Origin: Daejeonella sp.
Lineage (GTDB): Bacteria; Bacteroidota; Bacteroidia; Sphingobacteriales; Sphingobacteriaceae
Length of the DNA stretch: 64,000 nt
Reading direction: 5' to 3'
NCBI RefSeq assembly: GCF_030684675.1
Contig: NZ_JAUXXZ010000016.1
Span: forward strand, 62,001 to 126,000
Made by a program: the position numbers and the translations under genes. This document shows positions 1-64,000 of the stretch, one piece after another; the first letter of the stretch is position 1, and each line of letters begins with the position of its first letter. The notes beneath the pieces are model-generated. The model was not told the DNA's origin. It searched no databases and was given only the letters and a program-made list of their open reading frames with translations.

Positions 1-1200
1 AAAGCTTCCCTGGGATTAAATCCGGAAGGCGCTGTTGACCGCAAAATAGGTTTAATCCGTTTGGATAAGGAAGATGGAAGTCCGCTTGCATTGATCGCCA
101 ATTATGCGATCCATGGAACAGTGCTTGGCCCTGCTCAAACTGAGATCAGTGGTGATGCCCCCGGAATCGTATCTGAATATGTCGAACAAAAATTAGGTGT
201 CCCACTCCTATTCATCAATGGTGCAGCAGGCAATCTGGCACCTATTTACAGTGTTTATCCAAATCCCCGAGCAGGGCATCTGAGTCAGTTTAAAGTATTA
301 TTAGGCGACAAGATTCTCTCTGCAAATAAAGAAATAGTATCCGGCCGCTCTGATATAAAGTTATTTACAGGATCGCTGATCATAGAAACCCCAAGAAAAC
401 CCAATTTAAGCTGGCCTAAGGATTTAGCAAGATATACCCAGACTTCTTCGAATGGAGAAAATATGGTGCTGCTACCGGCAAGATTCCTGAAGATCAATGA
501 AGATGTGGCTATATGGAGTTTACCGGTTGAGCTGTTTTGTGAGATCTCAAACGAGATCCGCGATCGTTCTCCATTCCCCTTTACATTTTTCTATGGCTAC
601 ACAAATGGCTGGCTCGGATATCTGCCTACAGAAAAGGAATGGAAACATGGTGGCTATGAAATCGAAACCGTTTCCCCATACACACCTGCTGTAGAGAAAC
701 ATTTAAAAGAAGCCGTTCTGGGCTACCTGGAAGGTGAAATGAAGAGCACACCAGCATCCCAGCCACAAACTCTCAATAAACCAGCAATTGTAAAACCAGA
801 AACTGATGGTATGCTCAGACTGACCGCCAGAAATGGGAAAGGCATTGGACCGAAAATTAAATACATGCCCGAATGGTGGGCTTTTGGATGGTTTACTAAT
901 TTAGACAGGGTTGAATGGGATATTGAAGTAGATCTTGAAGGTGAATACAATGCCGAGCTGGTTTGGTCAGTTTCTGATGAAACAGCAGGTAATGAGTTTC
1001 TGCTTGAAGCCGGCAAACAAAAACTGACCGGAACTATTGACCGCAGCGGTTCCTGGGAAACCTTTAAATCAAAAAATATCGGTACAATCAAACTAAAGCC
1101 TGGCCGGCAGAAAATCGTCTTCAGATCAAACAAGCCTACTGTAGATGCCGGAATGCTGGACCTGCGGGAAATTAAACTTAGCTTGGTCAAAAGCAATTAA
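1..1200 (+). CDS. Neutral/alkaline ceramidase-like protein, 5' truncated by window edge
   Basis: The reading frame is open from base 1, so the N-terminus lies outside the window. The visible part carries the end of a neutral/alkaline non-lysosomal ceramidase-type catalytic domain: a His in an N-Y-A-I-H-G segment and a G-A-A-G-N-L-A-P loop resembling the conserved loop of that family. From about residue 270 of the visible part a beta-rich C-terminal domain follows that resembles carbohydrate-binding or fucosidase-type C-terminal modules. The family hydrolyses the amide bond of ceramides. Bacteroidota homologues are often exported and their real substrates are mostly untested, so the substrate is not claimed. 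It is followed 26 bp later by the isomerase gene, and a second family member lies at 3007. Confidence 0.75.
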   Translation, partial: KASLGLNPEGAVDRKIGLIRLDKEDGSPLALIANYAIHGTVLGPAQTEISGDAPGIVSEYVEQKLGVPLLFINGAAGNLAPIYSVYPNPRAGHLSQFKVLLGDKILSANKEIVSGRSDIKLFTGSLIIETPRKPNLSWPKDLARYTQTSSNGENMVLLPARFLKINEDVAIWSLPVELFCEISNEIRDRSPFPFTFFYGYTNGWLGYLPTEKEWKHGGYEIETVSPYTPAVEKHLKEAVLGYLEGEMKSTPASQPQTLNKPAIVKPETDGMLRLTARNGKGIGPKIKYMPEWWAFGWFTNLDRVEWDIEVDLEGEYNAELVWSVSDETAGNEFLLEAGKQKLTGTIDRSGSWETFKSKNIGTIKLKPGRQKIVFRSNKPTVDAGMLDLREIKLSLVKSN

Positions 1201-1226
1201 ACACTCATATTCTAAATCAATATAAA

Positions 1227-2081
1227 ATGATAACCTTAAAAAATAGTCTCTGGTATTTATGCCTTCTCGCTGTTTCATTCATTGGATGTGCTGAAAGTTT
1301 CAAAAAAACTCAGGACCAGAATGCCGAATGGAATATGGGAGTAGCTTTATATTCCTTTAACCGGTTTTCATTTGCAGATGCCCTTGATAAAGCTGACAGT
1401 GCCGGAGTGAGTTATGTGGAAGGCTTTTCTTTCCATAATATGGGTAAGGAGTTCAATGATAAAACTATGGCTGCGATGACTGATGAAGACATCAGTAAAT
1501 TGAAGGAAATGCTTAGCGCTAAAAAGCTTGAAATGCAATCTATGTATGTTAGTGGTGCAAAAAATGAAGCCGACTGGAAGTATTATTTTGAGCTGGCCAG
1601 GGAAATGAATATGCAGCACCTGGTATGTGAACCTGAAAAGGAATCATGGGATATGCTGGATAGTCTGGCAGGAGTATACAAAATCAAAATAGCCATTCAT
1701 GAGCATGCGAAAGGAAAAAGCCTTTACTGGCATCCTGATTCTGTAATCGCCGCAATGAAAGACCATCCAAATTTTGGTGTATGTGCCGATCTTGGGCATT
1801 GGGAAAGAAGCGGATTAAATCCTGTTGAATGTTTGAAAAAACTGGAGGGAAATATACTTGGAGTCCATCTGAAAGACATCCATCAATCCAATAATCCTGA
1901 TGCAAATGATGTCATTATTGGCAAAGGTGTCATTAATTTCCCTCCCATAATAGACGAATTAAAACGTCAGCAATTTAAGGGTGTGATTCATGTAGAATGC
2001 GAGCATAAAATGGAGAATAACCTCGCCGAGGTGATCGCAGGAAAGAAATACTTCGAGGGATTATATACTAAAGTCAATTAA
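1227..2081 (+). CDS. Sugar phosphate isomerase/epimerase-like TIM-barrel lipoprotein
   Basis: A 284-residue protein that begins with a hydrophobic segment ending in the lipobox S-F-I-G-C, so it is probably a lipoprotein exported to the periplasm. The rest matches the xylose-isomerase-like TIM barrel (AP endonuclease 2 superfamily). Likely metal ligands sit in C-E-P-E-K, I-H-E-H, C-A-D-L-G-H-W, V-H-L-K-D-I-H and the terminal V-E-C-E-H strands. Family members isomerise or epimerise sugars and inositols. The cluster context (deacetylase, dehydratase, SDR, lactonase) supports a role in carbohydrate breakdown, but the substrate cannot be read from sequence. It lies 22 bp upstream of the deacetylase gene in what looks like one operon. 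Confidence 0.8.
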   Translation: MITLKNSLWYLCLLAVSFIGCAESFKKTQDQNAEWNMGVALYSFNRFSFADALDKADSAGVSYVEGFSFHNMGKEFNDKTMAAMTDEDISKLKEMLSAKKLEMQSMYVSGAKNEADWKYYFELAREMNMQHLVCEPEKESWDMLDSLAGVYKIKIAIHEHAKGKSLYWHPDSVIAAMKDHPNFGVCADLGHWERSGLNPVECLKKLEGNILGVHLKDIHQSNNPDANDVIIGKGVINFPPIIDELKRQQFKGVIHVECEHKMENNLAEVIAGKKYFEGLYTKVN

Positions 2082-2103
2082 AAGAAAGCAAACTGAACCT
2101 ACT

Positions 2104-2949
2104 ATGAAATCCTTTTTAACAATAGTAAAACGAAATATTATTTCTTTCAACAAGAATTTATTTCTAATTACATTATCTATTTTTCTTTCTGCAAAAATGC
2201 TCTTGGCGCAACAAAATGAATCAACATTTGCCTGGCCTGAGGGAAAGCAAATAGCGATCAGTTTAAGTTTTGATGATGCCCGTGCAAGTCAGGTAGATGC
2301 CGGAACAGCACTGCTCGATCAGTATGGAGTTAAAGGCACATTTTATGTGGTTCCTAACTCTGTAAAACAAAGATTGGAGGGCTGGAAGAAAGCAGTTGCC
2401 AGTGGTCATGAAATAGGGAATCATTCATTTAACCATCCCTGTACAGGTAATTTTCCATGGTCGAGACAAAAGGCCATAGAGAATTATACCCTGAAAATAA
2501 TGCGGAATGAATTAATTCTGGCCAATAAGGATATTAAGGAATTACTTGGAGTGGAAGCTGAGGTATTTGCTTATCCTTGCGGACAAACCTATATCGGCAG
2601 AGGGGAAAACACGAAAAGCTATGTGCCTGTTGTATCAAAACTATTTCTCAGCGGCAGAGGCTGGTTGGATGAGGGTCCAAATGCTCCTCAATTCTGTGAT
2701 CTTGCCCAGTTAACCGGAATGGAAATGGATGGTAAAGATTTTGAGCAAATTTTACCGCTAATTGAAAATGCAAAAAAATCAGGTGCCTGGCTGGTTCTTG
2801 CAGGACATGAAATGGGTACTTCAGGAAACCAAACAACCCGGTTGAGTATGCTGAAAAAGCTAATTGAGTATTCACAAAACCCGGCAAATGGGATCTGGAT
2901 TGCTCCGGTTGGGACTGTAGCTAAATATATAAAGGGACAGAAGGGATAA
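2104..2949 (+). CDS. Polysaccharide deacetylase (NodB-like) family protein, exported
   Basis: 281 residues with an N-terminal hydrophobic signal (about residues 20-36, ending L-L-A-Q). The NodB homology domain shows S-L-S-F-D-D-A (general base Asp and metal Asp) and G-H-E-I-G-N-H-S-F-N-H (the H-x(3-4)-H metal motif), followed by a Y-P-C-G motif and a late A-G-H-E segment. Known members are metal-dependent hydrolases that remove N- or O-acetyl groups from polysaccharides. Together with the neighbouring periplasmic isomerase and ceramidase-like proteins this suggests processing of an acetylated glycan or glycolipid outside the cytoplasm. That last point is inference. Confidence 0.85.
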   Translation: MKSFLTIVKRNIISFNKNLFLITLSIFLSAKMLLAQQNESTFAWPEGKQIAISLSFDDARASQVDAGTALLDQYGVKGTFYVVPNSVKQRLEGWKKAVASGHEIGNHSFNHPCTGNFPWSRQKAIENYTLKIMRNELILANKDIKELLGVEAEVFAYPCGQTYIGRGENTKSYVPVVSKLFLSGRGWLDEGPNAPQFCDLAQLTGMEMDGKDFEQILPLIENAKKSGAWLVLAGHEMGTSGNQTTRLSMLKKLIEYSQNPANGIWIAPVGTVAKYIKGQKG

Positions 2950-3006
2950 AATGAGCTTTTACAGATCTAATTAAAATCTGTTAAATAATACTTAGCTTTT
3001 AAGTCT

Positions 3007-4581
3007 ATGCAACGTTTAAGAAGTTACCGTAATTTAAATCTGGAAATAATTCAGGTTCCTAAATTCTATTCTTCGGGATTTACTTTCCAATCCTTGCTCA
3101 AGCCTTTCATTATTCCATTTTCGACACTTTTGATAGCAATTACCTTATGTTGCGCTTTAAATTCATCTGCATCAGAAATATACATTGGGAAGTCTGAGGC
3201 AAATATCAGTCCTACCCTGCCCGTGGCTTTAATGGGTCAGTTTAATCTCAGGATTGCAAATACGGCAGCCACCCCTCTGACTGCCAATGTAGTGGCACTG
3301 GAATCAAGAGAAGGTGCAAAATCTCTTGATGCGGTTGTTTTCGTATCCTGTGACCTGGTTTATATCCCAACGCCATTACTTTCAATGATTCGGATGGAAG
3401 TTTCAAAACAGTTGGCCGGTTTCGATGGCAACAAGATTATTCTGAATGCGACACATACCCATACAGCACCGGTACTGGAAGACAATTTAGATGAATCCTC
3501 ATTTTTGTACAAGATCCCGGTGGGAGTCAGTCCGGTAAGTGCTTACAGAGCTTTATTTGTGAAGAATGTGGCCGATGCAATCGTTAAAGCATGGAAGAGC
3601 CGGAGTCCCGGTAGTGTAAGCTGGGGACTTAACAGAGCTGCAATCCCATATAACCGTCGCGCATCTTATGCCAATAATACGACCACAATGTATGGTAAAA
3701 CTAATGTGCCTGAGTTTCGGAACCTCGAAGGCTATGAAGATCATGATATTAATTCCCTTTTCTTCTGGAATAAAGAGGGAAAACTGATTGCGATGAGTAT
3801 TGATGTTGCATGCCCGGCACAGGAGGTTGAAGGACGTTCGGAGGTCAATGCAGATTACTGGCATCCGGTTCGAATGGCTCTAAAGGAAAAATTCGGTGAT
3901 GATTTAACAGTACTGAGCTGGATTGGTGCTGCAGGAGATCAGTCTCCACATATTATGTACCGCAAGGCAGCCGATGAACGGATGCTTAAACTAAGTAACA
4001 AGAGCCGCATGGATGATATCGCCGAACGTGTTGTAGCAGCTGTCGAGGAAACCTATAAGACAGTAAAGAATGATCAGTATCGCAATCTTCAGCTAGTCCA
4101 TAAAGTTGAAAAGATTAAGCTACCTGTACGGATAATCACAGAAAAGGAATACGAGGAATCAAAAATTGTGCAGGATGAAGCGGCAGCTCTTATTGCAAAG
4201 GATCCCAAAGCTGCAGACCAGCATTATGCAAAAATGACCTGGTTTGGAGATGTTCTCAAACGGTTTGAAAAGCAAAAAACAAATCCGGATTATGAAACAG
4301 AAATACATGTTTTGCGTATCGGAGATGCTGTAATATGTACCAATCAATTCGAGCTGTTTACAGATTATGGCATACGCATTCAGGCACGCAGCAAAGCCTT
4401 ACAAACATTTGTTATCCAGCTTGCAGGTCCGGGAACCTATCTCGCAACAGAAAAAGCTATCCGGGGTGGTGGCTACAGTGCTGTTTGTCAGAGTAATATC
4501 GTCGGTTCTGAGGGCGGACAAATTCTTGTCGACCGAACGGTTAAATTAATTGATGAAATGTGGGCCGAAAAAACCAATTGA
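3007..4581 (+). CDS. Neutral/alkaline non-lysosomal ceramidase family protein
   Basis: 524 residues. A 35-residue leader precedes a hydrophobic signal segment (about residues 36-55), which is a long n-region, but no better internal Met exists. The catalytic domain shows the family zinc motif N-A-T-H-T-H-T-A-P and the active-site loop I-G-A-A-G-D-Q-S-P-H. It is paralogous in type to the truncated gene at 1-1200 but lacks that protein's extra C-terminal beta-rich module. Ceramidases hydrolyse N-acyl sphingoid lipids. Sphingobacteriaceae make sphingolipids, so either an endogenous or an environmental substrate is possible. The gene closes the first half of the cluster, and a 168-bp gap separates it from the dehydratase. 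Confidence 0.8.
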   Translation: MQRLRSYRNLNLEIIQVPKFYSSGFTFQSLLKPFIIPFSTLLIAITLCCALNSSASEIYIGKSEANISPTLPVALMGQFNLRIANTAATPLTANVVALESREGAKSLDAVVFVSCDLVYIPTPLLSMIRMEVSKQLAGFDGNKIILNATHTHTAPVLEDNLDESSFLYKIPVGVSPVSAYRALFVKNVADAIVKAWKSRSPGSVSWGLNRAAIPYNRRASYANNTTTMYGKTNVPEFRNLEGYEDHDINSLFFWNKEGKLIAMSIDVACPAQEVEGRSEVNADYWHPVRMALKEKFGDDLTVLSWIGAAGDQSPHIMYRKAADERMLKLSNKSRMDDIAERVVAAVEETYKTVKNDQYRNLQLVHKVEKIKLPVRIITEKEYEESKIVQDEAAALIAKDPKAADQHYAKMTWFGDVLKRFEKQKTNPDYETEIHVLRIGDAVICTNQFELFTDYGIRIQARSKALQTFVIQLAGPGTYLATEKAIRGGGYSAVCQSNIVGSEGGQILVDRTVKLIDEMWAEKTN

Positions 4582-4749
4582 AAAGCTCAATATTTTCATT
4601 CATAATTGTGTGTTTAAGGATTTTTCAACACCTTTAGTTAGCGGGTATTAATTGAAAGATTTGGTTTAATCTTTTGATCAGGAAAAGGTTTACTCATTTA
4701 TATATTTCGATGCTGATTGATTAAGCATGGATTATTAAAAAGATTTAAA

Positions 4750-6462
4750 ATGAAGAAAAAATTACGTAGCCAGCAGTGGTTTGGCAAGACTGGTAAGGAT
4801 GGGATAATTTACAGGGCCTGGATGAAAAATCAGGGTATACCCGACTATGAGTTCCAGGGTAAACCGATCATCGGAATATGCAATACCTGGTCGGAACTGA
4901 CCCCCTGCAATGCCCATTTCAGGGAACTGGCGGAGTCCGTTAAAAGGGGAATCTTTGAAGCCGGTGGTTTCCCGGTAGAATTTCCGGTAATGTCATTAGG
5001 CGAAACTCTGATCAAACCAACAGCGATGCTTTACCGGAATCTTGCCAGTATGGATGTAGAGGAATCGATTCGTGCAAATCCAATGGATGGTGTTGTTTTA
5101 TTGTGCGGATGTGATAAAACCACCCCCTCACTGGTTATGGGCGCCTGCAGTGTCGATATTCCTACAATCGTAGTATCCGGCGGGCCAATGCTCACCGGTA
5201 AATATAATGGCAGGGATATAGGTACAAGTGATGTCTGGAGGTTCACAGATGATGTGAAATCAGGCATCATGTCTGAAGAAGAGCTTAATATTGCCGAGGC
5301 CGGATTATGCCGCAGTCAGGGGCATTGTGCCGTTATGGGTACAGCTTCGACTATGGCCACAATGGTTGAATCTTTGGGGCTAACCCTGCCTCAGAATGCG
5401 GCCATTCCGGCTGCTGATTCAAGACGGAAAGTACTGGCTCAGCTTTCAGGCAAAAGAATAGTTGAGATGGTGAGAGAAGACCAAAAATTATCAGACATCC
5501 TGACTAAAGAAGCTTTTGAAAATGCCATTAAAGTCAATGCCGCAATCGGCGGATCTACCAATTTTGTGATTCACTTATTAGCGATTGCCGGCAGAATTGG
5601 TATACCCCTTGAGATCAAAGATTTTGATCGTCTGTCTGCTTCTATTCCGCTTCTGGCGAACCTGCAACCTTCCGGAAAGTTCTTTATGGAAGATCTGTAT
5701 TATGCCGGCGGAGTACCTGCACTTCTTAAGGAACTCGATTCCTTCCTCAATACGGATTGCATTACTGCGAACGGTAAAACAATTCAGGAAAATTATCAAA
5801 ATGCAAAATGCTATAATCGTGATGTAATTGCTTCAATCGATAAACCATTTAACAATACCACTGCATTGGCAGTTCTTTATGGAAATATTTGCGAAAACGG
5901 CGCAGTAATCAAACCAACTGCAGCAAGTCCGCATTTGTTCCAGCACAGCGGAAAAGCAGTCGTTTTTGAAAATATTGAAGATTATAAATTAAGGATTGAT
6001 GATCCTGATTTACCTGTAGATGAAAATAGCGTCCTTGTTTTAAAGAATGTAGGCCCCAAAGGCTATCCCGGAATGCCGGAGGTTGGGAATATGACCTTAC
6101 CATTAAAACTGCTTGAAAAGGGAGTTAAGGATATTGTCAGAATCTCTGACGGCCGCATGAGCGGTACGGGATTTGGAACAGTTGTTTTGCACATATCGCC
6201 TGAGGCGACTCTGGGAGGAAATTTCAGTGTACTTGAAACCGGAGACCTGATCACCCTTGATCTGAATGCCCGTACACTGAATGTCGACCTCAGTACAGAA
6301 GAACTTCAGCAGAGAAAAGATAAATGGAAGCCCTCCCCTGCGCTTACTGATAGAGGCTATACCAGTCTGTACATCAATAACGTGGAACAGGCACATTTGG
6401 GCGCCGACCTTGGTTTCCTTAAAGGAGGCTCTGGCAGCGAGGTAACAAGAGACTCCCATTAA
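4750..6462 (+). CDS. IlvD/Edd family sugar-acid dehydratase (L-arabinonate dehydratase type)
   Basis: 570 residues from the ATG at 4750. An upstream TTG at 4717 would add 11 residues and is less likely. The N-terminus (R-S-Q-Q-W-F-G-...-Y-R-A-W-M-K-N-Q-G) is typical of the pentonate/hexonate branch of the family rather than of biosynthetic dihydroxy-acid dehydratase. Likely Fe-S ligands are Cys53 (T-P-C-N-A-H), Cys121 (C-G-C-D-K-T-T-P) and Cys193 (S-Q-G-H-C). Such enzymes convert aldonic acids to 2-keto-3-deoxy acids in the cytoplasm. The following SDR and lactonase genes complete the preceding steps of that route. Exact sugar specificity is not determinable here. Confidence 0.88.
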   Translation: MKKKLRSQQWFGKTGKDGIIYRAWMKNQGIPDYEFQGKPIIGICNTWSELTPCNAHFRELAESVKRGIFEAGGFPVEFPVMSLGETLIKPTAMLYRNLASMDVEESIRANPMDGVVLLCGCDKTTPSLVMGACSVDIPTIVVSGGPMLTGKYNGRDIGTSDVWRFTDDVKSGIMSEEELNIAEAGLCRSQGHCAVMGTASTMATMVESLGLTLPQNAAIPAADSRRKVLAQLSGKRIVEMVREDQKLSDILTKEAFENAIKVNAAIGGSTNFVIHLLAIAGRIGIPLEIKDFDRLSASIPLLANLQPSGKFFMEDLYYAGGVPALLKELDSFLNTDCITANGKTIQENYQNAKCYNRDVIASIDKPFNNTTALAVLYGNICENGAVIKPTAASPHLFQHSGKAVVFENIEDYKLRIDDPDLPVDENSVLVLKNVGPKGYPGMPEVGNMTLPLKLLEKGVKDIVRISDGRMSGTGFGTVVLHISPEATLGGNFSVLETGDLITLDLNARTLNVDLSTEELQQRKDKWKPSPALTDRGYTSLYINNVEQAHLGADLGFLKGGSGSEVTRDSH

Positions 6463-6477
6463 ATTAGGACACTGAAT

Positions 6478-7245
6478 ATGAATTATAAGTCATTCGACAA
6501 AAAAGTAGCTATCGTTACAGGTGCAGGTCAGGGAATTGGTTTCGAAATTTGCAGACAATTAGCAAAGGAAGGAGCTGCGGTTATATTAAACGATCTTGAT
6601 TCAGATCTTTCGGAGAGTGCAGCAAAGAAAATCAGGGAGGAAGATGGTAATTGCATTTCCCTTTCGGGTGATTCGAGTGATCTGGACTTCATTCAAAGCA
6701 TGGTTGATCTTGCCGTAAAACAGTTCGGAAAACTGGATATAGTGATTGCAAATGCAGGTATCACTTTATTTGGCGACTTTTTAACTTACAGTCCGGAAGC
6801 CTTTAACAGAGTACTAAATGTGAATATGGCAGGCACATTCTTCCTGACACAGGCTGCTGCAAAGCAGATGAAACAACAGGCTGGTGGGGGTTCAATCCTG
6901 TTCACTTCATCAATTACCGGACGCCAGGCACATAAAGATCTGGCCGCTTATGCGATGACCAAGGCAGCACTGGATATGCTTGCAAGGAACCTGGTGATCG
7001 AACTATCTGCTTATAAAATCAATGTAAATACAATTGCTCCCGGAGCCACCATAACAGAAAGAACAACAAATGACCCTGATTATGAGACAGTTTGGTCAAA
7101 ACTAACGCCCATGGGTAGACCGGGAACAACCACAGATGTTGCCGATGCTGCCCTGTTTCTGGTATCCGATAAAGCAAAACAGATTACCGGTCAATGTCTT
7201 GTTATCGATGGAGGTTGGTCCTGTATCAGTCCTTCCCCTTTTTGA
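6478..7245 (+). CDS. SDR family NAD(P)-dependent oxidoreductase, probable sugar dehydrogenase
   Basis: 255 residues, a complete classical short-chain dehydrogenase. It has the dinucleotide-binding T-G-A-G-Q-G-I-G motif near residue 15, N-A-G-I near residue 93, a catalytic Ser in S-S-I-T-G and Y158-x-x-x-K162. The C-terminal I-D-G-G-W is also typical. It starts 15 bp after the dehydratase stop and is followed by the SMP-30 lactonase, so it probably oxidises an aldose to the aldonolactone. Alternative roles (gluconate or deoxy-acid dehydrogenase) are possible because SDR specificity is poorly predictable from sequence. Confidence 0.85.
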   Translation: MNYKSFDKKVAIVTGAGQGIGFEICRQLAKEGAAVILNDLDSDLSESAAKKIREEDGNCISLSGDSSDLDFIQSMVDLAVKQFGKLDIVIANAGITLFGDFLTYSPEAFNRVLNVNMAGTFFLTQAAAKQMKQQAGGGSILFTSSITGRQAHKDLAAYAMTKAALDMLARNLVIELSAYKINVNTIAPGATITERTTNDPDYETVWSKLTPMGRPGTTTDVADAALFLVSDKAKQITGQCLVIDGGWSCISPSPF

Positions 7246-7268
7246 TCTTAAGGAATCCTAATCAAATA

Positions 7269-8141
7269 ATGAAAGCAAAAATCCTTTTCCCTGCCCAATG
7301 CCTGCTGGGCGAAGGACCGCTTTGGCATGCCGAACGAAATTCATGCTTCTGGGTTGATATTGAGCGTGGTATTTTATTTGAGTATCAGTGGATCATCAAG
7401 GAAACCAGAACCTGGAAATTTGAAGGCAGGCTCACTATGGTTTGCCCCGGCACAGCAAATTGTCTGATTCTGGGTTTAAACGGAGGAATTGCCAGGTTTG
7501 ATTTGAATACTGAGAAGCTGAAATGGATCCTGGATATTGAGTCAGAGATTACAGGAAACCGCTGTAATGATGCTAAGTGTGACATCAGTGGTAGATTATG
7601 GATTGGTACGATGGATATGGCTTTTAAACCGGGTGCCGCATCATTATACTGCATTGATAAAAATCTCAGTAAACAAAAAAAGCTGAGCAATCTGACCATT
7701 TCCAACGGGATGGGCTGGACGGCCGATAACAAGCGAATGTATTTTATTGATAGTCCCACACAAAGCGTTCAATCCTATTCATTCGACCCAATTAATGGAG
7801 ATATCCTGTTTGAGAAAAACGCTGTTCATATTCCTGAAGAAATGGGCACACCCGATGGAATGTGTATCGACCGGGAAGGTATGTTATGGGTAGCACATTG
7901 GGGAGGTTTTGGTGTTTACCGCTGGAATCCCTTAAATGGGGGACTTCTCGAAAAGATTGAAATACCCGTCCCCCATGTAACGTCCTGTGCTTTCGCTGGT
8001 GAGAATCTTGATCACCTGATCATTACCACCGCCAGAGGAGATCTGAATGATGATGAACTGAAAAAATATCCGGAAAGCGGAAATGTATTCTTTTTAAAGA
8101 TGGAGGTTAGAGGAACAGAACCCAATACCTGCATTTTTTGA
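7269..8141 (+). CDS. SMP-30/gluconolactonase/LRE family sugar lactonase
   Basis: 290 residues from the ATG at 7269. The open frame reaches back to 7194, but that part overlaps the SDR gene in another frame. Motifs of the six-bladed SMP-30 propeller are present: E-G-P-L-W (metal Glu near the N-terminus), R-C-N-D-A-K-C-D (metal Asn), S-N-G-M-G-W and G-T-P-D-G-M (metal Asp). No signal peptide is seen, so it should act in the cytoplasm like the SDR and dehydratase. Known members hydrolyse aldonolactones with a divalent metal. It is the last gene of the catabolic cluster. Confidence 0.87.
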   Translation: MKAKILFPAQCLLGEGPLWHAERNSCFWVDIERGILFEYQWIIKETRTWKFEGRLTMVCPGTANCLILGLNGGIARFDLNTEKLKWILDIESEITGNRCNDAKCDISGRLWIGTMDMAFKPGAASLYCIDKNLSKQKKLSNLTISNGMGWTADNKRMYFIDSPTQSVQSYSFDPINGDILFEKNAVHIPEEMGTPDGMCIDREGMLWVAHWGGFGVYRWNPLNGGLLEKIEIPVPHVTSCAFAGENLDHLIITTARGDLNDDELKKYPESGNVFFLKMEVRGTEPNTCIF

Positions 8142-8239
8142 CCCGGCCAGGATTCAAATCGAGTTCTTGTCTAAAATATTCCAACAGCAACCTGTATCCT
8201 GATAATCAAAGCTGACAGAAAAACTCAGAACAAAAATTC

Positions 8240-8247
8240 TATCTTTG
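8240..8247 (+). promoter_or_regulatory. Probable -7 box for ychF
   Basis: TATCTTTG fits the Bacteroidota -7 consensus TAnnTTTG, 58 bp before the ychF ATG. No TTG is seen at the ideal -33 position, so only the -7 element is supported. Confidence 0.5.
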
Positions 8248-8305
8248 CGCCAATTAAGCTAAAAGTTGAAAGCTTAATACTTACAAATATAACTTACAAA
8301 CAAAA

Positions 8306-9406
8306 ATGGCATTACAGTGCGGTATAGTTGGATTACCAAATGTTGGAAAATCTACACTTTTTAATTGTTTATCGAACGCAAAGGCGCAGGCGGCAAATTT
8401 TCCATTCTGCACCATCGAACCTAATATCGGTGTGATTACTGTACCTGATCACCGTTTAACCAAGCTTGCAGAACTGGTAAAGCCGGTTAAAGTTCAACCA
8501 AATACTATTGAAATCGTAGATATTGCCGGGCTCGTAAAAGGAGCCAGCAAAGGCGAAGGACTTGGAAACCAGTTTCTAGGAAATATACGTGCTACCAATG
8601 CAATCATACATGTTCTTCGCTGTTTTGATGATGACAATGTGATCCATGTGGATGGTTCGATTGATCCGATAAGAGATAAAGAAATCATTGATACTGAATT
8701 GCAGTTAAAAGACCTTGATGCTGTTTCAAAGCGCATCCAAAAGGTTGAGAAAATGGCTAAAACAGGAAATGATAAGGATGCTAAAAAGACTTATGAGGTT
8801 TGCAATATCGTTAAAGCACACCTTGAATCAGGCAAATCTGTGCGTACCGCTCCTATCAGTGAAGAAGACAAAGAATATATCGCCGACCTGTTTTTATTGA
8901 CAGAAAAGCCGGTGATGTATGTGTGTAATGTTGATGAGAAATCTGTAGTCAGTGGCAACCAGTATGTAGATAAGGTTCGTGAAGCAGTTAAGGAAGAAAA
9001 TGCAGAGGTGCTGGTTATTTCAGCTCAAATTGAGGCAGAAATAGCTTCTCTTGAAAGTTTTGAAGAAAGACAAATGTTTCTGGAAGATCTGGGACTGAGC
9101 GAGTCGGGAGTAACCCAATTAATACGTGCCGCCTATAAATTACTAAAGCTTGCGACCTATTTCACTGCCGGTGTGCAGGAAGTGAGAGCCTGGACCATTA
9201 CACAGGGTTTTACAGCCCCACAGGCTGCCGGAGTTATTCACACCGATTTTGAAAAGGGTTTTATACGAGCAGAGGTGATCAAATATGAGGATTTTGTAAA
9301 TCTCGGTTCTGAAGCCGCATGTAAAGAAGCCGGAAAGTTGGGTGTTGAAGGCAAAACTTATATTGTGCAGGATGGAGATATCATGCATTTCAGATTTAAT
9401 GTTTAG
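8306..9406 (+). CDS. ychF: Redox-regulated ATPase YchF (Obg-like ATPase)
   Basis: 366 residues, the usual length. The P-loop G-L-P-N-V-G-K-S-T is at residues 8-16, followed by N-F-P-F-C-T-I-E-P-N and D-I-A-G-L-V. The G4 region reads C-N-V-D-E instead of N-K-x-D, the hallmark of YchF proteins that prefer ATP to GTP. A coiled-coil region and a C-terminal TGS domain follow. YchF binds the ribosome and is linked to oxidative-stress and translation control in other bacteria. The gene is monocistronic here, with its own probable promoter, and is followed directly by tRNA-Arg. Confidence 0.96.
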   Translation: MALQCGIVGLPNVGKSTLFNCLSNAKAQAANFPFCTIEPNIGVITVPDHRLTKLAELVKPVKVQPNTIEIVDIAGLVKGASKGEGLGNQFLGNIRATNAIIHVLRCFDDDNVIHVDGSIDPIRDKEIIDTELQLKDLDAVSKRIQKVEKMAKTGNDKDAKKTYEVCNIVKAHLESGKSVRTAPISEEDKEYIADLFLLTEKPVMYVCNVDEKSVVSGNQYVDKVREAVKEENAEVLVISAQIEAEIASLESFEERQMFLEDLGLSESGVTQLIRAAYKLLKLATYFTAGVQEVRAWTITQGFTAPQAAGVIHTDFEKGFIRAEVIKYEDFVNLGSEAACKEAGKLGVEGKTYIVQDGDIMHFRFNV

Positions 9407-9409
9407 ACC

Positions 9410-9439
9410 TTGCCGCTAATAGTGGAATAACTATATTTG
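9410..9439 (+). promoter_or_regulatory. Promoter of tRNA-Arg
   Basis: TTG at 9410-9412 and TATATTTG at 9432-9439 are separated by exactly 19 bp, a full match to the Bacteroidota housekeeping promoter TTG-N19-TAnnTTTG. It lies 27 bp before the tRNA and overlaps the end of ychF. Confidence 0.75.
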
Positions 9440-9466
9440 TAGTCTAATCTTTTTGTCTTAAAGATT

Positions 9467-9538
9467 GTACCCATAGTTCAATGGATAGAATTGCAGATTC
9501 CGGTTCTGCTGATGGGGGTTCGAATCCCTCTGGGTACA
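9467..9538 (+). tRNA. tRNA-Arg (anticodon CCG)
   Basis: The 72-nt cloverleaf is complete. The acceptor GTACCCA (9467-9473) pairs perfectly with TGGGTAC (9531-9537). The anticodon stem GCAGA/TCTGC encloses loop TTCCGGT with anticodon CCG (codon CGG). The T loop TTCGAAT has a five-pair stem with one G-U. CCA is not fully encoded. It is the only intact copy among the tRNA-Arg-like sequences of this region. Confidence 0.93.
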
Positions 9539-9542
9539 CACA

Positions 9543-9643
9543 ATTTCCATAGTTCAATGCCCGCCCGGCTGAACGCCGTTCGGACGGGGATAGAATTGCA
9601 GATTCCGGTTCTGCTGATGAGGGTTCGAATCCCTCTGGGCACA
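9543..9643 (+). pseudogene. Decayed tRNA-Arg copy with a 29-bp palindromic insert in the D loop
   Basis: From the D arm to the acceptor 3' strand this repeats the tRNA-Arg at 9467 almost exactly, including anticodon loop TTCCGGT. The 5' acceptor strand is ATTTCCA, which no longer pairs well with TGGGCAC. In addition 29 nt (9560-9588) interrupt the D loop after TTCAATG. It begins only 4 nt after the intact tRNA, suggesting a former tandem array. A functional tRNA would need removal of the insert and a repaired acceptor stem, so it is called a pseudogene. Confidence 0.75.
9560..9588. repeat. Short GC-rich palindromic element (copy in decayed tRNA)
   Basis: 29 bp, beginning CCCGCCCGG and ending GTTCGGACGGG, forming an imperfect hairpin. 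Comparison with the intact tRNA next door shows the exact insertion point. The same sequence with two substitutions occurs at 11754-11782, and its reverse complement with a different loop occurs at 42570-42599. Confidence 0.75.
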
Positions 9644-9644
9644 C

Positions 9645-10144
9645 TTATTTTAATGTCAAATGAACTAAAAGCCTGCAAATCAAATGATTGCAGACTTTTG
9701 TATTTTAGTCAAAATGCCATTTTATTCCGCTTTTCCCACCAAAAGAGTGAGCGATTAGGTGAGTAAATTTTCAAGGATTCCCAACTCACCAAATTGCTCA
9801 TAAACAATTGATTAACAACATGTTCTATAACTGAATATCTTGACCAGCCTATTCTGCATAGCTACATTAAAGCAAGAGATCACTTTGGCCTGATGACTTC
9901 TGCAAAAGAAATGGAAGAACTGGTACAGGAAACACGGCAACAGGTTATAAACCTTTAAATAAAGGCGAACTTATTCAAAGGTTAGGACAGTAGGTGCTTT
10001 CAATAGTGCCAAGTAATCTCGCTTATATGGTTCAAGCTTCGTTTTCAACTCCTTTATTAGCATTAACTCATTCTGTTGGCAGTTTAACATGCCAGAGAAA
10101 CGAATATTTGAAAAGACTTGCAACAATACTATCTTTAGAGGGGG
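9645..10144. other. Accessory stretch with gene remnants, no intact gene
   Basis: About 500 bp between the decayed tRNA copy and the next open frame. An open segment at 9812-9958 on the plus strand (containing E-Y-L-D-Q-P-I-L-H-S-Y-I-K-A-R-D) has protein-like composition but no start, and it looks like the C-terminal remnant of a lost gene that I cannot identify. The direct and inverted GGTGAG/CTCACC words near 9760-9790 recur near 11645-11660 at the other side of the insert. No integrase is recognisable. Confidence 0.4.
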
Positions 10145-10555
10145 ATGACAGTAACTACTTGCAACAGTCTTATAGCCGTACCTAAATTTAAATCAATAGG
10201 TAACTTTGTGCTTAAGGTAAATCCATGGCCGAATAAGCAAGAATTCATGAGATACACACCTGATATTTACAAAGCGGAAATTTTAAGTTCAGCTGTTTAC
10301 TATCGAGACTTAGTTTTTATAGAATTTGATAAAAATTTAAAAATAGATGGTGTAAACAGACTATTTACTTATTACAAAGGGATCGGTGCTTTAAAGGATA
10401 AAGTTTATTATGAGCTAATAGCACAATGGTGGAATAAAAATCTGCTTTATACACTTCAAGGACAATTTTCAGATCCTCAATTGACAAAAACTCAAATTGA
10501 TGAATTCAAAGAGGTAATAAAAACAATAAAACTAACAAACTCTAACCGACAGTAA
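10145..10555 (+). CDS. Hypothetical protein, possibly 5'-truncated
   Basis: 136 residues with no recognised family. The part from about residue 35 onward (Y-T-P-D-I-Y-K-A-E-I-L) has the mixed alpha/beta composition of a real protein, with regular charged and aromatic residues up to a lysine-rich helical end. The first 30 residues look less natural and overlap another short frame, so the gene may have lost its true start. It sits in the accessory DNA between decayed tRNA copies, and I see no membrane segment or signal peptide. Confidence 0.4.
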   Translation: MTVTTCNSLIAVPKFKSIGNFVLKVNPWPNKQEFMRYTPDIYKAEILSSAVYYRDLVFIEFDKNLKIDGVNRLFTYYKGIGALKDKVYYELIAQWWNKNLLYTLQGQFSDPQLTKTQIDEFKEVIKTIKLTNSNRQ

Positions 10556-10899
10556 ACGCCTTATAATAGCCAGAATGTCTCTACAATGATATATCGTAGG
10601 AAAATTAACCTAAAGAACCAAGTCTAAGAAGGATATCTGAAAGAGAAGCTATAAAAAATAATGAGCTCGAAAGATTTCATTTAGAATAAAGACAAGCATT
10701 AAAGCACGAGACATCCATTTCACTACCCACACAAATTTAGCGGTGCCGGATAATGAGTAAAGGCTATACACAGCGGGCAGAGGTGTTTTATTTTCATCGG
10801 CTTGCCCGGCTTTGACACATTATCTGGCTATCCGCTTTTGATGCTTAAGTGGTAAAATGGCTGACTCTGTAAAATGGTACAAGGGTTTCCAGATAGAAC
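10556..10899. other. Intergenic accessory DNA with a long inverted repeat
   Basis: No gene is visible in this 344-bp stretch. It contains the arms AGCGGTGCCGGATAATG (10739-10755) and CATTATCTGGCTATCCGCT (10818-10836), which are imperfect reverse complements. A nested GGGCA/TGCCC pair lies inside. The structure could be a hairpin, a terminator remnant or an attachment-site relic. Confidence 0.5.
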
Positions 10900-11283
10900 C
10901 TACCAAATGATCTTAACGGAATAAGGTGCAAAATTCCTGTCTTTGCCAATAATGGTTAATTTATCAGTAATTGCCTGTGCAATTATCAGTCGGTCAAAGG
11001 GATCTTTATGATGAAAATCGAGGTTAACTAATCGATTTGTATGTTCAAATGTCAGCGGAAGAATTTCAAAGCCATTATTAATAGCAAGGAATTTCAACTC
11101 CTGGAATGGTATATCCAGTTTAAGTTTACCGAGGCTGCTCTTTATTGCAATTTCCCAAAAGGAAGCTATACTGATAAATTTTGTATTCTTTATATTTTCA
11201 ATGGCTGATTTAGCCTTATCGGAAAGTTCTTCACTACCATTTATGAACCATAGGAATGTATGGGTATCTAAAAGGTAGTCCAT
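10900..11283 (-). CDS. VapC-like PIN-domain toxin
   Basis: 127 residues, the typical size of VapC toxins. PIN acidic residues are visible: Asp6 (L-L-D-T-H), Glu44 (F-W-E-I-A), Asp94/Asp97 (H-H-K-D-P-F-D-R-L-I-I-A-Q-A) and Asp115 (G-K-D-R-N-F). PIN toxins are Mg-dependent RNases that commonly cut tRNA or rRNA. The gene starts 3 bp after the stop of a small DUF2281-type gene on the same strand, the normal antitoxin-toxin order. The pair lies in accessory DNA flanked by decayed tRNA-Arg copies, which fits a mobile maintenance module. Confidence 0.88.
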   Translation of the reverse strand: MDYLLDTHTFLWFINGSEELSDKAKSAIENIKNTKFISIASFWEIAIKSSLGKLKLDIPFQELKFLAINNGFEILPLTFEHTNRLVNLDFHHKDPFDRLIIAQAITDKLTIIGKDRNFAPYSVKIIW

Positions 11284-11286
11284 TGA

Positions 11287-11490
11287 TTACATATATTCTT
11301 TAAAGTCTTCGAGAGGTTCATCAAAATCATCCGACAGATGAATTTGATCTTTTGCACAACCAAACTGCGGAACAATATCTTTTTTCTTTCCAGAAGATTT
11401 CACTATTAAGAAATCCACAAAATCACTTACCTCTGATTTTAAATCAGGAGAAAGTGTTTCAAGTTTAGTATATAAAGTTAAGCTCGACAT
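11287..11490 (-). CDS. Probable antitoxin of the VapC pair (DUF2281-like)
   Basis: 67 residues. The N-terminal helix pattern (L-Y-T-K-L-E-T-L-S-P-D-L-K-S-E-V-S-D-F-V-D-F-L) resembles DUF2281 proteins, which are often found immediately upstream of PIN toxins. The acidic C-terminus (D-D-F-D-E-P-L-E-D-F-K-E-Y-M) is typical of an antitoxin tail that wraps around the toxin. It presumably neutralises the VapC at 10900 and may repress the operon; neither activity is shown by the sequence itself. Confidence 0.75.
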   Translation of the reverse strand: MSSLTLYTKLETLSPDLKSEVSDFVDFLIVKSSGKKKDIVPQFGCAKDQIHLSDDFDEPLEDFKEYM

Positions 11491-11509
11491 ATCAAATAGA
11501 TAAGTATTA

Positions 11510-11540
11510 CAAATTTAATCAATATTGTTGAACAATTCAA
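11510..11540 (-). promoter_or_regulatory. Promoter of the toxin-antitoxin operon
   Basis: On the minus strand TAAATTTG (plus-strand 11510-11517) is preceded by TTG (plus-strand CAA at 11538-11540) with a 20-bp spacer, close to TTG-N19-TAnnTTTG. It lies 20 bp upstream of the antitoxin start. Confidence 0.5.
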
Positions 11541-11753
11541 GGACAGCAAATGCGATCTTTATTTAAGTTTATTTTGCAATAAAGCTGCGGTTTCCGTATC
11601 TTCATACATAGGATTTGCAGCTATACCAACGGTAAATCAAAGCGGTGAGTAGTTCGGTGAGTACAGACTTAAAAGCCCTTGGATTATAAAATATAGCCTT
11701 TTTAGGGCCGGGTTCGGGAGTCTCCGGGTAAACACAATTTCCATAGTTCAATG

Positions 11754-11782
11754 CCCGACCGGCTGAACACCGTTCGGACGGG
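11754..11782. repeat. Short GC-rich palindromic element
   Basis: 29 bp, differing at two positions from the element at 9560-9588 and inserted at the same D-loop position of a second tRNA-Arg copy. Confidence 0.7.
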
Positions 11783-11808
11783 GATAAAATTGCAGATTCC
11801 GGTTCTGC

Positions 11809-11836
11809 CCACCCAGCTAGGGCCGTACAGACGGGC
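11809..11836. repeat. Divergent copy of the GC-rich palindromic element
   Basis: 28 bp with arms CCACCCAGC and ACAGACGGG. Its reverse complement aligns to the CCCGTCCGAACGG...GGGCGGG pattern with several changes. The insertion point is defined by comparison with the intact tRNA. Confidence 0.5.
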
Positions 11837-11872
11837 TGATGGGGGTTCGAATCCCTCTCTCTGGGTACACAA

Positions 11873-11901
11873 ACCCCGGATTAATTCCGGGGCTTTTTTT
11901 T
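11873..11901 (+). terminator. Rho-independent terminator of the tRNA-Arg array
   Basis: The palindrome CCCCGGATTAATTCCGGGG is followed by C and eight T residues. It directly follows the third tRNA-like copy. Confidence 0.8.
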
Positions 11902-11923
11902 GCCTCAATAATTTCTGAGTCCT

Positions 11924-13273
11924 CTATTTCAACTCCTTTATTTTAATACTTCGGAAGTATACTTCATCACCATGATCCTGCAATAAAATCTTGCCTTTTG
12001 CGGCAGTTCCAAAACCCTGGACTGCTTTAAACTTGCTAAGGCTTATGTTTTGCATAAAGTCTGCAGAACCCCGCTGATACTCCAGAACCCGGATGCCGTT
12101 TAACCAGTGCTCCACTTTATTATCAGGATAAACCCTGATCATGCCCTGATTCCACTCACCCACTTTTTTTAAAGAATATGGGATCTTTTGTGAAGGCATT
12201 ATATCATACAATGATGCCTGAGTCCGGTTACCGTTTATCCCCAATTTTGCATCCGGATGATTTTCATCATCCAGTATCTGATATTCCAGCCCCAGAATTG
12301 AGCCTCCCAAATTGCTGACAAGATATTTCAGTCCGCCGTTTGCAGCCTTGCTTAGTTTAAAATCAAACTTCAGCTCAAATGCTAAAAACTCCTTTTCACT
12401 AACAATATCCCCTCCTTTTGCCTTCTCACCGGGGATATCTTTCTGAACACTTAAAATTCCATTCTGAATTTGCCAGCCTTCAGCAGGAAAAGCTGATCCA
12501 TTTGCTGCAGTCCAGCCCTTTGTGGATTTTCCATCCCATAACAAACGATATCCCTGCTTTTTCTCAAGTGCTGTCAGATCATTTGTGACCATATTCACAA
12601 CAAAAATATCTTCGGGGGCTGAAAGCTTGAGGTTTTCAGTTTTAATACGAATATTTCTCCATCTTATCTGACGACCCTGAGGTTCAGATGAAGGAATCGC
12701 ATGCACCTGCATCGCTATGAATCCTTTAGTGGTCATATCGTCAATAAGGTGAGAAACCGGAATCCCATTCACCCAGGTACGGATGCTATTCCCGATACAT
12801 TCAATTCGATACTTATTCCAATCATTAATTTTATAGGCAGTTTTAGCTGCAGGATTCAATTCCAGATTATATAACCAACCTCTTCTGCCCTCATCATAAA
12901 CACCACCACTCCAGGCCCTGGCTGAGGGATCAATCTCCATCTGATAACCATGCACTCTTCCATTCTGATATTCAGACTTACTCAGGCTTCTGAACTGAAT
13001 TCCTGAATTCATCAATGGATGTGCCAGCAACTCTACTTCAAGAATGAAATCTCCATACTCTTTTTCGGTTGCAAGAAAGGAGTTAGGTGTACTGGATACA
13101 GTAGTTCCAACAATCTCGTCTCCTTTGGCTTCGTAGATTGCTTTCCCACCAAGCAGCTTCCAGCCGCTAAGATCTTTTCCATTATAAAGGTTCACCCAGC
13201 CTGAATTAGATCGCTGAGCGAATACGTTCACTGAAACAAGCAGGAACAACAATGTAATTAACTTCGAATTCAT
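11924..13273 (-). CDS. Exported protein with two DUF1080 (3-keto-disaccharide hydrolase) domains
   Basis: 449 residues from the ATG at 13273, giving a clean signal peptide (M-N-S-K-L-I-T-L-L-F... ending V-F-A-Q). The frame extends to 13309 but the extra residues are not signal-like. Two concanavalin-like jelly-roll domains follow, about residues 25-205 (W-V-N-L-Y-N-G-K-D-L-S-G-W) and 240-447 (L-L-W-D-G-K-S-T-K-G-W). Each begins with the DUF1080 hallmark G-K-x-x-x-G-W. DUF1080 members hydrolyse 3-keto-glycosides, which points to periplasmic glycoside degradation. The gene is monocistronic, and a MITE-like repeat occupies its upstream region. Confidence 0.85.
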   Translation of the reverse strand: MNSKLITLLFLLVSVNVFAQRSNSGWVNLYNGKDLSGWKLLGGKAIYEAKGDEIVGTTVSSTPNSFLATEKEYGDFILEVELLAHPLMNSGIQFRSLSKSEYQNGRVHGYQMEIDPSARAWSGGVYDEGRRGWLYNLELNPAAKTAYKINDWNKYRIECIGNSIRTWVNGIPVSHLIDDMTTKGFIAMQVHAIPSSEPQGRQIRWRNIRIKTENLKLSAPEDIFVVNMVTNDLTALEKKQGYRLLWDGKSTKGWTAANGSAFPAEGWQIQNGILSVQKDIPGEKAKGGDIVSEKEFLAFELKFDFKLSKAANGGLKYLVSNLGGSILGLEYQILDDENHPDAKLGINGNRTQASLYDIMPSQKIPYSLKKVGEWNQGMIRVYPDNKVEHWLNGIRVLEYQRGSADFMQNISLSKFKAVQGFGTAAKGKILLQDHGDEVYFRSIKIKELK

Positions 13274-13332
13274 AGAATTATTTTTATTAAATGTACAAAT
13301 TCCTGCCAATCAACCTAAGCAAGACAATAATA

Positions 13333-13652
13333 TAACCTGTGTTTGATATTTCGATATAAGGCAGGGAAAAAATACTTTATAATTGGTCAGATAAGGCTCT
13401 GGAACCACAATTATTAGATTTTGGAAAGCAATACCTGTGTGTTATAGGCTGGTTCAGCCCTTTCCTCCGGAGTATTTCTGGCAAGAAATTGCGTTCTATT
13501 TCAAATTACTAAAAGCCGGAAGATACCTCCTCCGGCAAGGTTTATTTTACCCGGAGCTGTATTTCATGGGGACGGACAGCCCCTGCTTTCTAAAAATAGA
13601 AAATTATGCAATCTAAAATAGCCCGGCAAGATTTTATATCGAACTCGCGTTA
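13333..13652. mobile_element. MITE-like element, copy 1
   Basis: About 320 bp without a coding frame, bounded by TAACCTGTGTTTGATA and TATCGAACTCGCGTTA (imperfect terminal inverted repeats). ATA flanks both ends, a possible 3-bp target duplication. The interior closely matches copies at 19538 and 40694, including the GCCGGA...TCCGGC hairpin at 13515-13536. It fills most of the gap between the divergent DUF1080 gene and the gene at 13741, so it may displace or supply their promoters. Confidence 0.75.
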
Positions 13653-13740
13653 ATATATACCCTCCGGGTCAGCTTCCTGATAATTGCCTTTATAAATTCT
13701 TCCAAAAATACCTTACTTTCAATCCGAAAAAATACCTCAT

Positions 13741-14547
13741 ATGAAACGATTCTATTTTGCTTTTTCAATACTAATTATGTGCTCCTGCGGGGTTTCCAGA
13801 GAGCAGGCCATAACATCCCAAAAATCTTTATCCAATGAATTAAAGATAATGAGTTATAATATACATATCGGTAACCCTCCCTCAAAACCGGGTCTTATTG
13901 ATATGGAAGCCATTATTAAAGCAATTAAAACTGAAGATCCTGATCTGATAGCTTTGCAGGAAGTGGATGTAAACACTCTAAGGTCAGGAAAGATTAATCA
14001 GGCAGATATCATTGCAAGGAAACTCGGAATGAACTTCTTCTTTGCAAAAGCAATCGACCATGATGGCGGCGATTACGGGGTTGCTTTATTATCTAAATTT
14101 CCGATCAGCGAAACAAAAATCCATCGCCTGACCACGGTGGCAGGAAGTGGTGGCGAACCCAGGGTAATCGCAACAGCAAGAATCCAGTTAAAAAATGGAA
14201 AATATATTCGTTTTGGTGCGACCCATCTCGATCATTTGAGGAATCCAGTTAACAGAGTAGTACAGATTGATGAGATCAATAAAACAGGAACTGAAGAAAA
14301 ACTTCCATTCATTATCGCTGGTGATCTGAATGCCGTAAACGAGTCAGAAGAGATACAAAAGCTTGATCAGGTATTCATGCGAACCTGCAGTAAGTGTGAG
14401 CCTACATTTCCAGTTGTAACACCAAACAGAACCATTGATTTCATTGCTTTTAAGAAAACAGATCCTTTCAGTGTTATTTCACATCGTGTAATACAGGAGC
14501 ACTATGCATCAGATCATTTACCGGTAGTAGCATTGTTACGTTTCTAA
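13741..14547 (+). CDS. Endonuclease/exonuclease/phosphatase family lipoprotein
   Basis: 268 residues. The N-terminus (hydrophobic, then M-C-S-C-G) suggests lipidation, although the lipobox is not canonical. The DNase I-like fold is clear: M-S-Y-N-I-H-I-G, L-I-A-L-Q-E-V-D (metal Glu), G-A-T-H-L-D, I-A-G-D-L-N-A and the terminal S-D-H-L-P-V (catalytic Asp-His). Bacteroidota carry many exported members of this family whose substrates (phosphodiesters, sphingomyelin-like lipids, nucleic acids) vary. Metal-dependent phosphodiesterase activity is the safe statement. The next gene is 79 bp downstream on the same strand. Confidence 0.85.
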   Translation: MKRFYFAFSILIMCSCGVSREQAITSQKSLSNELKIMSYNIHIGNPPSKPGLIDMEAIIKAIKTEDPDLIALQEVDVNTLRSGKINQADIIARKLGMNFFFAKAIDHDGGDYGVALLSKFPISETKIHRLTTVAGSGGEPRVIATARIQLKNGKYIRFGATHLDHLRNPVNRVVQIDEINKTGTEEKLPFIIAGDLNAVNESEEIQKLDQVFMRTCSKCEPTFPVVTPNRTIDFIAFKKTDPFSVISHRVIQEHYASDHLPVVALLRF

Positions 14548-14626
14548 GTCGGCAATTTTGAATAAGAATAAGCTAGTTTTATCATCAGATTCTACAATCA
14601 AGGTTTAACAATAAATAGATAACATA

Positions 14627-15733
14627 TTGTCAGTTAAAAACAATTTAAAAAGCATTCTGATCTTACTATCAGTAGTATGCTCTCAATCGAATGTATTTGC
14701 ACAAGATCCGTTCGCCGGACTTGAACCGCTATTCACAGAACCAAAATCCTATACGCTCTTTCGGGCCTCTGCTCCATTAAGCATGGATGGAGAACTGAAC
14801 GAAAAAAGCTGGACAGATGCTCTATGGACTGAATACTTTATTGATATAGAGGGAGATTTAAAACCTGCCCCTACCTATAAAACAAGGGTGAAAATGTTGT
14901 GGGATGCAAATTACCTGTACGTTGCTGCCGAGATGGAAGAACCACATTTATGGGCAAACAAACAACCGGAAAAAGATATCATATTCAGAGATAATGTGTT
15001 CAAAATATTTATTGACCCAGATAATAATATGAATGATGATTTTGAGATTCAGATAAATCCTCAGAATAAAATGCTTTTTCTAATCATGAATAAGCCATAC
15101 AGAGATGCAGGAACACCAGTAACAGGCTGGGATCCAATTGGATATAAATCAGGAGTGAAACTTTTAGGAACGATCAATAATTCAGGCGATAAAGATCAGG
15201 GATGGGTAGCAGAAGTAGCAATACCACTTGCGGCATTAAAGTTTGACCCACATAACAGTAAACAAAATACCAACTTCAGAATCAATTTTTTAAGAACCAA
15301 CTTTGATTTTATTGTAAAGGACAGAGTTTACTCGAAAGCAATGGACAACAATGGCAAAGCCTTCCCTCCCCATTATTCATGCTTTACATCACAGGGAATA
15401 ATTAATATGCATTACCCTGAGCGATGGGCTTATACTGTATTTTCAGATAAGGCTCCGGCTGCCCAATCAGAAAAATTCAGTTTACCCTATTCAGAAAAGC
15501 AAAGAAAATATTTATGGCTTGCTTATTACAGGCAAAAGGAATTCTTTAAGCTTAATAAAAAATATGCCAACAGTCTGAAAGATTTGAACGTTCCTGAATC
15601 AGGGATTCTGATTGATGGAAAAAGCAATTTGTTAAGCATGGAAGCAACCTCAAAGCAATTTTTGGTGCTGATCAGGGAAAATGGTAGTGCAAACAGTATC
15701 AGTGTTGATCATGACGGACTGATCATTTATTAA
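14627..15733 (+). CDS. Exported carbohydrate-binding family 9-like protein
   Basis: 368 residues from a TTG codon at 14627. No ATG exists before about residue 52 and the TTG start gives a good signal peptide ending F-A-Q, so TTG is chosen. The body matches the CBM9-like fold: M-D-G-E-L-N-E-K-S-W, K-M-L-W-D-A-N-Y-L-Y-V-A-A-E-M-E-E-P, F-R-D-N-V-F-K-I-F-I-D-P-D. Proteins with a single CBM9-like domain of this type are common in Bacteroidota polysaccharide clusters, with unproven function. It sits 18 bp before the Tiki-like gene and both are exported, so they are probably co-transcribed. Confidence 0.78.
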   Translation: MSVKNNLKSILILLSVVCSQSNVFAQDPFAGLEPLFTEPKSYTLFRASAPLSMDGELNEKSWTDALWTEYFIDIEGDLKPAPTYKTRVKMLWDANYLYVAAEMEEPHLWANKQPEKDIIFRDNVFKIFIDPDNNMNDDFEIQINPQNKMLFLIMNKPYRDAGTPVTGWDPIGYKSGVKLLGTINNSGDKDQGWVAEVAIPLAALKFDPHNSKQNTNFRINFLRTNFDFIVKDRVYSKAMDNNGKAFPPHYSCFTSQGIINMHYPERWAYTVFSDKAPAAQSEKFSLPYSEKQRKYLWLAYYRQKEFFKLNKKYANSLKDLNVPESGILIDGKSNLLSMEATSKQFLVLIRENGSANSISVDHDGLIIY

Positions 15734-15751
15734 ATTCTAAATCTAACAACA

Positions 15752-16513
15752 ATGAAACTAAAACTATTCCTGGCATCCATGCTAATGCTTAGCCAGCTAA
15801 TTAGTCCCTCCTTTGCTCAAAAAACAGAACTACTGATTCTGCCAACTATTCATGCCGGACACAAAAAGAATGTTAATTACAATTTTAATCATGTAAGAAA
15901 CATCATCAAAAACTTCAAACCTGATATCATTGCCCTGGAAATTCGTCCTGAGGATCTGGATCAGGATACGATCTATCTCCATAAGTTCTATAATCCCGAA
16001 ATGGTCATGTTTTTAAAGGAATTTCCTGAAGCAGGAAAAGCCGGAATTGATTTCATGGGTGCTGATGTTGCAGGCAAACCATTGCCTGAAAACTTTCTGA
16101 AAGATACTGTTAATGAGTTTGGAAAATTCAGATTAATGAATCAGAAATTAATGCGCGATAGTGCTATTGTTAAAGCCCGGATTGAAAAAGGGCTTCCGGA
16201 TCTGATCAGTAAAAGAGGTAAAATGATGGCCGGTTTAGGCGCGAATGATTTGATGACAGGAAAATATGATGCTTTAACCGAAGAATTTACAGTATCACAA
16301 GCCAAAATATTGAGAAATACTCCCTACCAATATTATGATGATTTTCAGGTTATGCGGGATCAGCGAATAGCCGATAACGTCAAAGCAATCGCAAAAAAGA
16401 ATAAAGGCAAGCGCATAATCGTACTTACAGGAGCCAATCATAGGAACAGGGCAGTAAAACTACTTGCGAAGGTAAAATCAGTAAACCTTGTGAATCAGGT
16501 TCAGGACAACTGA
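15752..16513 (+). CDS. Exported TraB/Tiki-superfamily-like protein (DUF5694 type)
   Basis: 253 residues with a signal peptide (ends S-F-A-Q). Sequence landmarks fit the EreA/ChaN/TraB/Tiki superfamily: an early L-P-T-I-H-A-G-H, then P-D-I-I-A-L-E-I-R-P-E-D (the conserved Glu), M-R-D-Q-R-I-A-D-N-V and a late I-V-L-T-G-A-N-H-R segment. Some members are metalloproteases and others bind heme or iron. No specific activity can be assigned here. It probably shares an operon with the CBM9-like protein upstream. Confidence 0.65.
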   Translation: MKLKLFLASMLMLSQLISPSFAQKTELLILPTIHAGHKKNVNYNFNHVRNIIKNFKPDIIALEIRPEDLDQDTIYLHKFYNPEMVMFLKEFPEAGKAGIDFMGADVAGKPLPENFLKDTVNEFGKFRLMNQKLMRDSAIVKARIEKGLPDLISKRGKMMAGLGANDLMTGKYDALTEEFTVSQAKILRNTPYQYYDDFQVMRDQRIADNVKAIAKKNKGKRIIVLTGANHRNRAVKLLAKVKSVNLVNQVQDN

Positions 16514-16617
16514 TGACATTTCAATTTTTTTTTCTTCAAGAATACTATCTGAAATATACTAAGCAAATACAAAAAACTGTTTAATGGTTAAAATCCTTAA
16601 TTTTGATTAAGGCAACC

Positions 16618-18933
16618 ATGAATAAATATATTTATTTCTTAGTTATTTTCCTGTTCTCCTTAGCTGCAAATGCACAAAAGGTCGGTCTTGTTTTTAGCGG
16701 AGGAGGTGCAAAAGGATTAGCACATATCGGAGTCCTGAAGGCTCTTGAAGAAAACAATATCCCAATTGACTATATCGTAGGCACCTCGATGGGTGGGATT
16801 GTCGGCGGAATGTATGCCTCAGGTTACAGTCCCGAAGAAATTGAAACCATTGCCCTCAGCCCTGATTTTCAAAACTGGGTAAGTGGCCATTACAAAAATG
16901 AATACCGCTATTTCTATAATAAAAAGCCTGAAAACCCTTCATTTATAACCGCCAAATTACAGGTAGATACCGGATTTCAAGTCAAGTTACGTTCCAACCT
17001 GATTAATGACATCCCATTGAATTTTGCATTGCTCGAGCTTTATGGACAGGCCTCAGCAATCGCAAAAGACGATTTTAATCATCTTTTTGTACCATTCAGG
17101 TGCATCGTTGCGGATGTATTTTCACAAAAAATGATCCCGGTTTCAAATGGAAATCTGGCAGAAGCTATTCGGGGGACCTTTACTGTACCCCTTGTCTACC
17201 GTCCTATTAAAGTGAATGATAAGTATGTATTTGATGGCGGTTTGTACAATAATTTTCCGGTGGATGTGCTCAAGAAAGATTTCGAACCTGATTATATTAT
17301 TGGAACCAATGTTTCTTCCAAGACCTTCAGCGAATATCCTAAAGAAAATGATGAAAAATTAATGAACCGTTTTCTGGTATATATGTTCCTGTCAAAAACT
17401 GACTCATCTGCAATAGGAAAAAATGGAACCTATATTCAGCCTGATCTTGAAGAATATTCTACCACTAATTTCTCACCAGTGGCAGAACTAATTAAAAAGG
17501 GGTATGAAGCAGCTCTAGCAAATATTCCTGCGATTAAAAAATCGATTTCAAGAGAAATTACTAAAGATGAACTGAATAAAAAAAGAGCAGCTTTTAAGGG
17601 GCGTTTAGGGTTTCTGGAGTTCAACAATATAATTGCAAGCGGAGTAAATTCAAAGCAGAAAGATTATGTAGAGCGGGTTATTGAGAATACTATTGATGTA
17701 TTTAGCAGTCTGGAAGAGGTTAAAAAAGGATATTACAAATTAGTCGCGGATGATAATTTCGAGACTGTTTATCCGAGAATAAAATACGAATCTGAGAAGG
17801 ATCTATATAATTTCGAGGTACAGGTTCAACCTGAAAAAAACTTCAAAATAGATTTTGGGGGTGCTATTTCAACCAGGCCAATCAGTAATGCTTATGTAGG
17901 TTTACAGTATAACTATCTGAGAAAGAAGTCTTATACCTTCTCTGCCAATTTTTATGCAGGAGGATTTTATGAATCTGCTCAAACAAGTGCACGTGTAGAT
18001 TTCCCGAGCAAACTTCCAGTATATCTGGAAGCAGAGATGACCTATAACCACTGGAACTATTTCAACAAAAGTCAGATCTTTATTCAGAACATAAAACCCT
18101 CCTTTATTGAGCAATCAGATCGCAGAATCGTTTTGAAGCTCGGAATACCATTTACCAAAAATGGAAAACTGGAAGCTCAGGCAGGATTTATAAGCTTCGA
18201 TGATCAGTATAGCCCAAATCAGCGATTTACCTTTGGAGATATCATGGACTTCAACAGTTTTAATGGTTTAATGGGCTCATTGAATTATACCCGGAATTCA
18301 TTAAATCGAAGACAATATGCAAGCAGCGGGTCATCTATTCAGGTTGGAATTAACATGTATTCAGGCACTGAATCATATTCCCCCGGAAATATCTTCAGGG
18401 AAGAACCAGGGTTTACCAGAATACAGAATACAAAAACCAATCGTGAATGGATAAAAGCTATGATTAGCAGGGAATCCTATGTTTTAAACTCAAAAATCTA
18501 TTCATTAGGCTTCTTAACAGAAGCAGTATTTAGCAATAAACCGCTATTCAGTACATACAAGTCAACCTTATTGAGTGCCCCGGCATTCAATCCCCTACAG
18601 GATTCAAAATCCTCGTACATTGAAAATTTCAGGGCGAATTCTTATGGGGCTTTTGGCATGAAAAATGTATTTCACCTGTATAAAAAGCTTGATTTACGGG
18701 CAGAAGGATATATTTTCCAGCCGTTCAAAGTATTTCAGTTAGATAATTTACAATCAGTTAGTTATGCTGGTATATTTACAAAAAGCTATTATGCTGCTAC
18801 TGCCGGACTTGTTTATAATACGCTTGCAGGACCGCTAAGTTTAAGCCTCAATCATTATTCTGAGGAGCAAAAACGATTTGGACTAATGTTTCATATCGGA
18901 TTTTTAATTTATAATAAACGATCATTCGAATGA
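16618..18933 (+). CDS. Patatin-like phospholipase with C-terminal outer-membrane beta-barrel
   Basis: 771 residues from ATG 16618 (an in-frame TTG at 16603 is less likely because it precedes the signal peptide). The signal peptide ends A-N-A-Q. The patatin domain follows: oxyanion loop G-G-G-A-K-G, nucleophile Ser57 in G-T-S-M-G, catalytic Asp206 in F-D-G-G. A POTRA-like middle (about 310-410) and a 16-strand BamA-type barrel (about 420-771, ending in aromatic-rich strands) complete the protein. This matches the PlpD/type Vd architecture, in which the barrel places or secretes the lipase. The stop overlaps the next start (ATGA). Confidence 0.9.
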   Translation: MNKYIYFLVIFLFSLAANAQKVGLVFSGGGAKGLAHIGVLKALEENNIPIDYIVGTSMGGIVGGMYASGYSPEEIETIALSPDFQNWVSGHYKNEYRYFYNKKPENPSFITAKLQVDTGFQVKLRSNLINDIPLNFALLELYGQASAIAKDDFNHLFVPFRCIVADVFSQKMIPVSNGNLAEAIRGTFTVPLVYRPIKVNDKYVFDGGLYNNFPVDVLKKDFEPDYIIGTNVSSKTFSEYPKENDEKLMNRFLVYMFLSKTDSSAIGKNGTYIQPDLEEYSTTNFSPVAELIKKGYEAALANIPAIKKSISREITKDELNKKRAAFKGRLGFLEFNNIIASGVNSKQKDYVERVIENTIDVFSSLEEVKKGYYKLVADDNFETVYPRIKYESEKDLYNFEVQVQPEKNFKIDFGGAISTRPISNAYVGLQYNYLRKKSYTFSANFYAGGFYESAQTSARVDFPSKLPVYLEAEMTYNHWNYFNKSQIFIQNIKPSFIEQSDRRIVLKLGIPFTKNGKLEAQAGFISFDDQYSPNQRFTFGDIMDFNSFNGLMGSLNYTRNSLNRRQYASSGSSIQVGINMYSGTESYSPGNIFREEPGFTRIQNTKTNREWIKAMISRESYVLNSKIYSLGFLTEAVFSNKPLFSTYKSTLLSAPAFNPLQDSKSSYIENFRANSYGAFGMKNVFHLYKKLDLRAEGYIFQPFKVFQLDNLQSVSYAGIFTKSYYAATAGLVYNTLAGPLSLSLNHYSEEQKRFGLMFHIGFLIYNKRSFE

Positions 18934-19490
18934 GATTAATCAAACTTGCACTGTTTTCACTTTCAATACTATTAATTTGTGAATCAGCATACACTCAAAG
19001 CAACACAATTGCCGGAACAGAGATTACAATCAACAATTTTATTGTTAAGGAAAACCTCTATAAGAACAATCAGTTAGCAATTATTGCTGCAGATTCGGTT
19101 GATAAGCCGATTGAAAATCTGAGCGGTACATTTAAGTTCAGCATCAACGGATTTGAGCAGGAACTAAAATTCAATAATGGGGCCGCAGTTGTCCCACAGC
19201 CTATAAGCAAATCAACGTTTATTTATGTAAGGCATGAAAATGAATCCGGAAATCGGGGCAAATTATATTATGTGATTAAAAAATATGATATGATTAACCC
19301 CATAAAAATTAGTTGGCTGGTATTGGTGCTTGTACCTGCCCTAATTATTTTACTCGCTATGATGTTCAGAAAGTTTATAATAATCGCCGGAATTTTACTT
19401 ATTGTAATGTTTTACTTCAATACAAGTAATGGACTGAAGATCTCTACATTTTTTGATACGGTATTTGATGGACTTAAGAACTTATTTTAG
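18930..19490 (+). CDS. Hypothetical membrane-anchored protein coupled to the patatin-barrel gene
   Basis: 186 residues, unrecognised. It has an N-terminal signal peptide (ending Y-T-Q), a beta-rich periplasmic region of about 100 residues and two hydrophobic C-terminal segments (about 128-148 and 150-165). The ATG overlaps the stop of the patatin gene by 4 bp, so translation is probably coupled. It might hold or chaperone the patatin-barrel protein from the inner membrane; that is inference from position only. Confidence 0.6.
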   Translation: MRLIKLALFSLSILLICESAYTQSNTIAGTEITINNFIVKENLYKNNQLAIIAADSVDKPIENLSGTFKFSINGFEQELKFNNGAAVVPQPISKSTFIYVRHENESGNRGKLYYVIKKYDMINPIKISWLVLVLVPALIILLAMMFRKFIIIAGILLIVMFYFNTSNGLKISTFFDTVFDGLKNLF

Positions 19491-19537
19491 GTAAAAGGCA
19501 ATATTAGTTTAAGAAACTGAAGACAATCTTTCTATCT

Positions 19538-19808
19538 TAACCTGAGTTTGATATAAGGAAGGGTAAAAAATGCGATTATAATTGGTCAGATAAGGCTCTG
19601 GAGCTACAATGATTAGATTTTGGAAATCAATACCTGTGAGTTATAGGCTGGTTCAGTCCTTTCCTACGGAGTATTTCCAGCAAGAAATCGCGTTCTGGTT
19701 CAAATTACGAATAGCCGGAAGATACCTCCTCCGGCAAGGTTTATTTTAGCCGGGGCTGTTTTTCATCGGAACGGCCCGGCAACAGGACCATCTATCGAAC
19801 TCAGGTTA
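19538..19808. mobile_element. MITE-like element, copy 2
   Basis: 271 bp, the shortest copy, with the best terminal inverted repeats: TAACCTGAGTTTGATA at the left and the reverse complement of TAACCTGAGTTCGATA at the right. TCT flanks both ends. The interior matches copies 1 and 3 (ATTGGTCAGATAAGGCTCTG, CGGCAAGGTTTATTTTA, hairpin GCCGGA...TCCGGC at 19714-19735). It fills the gap between two convergent genes and has no coding capacity. Confidence 0.8.
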
Positions 19809-19836
19809 TCTTATATCTAACTACTAAATACTAAAA

Positions 19837-22212
19837 CTAAAACGGCATTCCAATTCCAAAATTATACTGTACAAAGCGATAAACATCAGGTCGATGTGTA
19901 CTGGCATAATTATCTTTAAATTCCTTTTTATTGAATAGGTATTTTATCACATATTGGTCTGAACCAGTGAATTGTGGATCTTTTAATTTAACTCCTGCGT
20001 CAAGTCTGAACACAAAATAATTGAGATCGAAACGTAAACCAGCTCCCACACCTACCGCAAGTTGGTTGAAAAATTGATTGAATTTAAATTCACCACCCGG
20101 ATTTTCGACACTTGCCTTTCTCCTCCAAATATTACCAAAGTCAGTAAATGTGGCACCTTTTACCTTTGCACCCATGAAACTATTAACAATTTTAAACCTA
20201 TACTCAAGATTCCCTTCCAGCTTATATTCACCTAACTGATCCAGATTTCGAAGGTTTGCTCTGAGAGTATCTGCCTTCCCATCTGTTCCCAATACAGCCC
20301 TGTTATAATTACCGGGGCCTAAAGTACGTGCCTGCCATGCCCTAACTCCACTTGATCCTCCGGCAAAAAAGTTTTTTTCAAAGGTAAGCTGATCACTATT
20401 TCCATAGGCCAGACCAATTCCAGGATTCAAACGCGCGACGAATTGCTTATCGCCACCCAAATAGCGGTAGTACCGTATATCCAATTCGGTTTTTACATAT
20501 TGCTGATAGGGTAAGCCGAAAATAGTTCTAAATCCATCAGCATCCCTTTTAAATTTGATCAGCTTATCAAGAATACCAAGTGAATTTCCGGCTAAGTCAA
20601 CCGACCCCCTGAAAAACAGAAAATTATTGTAATTATCGAGTCTGTTGGCATTATAAGTGAAAGCATATTGGCTACCTAAATTGAAAAATTGACGGTCATT
20701 CGTTTTAACATACAGTCCAAATCCACGTTGTAATAAACTATCTCTAAACACAGGGTCAAGTACACCCTTTCTAAACTCAATATTGATTGGGGTATACGAA
20801 TGAAGTTTGGATTTGGTCTCTACCCAGTCGTAGGTAATGGAATTTATAAATACCCGGCTTCTGAAAGCAGCCCGCTGGTCAAATGATTGCATGCTGCTGG
20901 ATATTGTAGTATGAGGCATTCCATTTCTCCCTATATCCGGAATTCTAAAAGGGACAAGCAATTTTGGCAGGATCAGATTAATTCCGAGCTGAAGATCCCT
21001 GCTGAAAACCCGATCCAGGATTTTTTTATCAGAGGTAGCATCGAATAAAACACCGTATTTTGCTTTTACCTCAAGAAGCTCGGCTCCTCCGAAAAGATTT
21101 CTGTTTGTATAGGTATTCCCAATGTTAAATCCGTTCCGCCCCGAGTTAAAGGTGTACTCACCCTCAATTCTATTGCTCATCCGCTTCAGAGGTGAAATAT
21201 CATATCTGGGATTAAGCTTATTTGTACTGTCGCTGGTTTTAGTATAATCAATTTTCAGGTTTCTGAAAACATTCAGATCATAAAGCCTGTCATAAGTAAG
21301 TTCTTCATTTTCAATATTATATATATCATCCTTTTTCAAAAAGATATATTTCTTTATCGGTTTTGGCTTGAATTTGCCGGAGTAATCGATAAAACGAAAC
21401 TGTGAGTCCACCTGCAGGGTATCTGCCTTTAATCCTTCAAACTTACCTTCACTGGCCCGAATGGTTACCTGACTGTTATTAATAGTATAAACCTGGTGTG
21501 CCAACTTCCCTTCGGGATTGGTAAGAAACAACTTCAGATCTGCCTGACTGTCGGATAAATTACTGTCAACATCAAATCTTACATACTGACGAACATAGTC
21601 GAAATACCCATTTTTCTTCATCATCCGGTAAATCTGTTCGCGTTCTAAGGCAAGGGAATCTGAATCAAAGCGATTGCCTTCACGCATCCTACTGAAACTC
21701 TCCCGATTTTTTTCATAGATCGCTAAAACGGCAGAATCCGCAATTTTATATTCTATTTTTCTGATTTTAAATTCAGGCCCCTGAGTAGCTACAAATTTGA
21801 TAATTGCATGTTTATCCTTAACTTCTATTTCACTCTTAACTTTGGCATTGAAAAACCCTTTGGTAGCCAGAAATTTTTCTATCTGAACTCTGGATATCTC
21901 CACCAGAGAACTGTCAAGCAGGTGTGGAGCTTCCCCAATGGCCTTAACCTTGTCTGTTCTGTATTTACCATTTCTTGTATTGAAGGTATTATATAATGCC
22001 AGATTCAATCGTGAGTTTGTGCGAATATCACTTTGCACAAAGGTTAATGCAGTTTCTTTAAATTGCTTATCCACCCCTGTCAGTTCAACCTTTTTCACAA
22101 GAGCCTGATCTTCGGCAAGATATCGGGTTGCATTACACGAGCCTAGGATTAATATAATCAAAAGCAGTATACTTGTAAGTAAGGAACTACGGTAGATAAA
22201 GTATGATCTCAA
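19837..22212 (-). CDS. tamL: TamL-type lipidated BamA/TamA family outer-membrane protein
   Basis: 791 residues starting at a TTG codon (complement of 22210-22212); no ATG gives a complete signal peptide. The signal ends in the lipobox I-L-G-S-C, followed by N-A-T-R-Y-L, typical of Bacteroidota TamL lipoproteins. POTRA-like repeats cover about 35-330 and a BamA-type beta-barrel covers about 340-791, including the G-G-S-S-G-V-R-A-W region corresponding to the conserved VRGF motif of Omp85 proteins. TamL is the lipidated Bacteroidota counterpart of TamA and works with TamB in outer-membrane biogenesis. No full TamB is adjacent, only an 804-residue AsmA-like protein at 25435. The start overlaps the divergent TrmH gene by 10 bp. 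Confidence 0.85.
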   Translation of the reverse strand: MRSYFIYRSSLLTSILLLIILILGSCNATRYLAEDQALVKKVELTGVDKQFKETALTFVQSDIRTNSRLNLALYNTFNTRNGKYRTDKVKAIGEAPHLLDSSLVEISRVQIEKFLATKGFFNAKVKSEIEVKDKHAIIKFVATQGPEFKIRKIEYKIADSAVLAIYEKNRESFSRMREGNRFDSDSLALEREQIYRMMKKNGYFDYVRQYVRFDVDSNLSDSQADLKLFLTNPEGKLAHQVYTINNSQVTIRASEGKFEGLKADTLQVDSQFRFIDYSGKFKPKPIKKYIFLKKDDIYNIENEELTYDRLYDLNVFRNLKIDYTKTSDSTNKLNPRYDISPLKRMSNRIEGEYTFNSGRNGFNIGNTYTNRNLFGGAELLEVKAKYGVLFDATSDKKILDRVFSRDLQLGINLILPKLLVPFRIPDIGRNGMPHTTISSSMQSFDQRAAFRSRVFINSITYDWVETKSKLHSYTPINIEFRKGVLDPVFRDSLLQRGFGLYVKTNDRQFFNLGSQYAFTYNANRLDNYNNFLFFRGSVDLAGNSLGILDKLIKFKRDADGFRTIFGLPYQQYVKTELDIRYYRYLGGDKQFVARLNPGIGLAYGNSDQLTFEKNFFAGGSSGVRAWQARTLGPGNYNRAVLGTDGKADTLRANLRNLDQLGEYKLEGNLEYRFKIVNSFMGAKVKGATFTDFGNIWRRKASVENPGGEFKFNQFFNQLAVGVGAGLRFDLNYFVFRLDAGVKLKDPQFTGSDQYVIKYLFNKKEFKDNYASTHRPDVYRFVQYNFGIGMPF

Positions 22213-22946
22213 AGTCTCAAATAAGTTTTATAAAATCTTTACATCAAAAAAAAATCAGAAAAGAACTGGGCCTTTTCATTGTTGAAGGCTTAAAATCAAT
22301 TCAGGAATTTATAAATTCTGATTATGTTGTTGATTCTGTCTATTACACAGAAAATTTGATGCCAAAGTTGGGCAATTTATCACGAAATTTAAAGTTAGTT
22401 GAAATTACTGAATCAGAATTATCGAGAATAAGTGCATTAAGCACTCCACAGGCAATACTTGCAGTTGTTCAGATACCCAAACAAAGTGATTTAAACATAA
22501 AAAAACTTGTTGGGTCATTCCTTATAGCCCTGGATGGCATACAAGATCCGGGCAATTTGGGCACGATTATTCGCACTGCAGATTGGTTTGGATTGAACAC
22601 GATTTTATGTTCAATGGATACTGCTGAAGCATATAATCCTAAAGTAGTGCAGGCCAGTATGGGATCATTGTCGCGGGTGAATATTATCTATACAGCTCTT
22701 GGAGACTTTCTGAGTCAGACTAATCTTCCGGTTTACGGCGCTTTACTCGATGGGAAGTCAATTTACGAAACCCATTTCGGAGAGGAAGGAATTATATTAC
22801 TGGGTAATGAAGGGAAGGGAATTAGTGATCAACTTCAAAGCAGAATCAATTATCCGGTTACGATTCCAAGGTATGGAAAAGCTGAATCTCTTAATGTTGC
22901 CATTTCAGCGTCTATCTTTTGTTCAGAATTAAGAAGAAAATCATAA
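22203..22946 (+). CDS. TrmH/SpoU family RNA 2'-O-methyltransferase
   Basis: 247 residues. An N-terminal substrate-binding domain (K-E-L-G-L-F-I-V-E-G-L-K-S) precedes the SPOUT knot with its three motifs: L-D-G-I-Q-D-P-G-N-L-G-T-I-I-R-T-A, L-L-G-N-E-G-K-G-I and I-P-R-Y-G-K-A-E-S-L-N-V-A-I-S. These enzymes use SAM to methylate ribose 2'-OH in rRNA or tRNA. The precise target nucleotide is not predictable. The start overlaps the divergent tamL start, and tRNA-Cys follows 53 bp downstream. Confidence 0.9.
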   Translation: MISKSQISFIKSLHQKKIRKELGLFIVEGLKSIQEFINSDYVVDSVYYTENLMPKLGNLSRNLKLVEITESELSRISALSTPQAILAVVQIPKQSDLNIKKLVGSFLIALDGIQDPGNLGTIIRTADWFGLNTILCSMDTAEAYNPKVVQASMGSLSRVNIIYTALGDFLSQTNLPVYGALLDGKSIYETHFGEEGIILLGNEGKGISDQLQSRINYPVTIPRYGKAESLNVAISASIFCSELRRKS

Positions 22947-22952
22947 AATTTG

Positions 22953-22982
22953 TTGGGTAGCAATAATTAATTGCTACTTTTG
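22953..22982 (+). promoter_or_regulatory. Promoter of tRNA-Cys and the downstream small gene
   Basis: TTG (22953-22955) and TACTTTTG (22975-22982) are separated by 19 bp, a full consensus match, 17 bp before the tRNA. Confidence 0.75.
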
Positions 22983-22999
22983 CATTCCTTAATACATAA

Positions 23000-23070
23000 G
23001 GTCGGGTGGCCGAGTGGCTAGGCAGAGGTCTGCAAAACCTTTTACAGCGGTTCGAACCCGCTCCTGACCT
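23000..23070 (+). tRNA. tRNA-Cys (anticodon GCA)
   Basis: 71 nt. The acceptor GGTCGGG pairs with CCTGACC (one G-U), the anticodon loop CTGCAAA carries GCA, and the T arm contains TTCGAAC. The D arm TGGCCGAGTGGCTAGGCA is standard. Confidence 0.93.
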
Positions 23071-23095
23071 CAATTAAAATATTAAATTTAAAACC

Positions 23096-23278
23096 ATGGG
23101 TGTTACACGTTTAAAGAGAAAAGACAGAAAAAATAAAACTACTTCACGTTTAGAAGTTCAGTTTTTGAAATTAGGCCGGAATATTGAAACCGGAAGCCGT
23201 TCAGCAGAATCTGCTACCGGACAAATAGCTAAAAACAATGCGGTTCTTGCTGCTATTGAAGCTGCTGCTAAGAAATAA
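23096..23278 (+). CDS. Conserved small basic protein downstream of tRNA-Cys
   Basis: 60 residues with a strongly basic N-terminal half (M-G-V-T-R-L-K-R-K-D-R-K-N-K) and an Ala-rich helical C-terminus. It has no signal or membrane segment. I recognise the N-terminal pattern as recurring in small hypothetical proteins of Bacteroidota, but no function is known to me. A nucleic-acid- or ribosome-binding role is only suggested by charge. It begins 25 bp after tRNA-Cys with no promoter between, so it is probably on the tRNA transcript, which ends at the terminator at 23300. Confidence 0.75.
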   Translation: MGVTRLKRKDRKNKTTSRLEVQFLKLGRNIETGSRSAESATGQIAKNNAVLAAIEAAAKK

Positions 23279-23299
23279 TTAGCTAAATTGAAATATTCA

Positions 23300-23330
23300 A
23301 TCCTGGTCTTTTCAGATCAGGATTTTTTTT
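23300..23330 (+). terminator. Terminator after the tRNA-Cys/small protein unit
   Basis: A stem of nine pairs, ATCCTGGTC/GATCAGGAT (one G-U), with a 6-nt loop is followed by a run of T residues. Confidence 0.85.
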
Positions 23331-23414
23331 GCCCGGTAATTTCTAAAATTATACCGTTAAATAATTTTTCCGGGCATAATCATGCTCCAGTTTTTTTTCT
23401 GTTTAAATTCATTA

Positions 23415-23447
23415 AACGCTGACAGGGTTTAAAACCCTGTCTGCGTT
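23415..23447. repeat. GACAGGGTTT palindrome at the pyrD stop codon
   Basis: AACGC-T-GACAGGGTTT-AA-AAACCCTGTC-T-GCGTT is a near-perfect palindrome centred on the pyrD stop codon (23429-23431), so it encodes the end of the protein. Related palindromes end three frames at 48607-48667. Confidence 0.75.
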
Positions 23448-24463
23448 AACAAGCTCTTCAGTATTTTTTTGATCAGACCCGGGCCTTCATAAATAAATCC
23501 GGTATAGATCTGAATCAAAGATGCACCGGCCCTGATCTTCTCCAGAGCATCCTCGGGACTATGGATCCCCCCTACTCCAATTATTACAAAGCTTTTGCCA
23601 GATTGCTCAGAAAGATATCTGATCACCTCTGTAGACCGTTTAGTTAGAGGTTTACCACTGAGTCCACCGCTTTCGTGCTTTATCAATTCAGGTGCTGATA
23701 ATCCTTCTCTTGATATAGTAGTATTGGTAGCAATTACACCCGCTATTTTAGTTTCCTTAACAATCTCAATGATATCATCCAACTGAGAATTTGTAAGATC
23801 AGGCGCTATTTTTAAAAGAATCGGGCGAGATATATCGTTTTTTTTGTTTCGTTGTTGCAGAGTGTTCAATATGTTTTTAAGTGGTTCCTTCTCCTGTAAT
23901 TCGCGTAAACCAGGTGTATTAGGAGAACTTACATTGACAACAAAATAATCGACTACATCGAATAAACGATCAAAACACTTGATGTAATCATTAACCGCAT
24001 CTTCATTGGGCGTATGCTTATTCTTTCCAATATTTCCGCCAATAATCATTCCCTTCCTATCAATCCGCTTCAGACGGTCGGCAGCCACATCAACCCCTTG
24101 ATTATTAAAGCCCATCCGATTAATAAGGGCATCGTCTGATGGCAATCTGAACATTCTGGGTTTTTCATTGCCTGGTTGTGGCAAAGGAGTTACTGTACCA
24201 ATCTCTATAAAACCAAAACCAAATTCAGCAAGGTCCTCCACCATAGAAGCGTTTTTGTCAAAACCGGCTGCCAATCCAAGTTGATTTTTAAATTTCAAAC
24301 CCATTACCTCTCTTTCCAGACGCTTGTCTTCAAGCTGGAAAGAAGATTTCAATAATGACTTAACACCCCATATACGATTGACTCTGCGCAATCCCCCGGT
24401 CACCAGATGGTGAATAATTTCAGGGTCAAATTGGAATAATATGGGTTTGATCAGCTTATACAT
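23429..24463 (-). CDS. pyrD: Quinone-dependent dihydroorotate dehydrogenase (class 2)
   Basis: 344 residues, the normal class 2 length. An N-terminal membrane-associating extension precedes the FMN-binding TIM barrel, with [27 protein letters not shown] (the class 2 catalytic Ser lies in this loop), N-T-T and G-V-G-G-I. It oxidises dihydroorotate to orotate in pyrimidine synthesis and passes electrons to quinone at the inner membrane. The last residues (L-T-Q-T-G-F) are encoded by a palindromic repeat that recurs at the valS 3' end. Confidence 0.95.
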
Positions 24464-24672
24464 GCAGCGAAGTTACAGGTTTGATTTATATTTTCATTTC
24501 CGGCTTTCGAAAAAACAAACCCTGTTTTAACATAATATTCCATTCTGAAAAATTCCTGCAGATCAAAATTCTTCGTAACAATTAAATTACTTAACAAAAT
24601 CTTAACACAGGCTTGCAATTTCATTATATATAATTTACATTACGATGACACTAGATTAATCGCAGAAGGAAA

Positions 24673-25422
24673 ATGGCTTTAACTGAACAAATGCAAGGCC
24701 AGGGAACATGGCTATTCAAACATCGTGGAGTATTACCACTTATCATTTTTGTGATTGGGGCAGGCCTGTTTTTAAAGAATGAATCGAATCCGGAGAACTG
24801 GATTCTTAAGGAAGAACTCCAGCATTATTTATACGAATTAAGTTGCCTGATTATATCTTTCTTAGGTTTCTTCATTCGGGTATATACAGTAGGTTACAGC
24901 CGCCCGAACACATCAGGGAGGAACACAAAGCAACAGGTAGCTGATGAGCTCAATACAAGCGGCATTTATTCTATTGTTAGGAATCCGCTCTATGTCGGCA
25001 ACTTCTTTATGTGGCTCGGAATAGCAATGCTGACCGGTAATTTCTGGTTCATAATTGCTTTTATTCTATTTTATTTTCTCTATTACGAAAGGATCATTTT
25101 TACAGAAGAGGAATTCCTGAAGAATAAATTCGGAGATACCTATTTGAATTGGGCAAAAAAAACGCCAATAATTATTCCCAGATTCAGCTCATTCGTAAAA
25201 TCCGAGTATAGTTTTAACTGGAAAAAAGTCTTACGTCAGGAAAAAAATGGATTTGCAGCTCTAATGATTATTTTTTGCCTTTTTGATATTGCAGGTGAAC
25301 TGATCAAAGAACAACCAAATATCAATGTAATCCTGCAATCGTTTGGAATATTTTCTGTTCTGACCTACTTCGTATTAAAGTTCATAAAATATAAAACAGA
25401 ATTGCTACAGGATCCTGTTTAA
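24673..25422 (+). CDS. Isoprenylcysteine carboxyl methyltransferase (ICMT)-like membrane methyltransferase
   Basis: 249 residues with about five hydrophobic segments. The ICMT/PEMT signature is clear: G-I-Y-S-I-V-R-N-P-L-Y-V-G-N, then Y-Y-E-R-I-I-F-T-E-E-E-F-L and F-G-D-T-Y. Bacterial members methylate lipids or other small membrane substrates using SAM. Lipid A phosphate methylation is known for related proteins, but the substrate here is open. A lone gene between pyrD (divergent) and the AsmA-like gene (convergent). Confidence 0.78.
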   Translation: MALTEQMQGQGTWLFKHRGVLPLIIFVIGAGLFLKNESNPENWILKEELQHYLYELSCLIISFLGFFIRVYTVGYSRPNTSGRNTKQQVADELNTSGIYSIVRNPLYVGNFFMWLGIAMLTGNFWFIIAFILFYFLYYERIIFTEEEFLKNKFGDTYLNWAKKTPIIIPRFSSFVKSEYSFNWKKVLRQEKNGFAALMIIFCLFDIAGELIKEQPNINVILQSFGIFSVLTYFVLKFIKYKTELLQDPV

Positions 25423-25434
25423 ATCTAGGGAATA

Positions 25435-27849
25435 TCAATCTTCAGCCTTTTCTGATTTTTTTCCTAAGCGAAATTTCACTTTACCGTCTTCCCCGTCTAC
25501 TGCACGGAGATTGAGGACGATCCCCTTTAATGATCGCTCCCTTTTCTCATCAATATCTGTTATTAATTCATCCTTACGGGGGTTTCTGAGTGGGATTCTC
25601 ATTCCGATATCTGTTCCTTTTCCGAAACTATAAACGCCTGACAGAAATATATTCAAAACACTGGATCTAATCTCCATTGGAGGAATAGTTACCTTATTCT
25701 GCGAGATGCTTAAAGTATTTTTCAAATTCATGAATGTGATGTTCGAAAAATTACGGTTAGGAAATGCAAAATTCCCGATTTTATACATCGGCTCGAAATT
25801 AATCAGAGAACCGTTTCGGATATCAAAACTAACTTTACCGCTTAATGAAAGTGGAACAATCTTCCCACTTGGGAGCATGGAACCGGAAACCGATGCATCC
25901 CCGAAAAATGTTCCTCTCAAATTCTTATCGGTAATAGCATCCTGTCCGAAATTCTCAAATGCATAAAACAAATTCTGCACATTAACATTGTTGATCCTGG
26001 AATTCATATTAAAGTGATTCACTGTGCCACTTTGATCAATATTGCCTTTAATATCCATACTCCCTCCACCCTGTTTAATACTCATCCTGTTAATCAAGAT
26101 CCCGGATTGTTTAAGTGTGATATTTGATCTCAGATCCTTACCCTCAAAATTTTTGTAGATCAATCGGTCAACTTCAACTTCCATGACCATGCTTGCCTGT
26201 TCAAGCATCTTGTCCAGATTACCTGTAAAACGCTTTCCCTTAGGATTTGAGCCCTGTCTTCGCTTACCCAGAAAAGCCAGAAATTCATTTAAATTAACGT
26301 TAGGACTTTTAACTTTCCAGTCGATCAGGATCTTCTGCGGGTCAGTGTAATAAAAGTTTGAGAAATTCTTTAGAACTGCCTCCATTGCCAGAGAGGTTGT
26401 ACCGCTTTTAACCTTTAGGTTCTCTAAAAACAGATCCTCTCCTTTGAAATTCATTAACATTTTAATATCCTTAAAAAGCAAATTTCTTGGATTATATGCA
26501 GCTGCCCCCTCTTTCACATTGACCGTACCATAGATATATCGCCTGCCTGTATCCAATTGATTGAATGGAGCCTTATAAACCAGGTTCAAATCTGCTGTTC
26601 CCGCAGTAAACTGAAAAGTGTTGCCACCAACTATGTTGTTTAGCTTTTCAAGCTGAAAATTAGACTTAAACTTTCCAGTAAACACCGGATCCCTTAAGTC
26701 TGTTATCTGAATTGAATCAGCTTTAAAGGGAATATCATAGAAATTTCCTGCCAAATTATAAAAGGCAATCAATGAATTAGGATCTTTATGAGGCAGTCCC
26801 TTTTTCCATTCATTGGTATAGATTCCTGTAAAGCTGCAATCTGTAATACTCTCTCCCCGTGTACTAAGTATATTATCCTTTGCTGTAAAATCTACTTTAA
26901 TTAAAGGATCACCACCCTGCTTAAATTTTCCGGACAAAACAGCACTAACATCCAGAGGCTTTTTAACATCATAAGGCTGTAACTTCGAAATTATATGCGA
27001 TGATAACAAACTCTTAGCATCTTTAAACAGGATAGATGGTGCCTGTACTTCGATCAGGTAATCTGAATTTTCTGATGAAAAATTGAGATTCCCACCAATT
27101 ATAAGATCATCCTTATTGATCATGATCTCCTGCATTGGGATATTCAATTGCCCTGTTTTATCGCTATAATTCATATCGAGGTCAAGGTCAAGTAATTTGC
27201 CTTTCAGAAAGCTCCCTTTTTTTAGATTAAATGCAAAAAAATCGACCTGGGTTAATGTTTTCACATTTCCTTCCCAACCCCCAATTCTCTGTTTAATACT
27301 ACCCCTGAAATTTATGATACTGAACTTAAATAGCTTATGCTTTTGCTGATCATCAATAGTAAGTTTTACATCTTTTAAATGAACCCGGTTAATATTTTTA
27401 GTAATGCCACCCTTATTATCAGATGGTTTCTTCTTTTTGAAGATTTCGGTATTTCTCAGCCCTGAACTATCAGTCAGCAGATAAATTTCAGCACTTTTTA
27501 GTTCGATATCCCTGATTTTGATTGAACCCGAAAGGATGGAGAATGCATTGATAGCCACATAGACATTTTTGGCTCTCAGGAGGTCGTGCTTATGAATTGA
27601 CCATAAACTATCTCTTAAAAGAACATCTTCCAGAGATACTGAAATTCCCGGAAAACCCCGAATCAGAGAGGGTTCCATTCGCTTTATTGTAAGTTTGCCA
27701 CTCAGATCTTCATTCAATTGAGTAGTTATTGCTGTCAGGATTTCTTTCTTGTGGGTATAAACATAGGCCGCAAGCAGGATCCATGCAACCAGAAACAGAC
27801 TTAGAATCAGCCCCCCTACTCTTAAAGATATTTTTAACCAGCGCGACAT
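25435..27849 (-). CDS. AsmA-like family protein
   Basis: 804 residues with one N-terminal membrane helix (about 10-33) and a long beta-rich periplasmic body. The N-terminal AsmA pattern (L-T-I-K-R-M-E-P-S-L-I-R-G-F-P-G-I-S-V) and a C-terminal AsmA_2-like region (K-G-N-I-D-Q-S-G) are visible. AsmA/TamB/YhdP proteins form periplasmic bridges thought to move phospholipids to the outer membrane. This one is much shorter than TamB, so partnership with the TamL at 19837 is possible but not supported by adjacency. It is monocistronic. Confidence 0.8.
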   Translation of the reverse strand: MSRWLKISLRVGGLILSLFLVAWILLAAYVYTHKKEILTAITTQLNEDLSGKLTIKRMEPSLIRGFPGISVSLEDVLLRDSLWSIHKHDLLRAKNVYVAINAFSILSGSIKIRDIELKSAEIYLLTDSSGLRNTEIFKKKKPSDNKGGITKNINRVHLKDVKLTIDDQQKHKLFKFSIINFRGSIKQRIGGWEGNVKTLTQVDFFAFNLKKGSFLKGKLLDLDLDMNYSDKTGQLNIPMQEIMINKDDLIIGGNLNFSSENSDYLIEVQAPSILFKDAKSLLSSHIISKLQPYDVKKPLDVSAVLSGKFKQGGDPLIKVDFTAKDNILSTRGESITDCSFTGIYTNEWKKGLPHKDPNSLIAFYNLAGNFYDIPFKADSIQITDLRDPVFTGKFKSNFQLEKLNNIVGGNTFQFTAGTADLNLVYKAPFNQLDTGRRYIYGTVNVKEGAAAYNPRNLLFKDIKMLMNFKGEDLFLENLKVKSGTTSLAMEAVLKNFSNFYYTDPQKILIDWKVKSPNVNLNEFLAFLGKRRQGSNPKGKRFTGNLDKMLEQASMVMEVEVDRLIYKNFEGKDLRSNITLKQSGILINRMSIKQGGGSMDIKGNIDQSGTVNHFNMNSRINNVNVQNLFYAFENFGQDAITDKNLRGTFFGDASVSGSMLPSGKIVPLSLSGKVSFDIRNGSLINFEPMYKIGNFAFPNRNFSNITFMNLKNTLSISQNKVTIPPMEIRSSVLNIFLSGVYSFGKGTDIGMRIPLRNPRKDELITDIDEKRERSLKGIVLNLRAVDGEDGKVKFRLGKKSEKAED

Positions 27850-28039
27850 TACTTAAAATAAATTTCCATAGGTGGGTATTACCCATTTATTAATGCTAAC
27901 GTTTTATGTAAACAAAATATGAGCCAATATTATTTTCGTCATGAATTATGATCACTAAACCTGAATTCTGACATGCAGAAGCTATTAAAATTACTTTCAG
28001 ACCAAGTGATATCTGAACTGGTAGTGAATTTTAATATAA

Positions 28040-28078
28040 AAAAAAGAGGCTATATTTAAATTACAGCCTCTATTTTTT
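28040..28078 (-). terminator. Terminator downstream of the lipoprotein at 28096
   Basis: Stem AGAGGCT (28045-28051) / AGCCTCT (28065-28071) with A and T runs on both sides, so it may act in both directions. It lies just past the stop of the minus-strand gene. Confidence 0.7.
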
Positions 28079-28095
28079 AAATTTTAAGGATTTTG

Positions 28096-28803
28096 TTAAT
28101 CTTCAAAATCGCAATCGGCGAATACATTCAGGTTTGTTTTTAACTTGGCGTACAGTTCCATATTCGATGTACCGGAGATAATAATTACTCCGTTGGTTTT
28201 TGTAGCTCCGCTCAAATCGGCAGAAACAACATTTGTCAGAAACTTATTCATCTGCATATTTATTAAACCAATGTAATCGTTGGTTCCGCTCACAACAAGA
28301 TTTTCTGCTTCAACCTCTGCTTCAAAGTCTTCGTTAAAGTAAAACTCAACCGGAACTTTATTACCATTTCCATCAGTATAAGTGCCTTTTAAAGTAAGGG
28401 GAATATTAGAAGTGGCCGATTTCTTCAGTACAAGTTTTAATTCTACTTCTTCATAAGTGGCATCTGGCAGTGTAATACTACCCAAAACCGGGCTCAAATT
28501 AAACAAATCGACATTAAAAGCTTGTTTAAGTTCATATTCAATCTTGGTGCTCTTGCTTTCTGCTTCAAAATCAATTTCACTGACATTTACATTTCCTGAA
28601 GTCCAGGTTAAACTTGAGTTTGAATTAATAGCAATAATTAAACCGCTCCCTGAAGCTGTCGGACCAATAGATGCTGTGAAGTTAGATGGTTTAACTTTAT
28701 AAGAAAGTTTACCATCTCCTGTAGAATTATCTTTGGTACATGATGTCAGGATCAGTCCGGCTACCAGTATCACTGATCCATAGCTAAATAAGTAGTTTTT
28801 CAT
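28096..28803 (-). CDS. Hypothetical lipoprotein, beta-rich
   Basis: 235 residues. The signal sequence ends in the lipobox I-L-T-S-C, and the mature part has alternating beta-type patterns without catalytic motifs (for example an S-S-L-T-W-T-S-G-N-V strand and a D-A-T-Y-E-E-V-E-L-K-L segment). This resembles small Bacteroidota surface lipoproteins, but I do not recognise a named family. It stands alone with its own terminator. Function unknown. Confidence 0.7.
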   Translation of the reverse strand: MKNYLFSYGSVILVAGLILTSCTKDNSTGDGKLSYKVKPSNFTASIGPTASGSGLIIAINSNSSLTWTSGNVNVSEIDFEAESKSTKIEYELKQAFNVDLFNLSPVLGSITLPDATYEEVELKLVLKKSATSNIPLTLKGTYTDGNGNKVPVEFYFNEDFEAEVEAENLVVSGTNDYIGLINMQMNKFLTNVVSADLSGATKTNGVIIISGTSNMELYAKLKTNLNVFADCDFED

Positions 28804-29109
28804 TTTTTTTGATTTAGTTGATGTGTATTAAGTTAATTTTTTAAAGCCTATTTCTTGTTTACGATATTCATAACAAAAATGTTGCCAAAGATCAATTATT
28901 GCTTTTTCTTATTTATAAAACAGGCCTTTAAAAGGGCCTCAAGGCAAGCACCTGCCGTAATACAATATCTTGCAGGCAGCTTAAAGTGTGTCCGAATTTA
29001 AATCCGAGAAATAATACATGATACTGCAAACAGCAAATATTCAATACCAGGCCAAACCCAGATCGCATAAAACAAAAATAAATGTATAAAATCAGTACTT
29101 TTGCGGCAA
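28804..29109. other. Intergenic region between divergent genes
   Basis: 306 bp without a gene. It holds short GC-richer hairpins around 28922-28945 and 28948-28980, and at the right end the promoter of the ABC-F gene. Confidence 0.5.
29096..29103 (+). promoter_or_regulatory. -7 box of the ABC-F gene, nearly leaderless
   Basis: TACTTTTG matches TAnnTTTG, and the ATG at 29110 is only 6 bp downstream, so the transcript probably starts at or next to the start codon. No good -33 TTG is visible. Confidence 0.5.
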
Positions 29110-31026
29110 ATGATTGCAATAAATAACCTCACGTTCGAGATCGGTGCAAGGGCATTATACGACGAAGCGAACTGGCATATAAAACCAGGAGAAAAAATTG
29201 GCTTGATTGGTGCAAATGGTACCGGAAAAACCACTCTGTTAAAAATAATTGTTGGCGACTACGCACCAACACGTGGTACAATTTCAATGGCTAAGGATAT
29301 CAAGATCGGGTACCTAAATCAGGATCTGCTTTCCTACCAGTCGGACAAGAGTATTTTGCACGTTGCTATGGAAGCATTTGAGCGCCAGAATCAATTGCAT
29401 ACAGAAATTGAAGCTATATTAAAGAAATTAGAAACAGAATATACTGACGATTTAATCAATAAATTAAGCGACAAGCAGCACGAATTTGAGGCCCTCGATG
29501 GATACAGCATTGAATATCGTGCCCATGAGATTATGGCCGGTCTGGGTTTCAGTGAAACAGACACGCATCGTACCCTTTCAGAGTTTTCAGGGGGATGGCG
29601 TATGCGTGTTATGCTTGCACGGATTCTCCTTCAAAGCCCTGATATTCTTTTACTTGATGAGCCTACCAACCACCTGGATCTACCTTCCATCAAATGGCTG
29701 GAAACTTATCTTCAGGCATTTGAAGGCGCAATTGTAATTGTATCTCACGACAGGTATTTTCTGGATCGTGTGGTCAAGAAGATTGTGGAATCCAGAAAGG
29801 GGAAATTAGTCCCTTATGCCGGAAATTATAGTTTTTATGTAGAGGAAAAAGGACTAAGGGAAGAAATTCAGAGTGGTCAGTTCAAGAACCAACAGGCCAA
29901 AATCAAACAGGAAGAGCGTTTGATTGAACGATTCAGGGCCAAGGCAAGTAAAGCCAAGATGGCCCAATCCCGTATCAAAGCACTCGAGAAGATGGAACGC
30001 GTGGATGATGTGGATGACGATAACCCTTCTGTTAACTTCAGTTTCAAATTCAGCAAGCAGTCAGGCCGACATGTAATTAGGATCGAAGATCTCACTAAAG
30101 CTTACCCTGGTGTTCCCATTGTTCACAATGCGACAGCAACTATTGAAAAAGGTGATAAAATTGCCCTGATAGGTGCCAACGGACGTGGTAAATCAACTGT
30201 ATTGAGAATCATTGCCGGAGCAGACAAGAACTTTACAGGCATGTGCGAAACCGGACATAATGTAACTCAAACCTTTTTTGCACAGCATCAACTCGAAGCA
30301 TTGCACCTTGAAAACTCTCTGATTCAGGAACTTCAGGCCTTTGCACCAAAACATACGGAAACGGAACTGCGTTCTATTTTGGGATGTTTTCTCTTTACCG
30401 GGGATGATGTTTTCAAAAAAATCAAGGTCCTTTCAGGAGGAGAAAAATCGCGGGTAGCACTTGCTAAAGCCTTAACCGCTGATGCAAATTTCTTAATTCT
30501 GGATGAGCCTACCAATCACCTGGATATTGCATCAGTTAACATTCTGATTCAGGCATTAAAACAATATGAAGGTACTTTTATCGTGGTTTCCCACGACCGT
30601 TATTTACTGGATAATGTTGCCAATAAAATTTGGTTTATCGAGGATCAGGAAATTAAGGAATATCCTGGCACTTATGCTGAATACGAGGAATGGAACTCCA
30701 AAAGAGTTTATGTTCCTAAAGCGGTAGCGCCGGCCCCTAAAAAAGAGGAAAAAAAGGAAGAAAAGCTTAAAGTTCAGATCGAGAATAAGGGAAATGAACT
30801 TAAAAAGCTAAACCAGACCCTTCAAAAGCTGGAAGAGGATATTGCTGAACTTGAAAAGTCTGTAAAAGATGCTGAAGCAGAACTATCCAAAGAAGAAATT
30901 TATAGCGATCCTGAGAAACTATCTGAAGCAAACAGACGTTATCAGCAATTGAGTCCTCGTTTATTAAAGGCCCAGACTGAATGGGAACACATGGCTGAAG
31001 AGATTATGGAGCTCGAGGGGAAATAA
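29110..31026 (+). CDS. ABC-F family ATPase (translation factor type)
   Basis: 638 residues from ATG 29110 (a TTG at 29101 is rejected because it lies inside the -7 box). Two ABC domains lack membrane segments: Walker A G-A-N-G-T-G-K-T-T and G-A-N-G-R-G-K-S-T, signatures S-G-G-W-R and S-G-G-E-K-S, Walker B L-L-L-D-E-P and L-I-L-D-E-P. A basic inter-domain linker and a C-terminal coiled coil rich in Lys and Glu (about 545-638) are present, as in Uup-like members. ABC-F proteins act on ribosomes. Whether this one is a housekeeping factor or gives antibiotic protection cannot be decided, though the coiled-coil tail favours a Uup-like role. Confidence 0.9.
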   Translation: MIAINNLTFEIGARALYDEANWHIKPGEKIGLIGANGTGKTTLLKIIVGDYAPTRGTISMAKDIKIGYLNQDLLSYQSDKSILHVAMEAFERQNQLHTEIEAILKKLETEYTDDLINKLSDKQHEFEALDGYSIEYRAHEIMAGLGFSETDTHRTLSEFSGGWRMRVMLARILLQSPDILLLDEPTNHLDLPSIKWLETYLQAFEGAIVIVSHDRYFLDRVVKKIVESRKGKLVPYAGNYSFYVEEKGLREEIQSGQFKNQQAKIKQEERLIERFRAKASKAKMAQSRIKALEKMERVDDVDDDNPSVNFSFKFSKQSGRHVIRIEDLTKAYPGVPIVHNATATIEKGDKIALIGANGRGKSTVLRIIAGADKNFTGMCETGHNVTQTFFAQHQLEALHLENSLIQELQAFAPKHTETELRSILGCFLFTGDDVFKKIKVLSGGEKSRVALAKALTADANFLILDEPTNHLDIASVNILIQALKQYEGTFIVVSHDRYLLDNVANKIWFIEDQEIKEYPGTYAEYEEWNSKRVYVPKAVAPAPKKEEKKEEKLKVQIENKGNELKKLNQTLQKLEEDIAELEKSVKDAEAELSKEEIYSDPEKLSEANRRYQQLSPRLLKAQTEWEHMAEEIMELEGK

Positions 31027-31071
31027 AAGACCCCTCTTCCATTTCGAGCCAGGGACATTATCAATTAGCTT

Positions 31072-32367
31072 ATGAAGAAATTATCGTTTCTGCTCTCCTT
31101 TATACTGGTAACAACAGGCATACAGGCACAAAAAAAAGTGCGTGTACGTCCCCCTGAAGCTCCTCAAAATACAATCCGGTATGAGAATTATACTTATATC
31201 CCAGAGATCAAATCCGTAGAGTTTTATAACCAGAATAAGGAACAATCCATTCCGGTTTACATACTGGGTAGTCAGGATAATTTGATCCTTGGCTTTGACG
31301 ACCTGCGTACGGGAAGCCGTAATATCAGCTATTCCATTGAACATTGTGATTCAGAATGGAACAGCAGCCGCCTTTCTCCGCTTGATTTTGCAGACGGATT
31401 CAGTGAAGACCGGATCATCGATTACCGTAATTCATTCAATACCCTGCAAAAGTTTACCCATTATGAACTAAGTCTGCCCAACCTGACCATCAAACCTAAG
31501 ATCTCGGGCAATTATCTGCTGAAGGTTTATGAGGATAATGATCCACGCAAAATACTGATTACCAAAAGATTCTTTGTTGTAGTGCCAATCGTAGGCATTG
31601 CAGCAGAACTGAACAGATCCAATACTGTAGCTAACCGCGATCAGATGCAGAAACTTAATGTTTTAGTCAACCACGGTCAGGTACAGATCAATAATCCCTA
31701 TCTGGATGCAAAAATCAAGGTGCTCCAAAACGGCAGATTTGACAATGAACAAACTCTAAAGCGCCCTACCTTCATCCGTCCAAGTCAACTGGTGTATAAT
31801 GACCTCAGAGCATTGGATTTTAAGGGCGGTAATGAGTTCAGACGTTTCGATATCCGCAGTCTGCGCTTCCGTACCGAAGAGGTTGCCCGCATTGTTCAGG
31901 ATACTGCTAATACAGTGACTCTCCAGGGCGATATTGTAGAAAACCGATCAGGCTATACATTTAATTACGATGAAAATGGCGCCTTTTTCATTCGCAATAC
32001 CGATGGCAGGGATAACCGCACTGATGGAGATTATGCCTCAGTCTACTTATCACTGAATGCTCCGAAACCATCTGAGGGAGGGAATGCCTATGTAGTCGGA
32101 CAGTTCAACGATTACCGGCTTAGCGACAAGCTGGATTATGATGATGTCCGCAAGCGATTTACCGGGATGATCTTTGTAAAACAGGGCCTGACAGATTATC
32201 ATTACATCTGGGTAAGCGCGGATGGCAAAACCAGGGATGATGTGATCTTCGATGGCTCGCATTATGAAACTGAAAATGATTATCAGATCTTTTTCTATTA
32301 CCGCAAACCGGGTGGAAGATGGGAAGAACTGATTGGCTATAGTCAGATTAATACTGTAAAGCGCTAA
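31072..32367 (+). CDS. Type IX secretion system plug protein (DUF5103)
   Basis: 431 residues with a signal peptide (ends G-I-Q-A-Q). The DUF5103 pattern is clear: [10 protein letters not shown] near residue 45, I-L-G-F-D-D-L, then E-H-C-D-S-E-W-N, followed by [12 protein letters not shown]. In the Flavobacterium T9SS this protein plugs the periplasmic end of the SprA translocon. Its presence implies a functional type IX system elsewhere in the genome; no other T9SS component lies in this window. It starts 45 bp after the ABC-F gene and may be co-transcribed. Confidence 0.85.
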
Positions 32368-32613
32368 AAACTTAATCTTTACACTTCCTTTGATTCTTAA
32401 TTACCTCTACCCATGACATCATGCAAAATGCATAAAGATTGTACCTATGGAAACGACCCCAATAGCTGCTCATCAGCAGCTGAGGGAAATCCTACTGAGG
32501 GATGAAAATTTTGCTTCGATTGGCTAAGTTCCCTCCTGCGTCGGGATGACAGGTGGAACGTTCGGCACGACAGGTTGGAAGGCTGCTCGGCTGGATAAAT
32601 GTACCGGGCGCAC

Positions 32614-32703
32614 TGTCATCCCGGATTTGATCCGATTGTCATTCCGGACCCGATCAATTGTCATTCCGGACTAGATCCGATTGTCATTCCGGACTAGATC
32701 CGG
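32614..32703. repeat. Four tandem copies of a ~23-bp GTCATTCCGGAC...GATCCG repeat
   Basis: Units of the form ATTGTCATTCCGGACTAGAT follow each other without spacers, the first copies being more diverged (GTCATCCCGGATTTGATCCG, GTCATTCCGGACCCGATCA). Each unit contains a weak palindrome CCGGA...TCCGG. Confidence 0.8.
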
Positions 32704-32710
32704 AAAACAC

Positions 32711-32718
32711 TACCTTTG
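32711..32718 (+). promoter_or_regulatory. -7 box of the thioesterase gene, leaderless position
   Basis: TACCTTTG lies 4 bp before the ATG at 32723, so the transcript would begin at about the start codon. The -33 region falls in the tandem repeat array. Confidence 0.5.
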
Positions 32719-32722
32719 CCTC

Positions 32723-33253
32723 ATGAGCACAATTACCAAAAGCCCTAAAGAGTCGTTCACCATAATGAATGAGCTGGTACTTCCAAACGATACCAATCCT
32801 TTAAACAACCTGATGGGAGGCCGTCTACTGCACTGGATGGACATCGCAGCAGCCATCTCAGCACAGAAACATTGCAATAATATTGTCGTCACAGCATCTG
32901 TTGATAATGTATCTTTCAGACACGCGATAAAACTGGGCGATGTAATCACCATTGAAGCCAAGGTAACCCGAGCATTCAGCACATCCATGGAAGTACGTCT
33001 GGACGTTTGGGCCGAGAACATCCCATCCGGAACAAGAGTACGTTCAAATGATGCCTTTTATACTTTTGTAGCGTTGAACAAAGAGGGAAAACCTATTTCT
33101 GTTCCCGAAATTGAACCAGAAACTGAGTCCGAAAAAAAACTATTTGAAGGTGCCCTTCGCCGTCGTCAGTTAAGACTAATCCTTGCAGGAAAGATGAAAG
33201 CGCACGATGCTACGGAGTTGAAGGCCTTGTTTTTGAACCAGAGTGAGTTGTAA
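32723..33253 (+). CDS. Acyl-CoA thioesterase (hotdog fold)
   Basis: 176 residues from ATG 32723. The longer frame from 32681 runs into the repeat array and is rejected. The YciA/BFIT-like hotdog motif is visible: N-P-L-N-N-L-M-G-G-R-L-L-H-W-M-D-I-A-A, followed by V-D-N-V-S-F-R-H. It hydrolyses acyl-CoA thioesters in the cytoplasm; chain-length preference is unknown. Regulation is probably from the promoter overlapping the repeat edge. Confidence 0.88.
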   Translation: MSTITKSPKESFTIMNELVLPNDTNPLNNLMGGRLLHWMDIAAAISAQKHCNNIVVTASVDNVSFRHAIKLGDVITIEAKVTRAFSTSMEVRLDVWAENIPSGTRVRSNDAFYTFVALNKEGKPISVPEIEPETESEKKLFEGALRRRQLRLILAGKMKAHDATELKALFLNQSEL

Positions 33254-33454
33254 GTTGTAGGTTATAAGTTATAAGTTTGAGCTGCTCAAGAAGACATTTA
33301 TTATAGAATAATTGAACAAGCCAATTTCACTTTAATTGGAATGCTAAGCGTATTACAACCTGGTAACTGATAACAGGTAACAGATAACCGAATTCAACTG
33401 TCAACCCAATAGCTATCGGTTCTCAACTCTCAATCCTCCACTCTCAACTATCAA

Positions 33455-33859
33455 TTAGCTCCCCAATTCCACAATCCTATCAAACTCCTCAACCTTCATC
33501 CCCATAACAGATAATCTCCCCTGCTTTACCAGGCCAATATTTTGCAGACGGGGATCAGCTTTGATTACTTCAAGTGTAACCGGGTTTTTAAGACTTTCTA
33601 CTGGTTCCAGATCTACTACAACCCAGTTTTTATCATCTGTTGTCGGATCCTGGTAGGATTCTTTAACTACTCTGGCGATTCCAACTACCGCTTTTCCTTC
33701 ATTACTATGATAAAATAAGACCAGATCCCCTACCCGCATCTCTCTCAGATTATTTCTCGCCTGATAATTACGCACCCCATCCCAGAAAGTACGGCCATCT
33801 TTATTAAATTTTTCCCAGCTATATTTAAAAGGTTCCGACTTAACTAACCAATAGTTCAT
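33455..33859 (-). CDS. EVE domain-containing protein
   Basis: 134 residues consisting of one EVE domain (a PUA-like fold): M-N-Y-W-L-V-K-S-E-P, W-D-G-V-R-N-Y-Q-A-R-N-N-L, V-G-D-L-V-L-F-Y-H-S. EVE domains bind modified cytosine bases in DNA or RNA and occur in housekeeping and defence contexts. Here it stands alone between short intergenic repeats, which favours the common housekeeping form. Confidence 0.9.
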   Translation of the reverse strand: MNYWLVKSEPFKYSWEKFNKDGRTFWDGVRNYQARNNLREMRVGDLVLFYHSNEGKAVVGIARVVKESYQDPTTDDKNWVVVDLEPVESLKNPVTLEVIKADPRLQNIGLVKQGRLSVMGMKVEEFDRIVELGS

Positions 33860-34088
33860 GTTTTTCTCTGTTTTTGATACGATTTAATAGTCTTATTCGA
33901 AATTATCCCTCAATTGGCAATAAAGATAAAGAAAACAGGAATAGTCGAAGAAAGGCCGGGTACAAATTAATAGGAGTTTAACAAGCCAAGTGTAATGATT
34001 ATATAATGGTAAATGTTCCTCAGATTGAAGGTTTTTTATAAATGTAATAGATTTATCATCAAGAAATAAAAGTAGATGCCAATAAAAT

Positions 34089-34672
34089 ATGAATGGAAAT
34101 GGGAGTTTTGGTTTTTATTCTTTAACCGATTGGTGGACTAATTCTTTTACCGACCAAGAGAAAACACGTTTCAAGGAACTTTATAAGCCTTTGGGAGGGT
34201 CTTATGAAGATTTGTTCAAAGGTTCAGGAGGGTATAGAGCGAGTGTTGTTTGGTTTTTAACAATGCTAGCAGGGTATGCTCTCAACAAGTCAGATGTGGG
34301 TATAGCATTAAAATTCTTAAACAAGGCAGAAGAGTTTGTAGGTAATTGCACCGTTGTTGATAAGCATTTCTTACTTAATCTTCTAATTGAGGTCCACTAT
34401 AAGCTACGAGATGATATAAGACATTATCAGAAGGCAAAGAAATATTGTGCGCAGCAGATTTCTCTAGCCTCAGAAACATCCGATTTTTTTTGAATGAATA
34501 TGGCCCTCCATTGCCAAGGCATCTTGGATTCTATCAATTAGCAATCCTACTTGAAAAAGAAAAGATGTATGAAGAAGCTATAGCTATTTGTGAAGAAGCG
34601 TCACAGCAAGGATGGAAAGGCAATTGGCTTGATCGAATTCAGAGATTGCGTGATCGCGCCGAATGCACCTAA
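34089..34672 (+). pseudogene. Hypothetical helical-repeat protein split by a frameshift at a T8 run
   Basis: Two overlapping frames (34089-34493 and a frame continuing to 34672) read as one TPR-like protein of about 194 residues if one T is added in the run 34484-34491. The sequence then continues S-D-F-F-L-N-E-Y-G-P-P-L-P. The first part has helical repeat character (A-L-K-F-L-N-K-A-E-E-F) and the second a TPR-like K-M-Y-E-E-A-I-A-I-C-E-E-A. Possible explanations are a sequencing error in the homopolymer, a true mutation, or programmed slippage on T TTT TTT. Function unknown. Confidence 0.65.
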
Positions 34673-34814
34673 GAACCGATTGCTTAATTAAGAAAACGCA
34701 AGGCTTATTAAATGGCTAGCGTAAATTGACTTAGAAGTAAAGGCTACCCCATTGTTGCGTTCCTCTCGCACGTTCCTGAAGAGAAAAAAATGAATAGTTT
34801 ACATTAAATAAGCA

Positions 34815-35177
34815 ATGAATAGCAACACACATCATGAGCGTATAGCAAAAATGATCTTTGCCTCGGTCTATCCTTTGTATCTCACGAAAGTGGAGAAGAA
34901 AGGCAGAACTAAGGAAGAATTGCTACAAGTTATTGAATGGTTAACAGGCTTCGACCATATCAAGCTGCAGGAAATGATTGAAAAACGGGTTACATTCGAA
35001 ACTTTCTTTCAAAATGCGGCATTAAACCCAAATGCCCATCTCATCACCGGAATGATTTGCGGTTATCGCATTGAAGAAATTGAAAATCCTTTGACACAAA
35101 ATGTCAGGTATCTAGACAAGTTGGTGGATGAATTGGCGAATGGCAGGAAAATGGAGAAGATATTGCGGAACTCATAG
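34815..35177 (+). CDS. DUF2200 family protein
   Basis: 120 residues covering the whole family: M-I-F-A-S-V-Y-P-L-Y, K-K-G-R-T-K-E-E-L-L-Q-V-I-E-W-L-T-G, N-P-N-A-H-L-I-T-G-M-I-C-G, R-Y-L-D-K-L-V-D-E-L-A-N-G. DUF2200 proteins are small, soluble and widespread, with no assigned function known to me. The flanking genes (a frameshifted repeat protein and a small membrane protein) give no further clue. Confidence 0.85.
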   Translation: MNSNTHHERIAKMIFASVYPLYLTKVEKKGRTKEELLQVIEWLTGFDHIKLQEMIEKRVTFETFFQNAALNPNAHLITGMICGYRIEEIENPLTQNVRYLDKLVDELANGRKMEKILRNS

Positions 35178-35365
35178 CTTTTTTTACGAAGCCTGGCTGT
35201 TTTGTAAAGGTAAAAATACCAAAGATTAGTCGCATAGGCTCCCGTTGATGGGCACCTTCTCCGTGTCATGAAAGAAACGTTAATTATTTAATATCCAGGT
35301 TAAATAATTATTGATTTAATTATTATTTTAGATGACTATACCCTAAAAATCAAGCAATAAACAGA

Positions 35366-35611
35366 ATGAAACAAGTTCCACTTTCAGAATTAAATCAGGA
35401 AGATCTATTGAAAAAAGAAAAAACCCTGAAAGCTGCCAGTACTGTTCTGGGCGGGATGCTGGTGGTATTAGCCGCTGCCTCAGTTTATCTTTTATGTCTG
35501 CAAGGATTCTCCGTGTTTTCTGTCCTGCCAGTAGCTTTCCTACCTATGTTTATAATCAATGTTACAAATCTAAAGAAAATACAGGCTGAAATTGCTTCCA
35601 GAAATACCTGA
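35366..35611 (+). CDS. Small membrane protein, hypothetical
   Basis: 81 residues with a charged N-terminus followed by two membrane helices (about 23-45 and 49-68) and a short basic tail. This layout is common among unnamed Bacteroidota membrane proteins. It lies about 70 bp upstream of the penicillin acylase gene on the same strand and might be co-transcribed. Function unknown. Confidence 0.6.
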   Translation: MKQVPLSELNQEDLLKKEKTLKAASTVLGGMLVVLAAASVYLLCLQGFSVFSVLPVAFLPMFIINVTNLKKIQAEIASRNT

Positions 35612-35686
35612 AAATCTGTTTTCGATCCATTTTCCTGATTCTTCCCTCGTTCAAAAGCATTATATTTAGCTTTAAATATTGTGCTG

Positions 35687-37876
35687 ATGATTCGTATCAC
35701 ATTCATTCTCATTTTCATTTTAGCATCGGGATTCTCAACCGGGCCTGTACTTAATTCCCTCAGTGAAAGTGAACGATGGAACAGGCATGCTTCCAATACT
35801 GAAATCATAAGAGATGATTTTGGAGTACCGCATATTTATGGTAAAACCGATGCAGATGCTGTTTTTGGCTTATTATATGCCCAATGTGAGGATGATTTTA
35901 ATCGTGTAGAGCAGAATTATATCTGGGCTACCGGCAGATTAGCAGAACTGGATGGCGAAAATGCCATTTACAGTGATCTCCGTGCAAAGTTATTCATGAC
36001 GCAGAAAGAAGCAGAAATCAAGTATCAGAATAGTCCCCAATGGCTTAAAAATCTTTGCCTTGCCTTTACAGATGGCATCAATTTCTATCTGGCAAAGCAT
36101 CCTGAAGTAAAACCCAAATTATTAACACGCTTTGAACCCTGGATGCCCATGTATTTCAGTGAAGGATCAATTGGTGGTGATATAGAAAAGGTTTCAACTA
36201 GAAAACTTGGAGAATTTTACGGCAGACCGGATGCAAGTATGATCCCAAAAATTATGACGGGCTCAATACTTCTTAAAGACAATGAGCCGCGTGGTTCAAA
36301 TGGATTCGCTGTTTCGGGTAAATTAACCGAATCCGGTAATGCCATGCTGCTGATCAATCCGCATACCTCCTTTTTCTTTAGGGGCGAAGTTCATGTACAA
36401 AGTGAACAGGGACTCAATGCTTATGGCGCAGTAACATGGGGTCAATTTTTTATTTATCAGGGATTTAATGAAAAAACAGGATGGATGCACACTACATCTG
36501 ATGCAGATATTATTGATGAATTTGAAGAAACAATCTACAGAAATAAAAATGGTATCACTTATAAATATGGTAATGAATTACGGCCTGTCGACTCATTGGA
36601 AGTCGTTTTGAAATACAAAAAAGGTGACAATACCAGTTCAAAGAAATTTATGGTCTACCGCACGCATCATGGTCCGGTAACACATGCTTCAGGAAATAAA
36701 TGGCTGAGCACTGCCATGATGTGGGATCCTGTAAAAGCACTTCAGCAATCGTTTCTGCGTACTAAAAACTCCAATCAGAAGCAGTTCGATAAGATGATGA
36801 ACATACGTACAAATTCATCGAACAATACTGTTTATGCTGATGCTGATGGAAATATTGCTTATTACCACGGGAATTTCATTCCTAAAAGAGACACAAACTT
36901 TGATTATAAAAAACCTGTTGATGGTACTAATCCTAAAACAGATTGGAAAGGCCTGCACGATCTTAAGGACAATATATTTCTCCTAAATCCGGCAAGCGGC
37001 TGGATTCAGAACTGTAACTCTACCCCCTTTACCAGTGCCGGAGCATCAAGTCCGAAACCTGAGAACTATCCCGGCTATATGTCCTACTCCCCCGAGAATT
37101 ACCGGGGAGTCCACGCCATCTCATTGCTATCTAAGGCAAAAAATCTAACTATTGACAAGATGATTGAGCTTGCTTATGATCCTTATCTTCCGGGAGCAGA
37201 GGAATTGATCAGGGGACTGATACAAGCTTATGATAACCAACCGGTCAATAATGAGGAGATGAAAACGGCCATAAACCTGCTTAAAAACTGGGATTTTAAA
37301 GTATCCAGTGAATCAAAAGCCATGACTATCAGCCAGTTTTATCTGAACAGTTATATCAATTCCGGAAAAATCCCCGCAGGGACACACCTCATGGAGAAAG
37401 TAAATTATATGAGTTCAAAGTCGCCCGCTAAAGAACGTCTGGAAATATTTGCTAATAGTCTGGCCGATTTGAAACGGGATTTCGGCTCAGTAGAAACGGC
37501 ATGGGGAGAATTCAACCGCTATCAGCGAATTAATGGCGATATCAACCAGAATTTCAATGATGCATTACCCAGTATCCCAATTGGCATGGCCTCAGGTGAA
37601 TGGGGTGCATTGGCATCCTTCGGAACGAGGAAAGGTTCTGGTACTAAACGTCAATATGGAGTTGCGGGCAATAGTTTTGTTGCAGTAGTTGAATTCGGGG
37701 AAAAAGTTAAGGCCAAAAGCATGCTGGCAGGTGGTCAGAATGCTGATCCAAAATCAGTTCATTTCGATGATCAAATGCAGCGGTATGCCGATCGCAAGTT
37801 TAAAACCGTTGCCTTTTATCGGGAGGATGTACTTAAACGGGCTGAATCAAGGTATCATCCCGGAGACAAAAAATAA
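35687..37876 (+). CDS. Penicillin acylase family protein (Ntn hydrolase), exported
   Basis: 729 residues from ATG 35687 (a GTG two codons earlier is possible). A hydrophobic signal of about 20 residues precedes the alpha region (E-I-I-R-D-D-F-G-V-P-H-I-Y). The autoproteolytic site is G-S-N-G-F with nucleophile Ser204, which becomes the first residue of the beta chain. Members hydrolyse amides such as penicillins, aculeacin or acyl-homoserine lactones after self-cleavage in the periplasm. The S-N-G-F motif, rather than S-N-x-W, and the size resemble the aculeacin/AHL acylase branch. Substrate unproven. Confidence 0.9.
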   Translation: MIRITFILIFILASGFSTGPVLNSLSESERWNRHASNTEIIRDDFGVPHIYGKTDADAVFGLLYAQCEDDFNRVEQNYIWATGRLAELDGENAIYSDLRAKLFMTQKEAEIKYQNSPQWLKNLCLAFTDGINFYLAKHPEVKPKLLTRFEPWMPMYFSEGSIGGDIEKVSTRKLGEFYGRPDASMIPKIMTGSILLKDNEPRGSNGFAVSGKLTESGNAMLLINPHTSFFFRGEVHVQSEQGLNAYGAVTWGQFFIYQGFNEKTGWMHTTSDADIIDEFEETIYRNKNGITYKYGNELRPVDSLEVVLKYKKGDNTSSKKFMVYRTHHGPVTHASGNKWLSTAMMWDPVKALQQSFLRTKNSNQKQFDKMMNIRTNSSNNTVYADADGNIAYYHGNFIPKRDTNFDYKKPVDGTNPKTDWKGLHDLKDNIFLLNPASGWIQNCNSTPFTSAGASSPKPENYPGYMSYSPENYRGVHAISLLSKAKNLTIDKMIELAYDPYLPGAEELIRGLIQAYDNQPVNNEEMKTAINLLKNWDFKVSSESKAMTISQFYLNSYINSGKIPAGTHLMEKVNYMSSKSPAKERLEIFANSLADLKRDFGSVETAWGEFNRYQRINGDINQNFNDALPSIPIGMASGEWGALASFGTRKGSGTKRQYGVAGNSFVAVVEFGEKVKAKSMLAGGQNADPKSVHFDDQMQRYADRKFKTVAFYREDVLKRAESRYHPGDKK

Positions 37877-37888
37877 AAAAATATACAG

Positions 37889-38809
37889 ATGAAAAAAATT
37901 TTTAAGACCATTCTTTATTCCACTATGCTGTTTAACATCAATGCTGTGAATGCACAAGAGATCATACCCCTTTACGATGCTGAAATCCCAAACAGTAAAC
38001 CTGCCCCCAATAAAGAAAAATCTGTTATGGGTGCTGACGGAGTTCTGCGGATCAGTAACGTTTCCATTCCGACACTAAGTATTTACAAGCCGGAAAAATC
38101 CCTTGATAAGGGTGCTGCAGTGATTATTTGTCCGGGTGGCGGGTACAAGATCCTGGCTGCCTCCCATGAGGGTGCTGATGTAGCCATGGAACTGAATAAA
38201 TGGGGCATCACGGCCTTTGTTTTAAAATATCGAATCCCGAATGACACTACTATGCAGGATAAGTCTATCGGGCCATTACAGGATGCCCAACGGGCAATAC
38301 AAATGGTTCGGGAACGTGCTGCCGAATGGAATATTGATCCCCAAAAAATTGGAATTATGGGCTTCTCAGCAGGTGGGCATCTTGCAGCCAGTGCTTCCAC
38401 AAGGTTCAGTGAAATAGTGATTGCGAATCCGAAAAACACTTCTTTAAGACCTGATTTCTCGATTCTGATCTACCCGGTAATCAGTTTTATGGAAGGGATC
38501 ACCCATAAGGGAAGCAGGGAAAATTTACTTGGAAAAAATCCGGATCTTAAAATTCTGGAAAAATATTCCAATGAACTGGCAGCGGGTGCTAAAACTCCGC
38601 CGGCATTTTTGGTACATGCAGGTGATGATGCTTCTGTTCCTGTAAAAAACAGCATTGTTTATTATGAAGCACTACTGAAGCATAAGATTTATAGCAATAT
38701 GATCATTTATCCCAAAGGAGGGCACGGTTTTGGCATGAAGAATAAAACCAGTGCAATTCAATGGATGAACCAGTTAAAAGATTGGATAAGCGATAACAAG
38801 TTCCTGTAA
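37889..38809 (+). CDS. Exported alpha/beta hydrolase (BD-FAE/acetyl-esterase type)
   Basis: 306 residues with a signal peptide (ends V-N-A-Q). It has the oxyanion region I-I-C-P-G-G-G-Y, nucleophile elbow G-F-S-A-G-G-H, Asp in H-A-G-D-D-A-S-V-P and His in G-G-H-G-F-G. The pattern fits the bifunctional feruloyl and acetyl xylan esterase-like group. It likely deacylates plant or other polysaccharides in the periplasm. It starts 12 bp after the acylase stop, so both are probably in one operon. Confidence 0.87.
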   Translation: MKKIFKTILYSTMLFNINAVNAQEIIPLYDAEIPNSKPAPNKEKSVMGADGVLRISNVSIPTLSIYKPEKSLDKGAAVIICPGGGYKILAASHEGADVAMELNKWGITAFVLKYRIPNDTTMQDKSIGPLQDAQRAIQMVRERAAEWNIDPQKIGIMGFSAGGHLAASASTRFSEIVIANPKNTSLRPDFSILIYPVISFMEGITHKGSRENLLGKNPDLKILEKYSNELAAGAKTPPAFLVHAGDDASVPVKNSIVYYEALLKHKIYSNMIIYPKGGHGFGMKNKTSAIQWMNQLKDWISDNKFL

Positions 38810-38939
38810 AGCAGAATCTTTAAAACTATCCTTAAAAATAAATTTTAACATGGCACTCATATTAGAATGCCTGTCATCCGCATAAATAAAACTTTGACAG
38901 CTCTCTTAACGTAAATATCAAAGGCCTAAAAAACAAAAA

Positions 38940-39653
38940 ATGTATATTAATGAAGTAGAAAGAGTACAGGCGGTTCAGCGATATCTTGATTTCAATCTGG
39001 AGAGACAGAAAGATCTTCAGGAGATTGTAATGCTCGCTTCTGTAATCTGCAATAGCCCTATTGCTCTAATTACACTAATGGATTATGATGTACAACTGAT
39101 CAAAGCGAAAGTTGGAGTTGACGTTGAAGAGATGCCAAGAAACACCTCGTTTTGTACCCATGCAATTCAGATTGACAAGATCATGGTAGTAAAAGATGCG
39201 ACTAAGGATGTCAGGTTTGCAAATGCACCAGTTGTTGTCAATAATCCACATATCCGCTTTTACGCCAGTGCAAATCTAAAATCGTATGATGGATTTAACG
39301 TTGGCACCTTGTGTGTTTACGACACCAAACCAAAAGATCTGACAGCACAGCAATTGGAATGTCTTGGAGCGCTTGCTAATCAGGTAAGTCATATCATGGA
39401 ACTTGACCGAAGTTTAAACCAACTAAAGAAGCAACACGACTCACTTCGGGAAATTGCCCGCATTCAGTCGCATGAGATCCGACAGCCAGTTGCCTCTATT
39501 TTGGGTTTAATAGCCCTGATGAAAGAGTCTTTAGCTTCCAATGATTCTGAATGCATAGATCTTCTCGAAGTATCAGCCAATCAGTTAGATGAACGCATCA
39601 GAACTATGGTTAATCATATAAACGATCAGGAATCTGATTATACACCGGCATAA
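38940..39653 (+). CDS. GAF domain protein with HisKA-like helix but no ATPase domain
   Basis: 237 residues. An N-terminal GAF domain (about 10-155, including N-T-S-F-C-T-H-A-I and G-T-L-C-V-Y-D) is followed by a histidine-kinase dimerisation helix with an intact H-box, S-H178-E-I-R-Q-P. The protein ends about 60 residues later without an HATPase domain. It could be a phosphotransfer or dimerisation partner, a sensor that regulates another kinase, or a truncated kinase. The frame ends cleanly and no ATPase remnant follows. No response regulator lies next to it. Confidence 0.82.
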   Translation: MYINEVERVQAVQRYLDFNLERQKDLQEIVMLASVICNSPIALITLMDYDVQLIKAKVGVDVEEMPRNTSFCTHAIQIDKIMVVKDATKDVRFANAPVVVNNPHIRFYASANLKSYDGFNVGTLCVYDTKPKDLTAQQLECLGALANQVSHIMELDRSLNQLKKQHDSLREIARIQSHEIRQPVASILGLIALMKESLASNDSECIDLLEVSANQLDERIRTMVNHINDQESDYTPA

Positions 39654-39731
39654 GTTAGTATCAATAATTCATCATGCCTGAGATCTGGCTGTTCTGTCTG
39701 ATATCTGAATATTTTTTTTAATTTCAGCCCG

Positions 39732-40652
39732 ATGAAATTTTTGCTGCCTGTCTTCTCATTTTTTCTTTCCTTATTGTTTATATCCTGTGGCCATATCAGC
39801 AAGATAAACGAAGAACCGGCTCCGACATTCACCGCTATAAAAGGGATCAAATACACCGAAATAAAACGCCGCTTTAACAACGGACTTTCATTCACTGAGC
39901 AGGGATTTCAACTGGAACCTGAATGGAATATCTATTTTAATGCTGATGACTCTGTTAGGATCTACAGTTCGGAGAAGAAACAATACATGACCTATCGCAT
40001 ATTTCACAGCCATAAAGCACTTTTTCAGTTTGCCCGTGAATGGTTCAGAGTAAGACATGTGAGTAAAGACAGTTTGATTTTCCAGGTTATGGAACTGGAA
40101 TCCAGGGCCGTGATGGAGGATCTTTCTACTATTACCATGACTCTTTATTCTGATGACTACATCAAAAATGTGCTCAAAACTACAGCTGAGAAGCTGAAAG
40201 CACCTTCAAAGGAAGATAGTTTATTTATTAAATACCGTGCAATACAGGCAAATTCTGATCTGGATAGTGCATTTGCCGCGCGAAATCCAGTTAAACTGAC
40301 AAGCAAAAGTAAAATAAGCTCTGTCGAAAAGATTATGCCAAGTCTTGACCCATATTTAGGCCATGTCAATCGGTCTGAAGAATACCTTTATCCGGAATAC
40401 CGGATAAAGATCGACAAGGCTTATCAGGATTTTCAATATTCATTTTCGGTACTAGTTGATCACAATGGCAGGATGCATTTCAAACAATTTCTGGTCGCTG
40501 TTGAACCCGAATTCATCGAAACCAAAACAAAAGTGGCAAAGGGAATAATTGATGTCTATCTGCGAAATACCCTGGATATCATTCCTGGAAATACCCTTGG
40601 TTTTCCACATTCAAGTGTGATCAATTTGCATGTTATTGGGAGGAAACCATAA
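39732..40652 (+). CDS. Hypothetical lipoprotein with TonB-C-like end
   Basis: 306 residues. The signal ends in the lipobox L-F-I-S-C. The N-terminal two thirds is unrecognised, with a Y-F-N-A-D-D-S-V-R-I-Y strand and helical stretches. The C-terminal region (about 225-306: F-S-V-L-V-D-H-N-G-R-M-H-F-K-Q, then V-I-N-L-H-V-I-G) is weakly reminiscent of TonB C-terminal-like domains. A lone gene followed by a MITE-like repeat. Function unknown. Confidence 0.62.
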   Translation: MKFLLPVFSFFLSLLFISCGHISKINEEPAPTFTAIKGIKYTEIKRRFNNGLSFTEQGFQLEPEWNIYFNADDSVRIYSSEKKQYMTYRIFHSHKALFQFAREWFRVRHVSKDSLIFQVMELESRAVMEDLSTITMTLYSDDYIKNVLKTTAEKLKAPSKEDSLFIKYRAIQANSDLDSAFAARNPVKLTSKSKISSVEKIMPSLDPYLGHVNRSEEYLYPEYRIKIDKAYQDFQYSFSVLVDHNGRMHFKQFLVAVEPEFIETKTKVAKGIIDVYLRNTLDIIPGNTLGFPHSSVINLHVIGRKP

Positions 40653-40693
40653 GAATTGATTTAAGCAATTAACAGCAAAAAGACTCGATAATT

Positions 40694-41126
40694 TAATGCT
40701 AGTTCGATATTATGAAGGGAAAATTATACGGTTAAATTGGTGGGATAAGGCTCTGGTAGACATTAATTTAATTTTTGAAAGCAATAGCTGTGTGTTATAG
40801 GCTAGTTCAGCCCTTTCCTCCGGAGTAGTTCCGGCAAGAAATCGCGTTCTATTTCAAATACCAACAGCCGGAAGCTACCTCCTCCGGCAAGGTTTATTTT
40901 ACCCGGTGTTGTATTTCATTGGAACGGGCAGCCCGGCAATAGGACCACCTGCCATTTGAAATAAACCTGGGTGGCAGCTGTAGTTTTTTTGCAATACTAG
41001 TTTTTCATGATATAAATTAAATCTGTTGCAAAAAACTACTGCAGAACACTGGACTGGTATGACCGAAGAAAACAGACCTTGCTTTCTAAAACAAAAGAAA
41101 ATTATTCAATAATCGAACTCACGTTA
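40694..41126. mobile_element. MITE-like element, copy 3 (longest)
   Basis: 433 bp between TAATGCTAGTTCGATA and AATCGAACTCACGTTA (more diverged inverted ends). The left 260 bp matches copies 1 and 2, including hairpin GCCGGA...TCCGGC at 40867-40888. About 120 bp of extra sequence follows before the shared right end. It lies between convergent genes, and its right end abuts the holA stop codon at 41128-41130. Confidence 0.7.
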
Positions 41127-41127
41127 T

Positions 41128-42159
41128 TTAGTGGATGATCTTAAACATAAGCTCTTTCATCAGGTCGCCTTGTTCTGTATTTCCACTTGCATCAACTCCC
41201 TTGGTTTTCAGATCACACTCCCTTAAATAACTAATCACCCGAAACACCTTCTCTTTACTGTAATTTCTGGCCGCCTGTTCATATTCCCTCACAAAGAAAG
41301 GGGCTATTCCCAATGCACTTGCTAAACCCTGAGGGGATTTGTCGCCAGCATAATGATACTTTAATACTTTAGTAAAATATGAGTTAAGAGCCCCCAGCAG
41401 GAGTTGGATTGGGTTATTCTTCGGATTTTCTGCAAAATAATTAATGATTTGATTCACTTTAAATGCATCCTTTCTGGCAATCGCATTCTGAAGTTCAAAT
41501 ACATTGTACTCCTTACTAATGCCGATATTATTCTGAATATCATTGACACTGATCTCCTGCCCCGCTTTCACGTTCAGCATCAGCTTTTCGAGTTCGTTAG
41601 CCACTTTAGAAAGATCATTCCCCAGGTATTCGGCCATCAGAGCCGAAGCCTGAATCTGAATTGAATAACCCTTTTCACGGACAAATCCCTCAATCCAGCC
41701 GGGAACTTTATTCTCATGAATTGATGCAGATTCGAAAATAATACCCTTTTTTTCTATGGCTTTATATGTTTTCTTCCGCTTATCAAACTTTCCGTTCCGG
41801 TAACAAAATACGAGAATAGTACTTGGAAGGGGATTTTCAAAATAGCTTAACAAAGGATCTGCCGACTTCTTATCATCATCCCCATCTTTGCCCCATTTCA
41901 AATCCTGTGCTTCTTTTACCAAAACCACCTGATAATCACTCATCATCGGATACCGTTTGGCAGCATTCAGAATACTCATCAGGTCGGAATCCTTACCATA
42001 AAAAATAGTTTGATTAAAACCTTTTTCGGCTGCAGAAAGCACGCTTTCTTCTATATAATCACTAATCTGATCAATGTAGAATGATTCTTCGCCATGCAGT
42101 AGATAAACCGGCTTAAACTTCCGGTTTTTCAGGTCTTTAATAAGTTCGTTGCTATTCAT
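41128..42159 (-). CDS. holA: DNA polymerase III subunit delta
   Basis: 343 residues from the ATG at 42159 (the frame reaches 42189, but M-N-S-N-E-L-I-K-D-L is the usual type of start). HolA features: P-V-Y-L-L-H-G-E-E-S-F-Y-I-D, a central V-V-L-V-K-E-A-Q-D strand and a helical C-terminal collar region (N-P-I-Q-L-L-L-G-A-L). Delta opens the sliding clamp within the clamp loader. The divergent gene is an HSDR_N protein, an arrangement I associate with Bacteroidota holA loci. Confidence 0.9.
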   Translation of the reverse strand: MNSNELIKDLKNRKFKPVYLLHGEESFYIDQISDYIEESVLSAAEKGFNQTIFYGKDSDLMSILNAAKRYPMMSDYQVVLVKEAQDLKWGKDGDDDKKSADPLLSYFENPLPSTILVFCYRNGKFDKRKKTYKAIEKKGIIFESASIHENKVPGWIEGFVREKGYSIQIQASALMAEYLGNDLSKVANELEKLMLNVKAGQEISVNDIQNNIGISKEYNVFELQNAIARKDAFKVNQIINYFAENPKNNPIQLLLGALNSYFTKVLKYHYAGDKSPQGLASALGIAPFFVREYEQAARNYSKEKVFRVISYLRECDLKTKGVDASGNTEQGDLMKELMFKIIH

Positions 42160-42781
42160 TTTGCTCTTCGAAATTACGAAATAATGCAATCACTGTTGCC
42201 TGGTTAAAATAAATTTTGAAATAAAATAGCCATTTAGATTCTATTTAGAATGTTTTTGTTGTCCCATAAAAAGCAAGTCCCACTTCATCATGGTATCATT
42301 TTTTTTACTTCTTTCACTGACTTAAAACTTGCATTATTTTACCTATACTGACAGAATTGTTCATAAGCTTTGGCCTTAGCACAAAATCTCCGTCAACGTT
42401 TTTTTCCTCCGCCCAGGGCGGATGGTGCGGCAGGCACAGACCAAGCCAAAGCATTAACTTTAATAGCATTCCCGAACCTTCGGGACAGCGGCGGCATTTA
42501 TTCGTTTTTGTCTATTGTTTTTTAAGGCACTCATGGTCTCGTCGTACCTCCTCGGCATGTTTCTTTTCTGCCCGTCCGAACGGGTTTATCCGGGCGGGCT
42601 GCAGGAAAAGAAAAGAGAAAAATTATTAGACGTAAATAAGTTCATTATTTCTACAATTATAATTACCCCGGACACCAATGATAATGCGATTCTTCAAACT
42701 ACATTTCAAGTTTAATCTAATATTTTAAAATTATATCCCTGGGATGCCCCAGATTAAAATCATTTTGTGAAATTTACTGCA
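42160..42781. other. 622-bp gap with three GC-rich palindromes, possible decayed gene
   Basis: No credible gene. GC-rich palindromes lie at 42409-42421 (CCGCCCAGGGCGG), 42470-42485 (TCCCGAACCTTCGGGA) and 42570-42599. The DNA between them has short protein-like stretches on the minus strand (for example A-E-K-K-H-A-E-E-V-R-R-D-H-E-C-L near 42520-42570) interrupted by stops, suggesting a degraded coding sequence that has collected palindromic inserts. Confidence 0.45.
42570..42599. repeat. GC-rich palindromic element, same family as the tRNA inserts
   Basis: GCCCGTCCGAACGGG joined through TTTAT to CCGGGCGGGC. The reverse complement matches the 9560 and 11754 inserts except in the loop. Confidence 0.75.
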
Positions 42782-43237
42782 ATGTTCAAACCCGGCCCAT
42801 TAAATCTCCCGTCCTATTCACTTAAGATTAAAGAGGAAAACGGAATAAGCTATATTTTTGATGAGATCCGAAAAAAGTATTTGGTTCTCACCCCCGAAGA
42901 ATGGGTCAGACAACATTTGATTCAGTTTCTGATCAGGGACAAGAAATACCCGCGATCACTGATCAGACTGGAAGGAGGATTGAAACTGAACAGCCTTCAG
43001 AAACGCTCAGACATTCTACTCTTCAACAGGCATGGGGAAAAGGTCTTGCTTGTTGAATGCAAAGCACCCTCTGTCAAGATTAACCAGGATACCTTTGACC
43101 AGATTGCACGATATAATTTTGTACACAAGGTACCCTGGCTATTAGTCAGCAATGGATTACAGCATTTCTGCTGTGAGATTGATTTTGAAAAACAATCGTA
43201 CAGATTTGCAGAGGAATTGCCGGAATACTCCGGCTGA
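42782..43237 (+). CDS. Solitary HsdR N-terminal (HSDR_N) nuclease-fold protein
   Basis: 151 residues from ATG 42782 (a GTG at 42767 would add five). It contains the PD-(D/E)xK core: R-S-D-I-L-L-F followed by V-L-L-V-E-C-K-A-P, as in the N-terminal nuclease domain of type I restriction HsdR subunits. No helicase, HsdM or HsdS is present. Stand-alone HSDR_N proteins are common in Bacteroidota and their function is not established; DNA repair or RNA/DNA cleavage is possible. Divergent from holA. Confidence 0.85.
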   Translation: MFKPGPLNLPSYSLKIKEENGISYIFDEIRKKYLVLTPEEWVRQHLIQFLIRDKKYPRSLIRLEGGLKLNSLQKRSDILLFNRHGEKVLLVECKAPSVKINQDTFDQIARYNFVHKVPWLLVSNGLQHFCCEIDFEKQSYRFAEELPEYSG

Positions 43238-43453
43238 ACATCCAAAAATAAAATTTTGAGATCCGGATTATTGATTATCATTCACAGGAATGTTCTATCT
43301 TTAGAAATATTCAGGCATAAATTTTGATATAAAAAACTATATTAGCTAATAGATCAAAATGACCGATCTATTTATAATCTGATTAACCCTCACTCGTTCT
43401 AAATTCACCTCTTAACAGGTGGCCATTACTTGTGTTCAACAACTTAAGTATAT

Positions 43454-44191
43454 ATGGCCATTCTGATTTTTTTTATTGCCCATTGGTTTCTCTCTCTGTT
43501 CTTTCAGACTTTTTTCCAGCACCGTTATGCCTCACACCGGATGTTTACGATGTCGAAAGGCTGGGAACGCATTTTTTATTTTATGGCATTTATTTTTGAA
43601 GGGGCTTCCTTTTTAAACCCCCGTGCCTATGCCATGATGCACAGAGAGCATCATGCTTATAGTGATACAGAGAAAGATCCGCATTCACCTCATTTTTTTA
43701 CTGATGTATTTCAACTGATGAAAGCCACAATCATCACTTTCCGTGATCATTTAAAGCGTACCAAAGATCCGGAGGCTCGTTTTCAGGGCTATTATCCTGA
43801 ATGGCCATTAATTGACCGGATTGGATCCTCTATCGCGTCCAGACTCCTGTTTGGGGCAGCTTATACCTGGTTTTATATCGAATTTGTTCCAAAAGGCTCG
43901 GAATGGATGTTTTTTCTGCTTCCAATCCATTATCTTATGGGACCATTGCATGGTGCAATTGTGAACTGGTGCGGACATAAATACGGTTATTCCAATTTCG
44001 ACAATAAAGACAAATCAAAGAACACTACCCCCTTCGATTTTCTGATGCTTGGAGAATTATTTCAGAACAATCACCATCGCTATCCTAATAGTGCAAATTT
44101 CGGCAAGAAATGGTTTGAAATCGATCCGGTATATCCGGTTATGAAGCTAATGGATACCATGGGAATCATTCACTTAAAAAAGGCTGTCTGA
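43454..44191 (+). CDS. Acyl-CoA desaturase (membrane fatty acid desaturase)
   Basis: 245 residues, mostly membrane-embedded. Three histidine boxes that bind the di-iron centre are intact: H-R-Y-A-S-H-R, H-R-E-H-H-A-Y-S and N-N-H-H-R-Y-P. The pattern is that of delta-9 type desaturases, which introduce a cis double bond into acyl chains and so adjust membrane fluidity. It is shorter than stearoyl-CoA desaturases with a cytochrome b5 tail, so a separate electron donor is needed. Monocistronic. Confidence 0.9.
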   Translation: MAILIFFIAHWFLSLFFQTFFQHRYASHRMFTMSKGWERIFYFMAFIFEGASFLNPRAYAMMHREHHAYSDTEKDPHSPHFFTDVFQLMKATIITFRDHLKRTKDPEARFQGYYPEWPLIDRIGSSIASRLLFGAAYTWFYIEFVPKGSEWMFFLLPIHYLMGPLHGAIVNWCGHKYGYSNFDNKDKSKNTTPFDFLMLGELFQNNHHRYPNSANFGKKWFEIDPVYPVMKLMDTMGIIHLKKAV

Positions 44192-44329
44192 TTGTTTAGG
44201 ACTTAAGTTCCCTTTTAGCCTTAAGTCTTATTTCAATCAGCCAAATCAAAGCAATTTTATAGATTAAATTAAAACGAGGACTTTCGCCTTCCGAAATAAA
44301 TTTAACCCTGCGATTATTTTTATATACCT

Positions 44330-44337
44330 TACCTTTG
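44330..44337 (+). promoter_or_regulatory. -7 box of the hybrid kinase gene
   Basis: TACCTTTG matches TAnnTTTG, 50 bp upstream of the ATG at 44388. No consensus -33 is seen. Confidence 0.45.
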
Positions 44338-44387
44338 ATTATTCCTGATCGAAATTAGTATTATAATTTTCTATTTGATTGTTAACA

Positions 44388-46769
44388 ATGAGATTCCTTA
44401 GGTACATTTATATAATACTGCTTTTGCTGTCTTATTTTAAATCGTATGGATCTCATAATTCCAACGACGGTGTACCGAATGCTAAAAACGGCATTCTTGA
44501 CCTGCGCAAATCCAGATTAACTGATATCATTTCTTTGGATGGCGAATGGCATTTTTACTGGAACCAGTTAATTGGTTCCAGAAGTAATCAGGCACAAAAC
44601 CAGAAGTACCAAATTGTTAATTTTCCGTTCAGATGGGAAAATTATGAATTGAACGGTAAAAAGCTACCCTCCTATGGTTATGCCAGCTATAAACTTACTA
44701 TACTCCTTCCTAAAACCACCGAACCGCTGCGTATAATCGTCCCCGAAATGTATTCAGCCTTCAGTTTGTTTATTAATGGCAAAAAAGTGGCTAAAAATGG
44801 GCGGGTTAGCGATAATGAAGAAGATTTTATACCCTACTGGCAATACCAGACAGTTGATCTTAGCGAAAGCCCCGACACGCTGAACATGGTTCTGCAGATC
44901 GCAAATTTTTCCCATTCCAAAGCTGGTATCTCCAAATCAATTGTGTTGGGCAGCAAATCAAATATGGAGACCTATAGGATGCATGCCGTCGCCATCGATC
45001 TTCTTTTAACAGGATGTCTGTTTATGGGGGGCCTCTTCTTTTTAGGCCTATACCTCCTGGGGAGTCGCGATAAAGCGATCCTTTTGTTCTCTCTCTATTC
45101 CATTGTTTACAGTTACAGGATTATGGGTGTAGGTAATTACGTGATGCATACCATAATGCCGGGAATTGACTGGTTTTTTGCTATTCGTATGGAATACATA
45201 AGTTTGTTCTTTAGCATTGGCCTGTTCACTCTCTATACAAATTACCTTTACCCCAGAGATGTCAATAAATTAATCGTCAGAACAATCAGCATTTTGTGCT
45301 TTACTTTTGCAATTATTACTTTGTTTTTCCCTCCTGTAATTTTCACTCAACTGATCAATCCATTCATATTTGTAATGCTCAGTTGTATCATTTACGTACC
45401 ATTCGTTTATTTTAAGGCCTATAATAAAAAACGGCCGGGATCATTATTCGCATTGATCAGTTCGCTTATGCTAATGATCATATTTATTATCCTAATACTA
45501 AACTATTGGCACCTTTCACCATTATTGCAGCTACCCAGTTTCATTTGCTATATGGGCTTCTTTTTCTTTCAATCACTCATTCTCTCGAACAGAGTTTCAT
45601 TTACACTTAAAAAAGCAAGGGAACAAGCCGAACAGGGTTTGATAGCAAAAAGTGAGTTTTTGAGCACCATGAGTCATGAGATCAGAACTCCCCTGAATTC
45701 TGTAATCGGGATGAGTCACTTGTTACTTAAAGAGAATCCCAGAAAAGATCAGGTTGAAAGTCTTAATGTAATGCTGTTCTCTGCAAATAATTTATTAGCA
45801 ATTGTTAATGACATCCTTGATTACAATAAAATCGAAGCAGGCAAGATCTCATTTGAACATATTCAAATGGATATTTCGTCCATCACCAAAAATATTGTCC
45901 GCGGCCTTCAGGTTTCTGCCAGTGATAAAGGCATCGAACTGAACTTACATCTGGATAGTTCCTTACATACCAGAGTTTTGGGAGATCCCACCCGATTATC
46001 ACAGGTTTTGAGCAATCTGCTTCATAATGCAATCAAATTTACTGAACAGGGACAGGTAATTTTAGATATTACACTAATTAAAGAAACTGAAAATCAAATC
46101 ACCCTGCAGTTTAGCATAAAAGATACCGGAATAGGTATCTCTAAGGAAAAGCAAAAACTTATCTTTGAGCGATTTACACAGGCTGATTCTTCCACTTCAC
46201 GTGGTTTTGGAGGGACAGGTTTAGGACTAGCGATCAGTAAAAAGATACTTGAATTACAGAATTCGACCTTGCAACTTGAAAGTGAGGAAGGAAAAGGTTC
46301 AAATTTCTATTTCAGTCAGACCTTTGAAAAAAGCTTACAAAATCCCGAACAACAAGAAGCAGATATGAACCTTCAAACCGAAGATAATAAATTACTAAGC
46401 GGAATCACTGTTTTATTAGTTGAAGATAATCCCATTAATATTTTGGTTGCCCAAAAATTCCTGGAGCGCTGGGGGGCAAAGATCGAAACTACCACAAACG
46501 GGCTTGAGGCACTTAACATGGTTGATCCTGAGAAACATGACCTGGTTCTTATTGACCTGCACATGCCCGTTATGGATGGTTATGAGGCCAGTAGAAAAAT
46601 GAGGGAGAATGGAATAAATTTACCAATAATTGCCCTTACGGCCAATTTACCAAATGAGATTGAAGATGAAATCAAACTTAGCGGAATCAATGACGTGGTC
46701 GTGAAACCATTCCTCCCTGATGAACTATACAGAAAAGTGCTTCACTATATGTCCAAAAAAAATAATTAA
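44388..46769 (+). CDS. Hybrid sensor histidine kinase/response regulator with 7TMR-DISM sensor
   Basis: 793 residues from ATG 44388. Order: signal segment, periplasmic jelly-roll of 7TMR-DISMED2 type (about 30-190), seven membrane helices (about 205-400), HisKA with H430 in M-S-H-E-I-R-T-P, HATPase with [17 protein letters not shown] and G-F-G-G-T-G-L-G-L, and a receiver domain with phospho-acceptor D723 (L-I-D-L-H-M-P) and V-K-P-F. The DISM extracellular domain is thought to sense carbohydrates or similar ligands. No DNA-binding output domain is fused, so signalling must pass to another protein. Confidence 0.92.
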
Positions 46770-46852
46770 GGGGTGAATTGGCCTTTCTCTATGTACATAA
46801 ATTTGTAGTACTAAAGTCAAATAAGACCCAAATTGGATTATATAAAATATTA

Positions 46853-46868
46853 ATCGTAATATTGCAAT
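46853..46868. promoter_or_regulatory. Putative ArsR operator upstream of arsR
   Basis: ATCGTAATATTGCAAT, an imperfect palindrome 6 bp before the arsR ATG. It is nearly identical to the site at 47222 before arsM. Confidence 0.65.
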
Positions 46869-46873
46869 TAATT

Positions 46874-47203
46874 ATGGGACTAACCAAATCAGAAATATTC
46901 TCAGCCGAACAAAACCATCTGGCTCAATTACTGAAAGCTTTGGCACATCCGGCACGGATAGCAATCCTTCAGGAAATCATGAAAGCGAATACCTGTATCT
47001 GTGGCGATCTGGTTACTGAGCTTGGTTTGGCACAAGCCACCATTTCGCAACATCTCAAAGAATTAAAAAACTCAGGCTTAATAAAGGGTACCGTTGAAGG
47101 AGCCAGCATATGCTATTGTATTAATCCGGAAACCTGGCAATTGCTGGAAAAAGAAATAGGAAACTTTCTTTCAGCCGTGAAAAGTACAAATAGCTGCTGT
47201 TAA
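46874..47203 (+). CDS. arsR: ArsR/SmtB family arsenic-type repressor
   Basis: 109 residues from ATG 46874. The longer frame from 46778 runs through the operator and is rejected. It is a winged helix with L-A-H-P-A-R-I-A-I-L, recognition helix A-Q-A-T-I-S-Q-H-L-K-E-L and metal-binding cysteines in N-T-C-I-C-G-D-L, plus a terminal S-C-C. Such repressors leave DNA upon binding arsenite. Matching operator-like palindromes lie directly before this gene and before arsM, implying autoregulation and control of arsM. Confidence 0.88.
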   Translation: MGLTKSEIFSAEQNHLAQLLKALAHPARIAILQEIMKANTCICGDLVTELGLAQATISQHLKELKNSGLIKGTVEGASICYCINPETWQLLEKEIGNFLSAVKSTNSCC

Positions 47204-47221
47204 AAAAATTTAATTCGAAAT

Positions 47222-47237
47222 ATCGTAATATTACAAT
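47222..47237. promoter_or_regulatory. Putative ArsR operator upstream of arsM
   Basis: ATCGTAATATTACAAT, 17 bp before the arsM ATG, differing at one base from the site at 46853. Confidence 0.65.
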
Positions 47238-47254
47238 AATATAAATAAAATACC

Positions 47255-48100
47255 ATGAAAACTGAAGCAGAGATCAAAGAACTTGTCCGACAAAAATATA
47301 GTGAAATTGCATTACAGGATAAAACAACAAATGAAAGTTCATGCTGTGGTGCCGGTGGATGCAGCACAGAAGTGTACAATATCATGACTGATGATTATAC
47401 TGATCTGAAAGGTTATAATCCGGATGCCGATCTGGGTCTGGGATGTGGTTTGCCCACCCAGTTCGCCGTAATCAAAAATGGTGATGTGGTAATTGATCTT
47501 GGATCAGGTGCCGGAAATGATTGCTTCATTGCGAGATCTGAAGCAGGCGAAAATGGAAAAATCATCGGAGTAGATTTTACCGAAGCCATGATCAATAAGG
47601 CAAGACAGAATGCAGAAAATCTGGGTTTTAATAATGTCGAATTTCGACAGGGAGATATTGAGCACATGCCGGTAACATCAAACACTGCGGATGTTGTAGT
47701 AAGCAATTGTGTACTCAATCTTGTTCCAAATAAGGATAAGGTTTTTAAGGAAATATTTAGGGTTTTGAAGCCGGGTGGCCATTTCAGCATCTCTGACGTG
47801 GTACTCAGCGGCAAACTCCCCGATCAGCTTAAAAATGCGGCTGAGATGTATGCAGGTTGTGTTTCAGGTGCTATACAAAAGGAAACCTATCTTGAATTAA
47901 TCAATTTAAACGGCTTTACAGAGATGAAAATTCAAAAGGAAAAGCCAATTATCATTCCGGATGATATTCTGCAGAACTACCTTTCAGCAGAAGAACTTCT
48001 TGCATTCAAATCAGGAAATACCGGAATCTTCAGCATTAGTGTTTACGCAACGAAACCGCAACAAGCAGCGGCTTGCGTACCCGGAGGAGGATGTTGCTGA
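47255..48100 (+). CDS. arsM: Arsenite methyltransferase
   Basis: 281 residues. A SAM-binding Rossmann fold (V-I-D-L-G-S-G-A-G-N-D) and the three cysteines that coordinate As(III) in characterised ArsM proteins, here Cys64 (G-L-G-C-G-L), Cys152 (V-S-N-C-V-L-N-L) and Cys202 (A-G-C-V-S-G), are intact. Extra Cys pairs occur near the N-terminus (S-S-C-C-G) and at the end (G-G-G-C-C). The enzyme methylates arsenite to volatile or less thiol-reactive species. No efflux pump or reductase lies next to it, so this is a minimal arsR-arsM unit. Confidence 0.93.
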   Translation: MKTEAEIKELVRQKYSEIALQDKTTNESSCCGAGGCSTEVYNIMTDDYTDLKGYNPDADLGLGCGLPTQFAVIKNGDVVIDLGSGAGNDCFIARSEAGENGKIIGVDFTEAMINKARQNAENLGFNNVEFRQGDIEHMPVTSNTADVVVSNCVLNLVPNKDKVFKEIFRVLKPGGHFSISDVVLSGKLPDQLKNAAEMYAGCVSGAIQKETYLELINLNGFTEMKIQKEKPIIIPDDILQNYLSAEELLAFKSGNTGIFSISVYATKPQQAAACVPGGGCC

Positions 48101-48180
48101 TAACATTTGATCATCAGACAATTTTGATATAACTTTTACCGTTAAACAAACGTAATAGGTATACCAAAACATACTGACCT

Positions 48181-48624
48181 ATGACATATCAGCATAAAAT
48201 CAGCCTTCACCGTCCCTTAAACAGTGAAATTGCTAATTCTAAGTTTGCTATAGTGCTTTTATCAATATTATTACTGAATGCCGTTACAGTAACTTTCTAT
48301 TTTTATTCACTTACACTTTTTTTGCTAAGTTTATTTCTAAGTATTATTTTCTTTATTTTATTGTTGAGGCAGTTCCGGAAAACACATAAAGTATCTTTTA
48401 TTGAAATCAGTGATAAAACACTGAACTATTTCGATACAGAGAGCGAAGAAATAGTAAAAGTTGCTGCACAGGATATAACTCATATCAGTACAAAACTTTG
48501 TGAACTGAGGGTTCACACAAAGGAAAGGGTCCATCTGGTTAACCTGAAAGTAATCAGAAACGAGAAAAAACGCTGGGAAATAAAAGAAAAGATCAGAACA
48601 TTATTGAACCCTGTCAGCCTTTAG
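48181..48624 (+). CDS. Hypothetical two-helix membrane protein
   Basis: 147 residues. Two adjacent membrane helices (about 23-42 and 44-62) are followed by a cytoplasmic domain of about 80 residues with a bacterial-PH-like strand pattern (I-S-D-K-T-L-N-Y-F-D-T-E-S-E-E). The overall layout resembles YcxB-like proteins. The last codons (N-P-V-S-L) and the stop lie inside a palindromic repeat that also forms the terminator. Function unknown. Confidence 0.6.
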   Translation: MTYQHKISLHRPLNSEIANSKFAIVLLSILLLNAVTVTFYFYSLTLFLLSLFLSIIFFILLLRQFRKTHKVSFIEISDKTLNYFDTESEEIVKVAAQDITHISTKLCELRVHTKERVHLVNLKVIRNEKKRWEIKEKIRTLLNPVSL

Positions 48625-48667
48625 AAGGCTGACAGGGTTTTTTACAGGGTTTGGAACCCTGTCAGCG
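48607..48667. repeat. Palindromic repeat cluster and bidirectional terminator between convergent genes
   Basis: AACCCTGTCAGCC...GGCTGACAGGGTT (48607-48639) followed by T6 forms a terminator for the plus-strand gene. A second hairpin ACAGGGTTTGGAACCCTGT (48644-48662) contains the valS stop. Both share the GACAGGGTT word with the palindrome at 23415. The stop codons of both convergent genes lie inside the repeats. Confidence 0.8.
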
Positions 48668-51290
48668 TTTTCAACCCCGCTTCCAGTATTTTCAGCTTCG
48701 ACAAAGCATCTTCTTTCTTCTGACGCTCAATTTCAACCACTTCCGGTTTTGCATTCTGTACAAAACGTTCATTAGATAGTTTTGATTCCACAGCACGTAA
48801 AAATCCATTGAGATACTCAATTTCCTTTTCTATCCGCAGCTTCTCAGCAGCGGGATCAATACTATTTTCAAGTGGCACAAAAAATTCATCCTTACCGGCC
48901 ATAAATGTACCAGCTCCGGCCACCGGCTCTTTCACAAATTCAGATTCAGTGATATTAGCAAGTCTCGAAACAATATTAAAATAATCCTGATACCTGATTT
49001 CTGAATTAACCTTAATTTTTAATGTCAAAGCCTCTTTTGGAGAAATTTGTTTTGTATTTCTGATATTTCTGATCTCAGAGATCACCTGTTTTACAATCTC
49101 AATATCATGTACAAGTGCTGTATCAATCTTACCTGCTAACGGATAATTTGCTACAATACAACAATCCATTTCTCCCCGCTGGGCAAACAGATCATCATGC
49201 CATAGTTCTTCAGTCAGGAATGGCATCAAAGGGTGGAGCAATTTTAAGATCCGCTCAAAATAGTCAACAGTGATCTTGTAGGTCTCCTGATCTATAGGCT
49301 GCTGATAAGCAGGCTTGATCATTTCCAGATACCATGCACAGAAATCATCCCAAACCAGTTTATATATTCCCATCAGGGCCTCAGAAAGACGATACTGCTT
49401 ATAATTGTCCTCAATTTCTATCAATGACTGATTAAACGCAGAGTCAAACCAATTGATTGCCTGTTGATTGGTATTGCTCAGCGCAGGATCAACTTCCCAA
49501 CCATTAACCAGTCGGAACGCATTCCATATTTTATTTGCAAAATTTCTACCCTGCTCACAATAGCTTTCATCAAACATCAGGTCATTCCCGGCAGGCGAAC
49601 ACAAAAGCATACCTACCCTTACTCCATCAGCTCCGTACTTTTCAATCAGTCCGATAGGATCAGGAGAATTACCCAATGACTTGGACATTTTTCTACCCTG
49701 CTTATCACGTACTATTCCAGTCAGATATACATTTCTAAAGGGTACTTCGCCCCGAAACTCATGCCCGGCCATAATCATCCTCGCAACCCAGAAGAACAAA
49801 ATCTCAGGTGCTGTAACCAGATCATTTGTTGGATAATAATAGTTGATATCCGCATTATCAGGATCCTTAAATCCGTCAAAAACAGAAATCGGCCATAGCC
49901 ATGATGAAAACCAGGTATCTACCACATCGTCATCCTGTCTGATTTGAGTTGAATCTGAATCAGGGAACAGTTTTTTAAATTCTATACTTGCTTCTTCTTC
50001 AGTTTTTGCAACAACCCACTCCTCTTTTGAATTATACCATGCCGGAATTCGTTGTCCCCACCACAATTGCCTGCTGATACACCAGTCTTTTACATTTTCC
50101 ATCCAGTGTTTATAGGTATTTATAAACTTTTCAGGAATTAATTTTATCTCGCCATTTAAAACATAGTCGAGCGCAGGCCCCGACATTTCAGACATTTTAC
50201 AGAACCATTGCATCGATAACTTGGGTTCTATCGCTGCATCAGTACGCTCAGAGAACCCAATTTGCGATTTATAGTCTTCAAGCTTTTCCAGATTACCGGC
50301 CTCATCAAGCATCAAATGAATCCTCTTCCTGGCTGCAAAGCGATCCTCACCTACGAGAATCTGAGCATTTTCGTTAAGGGTACCATTATCATTCAGAATA
50401 TCGATAACCGGAAGTTTATGCCTCAAACCCAGTTCATAGTCATTCAGATCATGCGCAGGGGTCACTTTCAGACAGCCCGTACCAAACTCCATATCTACAT
50501 AATCATCCTGAATAATGGGTATTTTCCTGTTAATCAATGGAATATACACCTGCTTTCCCTTAAGAAAATCGAATCTGGTATCTTTTGGATTGATACAAAT
50601 CGCGGTATCGGCCATGATAGTTTCAGGCCTTGTTGTCGCCACGACCAGATGATCAGGATAGCCCTGAGCAGGATCAACAATTGAATATCTGATATAGTAT
50701 AACTTCTGATTTACTTCCTTACGAACAACCTCTTCATCCGAAACAGCAGTCTGCCCTTTCGGATCCCAGTTCACCATACGTATGCCTCTGTAAATCCAGC
50801 CTTTTTTATAAAGGTGAATGAAGGTATCGATTACCGCTTCAGAAAGATCATCCTCCATGGTAAAACGGGTTCTGTCCCAATCGCAGGAAGCACCCAGCTT
50901 TTCAAGTTGCTTAAGTATAATGCCGCCATACTTATCCTTCCATTCATAAGCATGGTTCAAAAATTCCTCTCTGCTAACATCCTTCTTCTCAATTCCCTGT
51001 TCTTTTAGTAATGCAACTACTTTTGCCTCAGTTGCTATCGATGCATGGTCAGTTCCGGGCACCCAGCAGGCATTCTTGCCCTGCATTCGGGCCCTGCGGA
51101 TTAAAACATCCTGGATTGTATTGTTGAGCATATGCCCCATATGCAATACCCCGGTTACATTGGGTGGTGGGATCACGATAGTATAGGGTTCTCTTTCATC
51201 CGGCACTGAGCGGAAGAACTTCTTATCAAGCCAATATTTATACCATTTATCCTCAGTTTCTCTGGGATTATACGTCTTTGGAATACTCAT
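48642..51290 (-). CDS. valS: Valyl-tRNA synthetase
   Basis: 882 residues, standard for the enzyme. Class I signatures: P-P-P-N-V-T-G-V-L-H-M-G-H near residue 45 (HIGH) and G-R-K-M-S-K-S-L-G-N (KMSKS). The editing domain carries A-T-T-R-P-E-T-I-M-A-D, and the C-terminal coiled-coil arm (A-A-E-K-L-R-I-E-K-E-I-E-Y-L-N) is present. It charges tRNA-Val. The extreme C-terminus (L-T-G-F-Q-T-L) is encoded by a palindromic repeat. Monocistronic, convergent with 48181. Confidence 0.97.
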   Translation of the reverse strand: MSIPKTYNPRETEDKWYKYWLDKKFFRSVPDEREPYTIVIPPPNVTGVLHMGHMLNNTIQDVLIRRARMQGKNACWVPGTDHASIATEAKVVALLKEQGIEKKDVSREEFLNHAYEWKDKYGGIILKQLEKLGASCDWDRTRFTMEDDLSEAVIDTFIHLYKKGWIYRGIRMVNWDPKGQTAVSDEEVVRKEVNQKLYYIRYSIVDPAQGYPDHLVVATTRPETIMADTAICINPKDTRFDFLKGKQVYIPLINRKIPIIQDDYVDMEFGTGCLKVTPAHDLNDYELGLRHKLPVIDILNDNGTLNENAQILVGEDRFAARKRIHLMLDEAGNLEKLEDYKSQIGFSERTDAAIEPKLSMQWFCKMSEMSGPALDYVLNGEIKLIPEKFINTYKHWMENVKDWCISRQLWWGQRIPAWYNSKEEWVVAKTEEEASIEFKKLFPDSDSTQIRQDDDVVDTWFSSWLWPISVFDGFKDPDNADINYYYPTNDLVTAPEILFFWVARMIMAGHEFRGEVPFRNVYLTGIVRDKQGRKMSKSLGNSPDPIGLIEKYGADGVRVGMLLCSPAGNDLMFDESYCEQGRNFANKIWNAFRLVNGWEVDPALSNTNQQAINWFDSAFNQSLIEIEDNYKQYRLSEALMGIYKLVWDDFCAWYLEMIKPAYQQPIDQETYKITVDYFERILKLLHPLMPFLTEELWHDDLFAQRGEMDCCIVANYPLAGKIDTALVHDIEIVKQVISEIRNIRNTKQISPKEALTLKIKVNSEIRYQDYFNIVSRLANITESEFVKEPVAGAGTFMAGKDEFFVPLENSIDPAAEKLRIEKEIEYLNGFLRAVESKLSNERFVQNAKPEVVEIERQKKEDALSKLKILEAGLKTLTGFQTL

Positions 51291-51646
51291 TTAATCAAGG
51301 GGAAAATTAACATGCGAAAATACGTTTTTGGAAGGTATTATTGGAACATGCAGGTTCTGAATTTTTATAAAAATCCATTAATACCAACAAAATTTATGCT
51401 GAATTACCTTTTTTAATTAACTTATTGACCAATAAAACAATATAATTCTCATTCAGGTGTTATTATATAAATCAGATTTTTTCAGCTATGAAAATCATCT
51501 CCTGGTCAAATATTACCTATTTTTTTCTCAATTACCTGAAGTTGGGCCGTTTACTTTCCTGGTTTAATAAGTAGAAATACTATTATTTTTCTTCTTCATC
51601 CTTTTATCTGCTATTTTTACAGCCTGTTTTTACTAACCAAAAAATC
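51291..51646. other. Intergenic region between divergent valS and M13 peptidase genes
   Basis: 356 bp, AT-rich, expected to hold both promoters, although no full consensus was found. A 28-codon frame at 51488-51574 (M-K-I-I-S-W-S-N) exists but has no supporting signal. Confidence 0.5.
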
Positions 51647-53698
51647 ATGAATAAGAATTACATTAAATTAATGCTCTTCGGGGCCATCTGTACCCTGTCA
51701 TTGCAGGTTTCCGCACAACATGATTCAAAACCAGTTAAAAAGCCATTATTCATCGACAAATCAAGCATGGATCTGAGCAAAAAACCCGGTGATGAGTTCT
51801 ACCAATATGCCAGCGGTACCTGGATAAAAAACAATCCGGTACCTGCAAAAGAAACCAGATGGGGAAGTTTCAACCTGCTTCGCGACTTTAACATCAATGC
51901 CGTGAAGACCATCCTTGCTGAATCTGCAAATAATAAAAGTGCGGCTCCAGGCTCAATAGAAAAGCGTGTCGGTGATTTCTACTTGGCAGGTATGGACAGT
52001 GTCACTATCGAAAAACTGGGATATAGCCCAATCAATAATGACCTTGAAAAAGTAGCGCAACTATCAGATCTAAAAGGCCTGATCAATCATGCCGCTGAAA
52101 TGAGGACATCCGGAGCCGGCTCCCCATTTTTTGCTTTTTTTGTTGGACAGGATAGAAAATATGTCAAAAACATTGTCCCACAGCTTTTTCAGGGCGGAGC
52201 CACCCTACCCGATCGCGACTATTATTTAAAGAATGATCCAAGGAGCCTGAAAATTCAGGAATCCTATAAAAATTATATCAGCAAACTTTTCACGCTTACA
52301 GGTTCTTCTCAGGCCGATGCTGAAAAAAGTGCTGGTATAATTTTCAATATAGAAAAGTCCCTGGCAGCTGCTCAAATGAGTCGTGTTGAAATGCGCGATC
52401 CATATAAAACTTATAATAAATTTGCCATAGCAGAACTCAGTAAAACAACACCCAACCTCAATTGGGAGACCTTACTCCCATTAATGAAGGTTAAGGAACA
52501 GGATACTGTATTAGTGAACTCTCCAAAATTCTTTACCGAACTGAATACTTTGTTAGGCTCAGCACCACTTGATGACCTCAAAACATACCTGAAGTGGAAT
52601 GTTCTGAAAAGTTCAGCACCATACCTGAGTTCTGACTTTGTTGATGCCAGTTTTGCCTTTACACAAATATTAACAGGTCAGAAAGTACAAACTCCCCGCT
52701 GGCAGCGGATGTCCTCTTTAACTGACGGCTCTGTTGGCGATCTTCTTGGACAGATCTATGTTAAAAAACACTTCCAACCTGAAGCAAAAGCTAGAATGCA
52801 GGAACTGGTAAGCAATTTGGTAAAAGCTTATGAGATCAGGATAAAAAACCTGGATTGGATGACCGGTGTGACCAAACAGAAAGCCCTGGATAAACTTCAT
52901 GCATTTACTCCGAAGATTGCTTATCCTGACAAATGGAAAAATTACGAGGGACTTGAAATTAACAGAGGAACATTTTTTAATAATGTCAGAAATGCCGGAA
53001 CCTGGAGCTATACTGAAATGGTGAATCAACTGGGCAAGCCTGTTGATAAAACCCGCTGGGCTATGACTGCACCAACTGTAAATGCTTATTACAACCCGGT
53101 AAATAACGAAATTGTATTCCCGGCAGGTATCCTCCAATTCCCTTTCTTTGATGCTAATGCAGATGATGCGGTAAACTATGGCGGTATTGGAGCAGTTATA
53201 GGCCATGAAATTTCCCATGGCTTTGATGATTCAGGAAGCCAGTATGATAAAGACGGCACTTTACGCAATTGGTGGACAGACGAAGACAGAACTAAGTTCA
53301 AAGTTAAAGCGACTGCCCTGCAGGAACAATTTGATGCCTATACAGTGCTTGACACGGTTCATGTTAATGGTAAACTGACACTTGGTGAGAACATTGGTGA
53401 CCTTGGCGGATTGAATGCTGCATACGAAGCTTTCAAAATGACCAAACAAGGAAAAAGCAATGTTAAAATTGATGGGTTTACCCCTGATCAGCGATTCTTC
53501 CTTTCATGGGCACAGGTTTGGAAAGGTAATATCCTGAATGAAACTGCTGCACAGTTAATTGTAACTGATACACATTCTCCCGGACCTTACCGCACTATCG
53601 GCGCACCTATAAATATGGATGCATGGTATCAGGCTTTTGATATAAAGCCGGGTGATAAACTTTACAAAAAGCCGGAAGATCGCATCAAAATATGGTAA
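51647..53698 (+). CDS. M13 family metallopeptidase (PepO/neprilysin type), exported
   Basis: 683 residues with a signal peptide (ends V-S-A-Q). Zinc motif H520-E-I-S-H524 in V-I-G-H-E-I-S-H-G-F-D-D, third ligand region E-N-I-G-D-L-G-G, substrate-binding N-A-Y-Y-N-P, and the early D-x-F-Y-Q-Y-A-S-G-x-W typical of the family. It cleaves oligopeptides, probably in the periplasm. It ends at a strong terminator (53731). Confidence 0.94.
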   Translation: MNKNYIKLMLFGAICTLSLQVSAQHDSKPVKKPLFIDKSSMDLSKKPGDEFYQYASGTWIKNNPVPAKETRWGSFNLLRDFNINAVKTILAESANNKSAAPGSIEKRVGDFYLAGMDSVTIEKLGYSPINNDLEKVAQLSDLKGLINHAAEMRTSGAGSPFFAFFVGQDRKYVKNIVPQLFQGGATLPDRDYYLKNDPRSLKIQESYKNYISKLFTLTGSSQADAEKSAGIIFNIEKSLAAAQMSRVEMRDPYKTYNKFAIAELSKTTPNLNWETLLPLMKVKEQDTVLVNSPKFFTELNTLLGSAPLDDLKTYLKWNVLKSSAPYLSSDFVDASFAFTQILTGQKVQTPRWQRMSSLTDGSVGDLLGQIYVKKHFQPEAKARMQELVSNLVKAYEIRIKNLDWMTGVTKQKALDKLHAFTPKIAYPDKWKNYEGLEINRGTFFNNVRNAGTWSYTEMVNQLGKPVDKTRWAMTAPTVNAYYNPVNNEIVFPAGILQFPFFDANADDAVNYGGIGAVIGHEISHGFDDSGSQYDKDGTLRNWWTDEDRTKFKVKATALQEQFDAYTVLDTVHVNGKLTLGENIGDLGGLNAAYEAFKMTKQGKSNVKIDGFTPDQRFFLSWAQVWKGNILNETAAQLIVTDTHSPGPYRTIGAPINMDAWYQAFDIKPGDKLYKKPEDRIKIW

Positions 53699-53730
53699 TC
53701 TGATCTTAAAAAAATTGTTAATTAGGATTT

Positions 53731-53770
53731 AAGCCCTTTGTTTGAGTATTTTCGAACAAAGGGCTTTTTC
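53731..53770 (+). terminator. Terminator of the M13 peptidase gene
   Basis: Stem AAGCCCTTTGTT / AACAAAGGGCTT (12 pairs) followed by TTT. It shows that upstream in-frame TTG 53742 is not the start of the next gene. Confidence 0.85.
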
Positions 53771-53771
53771 T

Positions 53772-54734
53772 ATGCCAGCAATGAATTATATCGATCTGAT
53801 TTTAATAAGTTTAATCCTGCTCTCAGCATGGCGGGGCTGGCATAATGGCTTTCTGGCATCCATTACAGAAATTTTCATCTGGCTTGGCAGCTTCATCGCT
53901 GCACTGCTCTTTTCAGAACTTCTTGCCACCTTTCTTGACAGACTTTTCAGCATTTCTATAATTTGGTTAAGACCCATGAGTTTCATCCTGATCCTGGCCA
54001 TATTCAGCCGGATGATCTACGAAATCTGCGACGGGATTAATGAAAAAATACCTGAGTCAAAAAATGAACATCCCTTAAATAAATTGAGCGGAATTATCCC
54101 GGGCTTATTCTCAGGTCTGTTTTATGCCCTCTTATTGTCCCTTTTTTTCCTCCTTTACCCTGTCGGGGATGCAACAAAAGAAGCCCGACAAAGCGTATTA
54201 GCTAATACATTGACACAAAAACCGGACTGGGCCGGAGAAAGGGTCAATAATGTTCTAAATGACCTCAGAAATAAATTTGGCAGAAGCCTTACTATTTTTC
54301 CAAATGGAAAGGAGATTATACCATTACCTTTTAAAGTGGAAAAGCCCCTGCTTAGAAAAGAGCTGGAAATTGGAATGTTAGATATGATTAATACTGAAAG
54401 AGAAAAATTGGGGCTGCCTGATCTTTACTTTGATGAAGAGCTGGCGGAAGTGGCCAGAACACATTCAAAAGACATGTTTCGGAGGGGGTATTTTTCTCAT
54501 TTTAACCCGGAGGGGAAAAGCCCTTTCGACAGAATCAGAAAAAATGGAATTCAGTTCAGAATAGCGGGCGAAAACCTTGCTTTAGCTCAAAATCTGAGTC
54601 TTGCACACATTGGTCTGATGGAATCCCCTACTCATCGTGCAAACATAGAACTTAAATCATTTGGCAAAGTTGGTATAGGGATTCTGGATGGAGGATATAA
54701 TGGTCTTATGATCACACAGTTATTTAGAAATTGA
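53772..54734 (+). CDS. CvpA-like membrane protein fused to a CAP (SCP/PR1) domain
   Basis: 320 residues from ATG 53772 (ATG 53781 is equally possible). The N-terminal CvpA-type region has four membrane helices (about residues 5-140; Y-I-D-L-I-L-I-S and S-A-W-R-G-W-H-N-G-F). A linker of about 60 residues leads to a periplasmic CAP domain (about 195-320) with A-R-T-H-S-K-D-M, the Y-F-S-H-F-N-P segment, A-G-E-N-L-A and H-R-A-N-I. CvpA proteins support envelope functions such as colicin V export, and CAP domains act in wall or extracellular roles. The fusion joins both in one membrane protein; its function is unknown. Confidence 0.85.
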   Translation: MPAMNYIDLILISLILLSAWRGWHNGFLASITEIFIWLGSFIAALLFSELLATFLDRLFSISIIWLRPMSFILILAIFSRMIYEICDGINEKIPESKNEHPLNKLSGIIPGLFSGLFYALLLSLFFLLYPVGDATKEARQSVLANTLTQKPDWAGERVNNVLNDLRNKFGRSLTIFPNGKEIIPLPFKVEKPLLRKELEIGMLDMINTEREKLGLPDLYFDEELAEVARTHSKDMFRRGYFSHFNPEGKSPFDRIRKNGIQFRIAGENLALAQNLSLAHIGLMESPTHRANIELKSFGKVGIGILDGGYNGLMITQLFRN

Positions 54735-54894
54735 TACTTAAAAGCAAAATCAGAGCCAAAAGCCCTGCTCTTTTTTTTAAATTTGCAACACATCTTATCC
54801 AATTAAAAACGATTATATTATTAATTCACGTAACAAACTGGCAATATTATTGTTATAATTTCAGGATCATTTATAAACCAATTAAATACTTTCT

Positions 54895-55392
54895 ATGCAT
54901 AGGTATTTGCTCATTCTTTTTTGTTTACTAAGCAGCCCGCTGATCGCTCAGATCAACAATCCTGAATACAAACAGACATTAGATAGTCTTTACAAGCAAA
55001 CAGTCCCATTGATCACAATAGATGAATTTATAAAGATCGATAAATACAATCTCCATATTCTTGACACCCGGGAAGAAGATGAATTTATGGTCAGTCACAT
55101 AAAAAATGCGCGTCATGTTGGAAATTTCTGGTTCGATATGCGCAAGGTTTATGATATTCGCAAAAATTCAACAGTTATTGTGTATTGCTCAGTAGGAATT
55201 CGAAGTGAAAAAATTGGAGAAAAATTGATCGCCGCAGGTTATAAAAATGTGTTCAACCTCTATGGTGGCATTTTTGAATGGGTTAATCAGGGGCATCCTG
55301 TGTATAAACAAAATGGAGTTCAAACTGCCGAAATCCATACCTACGACAAGAACTGGGATCGCTGGGCTGAACGCGGTACCAAAGTAAATTAA
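54895..55392 (+). CDS. Exported rhodanese-like protein
   Basis: 165 residues with a signal peptide (ends L-I-A-Q). The rhodanese domain carries D-T-R-E-E-D-E-F, the active-site loop C98-S-V-G-I-R-S and a terminal L-Y-G-G-I-F-E-W. Rhodaneses transfer sulfane sulfur through the active-site Cys. A periplasmic single-domain version could act in sulfur handling or thiol redox. The next gene, mnmD, starts 24 bp after its stop, so the two may share a transcript. Confidence 0.88.
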   Translation: MHRYLLILFCLLSSPLIAQINNPEYKQTLDSLYKQTVPLITIDEFIKIDKYNLHILDTREEDEFMVSHIKNARHVGNFWFDMRKVYDIRKNSTVIVYCSVGIRSEKIGEKLIAAGYKNVFNLYGGIFEWVNQGHPVYKQNGVQTAEIHTYDKNWDRWAERGTKVN

Positions 55393-55416
55393 TTTGACTT
55401 CGACCAATAAGCCGGC

Positions 55417-56091
55417 ATGGATCATTTAAGCTTTGCATTTACATCCGATGGTTCAAAAACTCTTTTCAATAGAGAAGTTGGAGAGCATTATCACTCCCGG
55501 CATGGTGCTTTACAGGAAAGCAAACATGTTTTCCTCAATACCGGGATGCGATATTTCCTTGAAAAAAGCGAACTTGAAAAAGTCAAAATTATAGAGGTAG
55601 GTTTTGGCACAGGACTTAACTTTTTGGTTACTGCTGATTTTTGCTCAGAAAACAACATTGAACTCGACTATACCGGCATTGAAGCCTATCCCCTCAAACA
55701 GGAAATTATTGGAGATACCGGATACGAGAAGTATATCACTCATGACTTATGGGATTCGTTCACAGGGCAATACGAGAAAGCGCAAAAGTCTGTGGTACAG
55801 ATTGGCAAATCATGTAAGCTTAAAATAGAACCTGAAAAAATGCTTGATTTCAATTCTAAAGAGCCTTTTGATGTTGTTTACTTTGATGCATTTGCGGCCG
55901 TCCATCAGCCGGAGATGTGGAATCTTGAATCCCTGAAACATATTTCCAAATTCTTAAAAACAGGCGGAGTATTTGTGACTTATGCGATTACGGGAGATCT
56001 GAAAAGAACGATGAAAAGCTTAGGGTTTGTGATTGAAAAGGCACCAGGCGCAGCTGGCAAGCGTGAGATGTTACGGGCTATAAAAATGTAA
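55417..56091 (+). CDS. mnmD: tRNA 5-aminomethyl-2-thiouridine methyltransferase MnmD
   Basis: 224 residues. A Rossmann methyltransferase of the MnmC N-terminal type (DUF752): E-V-G-F-G-T-G-L-N-F, then V-V-Y-F-D-A-F-A-A-V-H-Q-P-E-M-W. It matches stand-alone MnmD, which completes the mnm5(s2)U34 modification of tRNA wobble uridine. The oxidase half of MnmC is not fused. Downstream mazG has its own near-consensus promoter. Confidence 0.9.
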   Translation: MDHLSFAFTSDGSKTLFNREVGEHYHSRHGALQESKHVFLNTGMRYFLEKSELEKVKIIEVGFGTGLNFLVTADFCSENNIELDYTGIEAYPLKQEIIGDTGYEKYITHDLWDSFTGQYEKAQKSVVQIGKSCKLKIEPEKMLDFNSKEPFDVVYFDAFAAVHQPEMWNLESLKHISKFLKTGGVFVTYAITGDLKRTMKSLGFVIEKAPGAAGKREMLRAIKM

Positions 56092-56147
56092 ATTTCGCCC
56101 TGTGGCTGATTATCATTCCACCCCACGAAATAACAAGATCAAAATCC

Positions 56148-56155
56148 TATTTTTG
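56148..56155 (+). promoter_or_regulatory. -7 box of mazG
   Basis: TATTTTTG fits TAnnTTTG, 18 bp upstream of the mazG ATG at 56174. Confidence 0.4.
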
Positions 56156-56173
56156 CAATATTAATCTCAATAA

Positions 56174-56983
56174 ATGTCTGCAAATCCGATCCCTCCTTCC
56201 GCCGATACACCTGCAAAGTCCTTTGAACGTTTATTAACGATCATGAATACCCTTCGTGAGCAATGCCCATGGGATAAAAAGCAAACGATGGAAACACTCA
56301 GGCACCTTACTATTGAGGAAACCTACGAACTTTCTGATGCAATCCTTGAAGGGGATATGAACGAGATCAGAAAAGAATTGGGTGATATCATGCTTCATCT
56401 TGTGTTTTACACACGCATCGCTTCTGAAAACAATGATTTTAGCATCACTGACGTTCTGAATGGCATTTGTGATAAATTGATCCACAGGCATCCCCATATC
56501 TACAGTGATGTACAGGTTAAAGATGAAGCCGATGTAAAACGTAACTGGGAGCAACTGAAATTAAAAGAGGGCAATAAATCAGTACTCGAAGGGGTCCCTG
56601 CTTCATTGCCGGCCCTGATCAAAGCTTCAAGAATTCAGGAAAAAGCAAGAGGTGTTGGTTTCGACTGGGAAGAAAAGGCTCAGGTATGGGAAAAGGTAGA
56701 AGAAGAGTTAAGGGAATTCAGGGATGAATTCAATACAGATAATAATACAACCATTGATAAAGAGAAGGCTGAGGGGGAATTCGGCGACCTGATGTTCTCT
56801 CTGATCAACTACGCTCGTTTCATCGATATCAACCCTGAAGATGCCCTCGAAAAAACAAACAAGAAGTTTATTAAACGTTTCCAGTATCTCGAAGGCAAGG
56901 CAAAAGAACTCGGTAAAAGCCTCAAAGACATGACTTTATCCGAAATGGATGTTTTCTGGAATGAAGCCAAAACTCAAAAATAA
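56174..56983 (+). CDS. mazG: Nucleoside triphosphate pyrophosphohydrolase
   Basis: 269 residues with two MazG domains, as in E. coli MazG. The first reads C-P-W-D-K-K-Q-T, E-E-T-Y-E-L and E-L-G-D-I-M-L-H; the second reads V-G-F-D-W, E-F-G-D-L-M-F-S and N-K-K-F-I-K-R-F. It hydrolyses NTPs and dNTPs, including damaged or excess nucleotides, to monophosphates. Followed by a 347-bp repeat-bearing gap. Confidence 0.94.
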   Translation: MSANPIPPSADTPAKSFERLLTIMNTLREQCPWDKKQTMETLRHLTIEETYELSDAILEGDMNEIRKELGDIMLHLVFYTRIASENNDFSITDVLNGICDKLIHRHPHIYSDVQVKDEADVKRNWEQLKLKEGNKSVLEGVPASLPALIKASRIQEKARGVGFDWEEKAQVWEKVEEELREFRDEFNTDNNTTIDKEKAEGEFGDLMFSLINYARFIDINPEDALEKTNKKFIKRFQYLEGKAKELGKSLKDMTLSEMDVFWNEAKTQK

Positions 56984-57081
56984 ACATTCTCGAATAAAAG
57001 AATCGAAATAATTCTTTGGGAGAAATAACATGCATTTTGTTATTCGATCGCAGCCTCTTGCCAATTACGAGTACAGCCCCG

Positions 57082-57167
57082 TGTCATTGCGAGGAGGCAC
57101 GACGAAGCAATCCCATGACGTTTAGCACTATTAGTAAGGAGATTGCCACGCTGCGCTCGCAATGACA
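57082..57167. repeat. TGTCATTGCGAG inverted repeat
   Basis: Left arm TGTCATTGCGAGGAGGCACG with GACGAAGCAATC, and right arm GATTGCC with CTCGCAATGACA. The outer 12 bp are perfect inverted repeats around an AT-rich centre. This resembles the dispersed 'GTCATTGCGAG...CTCGCAATGAC' repeats seen in many bacterial genomes. Confidence 0.75.
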
Positions 57168-57282
57168 TTCAACTGAGTATTGTAGAAAATTTTTATTTGT
57201 CATGCATAAATTGACTTGAACCTCAGAAATATTAGCTCTAAGCCTTCCCTTACCCTAATCAAAATGTTTTTTTTAAATCATT

Positions 57283-57310
57283 GTAGCATTTCTGTATCCT
57301 GATCCGTCTT
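57283..57310 (+). promoter_or_regulatory. Candidate ECF-type promoter of the sigma cassette
   Basis: TGTAGC and CGTCTT separated by 16 bp resemble the general ECF layout (AAC-like -35, CGTC-like -10). It lies 20 bp before the first gene of the operon and does not fit the housekeeping consensus. Autoregulation by the encoded sigma factor is inferred. Confidence 0.45.
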
Positions 57311-57330
57311 AGATATATAAAACACTATAT

Positions 57331-57780
57331 ATGAGAACTACGGGATTACTTTTACTTTTTTCGATTTTACTTTTTGCAGCATCCTGTTCAGACAAAATTA
57401 ATCTGAGCTTATTGGATGGAAACTATACCGGTCATTACTATTATGCGGGTCCCGGCGAAACCAGGCCTATAAAAAGCCAGAGTACTGTATCAGTCAATCT
57501 TTCTGGCAAAGAATACACTTCAACAGGTGGTGCTTCAAGAATACCGGCCGGAGGAGCCGGTGAATTTAACCTGGTGGACAAAGAAGAAGTTCAGTTTAAT
57601 GATAAACATGTCTGGACTGCCGATTTCGACTGGAACTTAATTCTGAACGGTAGATTTATCTATGAACTTAAAAATGACAGTTTAATTTTGACACGTAAAT
57701 TTGAAATTTGCAAAACTTGCTCAGTTAAGCCGGGAATGTTGCCCGGATCATACCAATACAGATTGAAGAGAACAAATTGA
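57331..57780 (+). CDS. Hypothetical lipoprotein, first gene of the ECF cassette
   Basis: 149 residues. The signal ends in lipobox F-A-A-S-C. The mature protein is beta-rich, with an L-L-D-G-N-Y-T-G-H-Y-Y-Y opening and a single C-K-T-C pair near the C-terminus, and might be a small lipocalin- or META-like barrel. It precedes the sigma gene by 3 bp and is surely co-transcribed with it. It may be an output or sensor of the regulon. Function unknown. Confidence 0.65.
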   Translation: MRTTGLLLLFSILLFAASCSDKINLSLLDGNYTGHYYYAGPGETRPIKSQSTVSVNLSGKEYTSTGGASRIPAGGAGEFNLVDKEEVQFNDKHVWTADFDWNLILNGRFIYELKNDSLILTRKFEICKTCSVKPGMLPGSYQYRLKRTN

Positions 57781-57783
57781 TAC

Positions 57784-58332
57784 ATGTCGAAAACATTCCA
57801 CATTTCTGAATCAGAGCTCATTCAGGAATGCAAAAAAGGCAGTTTAAAGTACCAGGAAATACTATACAAACATTTCTTCAGCTTTGCTATGGGTGTTGGA
57901 ATGAGGTATTTATCTGACCGTGATGATACGCTGGAAGTTGTAAATGACTCCTTTATAAAAGTATTCAAATCAATAAAAGATTTTAAAAATGAACAGAATT
58001 TAAAACCATGGTTGAGCCGGATAGTAGTCAATACAGCTTTAGACAGGAGAAGAAAGGATCTGAAACATCAGTATCTGAGTCCGCTCGAAAATGCCTCAGA
58101 ACTATCTTATCCTGCTCAGGCTTTAGAGAACCTGAATGCCAGGGACATCTGCAAATTATTGGACAAGCTTCCCAATGTACAAAGGATGGTTTTTAATATG
58201 TATGAGATAGACGGGTATAGCCATGAGGAGATTGGAAATATACTTCAGATCCCTGCCAGTTCATCCCGTGTAAATTTAAGCAGGGCAAAAGAAAAATTAA
58301 GGTTAGCCTTCAGTTTAGAACAATCAGCATGA
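57784..58332 (+). CDS. ECF-type RNA polymerase sigma factor
   Basis: 182 residues with sigma region 2 (Y-L-S-D-R-D-D-T-L-E-V-V-N-D-S-F-I-K-V-F, residues about 45-65) and region 4 (L-P-N-V-Q-R-M-V-F-N-M-Y, helix-turn-helix E-E-I-G-N-I-L-Q-I-P-A-S-S-S-R-V), and no region 1 or 3. It directs polymerase to a small regulon in response to an envelope signal. It overlaps the next gene by 4 bp (ATGA), which is the probable anti-sigma. Confidence 0.93.
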   Translation: MSKTFHISESELIQECKKGSLKYQEILYKHFFSFAMGVGMRYLSDRDDTLEVVNDSFIKVFKSIKDFKNEQNLKPWLSRIVVNTALDRRRKDLKHQYLSPLENASELSYPAQALENLNARDICKLLDKLPNVQRMVFNMYEIDGYSHEEIGNILQIPASSSRVNLSRAKEKLRLAFSLEQSA

Positions 58333-59615
58333 AAGAAACGGAAGATCAGAGAATTGCAGCTAAATTCCACCAGGTTTTCGATGATTTCGAAGATCTTGCC
58401 TCAAATGAGGGTTGGCTGGAACTGCGCAAGAAGTATCCCGAAGAAAAAAGCAGACCTTTGTTCTTTTGGATCAGTTCTGCTGCTGCATTATTAATCCTGT
58501 TTTCCGGGCTATGGCTGTATATTCCTGAAATAAAGAAGGAGCATATTACAGCTAAAAACAAAACATCCATTGAGAGTAAAAAAACAGAATCTGAAGCCAG
58601 CTCAACCGCTCCTCAACTAACAATCTCTGCTCCTGCCTCATCCAAATTAATTACGAAAGAATTAAAACCAGGCTCAGATACAAAACCTGCCACTATACTT
58701 AATTCCGCATTTCGGGAAGAAAAAAAATTACTTATTAATCACCCTGCTGATTATTCTAAAATATCAGACAGATTGGTGATTTCTGCTAAGGATTCAGCAT
58801 CTACCTATGAAAATCCTATTGCAAAATTGCTAAAAACTACCGAAGAACCCACAATTAAACAAGACACAATGGTTCTCGCAATTGGAGAAGTCACACAGAC
58901 AGATTACAATTTAAAACCAAAGCCTGAAGAATTAAAACTAGCGGAAGAAAAGGGGAAAAAGTCTGAAAAGAGCAGCAAAAAGAATTTTTCACTCAGTGTT
59001 TATGTCGGTTCCTTCATTAATTATGCAGAAGGCAGTGTGAACAATGTGAATGTGGGTGCCGGTCTTTCATCCGACTTCAGGATTAGTAAGAACCTGAGAA
59101 TTTCGACCGGCCTTAACCTGAGTAAAAACAGCCTTGCCTACAATCAAAATGAACCGTCAAATAATTATGGATCATTTCAGGATGCTAACTCATCAATTGT
59201 TGGAACCCTTGTAGCACTTAGTAATTATGAAGCAGAACTTCTTGGCCTCGATATTCCTGTTAACATTAAATACCTGTTTAATCCCCAGAAAAGTAACACT
59301 TATTTCCTTGCTGGTTTAAGCTCAGGCACTTATCTGAGCGAAAAATACGCTGTTAAGCAATCTAATTTTAACTCATTTGTGGGATCTTCTGCAGTCGCCA
59401 ACAAGCAGGAAATAAGCAGGCAAATGAAAGACTTTGATCTGATGCGCACCCTGAATGTATCTTTTGGATTTAATACCCGCTTAAGCAAAAAGCGAAGCCT
59501 GACAATTGAACCATTTTTAAAATATCCACTGGGCGGACTGGGGAGTGAAAACATCAGATTTGGAGCATCAGGAATAAATGTTAAACTGAATTTTAACTCC
59601 GCAAAAAAACCGTGA
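58329..59615 (+). CDS. Probable anti-sigma protein with periplasmic linker and outer-membrane beta-barrel domain
   Basis: 428 residues. Residues 1-42 are hydrophilic and cytoplasmic (anti-sigma candidate, F-D-D-F-E-D-L-A-S-N-E-G-W). One membrane helix lies at about 45-65, then a Ser/Thr/Lys-rich linker of about 150 residues. Residues about 215-428 form an outer-membrane beta-barrel-like domain (S-L-S-V-Y-V-G-S-F, repeated G-L-N-L/G-L-S-S strands, ending G-I-N-V-K-L-N-F). One chain could span both membranes. The start overlaps the sigma gene stop. No classical zinc anti-sigma motif is present, so the regulatory role rests on position and topology. Confidence 0.75.
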   Translation: MKETEDQRIAAKFHQVFDDFEDLASNEGWLELRKKYPEEKSRPLFFWISSAAALLILFSGLWLYIPEIKKEHITAKNKTSIESKKTESEASSTAPQLTISAPASSKLITKELKPGSDTKPATILNSAFREEKKLLINHPADYSKISDRLVISAKDSASTYENPIAKLLKTTEEPTIKQDTMVLAIGEVTQTDYNLKPKPEELKLAEEKGKKSEKSSKKNFSLSVYVGSFINYAEGSVNNVNVGAGLSSDFRISKNLRISTGLNLSKNSLAYNQNEPSNNYGSFQDANSSIVGTLVALSNYEAELLGLDIPVNIKYLFNPQKSNTYFLAGLSSGTYLSEKYAVKQSNFNSFVGSSAVANKQEISRQMKDFDLMRTLNVSFGFNTRLSKKRSLTIEPFLKYPLGGLGSENIRFGASGINVKLNFNSAKKP

Positions 59616-59956
59616 TGAAACTTAAATTGTTATTCAAAGCAGCACTCCTTTCTGGTGTATGCCTATTGTTCTCATGCGAAAAGTCCAACAGTTCATGCGG
59701 CGGAAATGATCCAATGAATGATCTTCCCTGGTTAGAGCAGGAGATCGGTCGCCTGAGCTCACTAAATCAGTGTTACAATGTTTCAAGATCTACCTATGAG
59801 AAACAAACAGTTTTTATTGTCTCTAACTGTGAACCCAATATAAATAGTGTGCCTCTGCTGTACAACTGTGATGGAAATGTTCTGAACTTATCCGCCGCCA
59901 ACTACCAAAATCTGAAGTTTACCGGATCGATTGAATTGATCTGGAAGAGTAATTAA
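59615..59956 (+). CDS. Hypothetical lipoprotein of the ECF cassette
   Basis: 113 residues from ATG 59615, whose first base is the last base of the upstream stop codon. Lipobox L-L-F-S-C. The mature part (C-G-G-N-D-P, D-L-P-W-L-E-Q-E-I) contains four further cysteines besides the lipidated one, and no family is recognised. Its tight coupling to the anti-sigma/barrel gene argues for a shared envelope function. Confidence 0.65.
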   Translation: MKLKLLFKAALLSGVCLLFSCEKSNSSCGGNDPMNDLPWLEQEIGRLSSLNQCYNVSRSTYEKQTVFIVSNCEPNINSVPLLYNCDGNVLNLSAANYQNLKFTGSIELIWKSN

Positions 59957-59975
59957 ATTATAAACTGAAATACCT

Positions 59976-60410
59976 ATGAACAACATCAATAAATACCTAT
60001 TAGTTCTGGTTTGTTTTACGGGACTTTTAATCAGCTCATGTGAAAAAGATTCCATTGAATTTGACAGTCCCTTTGAACTGAATGAAAATGAAAGTATTGT
60101 CCTGCAGGGAAACAATAATGGTTTAACTATCACATTACAATCAGTTAATGATAGCCGCTGTCCGATAAATGCTTTATGTATAAGTGCCGGTAATGCCCGG
60201 GTTAAATTAAGGATGTCAGATAATTCAGGAGCAGAGACTTTCGCTGAGCTTTGTCTGGGCTTTTGTGACACCGGGAACAATACCGAAGACAGTGCAATAA
60301 TTCGGTTGAACAATAACAGTTATACTGTTTTACTTAAGGAAGTTAACCCTTTTCCGGAACTCGGTAAAAAACAGGACAAAAAAGCCTTACTGATCATAAG
60401 AAAAGAATGA
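59976..60410 (+). CDS. Hypothetical lipoprotein with D-S-R-C-P...C...A-G-N-A motif
   Basis: 144 residues, lipobox L-I-S-S-C. The segment N-D-S-R-C-P-I-N-A-L-C-I-S-A-G-N-A-R-V-K-L is a recognisable signature of a family of small Bacteroidota lipoproteins, whose two cysteines probably form a disulfide. Another C-L-G-F-C pair follows. It is the last gene of the ECF cassette and ends 1 bp from the convergent permease gene. Function unknown. Confidence 0.65.
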   Translation: MNNINKYLLVLVCFTGLLISSCEKDSIEFDSPFELNENESIVLQGNNNGLTITLQSVNDSRCPINALCISAGNARVKLRMSDNSGAETFAELCLGFCDTGNNTEDSAIIRLNNNSYTVLLKEVNPFPELGKKQDKKALLIIRKE

Positions 60411-60411
60411 T

Positions 60412-61632
60412 TTACTTAAACCTGATGGCTTTAAGCGGCGATATTCTTGTTACAAGCATTGAGGGCAGCAGCAAAACGAATAAACTGATCAGCAAGGTTC
60501 CGGCATTCAGCATCAGAATATCCGGAACATCCAATTGAACGGGTACAAAATCAATGTAATAAGATGCCTGATCCAGAGTAAAGAAATGGGTCTGTGACTG
60601 AAACAAACCAAGCCCGATACCCAAAATATTGCCACATAGCAGCCCCCATGCAATCAGGTAAGCAGCATTGTAAAGAAATATCTTACGAATCTGCCAGTTT
60701 GTATTTCCCAGAGCCTTCAGTATTCCGATCATATTAGTTCGTTCAAGAATCATAATCAGAAGTGCAGAAATCATATTGATAACCGCAACTGCAAGCATCA
60801 GGATCAAAATTACCTGAGTATTGACATCCAGCAGGGATAACCATTCAAAGATGGTTGGATAATACTGCCTAATCGTGTATGATTTAAGTTCAATATCAAG
60901 ATCATCATAAACCCTCGCTTCAATTTCATCAAGCTTATTGAAGTCAGTAACCCTTAATTCATACCCACCAACATCAGTCGGAGCCCATTTATTAAGGCTC
61001 CGGATTAATCCGATATCCCCGATCACAAACAATTTATCCACTTCTTCAACTCCAAGATTGTAAATTCCCACGATTTGAAATTTTCGTTTGCGCAGGGAGT
61101 TTTCAATAAAATACATCAGGAAATCATCGCCTACCTTCAGCTTGAGGCGGTCTGCGGTAAATTTTGAGATCAGAATCTGTGTTCTGGACTTCAGGGTATC
61201 CGAAAAATCAATAACAGTTCCCTCTACGAGAATTTTCTTGAAATACTCCCACTTATAATCCCGACCAACACCCTTTAATACAACCCCCTCGACTTCTTCA
61301 TTCGTGTTGATTATTCCTGGTTTGGTAGCAAATGATTGTATATATTCTATTCCCTCCTGCTTCAGGATTTTTTGACGTGAAGAATCAGAAATGCTAAATG
61401 AAGTGTTTTCATAGGAAGTATTGAGATCCAGTTTAGATATCTGAATATCACCAGAAAATCCACGTACCTTTTCACGAATCTCTGATTTAAAGCCCTTGAC
61501 TATAGCTATTGCAAGTATCATCACAGCTAAGCCCAGCATAATTCCAAGAATTGCGATACGCACAATTAGCTTCGAAAAGGTTCGATTGGAATTAAACGAT
61601 ATGCGTTTTGCAATGAAAAGGGGTAAATTCAA
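60412..61632 (-). CDS. FtsX-like ABC transporter permease (LolC/LolE type)
   Basis: 406 residues: one N-terminal membrane helix (about 22-46), a MacB-type periplasmic core (about 50-265) and three C-terminal helices (about 272-400) forming the FtsX domain (L-M-L-A-V-A-V-I-N-M-I-S-A-L-L-I-M-I-L-E-R). This matches the LolCDE lipoprotein-release permeases. The ATPase partner is not adjacent. It probably extracts lipoproteins from the inner membrane or acts in a related mechanotransmission complex. Confidence 0.85.
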   Translation of the reverse strand: MNLPLFIAKRISFNSNRTFSKLIVRIAILGIMLGLAVMILAIAIVKGFKSEIREKVRGFSGDIQISKLDLNTSYENTSFSISDSSRQKILKQEGIEYIQSFATKPGIINTNEEVEGVVLKGVGRDYKWEYFKKILVEGTVIDFSDTLKSRTQILISKFTADRLKLKVGDDFLMYFIENSLRKRKFQIVGIYNLGVEEVDKLFVIGDIGLIRSLNKWAPTDVGGYELRVTDFNKLDEIEARVYDDLDIELKSYTIRQYYPTIFEWLSLLDVNTQVILILMLAVAVINMISALLIMILERTNMIGILKALGNTNWQIRKIFLYNAAYLIAWGLLCGNILGIGLGLFQSQTHFFTLDQASYYIDFVPVQLDVPDILMLNAGTLLISLFVLLLPSMLVTRISPLKAIRFK

Positions 61633-61749
61633 TCCTGAAATGGTTTTTTTTGTACCTTTAACAAAGATGCATTTTTTTTAATTTCGTTTCCGAACCAATT
61701 AATAAGAACAATTAACTAACAATTTTATAATCTATAATTTTCTTTGACC

Positions 61750-63015
61750 ATGCACCGATCAAGCTATCTCATTATAACTGTCATTTTATTTCTCTCAGTC
61801 AATACATTTAGAGTTCAGGCTGAACAATCAAAAATCTTTTCTTTAAACATGAAAGATGCTGAGTTCAGATCCACTGACCCTATTAGTGGAAAACTTCGCA
61901 CAGGGGCTGAACAGATCGACCAATATCTTCCTTATCTTAAAGGAAAGCGGATAGGAATGGTAGTAAATCCAACTTCTGTCATTGGAAATACAACGGTGGT
62001 CGACAGCCTGCTTAAACTTGGAGTTAAGATTGTAAAAATATTTGGACCTGAACACGGCTTTCGTGGTGATGCAAGTGCCGGCGTTAAGGTTGATGATAGT
62101 TTTGATGCTAGAACCGGATTACCTGTAATCTCTTTGTATGGGAAACATTTAAAACCTACAAAAGAAGATATGGATGATGTGGATCTGATGGTCTATGATA
62201 TACAGGATGTGGGCACCAGGTTCTATACCTATATCAATACCCTGCAGCATGTTATGGAAGCCTGCGGAGAGAATAATAAAGAAGTTCTGATCCTTGATCG
62301 CCCCAATCCGAATGGTTTTTATGTTGACGGTCCTGTTCTTGATCCAAGATTGAAGTCGGGAATCGGTTATAATCCAATTCCAATCACACATGGACTTACC
62401 ATTGCAGAATATGCGCAAATGCTTAATGGAGAGGGATGGATGGCAAATAAAGTTAAATGTAAAATTAAGATCATTAAGATCGCGAATTATACCCATGCTA
62501 CACCCTATGTTTTACCGGTTAAACCATCTCCAAACCTGAATACAGGTCAATCTATATTACTTTACCCTTCACTTTGTCTTTTTGAAGGTACAATTATCAG
62601 TCAGGGACGAGGGACTTACTTCCCTTTCACAGTACTCGGCAATCCTGATCTGAATGATAAATATAAATTCTCTTTTATGCCAAAAAGTATAAAAGGAATG
62701 AGTGAAACGCCATTGCATATGAATAAAGATTGCTTTGGAATCGACTTAAGGCAGTATAATACCAATAAGATCAGGAAAGAAGGAAAGATAAACCTTAGCT
62801 GGTTGATAGAACTATATAAAGCCTATCCGTACAAAGAGAAGTTCTTTGATTTCAAACAAAGTAACCAGATGGGTAATTTTGACAAGTTGGCTGGAACTTA
62901 CGACCTCAAACAACAGATCATAGCCGGCAAATCTGAAGAAGAAATCCGCCAAAGCTGGGAACCCGGGCTCTCTCAATATAAGATCATGAGGAAGAAGTAT
63001 TTGCTTTATCAGTAA
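61750..63015 (+). CDS. Exo-beta-N-acetylmuramidase NamZ-like (DUF1343), exported
   Basis: 421 residues from ATG 61750 (TTG 61744 two codons earlier is possible). The signal peptide ends V-Q-A. DUF1343 motifs: G-M-V-V-N-P-T-S, F-G-P-E-H-G-F-R-G-D-A-S-A-G, V-Y-D-I-Q-D-V-G-T-R-F-Y-T-Y, D-R-P-N-P-N-G and F-E-G-T-I-I-S-Q-G-R-G-T. NamZ enzymes (GH171) release terminal MurNAc from peptidoglycan fragments, a step in cell-wall recycling or scavenging. Catalytic residues follow the family pattern. Located 84 bp before fmt. Confidence 0.9.
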   Translation: MHRSSYLIITVILFLSVNTFRVQAEQSKIFSLNMKDAEFRSTDPISGKLRTGAEQIDQYLPYLKGKRIGMVVNPTSVIGNTTVVDSLLKLGVKIVKIFGPEHGFRGDASAGVKVDDSFDARTGLPVISLYGKHLKPTKEDMDDVDLMVYDIQDVGTRFYTYINTLQHVMEACGENNKEVLILDRPNPNGFYVDGPVLDPRLKSGIGYNPIPITHGLTIAEYAQMLNGEGWMANKVKCKIKIIKIANYTHATPYVLPVKPSPNLNTGQSILLYPSLCLFEGTIISQGRGTYFPFTVLGNPDLNDKYKFSFMPKSIKGMSETPLHMNKDCFGIDLRQYNTNKIRKEGKINLSWLIELYKAYPYKEKFFDFKQSNQMGNFDKLAGTYDLKQQIIAGKSEEEIRQSWEPGLSQYKIMRKKYLLYQ

Positions 63016-63048
63016 GGTCGGAAGCCAGAGGTCGGGAGGACTACTTCA

Positions 63049-63098
63049 TACCTCAGTCCTCAGTCCTCATACCTCAAACCTCATACCTCAAACCTCAT
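63049..63098. repeat. Low-complexity CCTCA repeats upstream of fmt
   Basis: Reiterated CCTCAGTCCTCA and ACCTCAAACCTCAT words fill the gap between the NamZ-like gene and fmt. Similar CTCAA-rich DNA occurs at 33415-33455. Confidence 0.6.
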
Positions 63099-63099
63099 T

Positions 63100-64000
63100 A
63101 TGAAAATCATTTTCATGGGCACCCCGGATTTTGCAGTTGCCTCCTTAAGTGCCCTTTTGGATGCTGATTTTGATATTGTAGGAGTTATTACTGCTCCGGA
63201 TAAACCGGCAGGGAGAGGACAAAAGATTAGTGAGTCTGCTGTTAAAAGATTTGCGGTTAAAAAGGGATTGAAGGTTCTTCAGCCGATAAAATTAAAAGAT
63301 CCCGATTTTTTAAAAGAACTTAAATCATTAGACGCTGACATACAGGTAGTTGTAGCATTCAGAATGTTACCTGAATTGGTATGGAATATGCCTCCAAAAG
63401 GTACAATAAACTTACATGCATCCCTCCTGCCCCAGTACCGTGGCGCAGCACCAATCAACTGGGCAATTATTAACGGGGAAAAGCGGACTGGTGTAAGCAC
63501 ATTTTTTCTGAAGCAGGAGATCGATACAGGTGATCTTTTATTTGCTGAAGAGCTTGATATTGAAGATGATGACACAGCCGGTGACCTGCATGACAAATTA
63601 ATGGTAATTGGTGCCGGATTACTGGTAAAAACCCTTAAGGCAATAGAAGCGGGGAAATACAAGGAGGTATCGCAAAACACTCATCAGGAAAATGAGCTTA
63701 AAAAGGCTCCAAAGATTTTCAGGGAAGATTGCCTGATCAAATGGGATCGCCCGGTTAAAGAGGTTTTTAACCTGATCAGGGGATTAAGTCCGCATCCTGC
63801 GGCATTTTGCCACTTACAGGATAAAACATTGAAAATTTATAGCGCGATAGCTGAAAAAAAAGACATAAGCGATAAACCCGGAAGTGTTCTGACGGATAAT
63901 AAAACCTATCTCAAATTTGCCTGCCGCGATGGCTTAATTTCAGTCCTTGAATTACAATTAGAAGGCAAAAAGCGAATGAAAGTCGATGAATTTCTAAGAG
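63100..64000 (+). CDS. fmt: Methionyl-tRNA formyltransferase, 3' truncated by window edge
   Basis: The frame from ATG 63100 is open to the last base (300 codons visible; the family is usually about 310 residues, so little is missing). N-terminal formyltransferase domain: M-K-I-I-F-M-G-T-P-D-F-A, the A-P-D-K-P-A-G-R-G loop, catalytic region I-N-L-H-A-S-L-L-P-Q-Y-R-G-A-A-P-I, then I-D-T-G-D-L. The C-terminal tRNA-binding domain follows from about residue 205. It formylates initiator Met-tRNA using formyl-tetrahydrofolate. Confidence 0.96.
   Translation, partial: MKIIFMGTPDFAVASLSALLDADFDIVGVITAPDKPAGRGQKISESAVKRFAVKKGLKVLQPIKLKDPDFLKELKSLDADIQVVVAFRMLPELVWNMPPKGTINLHASLLPQYRGAAPINWAIINGEKRTGVSTFFLKQEIDTGDLLFAEELDIEDDDTAGDLHDKLMVIGAGLLVKTLKAIEAGKYKEVSQNTHQENELKKAPKIFREDCLIKWDRPVKEVFNLIRGLSPHPAAFCHLQDKTLKIYSAIAEKKDISDKPGSVLTDNKTYLKFACRDGLISVLELQLEGKKRMKVDEFLR

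Follow-up and report, generated by a model that had tools for sequence, protein, structure and literature searches.

A predicted Dma-type anti-sigma factor with an outer-membrane-type barrel encoded beside an ECF sigma factor in Daejeonella sp.

In FecI-FecR-TonB signaling, an outer-membrane barrel signals to an ECF sigma factor through an inner-membrane anti-sigma factor. The closest described systems to the locus considered here are the EcfO-Reo system and the Dma family, whose founding paper reportedly appeared in PNAS in 2024. According to PMC13088901, the Dma family was described in B. theta, where Dma1 and Dma2 accompany the ECF21 sigma factors Das1 and Das2, loss of Dma2 results in hypervesiculation for which Das2 is required, and the class is confined to Bacteroidota. 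A 2022 study of Phocaeicola had already reported the same dual-membrane anti-sigma design; there EcfO-Reo controls NigD surface lipoproteins, and the locus numbers of ecfO (03761) and reo (03760) adjoin that of a nigD gene (03762) (PMC9308784). In the literature searched, the experiments on Dma and Reo concern gut Bacteroidales (PMC13088901, PMC9308784).

The window, that is, the whole stretch of 64,000 nucleotides that was analysed (Daejeonella sp., RefSeq assembly GCF_030684675.1, contig NZ_JAUXXZ010000016.1, positions 62,001 to 126,000), carries the following features near its end.

57282..57311, + strand: predicted ECF-type promoter, TGTAGCATTT-N13-CGTCTTA (pattern match; motif in orthologous loci)
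57331-57780, + strand: LipoA, small lipoprotein encoded by the gene that opens the operon (ORF, 149 aa)
57784-58332, + strand: ECF sigma factor (182 aa; Pfam Sigma70_r2 E 1.4e-10, Sigma70_r4_2 E 3.4e-13; phylogeny)
58329-59615, + strand: 58329 protein, predicted Dma-type anti-sigma factor (428 aa; AlphaFold2, fold matches, orthologue alignment)
59615 (ATG) or 59612 (GTG) to 59956, + strand: LipoB, small lipoprotein (113 or 114 aa)
59976-60410, + strand: LipoC, small lipoprotein (144 aa; no family)

The original prediction had described five tightly packed genes at 57331-60410, with a 4-bp overlap between the sigma gene and the gene that follows it. Both points were borne out, as all five ORFs were found, separated in gene order by a 3-bp gap, a 4-bp overlap that reads ATGA, a 1-bp (or 4-bp) overlap, and a 19-bp gap; for LipoB, the ATG at 59615 was preferred by the analyst over the GTG at 59612.

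We consider it probable, at about 0.82, that this operon encodes an ECF sigma factor together with an anti-sigma factor of the Dma/Reo type, which releases the sigma factor when the outer membrane is disturbed, and that the sigma factor then transcribes its own operon. The 58329 protein appears, on its predicted structure, to span from the outer membrane to the cell interior, and its family and gene order suggest that it probably holds the sigma factor inactive there, its N-terminal helices keeping it at the inner membrane. These helices would be connected, by a disordered tether running through the periplasm, to a barrel of OmpA type that sits in the outer membrane. If that membrane or the assembly of the barrel were disturbed, the signal would pass through this tether, probably by its cleavage, and the freed sigma factor would transcribe the operon, LipoA first, from a promoter of the form TGTAGCRTTT-N12..14-CGT. 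In relatives, its targets would further include unlinked genes for small lipoproteins.

Dma1, Dma2 and, by prediction, the 58329 protein have in common an anti-sigma N-terminus, a transmembrane helix, a disordered tether, a C-terminal barrel and an adjacent ECF sigma gene, and both the Dma/Das operons and the present one hold a further small gene. This partner differs, being a gene for a putatively lipocalin-like lipoprotein 5' of the sigma gene in the window but a DUF4943 gene 3' of the anti-sigma gene in Dma/Das, and the organism group and presumably the regulon also differ from those in B. theta. When two Dma2-like proteins, recognised by DUF4943 synteny, were used for comparison, the barrel aligned with them in hhalign (94.9%, E 4.6e-8), while the N-terminal part remained unaligned in the profile–profile comparison. 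The window profile nevertheless matches the N-terminal half of one Dma2-like protein (positions 5-183, E 9.7e-8), and the window HMM recovered one of the two at 29 bits and missed the other even at E 10. EcfO-Reo of Phocaeicola vulgatus and Bacteroides fragilis is likened here by description, as it likewise comprises a periplasm-spanning anti-sigma factor with an outer-membrane barrel; its regulon includes surface lipoproteins (NigD), and a nigD gene has the locus number next to that of the sigma gene, whereas none of 31 LipoA relatives has a NigD match in Pfam, through which alone NigD was compared. FecI-FecR-TonB distributes the task over two proteins with a large TonB-dependent receptor, in contrast to the single polypeptide and OmpA-sized barrel of the window. 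Pfam returned no FecR domain in the 58329 protein (E<=1) or in its orthologues (E<=0.01), and no RseA match in the 58329 protein, for which a barrel is predicted instead. The novelty that the original prediction had implied for a one-polypeptide sensor of this kind was not supported, because Dma and Reo had already been described (PMC13088901, PMC9308784); the idea itself was right, and the design is known.

The sigma factor was placed by phylogeny. In the tree it forms one clade (support 100/98) with the other 38 Dma-linked sigma factors sampled, including those beside Dma2-like genes, and with two further sigma factors of its own genome that are accompanied by related anti-sigma factors. None of the 24 other ECF rows, which include one identical pair and come nearly all from a single genome, falls in this clade, and a sigma factor of the same genome beside a gene judged FecR-like by eye (L158) lies outside it. 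Its tree position with the sigma factors of Dma2-like loci places the window sigma factor in the group encoded beside Dma proteins, putatively ECF21. The tree, in which the duplicate sigma factors L194 and L203 were skipped, drew on 10 of the 80 orthologous loci described below, on 25 of the 28 phylum loci L042-L069 (L057, L062 and L068 had no sigma gene in the stretch and were left out), and on the 28 Sigma70_r4_2 matches of the window's genome except L217 and L219, where no sigma ORF was found at the threshold.

A sigma gene adjoins the 58329 homologue in all 31 loci of the best-scoring matches, two of them from the window's own genome, and adjoins the orthologue in 80/80 loci, these being the best 80 of 119 relatives; some genomes are common to both sets. 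The 80 loci are not independent, since they are mostly from Mucilaginibacter, but adjacency this complete in both sets argues that the pairing is not due to chance. Judging from this operon and its relatives, the Dma/Reo design is widely conserved in Sphingobacteriaceae. Across the phylum, the window profile gave matches in 72/296 genomes, a figure that mixes barrel-only, N-terminal-only and probably some weak FecR-like matches and is therefore not a count of Dma proteins.

An ECF-like motif stands upstream of the operon in 74/80 loci, compared with a mean of 1.5 and a maximum of 4 in 40 shuffled sets, and it is placed before lipoA or before the sigma gene, whichever leads. CGTCT alone had been tried as the promoter motif and was discarded as mostly noise (11/80 loci); the longer motif was found by comparing loci. 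With the strict pattern TGTNRCRTTN{13,15}CGTMNTA, 57282-57311 is the sole match in the window's genome, against 2 for a control pattern, and a looser motif gave 4 matches against 9 for its control, i.e., no enrichment; hence no regulon can be claimed in this genome, where none of the other three loose matches precedes a lipoprotein gene. In 10 Mucilaginibacter genomes, 9/13 unlinked copies of the motif precede small lipoprotein genes, the nine lipoproteins being judged by eye. These motif positions predict that the sigma factor transcribes its own operon and, in relatives, unlinked small lipoprotein genes. It is conceivable, if unlikely, that another ECF sigma factor reads the motif and that the lipoprotein regulon is not that of the window sigma factor; ECF promoters can overlap, several Flavobacterium ECF sigma factors may share one CGT-type motif (PMC9723704), and the window's genome has 28 Sigma70_r4_2 matches. 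Against this stand the motif's position ahead of whichever gene leads the operon and its distribution relative to a split paralogue, in which anti-sigma factor and barrel are encoded by separate genes (29/29 loci, from the best 30 matches): the motif occurs in 0/30 split loci, although the stretches searched were shorter (390 versus up to 910 bases), and 27/30 of them carry another motif, which is present in 0/80 fused loci.

In the 58329 protein, AlphaFold2 places helices at residues 5-19 and 23-35, at modest confidence (block pLDDT 56-67), a transmembrane helix at 44-63, a disordered tether at 65-216 (pLDDT <50, blocks at 27-35) and an OmpA-like barrel at 220-424, in which most ten-residue strand blocks reach pLDDT 84-91. 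Among 29 orthologues (the alignment excludes L002, a paralogue from the same genome, and L027, whose N-terminus is duplicated), both ends are conserved, including an N-terminal VFDxYED...GWxxLRK motif, while the tether is variable and 143-214 residues long. From the sequence it had been proposed that a single polypeptide joins a short helical N-terminus and one transmembrane helix, through a linker some 150 residues long, to an outer-membrane-type barrel, and the model and fold matches uphold it. With the 428-aa protein, a sequence search of the PDB returned nothing at E<=1 and NCBIfam gave nothing convincing (best E 0.066, far below cut-off; none for the lipoproteins). A conventional anti-sigma factor crossing one membrane, with a soluble periplasmic beta-barrel as its sensor, would fit the weak Pfam support for the window protein (PF13505, E 0.05) and the non-outer-membrane barrels lower in the fold list (PsbO-type, DynF, YceI-like and nitrophorin, Z 7.7-9.0). 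It is nonetheless highly improbable: residues 215-428, which the earlier reading had allowed might turn out to be a soluble domain, were modelled as an outer-membrane-type barrel, the best structure matches are outer-membrane barrels (Legionella porin III, Z 14.2, rmsd 5.6; OprF, 13.6; NspA, 13.4; OmpA, 12.8; OmpW, 12.5), the top 10 Foldseek rows are all outer-membrane proteins, and OMP_b-brl_2 matches 11/29 orthologues at E<=0.01, the window protein not being among them.

The lipoproteins are less constant than the sigma–barrel pair. LipoA is modelled with eight strands (AlphaFold2, pLDDT 79), and its best structure matches are Bacteroides lipocalin-like proteins (Z 9.2-9.7, the best being 4gzv), beside which its best Foldseek E of just 0.037 is weak. 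In 63/80 of the orthologous loci (the 80 best relatives out of 119), the sigma gene has on its 5' side a gene for such a putatively lipocalin-like lipoprotein, and homologues of LipoB and LipoC occur in 8/80 and 10/80, respectively; the 31 LipoA relatives aligned were part of the lipoprotein sequences found. LipoB has a weak DUF6970 match (E 0.033, below cut-off). All three lipoproteins match a lipobox pattern, as do 44/64 LipoA-type proteins, though the pattern is rough, since 69/669 other ORFs of >=150 aa match too. Despite three lipoproteins in the operon and the frequent lipocalin-like gene, it is scarcely credible that the barrel is an outer-membrane porin or export partner for LipoA, LipoB and LipoC, with the N-terminus a mere inner-membrane anchor and the sigma factor regulated otherwise, as sigma adjacency is complete whereas the lipoproteins vary, the N-terminal motif is conserved, and Dma2 and the Phocaeicola anti-sigma factor act via their sigma factors (PMC13088901, PMC9308784).

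Alongside the preferred reading of a sigma factor released from a dual-membrane anti-sigma factor, a wider and distinctly tentative picture may be drawn, one that we are inclined to doubt. Sphingobacteriaceae would possess parallel fused and split leashes from the outer membrane to sigma factors, with orthogonal promoters; in the split leash, a separate barrel of OmpA type would hold a tethered anti-sigma factor by a conserved peptide at its C-terminus, the lipocalin-like surface lipoprotein would be a co-evolving third component of the fused system, either as output and feedback or as a ligand-presenting co-sensor of the barrel, and fused Dma proteins would have arisen when the genes of an originally two-protein relay were joined. 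In a profile comparison, the split barrel gave no match to the Dma barrel (0.8%), so this result lends no support to a shared ancestry of the two barrels. No mention of the lipocalin-like partner, the promoter motif or the split form was found in the open-access literature searched, and together these three offer testable handles on the Dma/Reo class; the split version would allow the contact between tether and barrel to be studied as two separate proteins. As minor observations, by-eye labels also included a lolC-like permease and, in L153/L154, a nitronate-monooxygenase-like gene and a transmembrane helix.

The operon at 57331-60410 consists of five tightly packed open reading frames, which are present in the sequence and packed as originally described: a lipoprotein gene (lipoA), a gene whose product is an ordinary ECF sigma factor by Pfam, the gene at 58329, and two further lipoprotein genes (lipoB and lipoC). 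According to the original prediction, the 428-residue 58329 product would join a cytoplasmic sigma-binding part to an outer-membrane barrel. Its structure was predicted with AlphaFold2 from a 29-row orthologue alignment (L002 and L027 were excluded out of 31 fetched loci), and this model, together with a motif match upstream, places the following features:

Window 57282-57311: predicted promoter motif, 19 bases before the lipoA start (motif match)
58329 residues 5-19 and 23-35: helices (AlphaFold2 prediction)
58329 residues 44-63: transmembrane helix (AlphaFold2 prediction)
58329 residues 65-216: disordered stretch, the tether (AlphaFold2 prediction)
58329 between residues 220 and 424: nine DSSP strands (AlphaFold2 prediction)

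The whole-model scores are low (pLDDT 58, pTM 0.43) because of the tether, and the nine strands probably represent a barrel of eight strands plus one hairpin strand that lies outside it. The leading Foldseek rows for the model are OmpA and Ail, and VIA-align scored Legionella porin III at 14.2 (rmsd 5.6), OprF at 13.6, NspA at 13.4, OmpA at 12.8 and OmpW at 12.5. Among the 29 orthologues, the protein is conserved at both ends, namely in VFDxYED...GWxxLRK plus the transmembrane helix and in the barrel, and the tether varies from 143 to 214 residues. From the modelled parts, the fold matches and the conserved ends, it therefore follows that a soluble domain at residues 215-428, the main structural objection foreseen, did not appear; strands and matches to outer-membrane barrel folds were found in its place. 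The original observation is correct, and the idea of an anti-sigma factor reaching from the inner to the outer membrane is well supported, but such proteins already form a named class, Dma, of which the window protein is a member.

Dma proteins comprise an anti-sigma part, a transmembrane helix, a disordered tether and a C-terminal barrel, with an ECF21 sigma factor alongside, and Das2, a partner sigma, is required for the hypervesiculation of a Dma2 deletion, as described in PMC13088901. An unusual anti-sigma of Phocaeicola likewise has a predicted periplasm-spanning form ending in an outer-membrane barrel, and the sigma gene paired with it is induced by an antibacterial toxin (PMC9308784); this pair is named EcfO-Reo, and NigD surface lipoproteins depend on it (PMC13114119). 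Dma2-like loci were located independently through their DUF4943 neighbour, which occurs in 3 of 296 genomes (L153, L154 and L155). L153 and L154 carry a sigma gene, a protein of 356 or 351 residues with a barrel and a transmembrane helix (by eye), DUF4943 and, beyond it, a nitronate-monooxygenase-like gene (by eye), a content matching the Bacteroides thetaiotaomicron dma2 locus (BT_1556-1559) as PMC13088901 describes it. At L155, where the DUF4943 gene lies at 4494-5015, no sigma-Dma pair was found within the fetched 8.5 kb, so Dma is not an obligatory neighbour of the BT_1557-type partner. In a profile comparison with the L153 and L154 proteins, the window barrel aligned (94.9%, E 4.6e-8) and the N-terminus did not; in a separate search, the L153 protein was matched in its N-terminal half by profile positions 5-183 (E 9.7e-8). 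The window HMM gives the L153 protein 29 bits and has no match to the L154 protein, and the window and L153 sigma factors share 31% identity. A maximum-likelihood tree was built from 65 sigma rows. One clade (100/98) gathers all 39 Dma-linked sigmas, among them those of the window and of the two Dma2-like loci, together with two own-genome sigmas that have related anti-sigmas; the remaining 24 ECF rows, which come almost entirely from the own genome, fall outside it. The window protein therefore fits the Dma class on the features tested, with sigma inhibition being putative.

Matches to 58329 occur in 119 of 151 genomes of the GTDB family, of which the weaker ones look like paralogues. A sigma gene adjoins the homologue in 31/31 fetched loci (the best matches, of which the window's own genome supplies two) and in 80/80 loci of a set overlapping in genomes (best 80 of 119, mostly Mucilaginibacter). 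Within these best 80, the nearest named relatives are a Sphingobacteriales MAG (88% identity) and a Daejeonella MAG (87%), compared over the full 428 residues, which points to a Daejeonella-like Sphingobacteriaceae bacterium as the most likely source; the conserved neighbourhood includes mazG (77/80) and a permease gene, lolC-like by eye (70/80). At L027:1148-2788, and probably also L109, the Dma orthologue has its N-terminal anti-sigma motif tandemly duplicated inside one protein.

The lipoprotein partner is also conserved. A profile of 27 LipoA-type lipoproteins, taken from more distant loci and without those of the window, L070, L071 and L115, detects the window 57331 product at E 2.2e-10 among 1832 ORFs. 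With it, 63 of the best 80 loci (27 training loci included) showed a relative no more than 700 bp 5' of sigma and the other 17 showed none, and at E<1e-3 the rest of the fetched sequence gave no further match; the window LipoA alone as query finds relatives in 12/80. For LipoA, an eight-stranded, lipocalin-like fold is predicted (pLDDT 79), with best matches to Bacteroides lipocalin-like proteins (Z 9.2-9.7) and designed barrels near (Z 8.8-8.9); by Foldseek alone, the lowest E is 0.037. LipoB and LipoC are local, with homologues in 8/80 and 10/80 loci, respectively. In Phocaeicola, the lipoprotein gene nigD (03762) is numbered beside ecfO (03761) and reo (03760) in PMC9308784 and PMC13114119, the same order in kind as LipoA-sigma-58329, but Pfam gave no NigD match for LipoA relatives.

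In the stretch that runs from mazG (or from 900 bp upstream) to the start of sigma, TGT-N-R-C-N15..18-CGT[A/C] occurs in 74/80 loci, against 1.5 on average and no more than 4 in 40 dinucleotide-shuffled sets; a stricter form occurs in 60/80 (shuffled mean 0.15, maximum 1). The intergenic stretch at window 57078-57170 resembles a dispersed palindromic (REP-like) repeat, and a portion of it is present upstream of the L071 operon as well. Many Mucilaginibacter loci have one motif copy before the lipoprotein gene and another before the sigma gene. In ten Mucilaginibacter genomes, TGTARCGTTTN{12,14}CGTA has 28 matches versus 1 for a reversed control, 15 at the sigma-58329 operon and 13 elsewhere. 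Nine of these 13 are followed within some tens of bases by a gene judged by eye to encode a small lipoprotein (L161, L166, L168, L175, L180, L183, L185, L186, L187) and four are not (L169, L171, L173, L181). Given that 10% of other ORFs pass the lipobox pattern, so high a share is unexpected (binomial probability 6e-7, or 1.5e-5 at 15%), but both values overstate the case because some matches are orthologous to each other (e.g., L161/L183). The window's own genome (4.25 Mb, 84 contigs) has no enrichment, with one strict site versus 2 for the control and four loose sites versus 9, and none of its other three loose sites precedes a lipoprotein gene.

Predicted architecture, gene order, sigma clade, motif and lipoprotein partner were computed here. 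In the working we propose, the N-terminal helices would sequester sigma and the barrel would sit in the outer membrane; outer-membrane or barrel-assembly stress may be the signal, and tether cleavage or lost barrel anchoring may release sigma, the likely output being a positive loop on the operon and lipoproteins sent to the outer membrane. The additions to the known class, namely a lipocalin-like partner, a predicted promoter, a putative lipoprotein regulon in relatives and a split counterpart, make the operon useful more than surprising.

The split counterpart lies on own-genome contig C84 (L220:885-3084), where sigma is followed by a 261-residue transmembrane anti-sigma, whose long middle part varies and whose C-terminal block is conserved, and then by a separate 268-residue outer-membrane barrel protein (PF13568, E 1.8e-13). 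This type of anti-sigma occurs in 81/101 family genomes, and the three-gene order is kept in 29/29 other fetched loci (best matches). TGCAAC-N13..20-CATCT is present in 27/30 split loci (of 20 mononucleotide-shuffled sets, 19 gave no match and one gave 1) and in 0/80 Dma loci (stretches up to 910 bases), and the Dma-type motif is in 0/30 split loci (390-base stretches versus up to 910), so Dma-linked and split sigmas most likely differ in promoter specificity, each acting on its own operon. A profile comparison found no relationship between the two barrels, so a fusion or fission history linking the systems is only a hypothesis. Contig C55 (L157:2130-3987) carries a second sigma with a fused 418-residue Dma-like protein, and the window-type motif was not found in its upstream stretch. 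On contig C35 (L221:892-3287), a same-clade sigma is followed by a 190-residue anti-sigma-like protein without a barrel and then a 414-residue protein assigned to no family. The fused C55 paralogue and the barrel-less C35 anti-sigma complete the series seen in the own genome.
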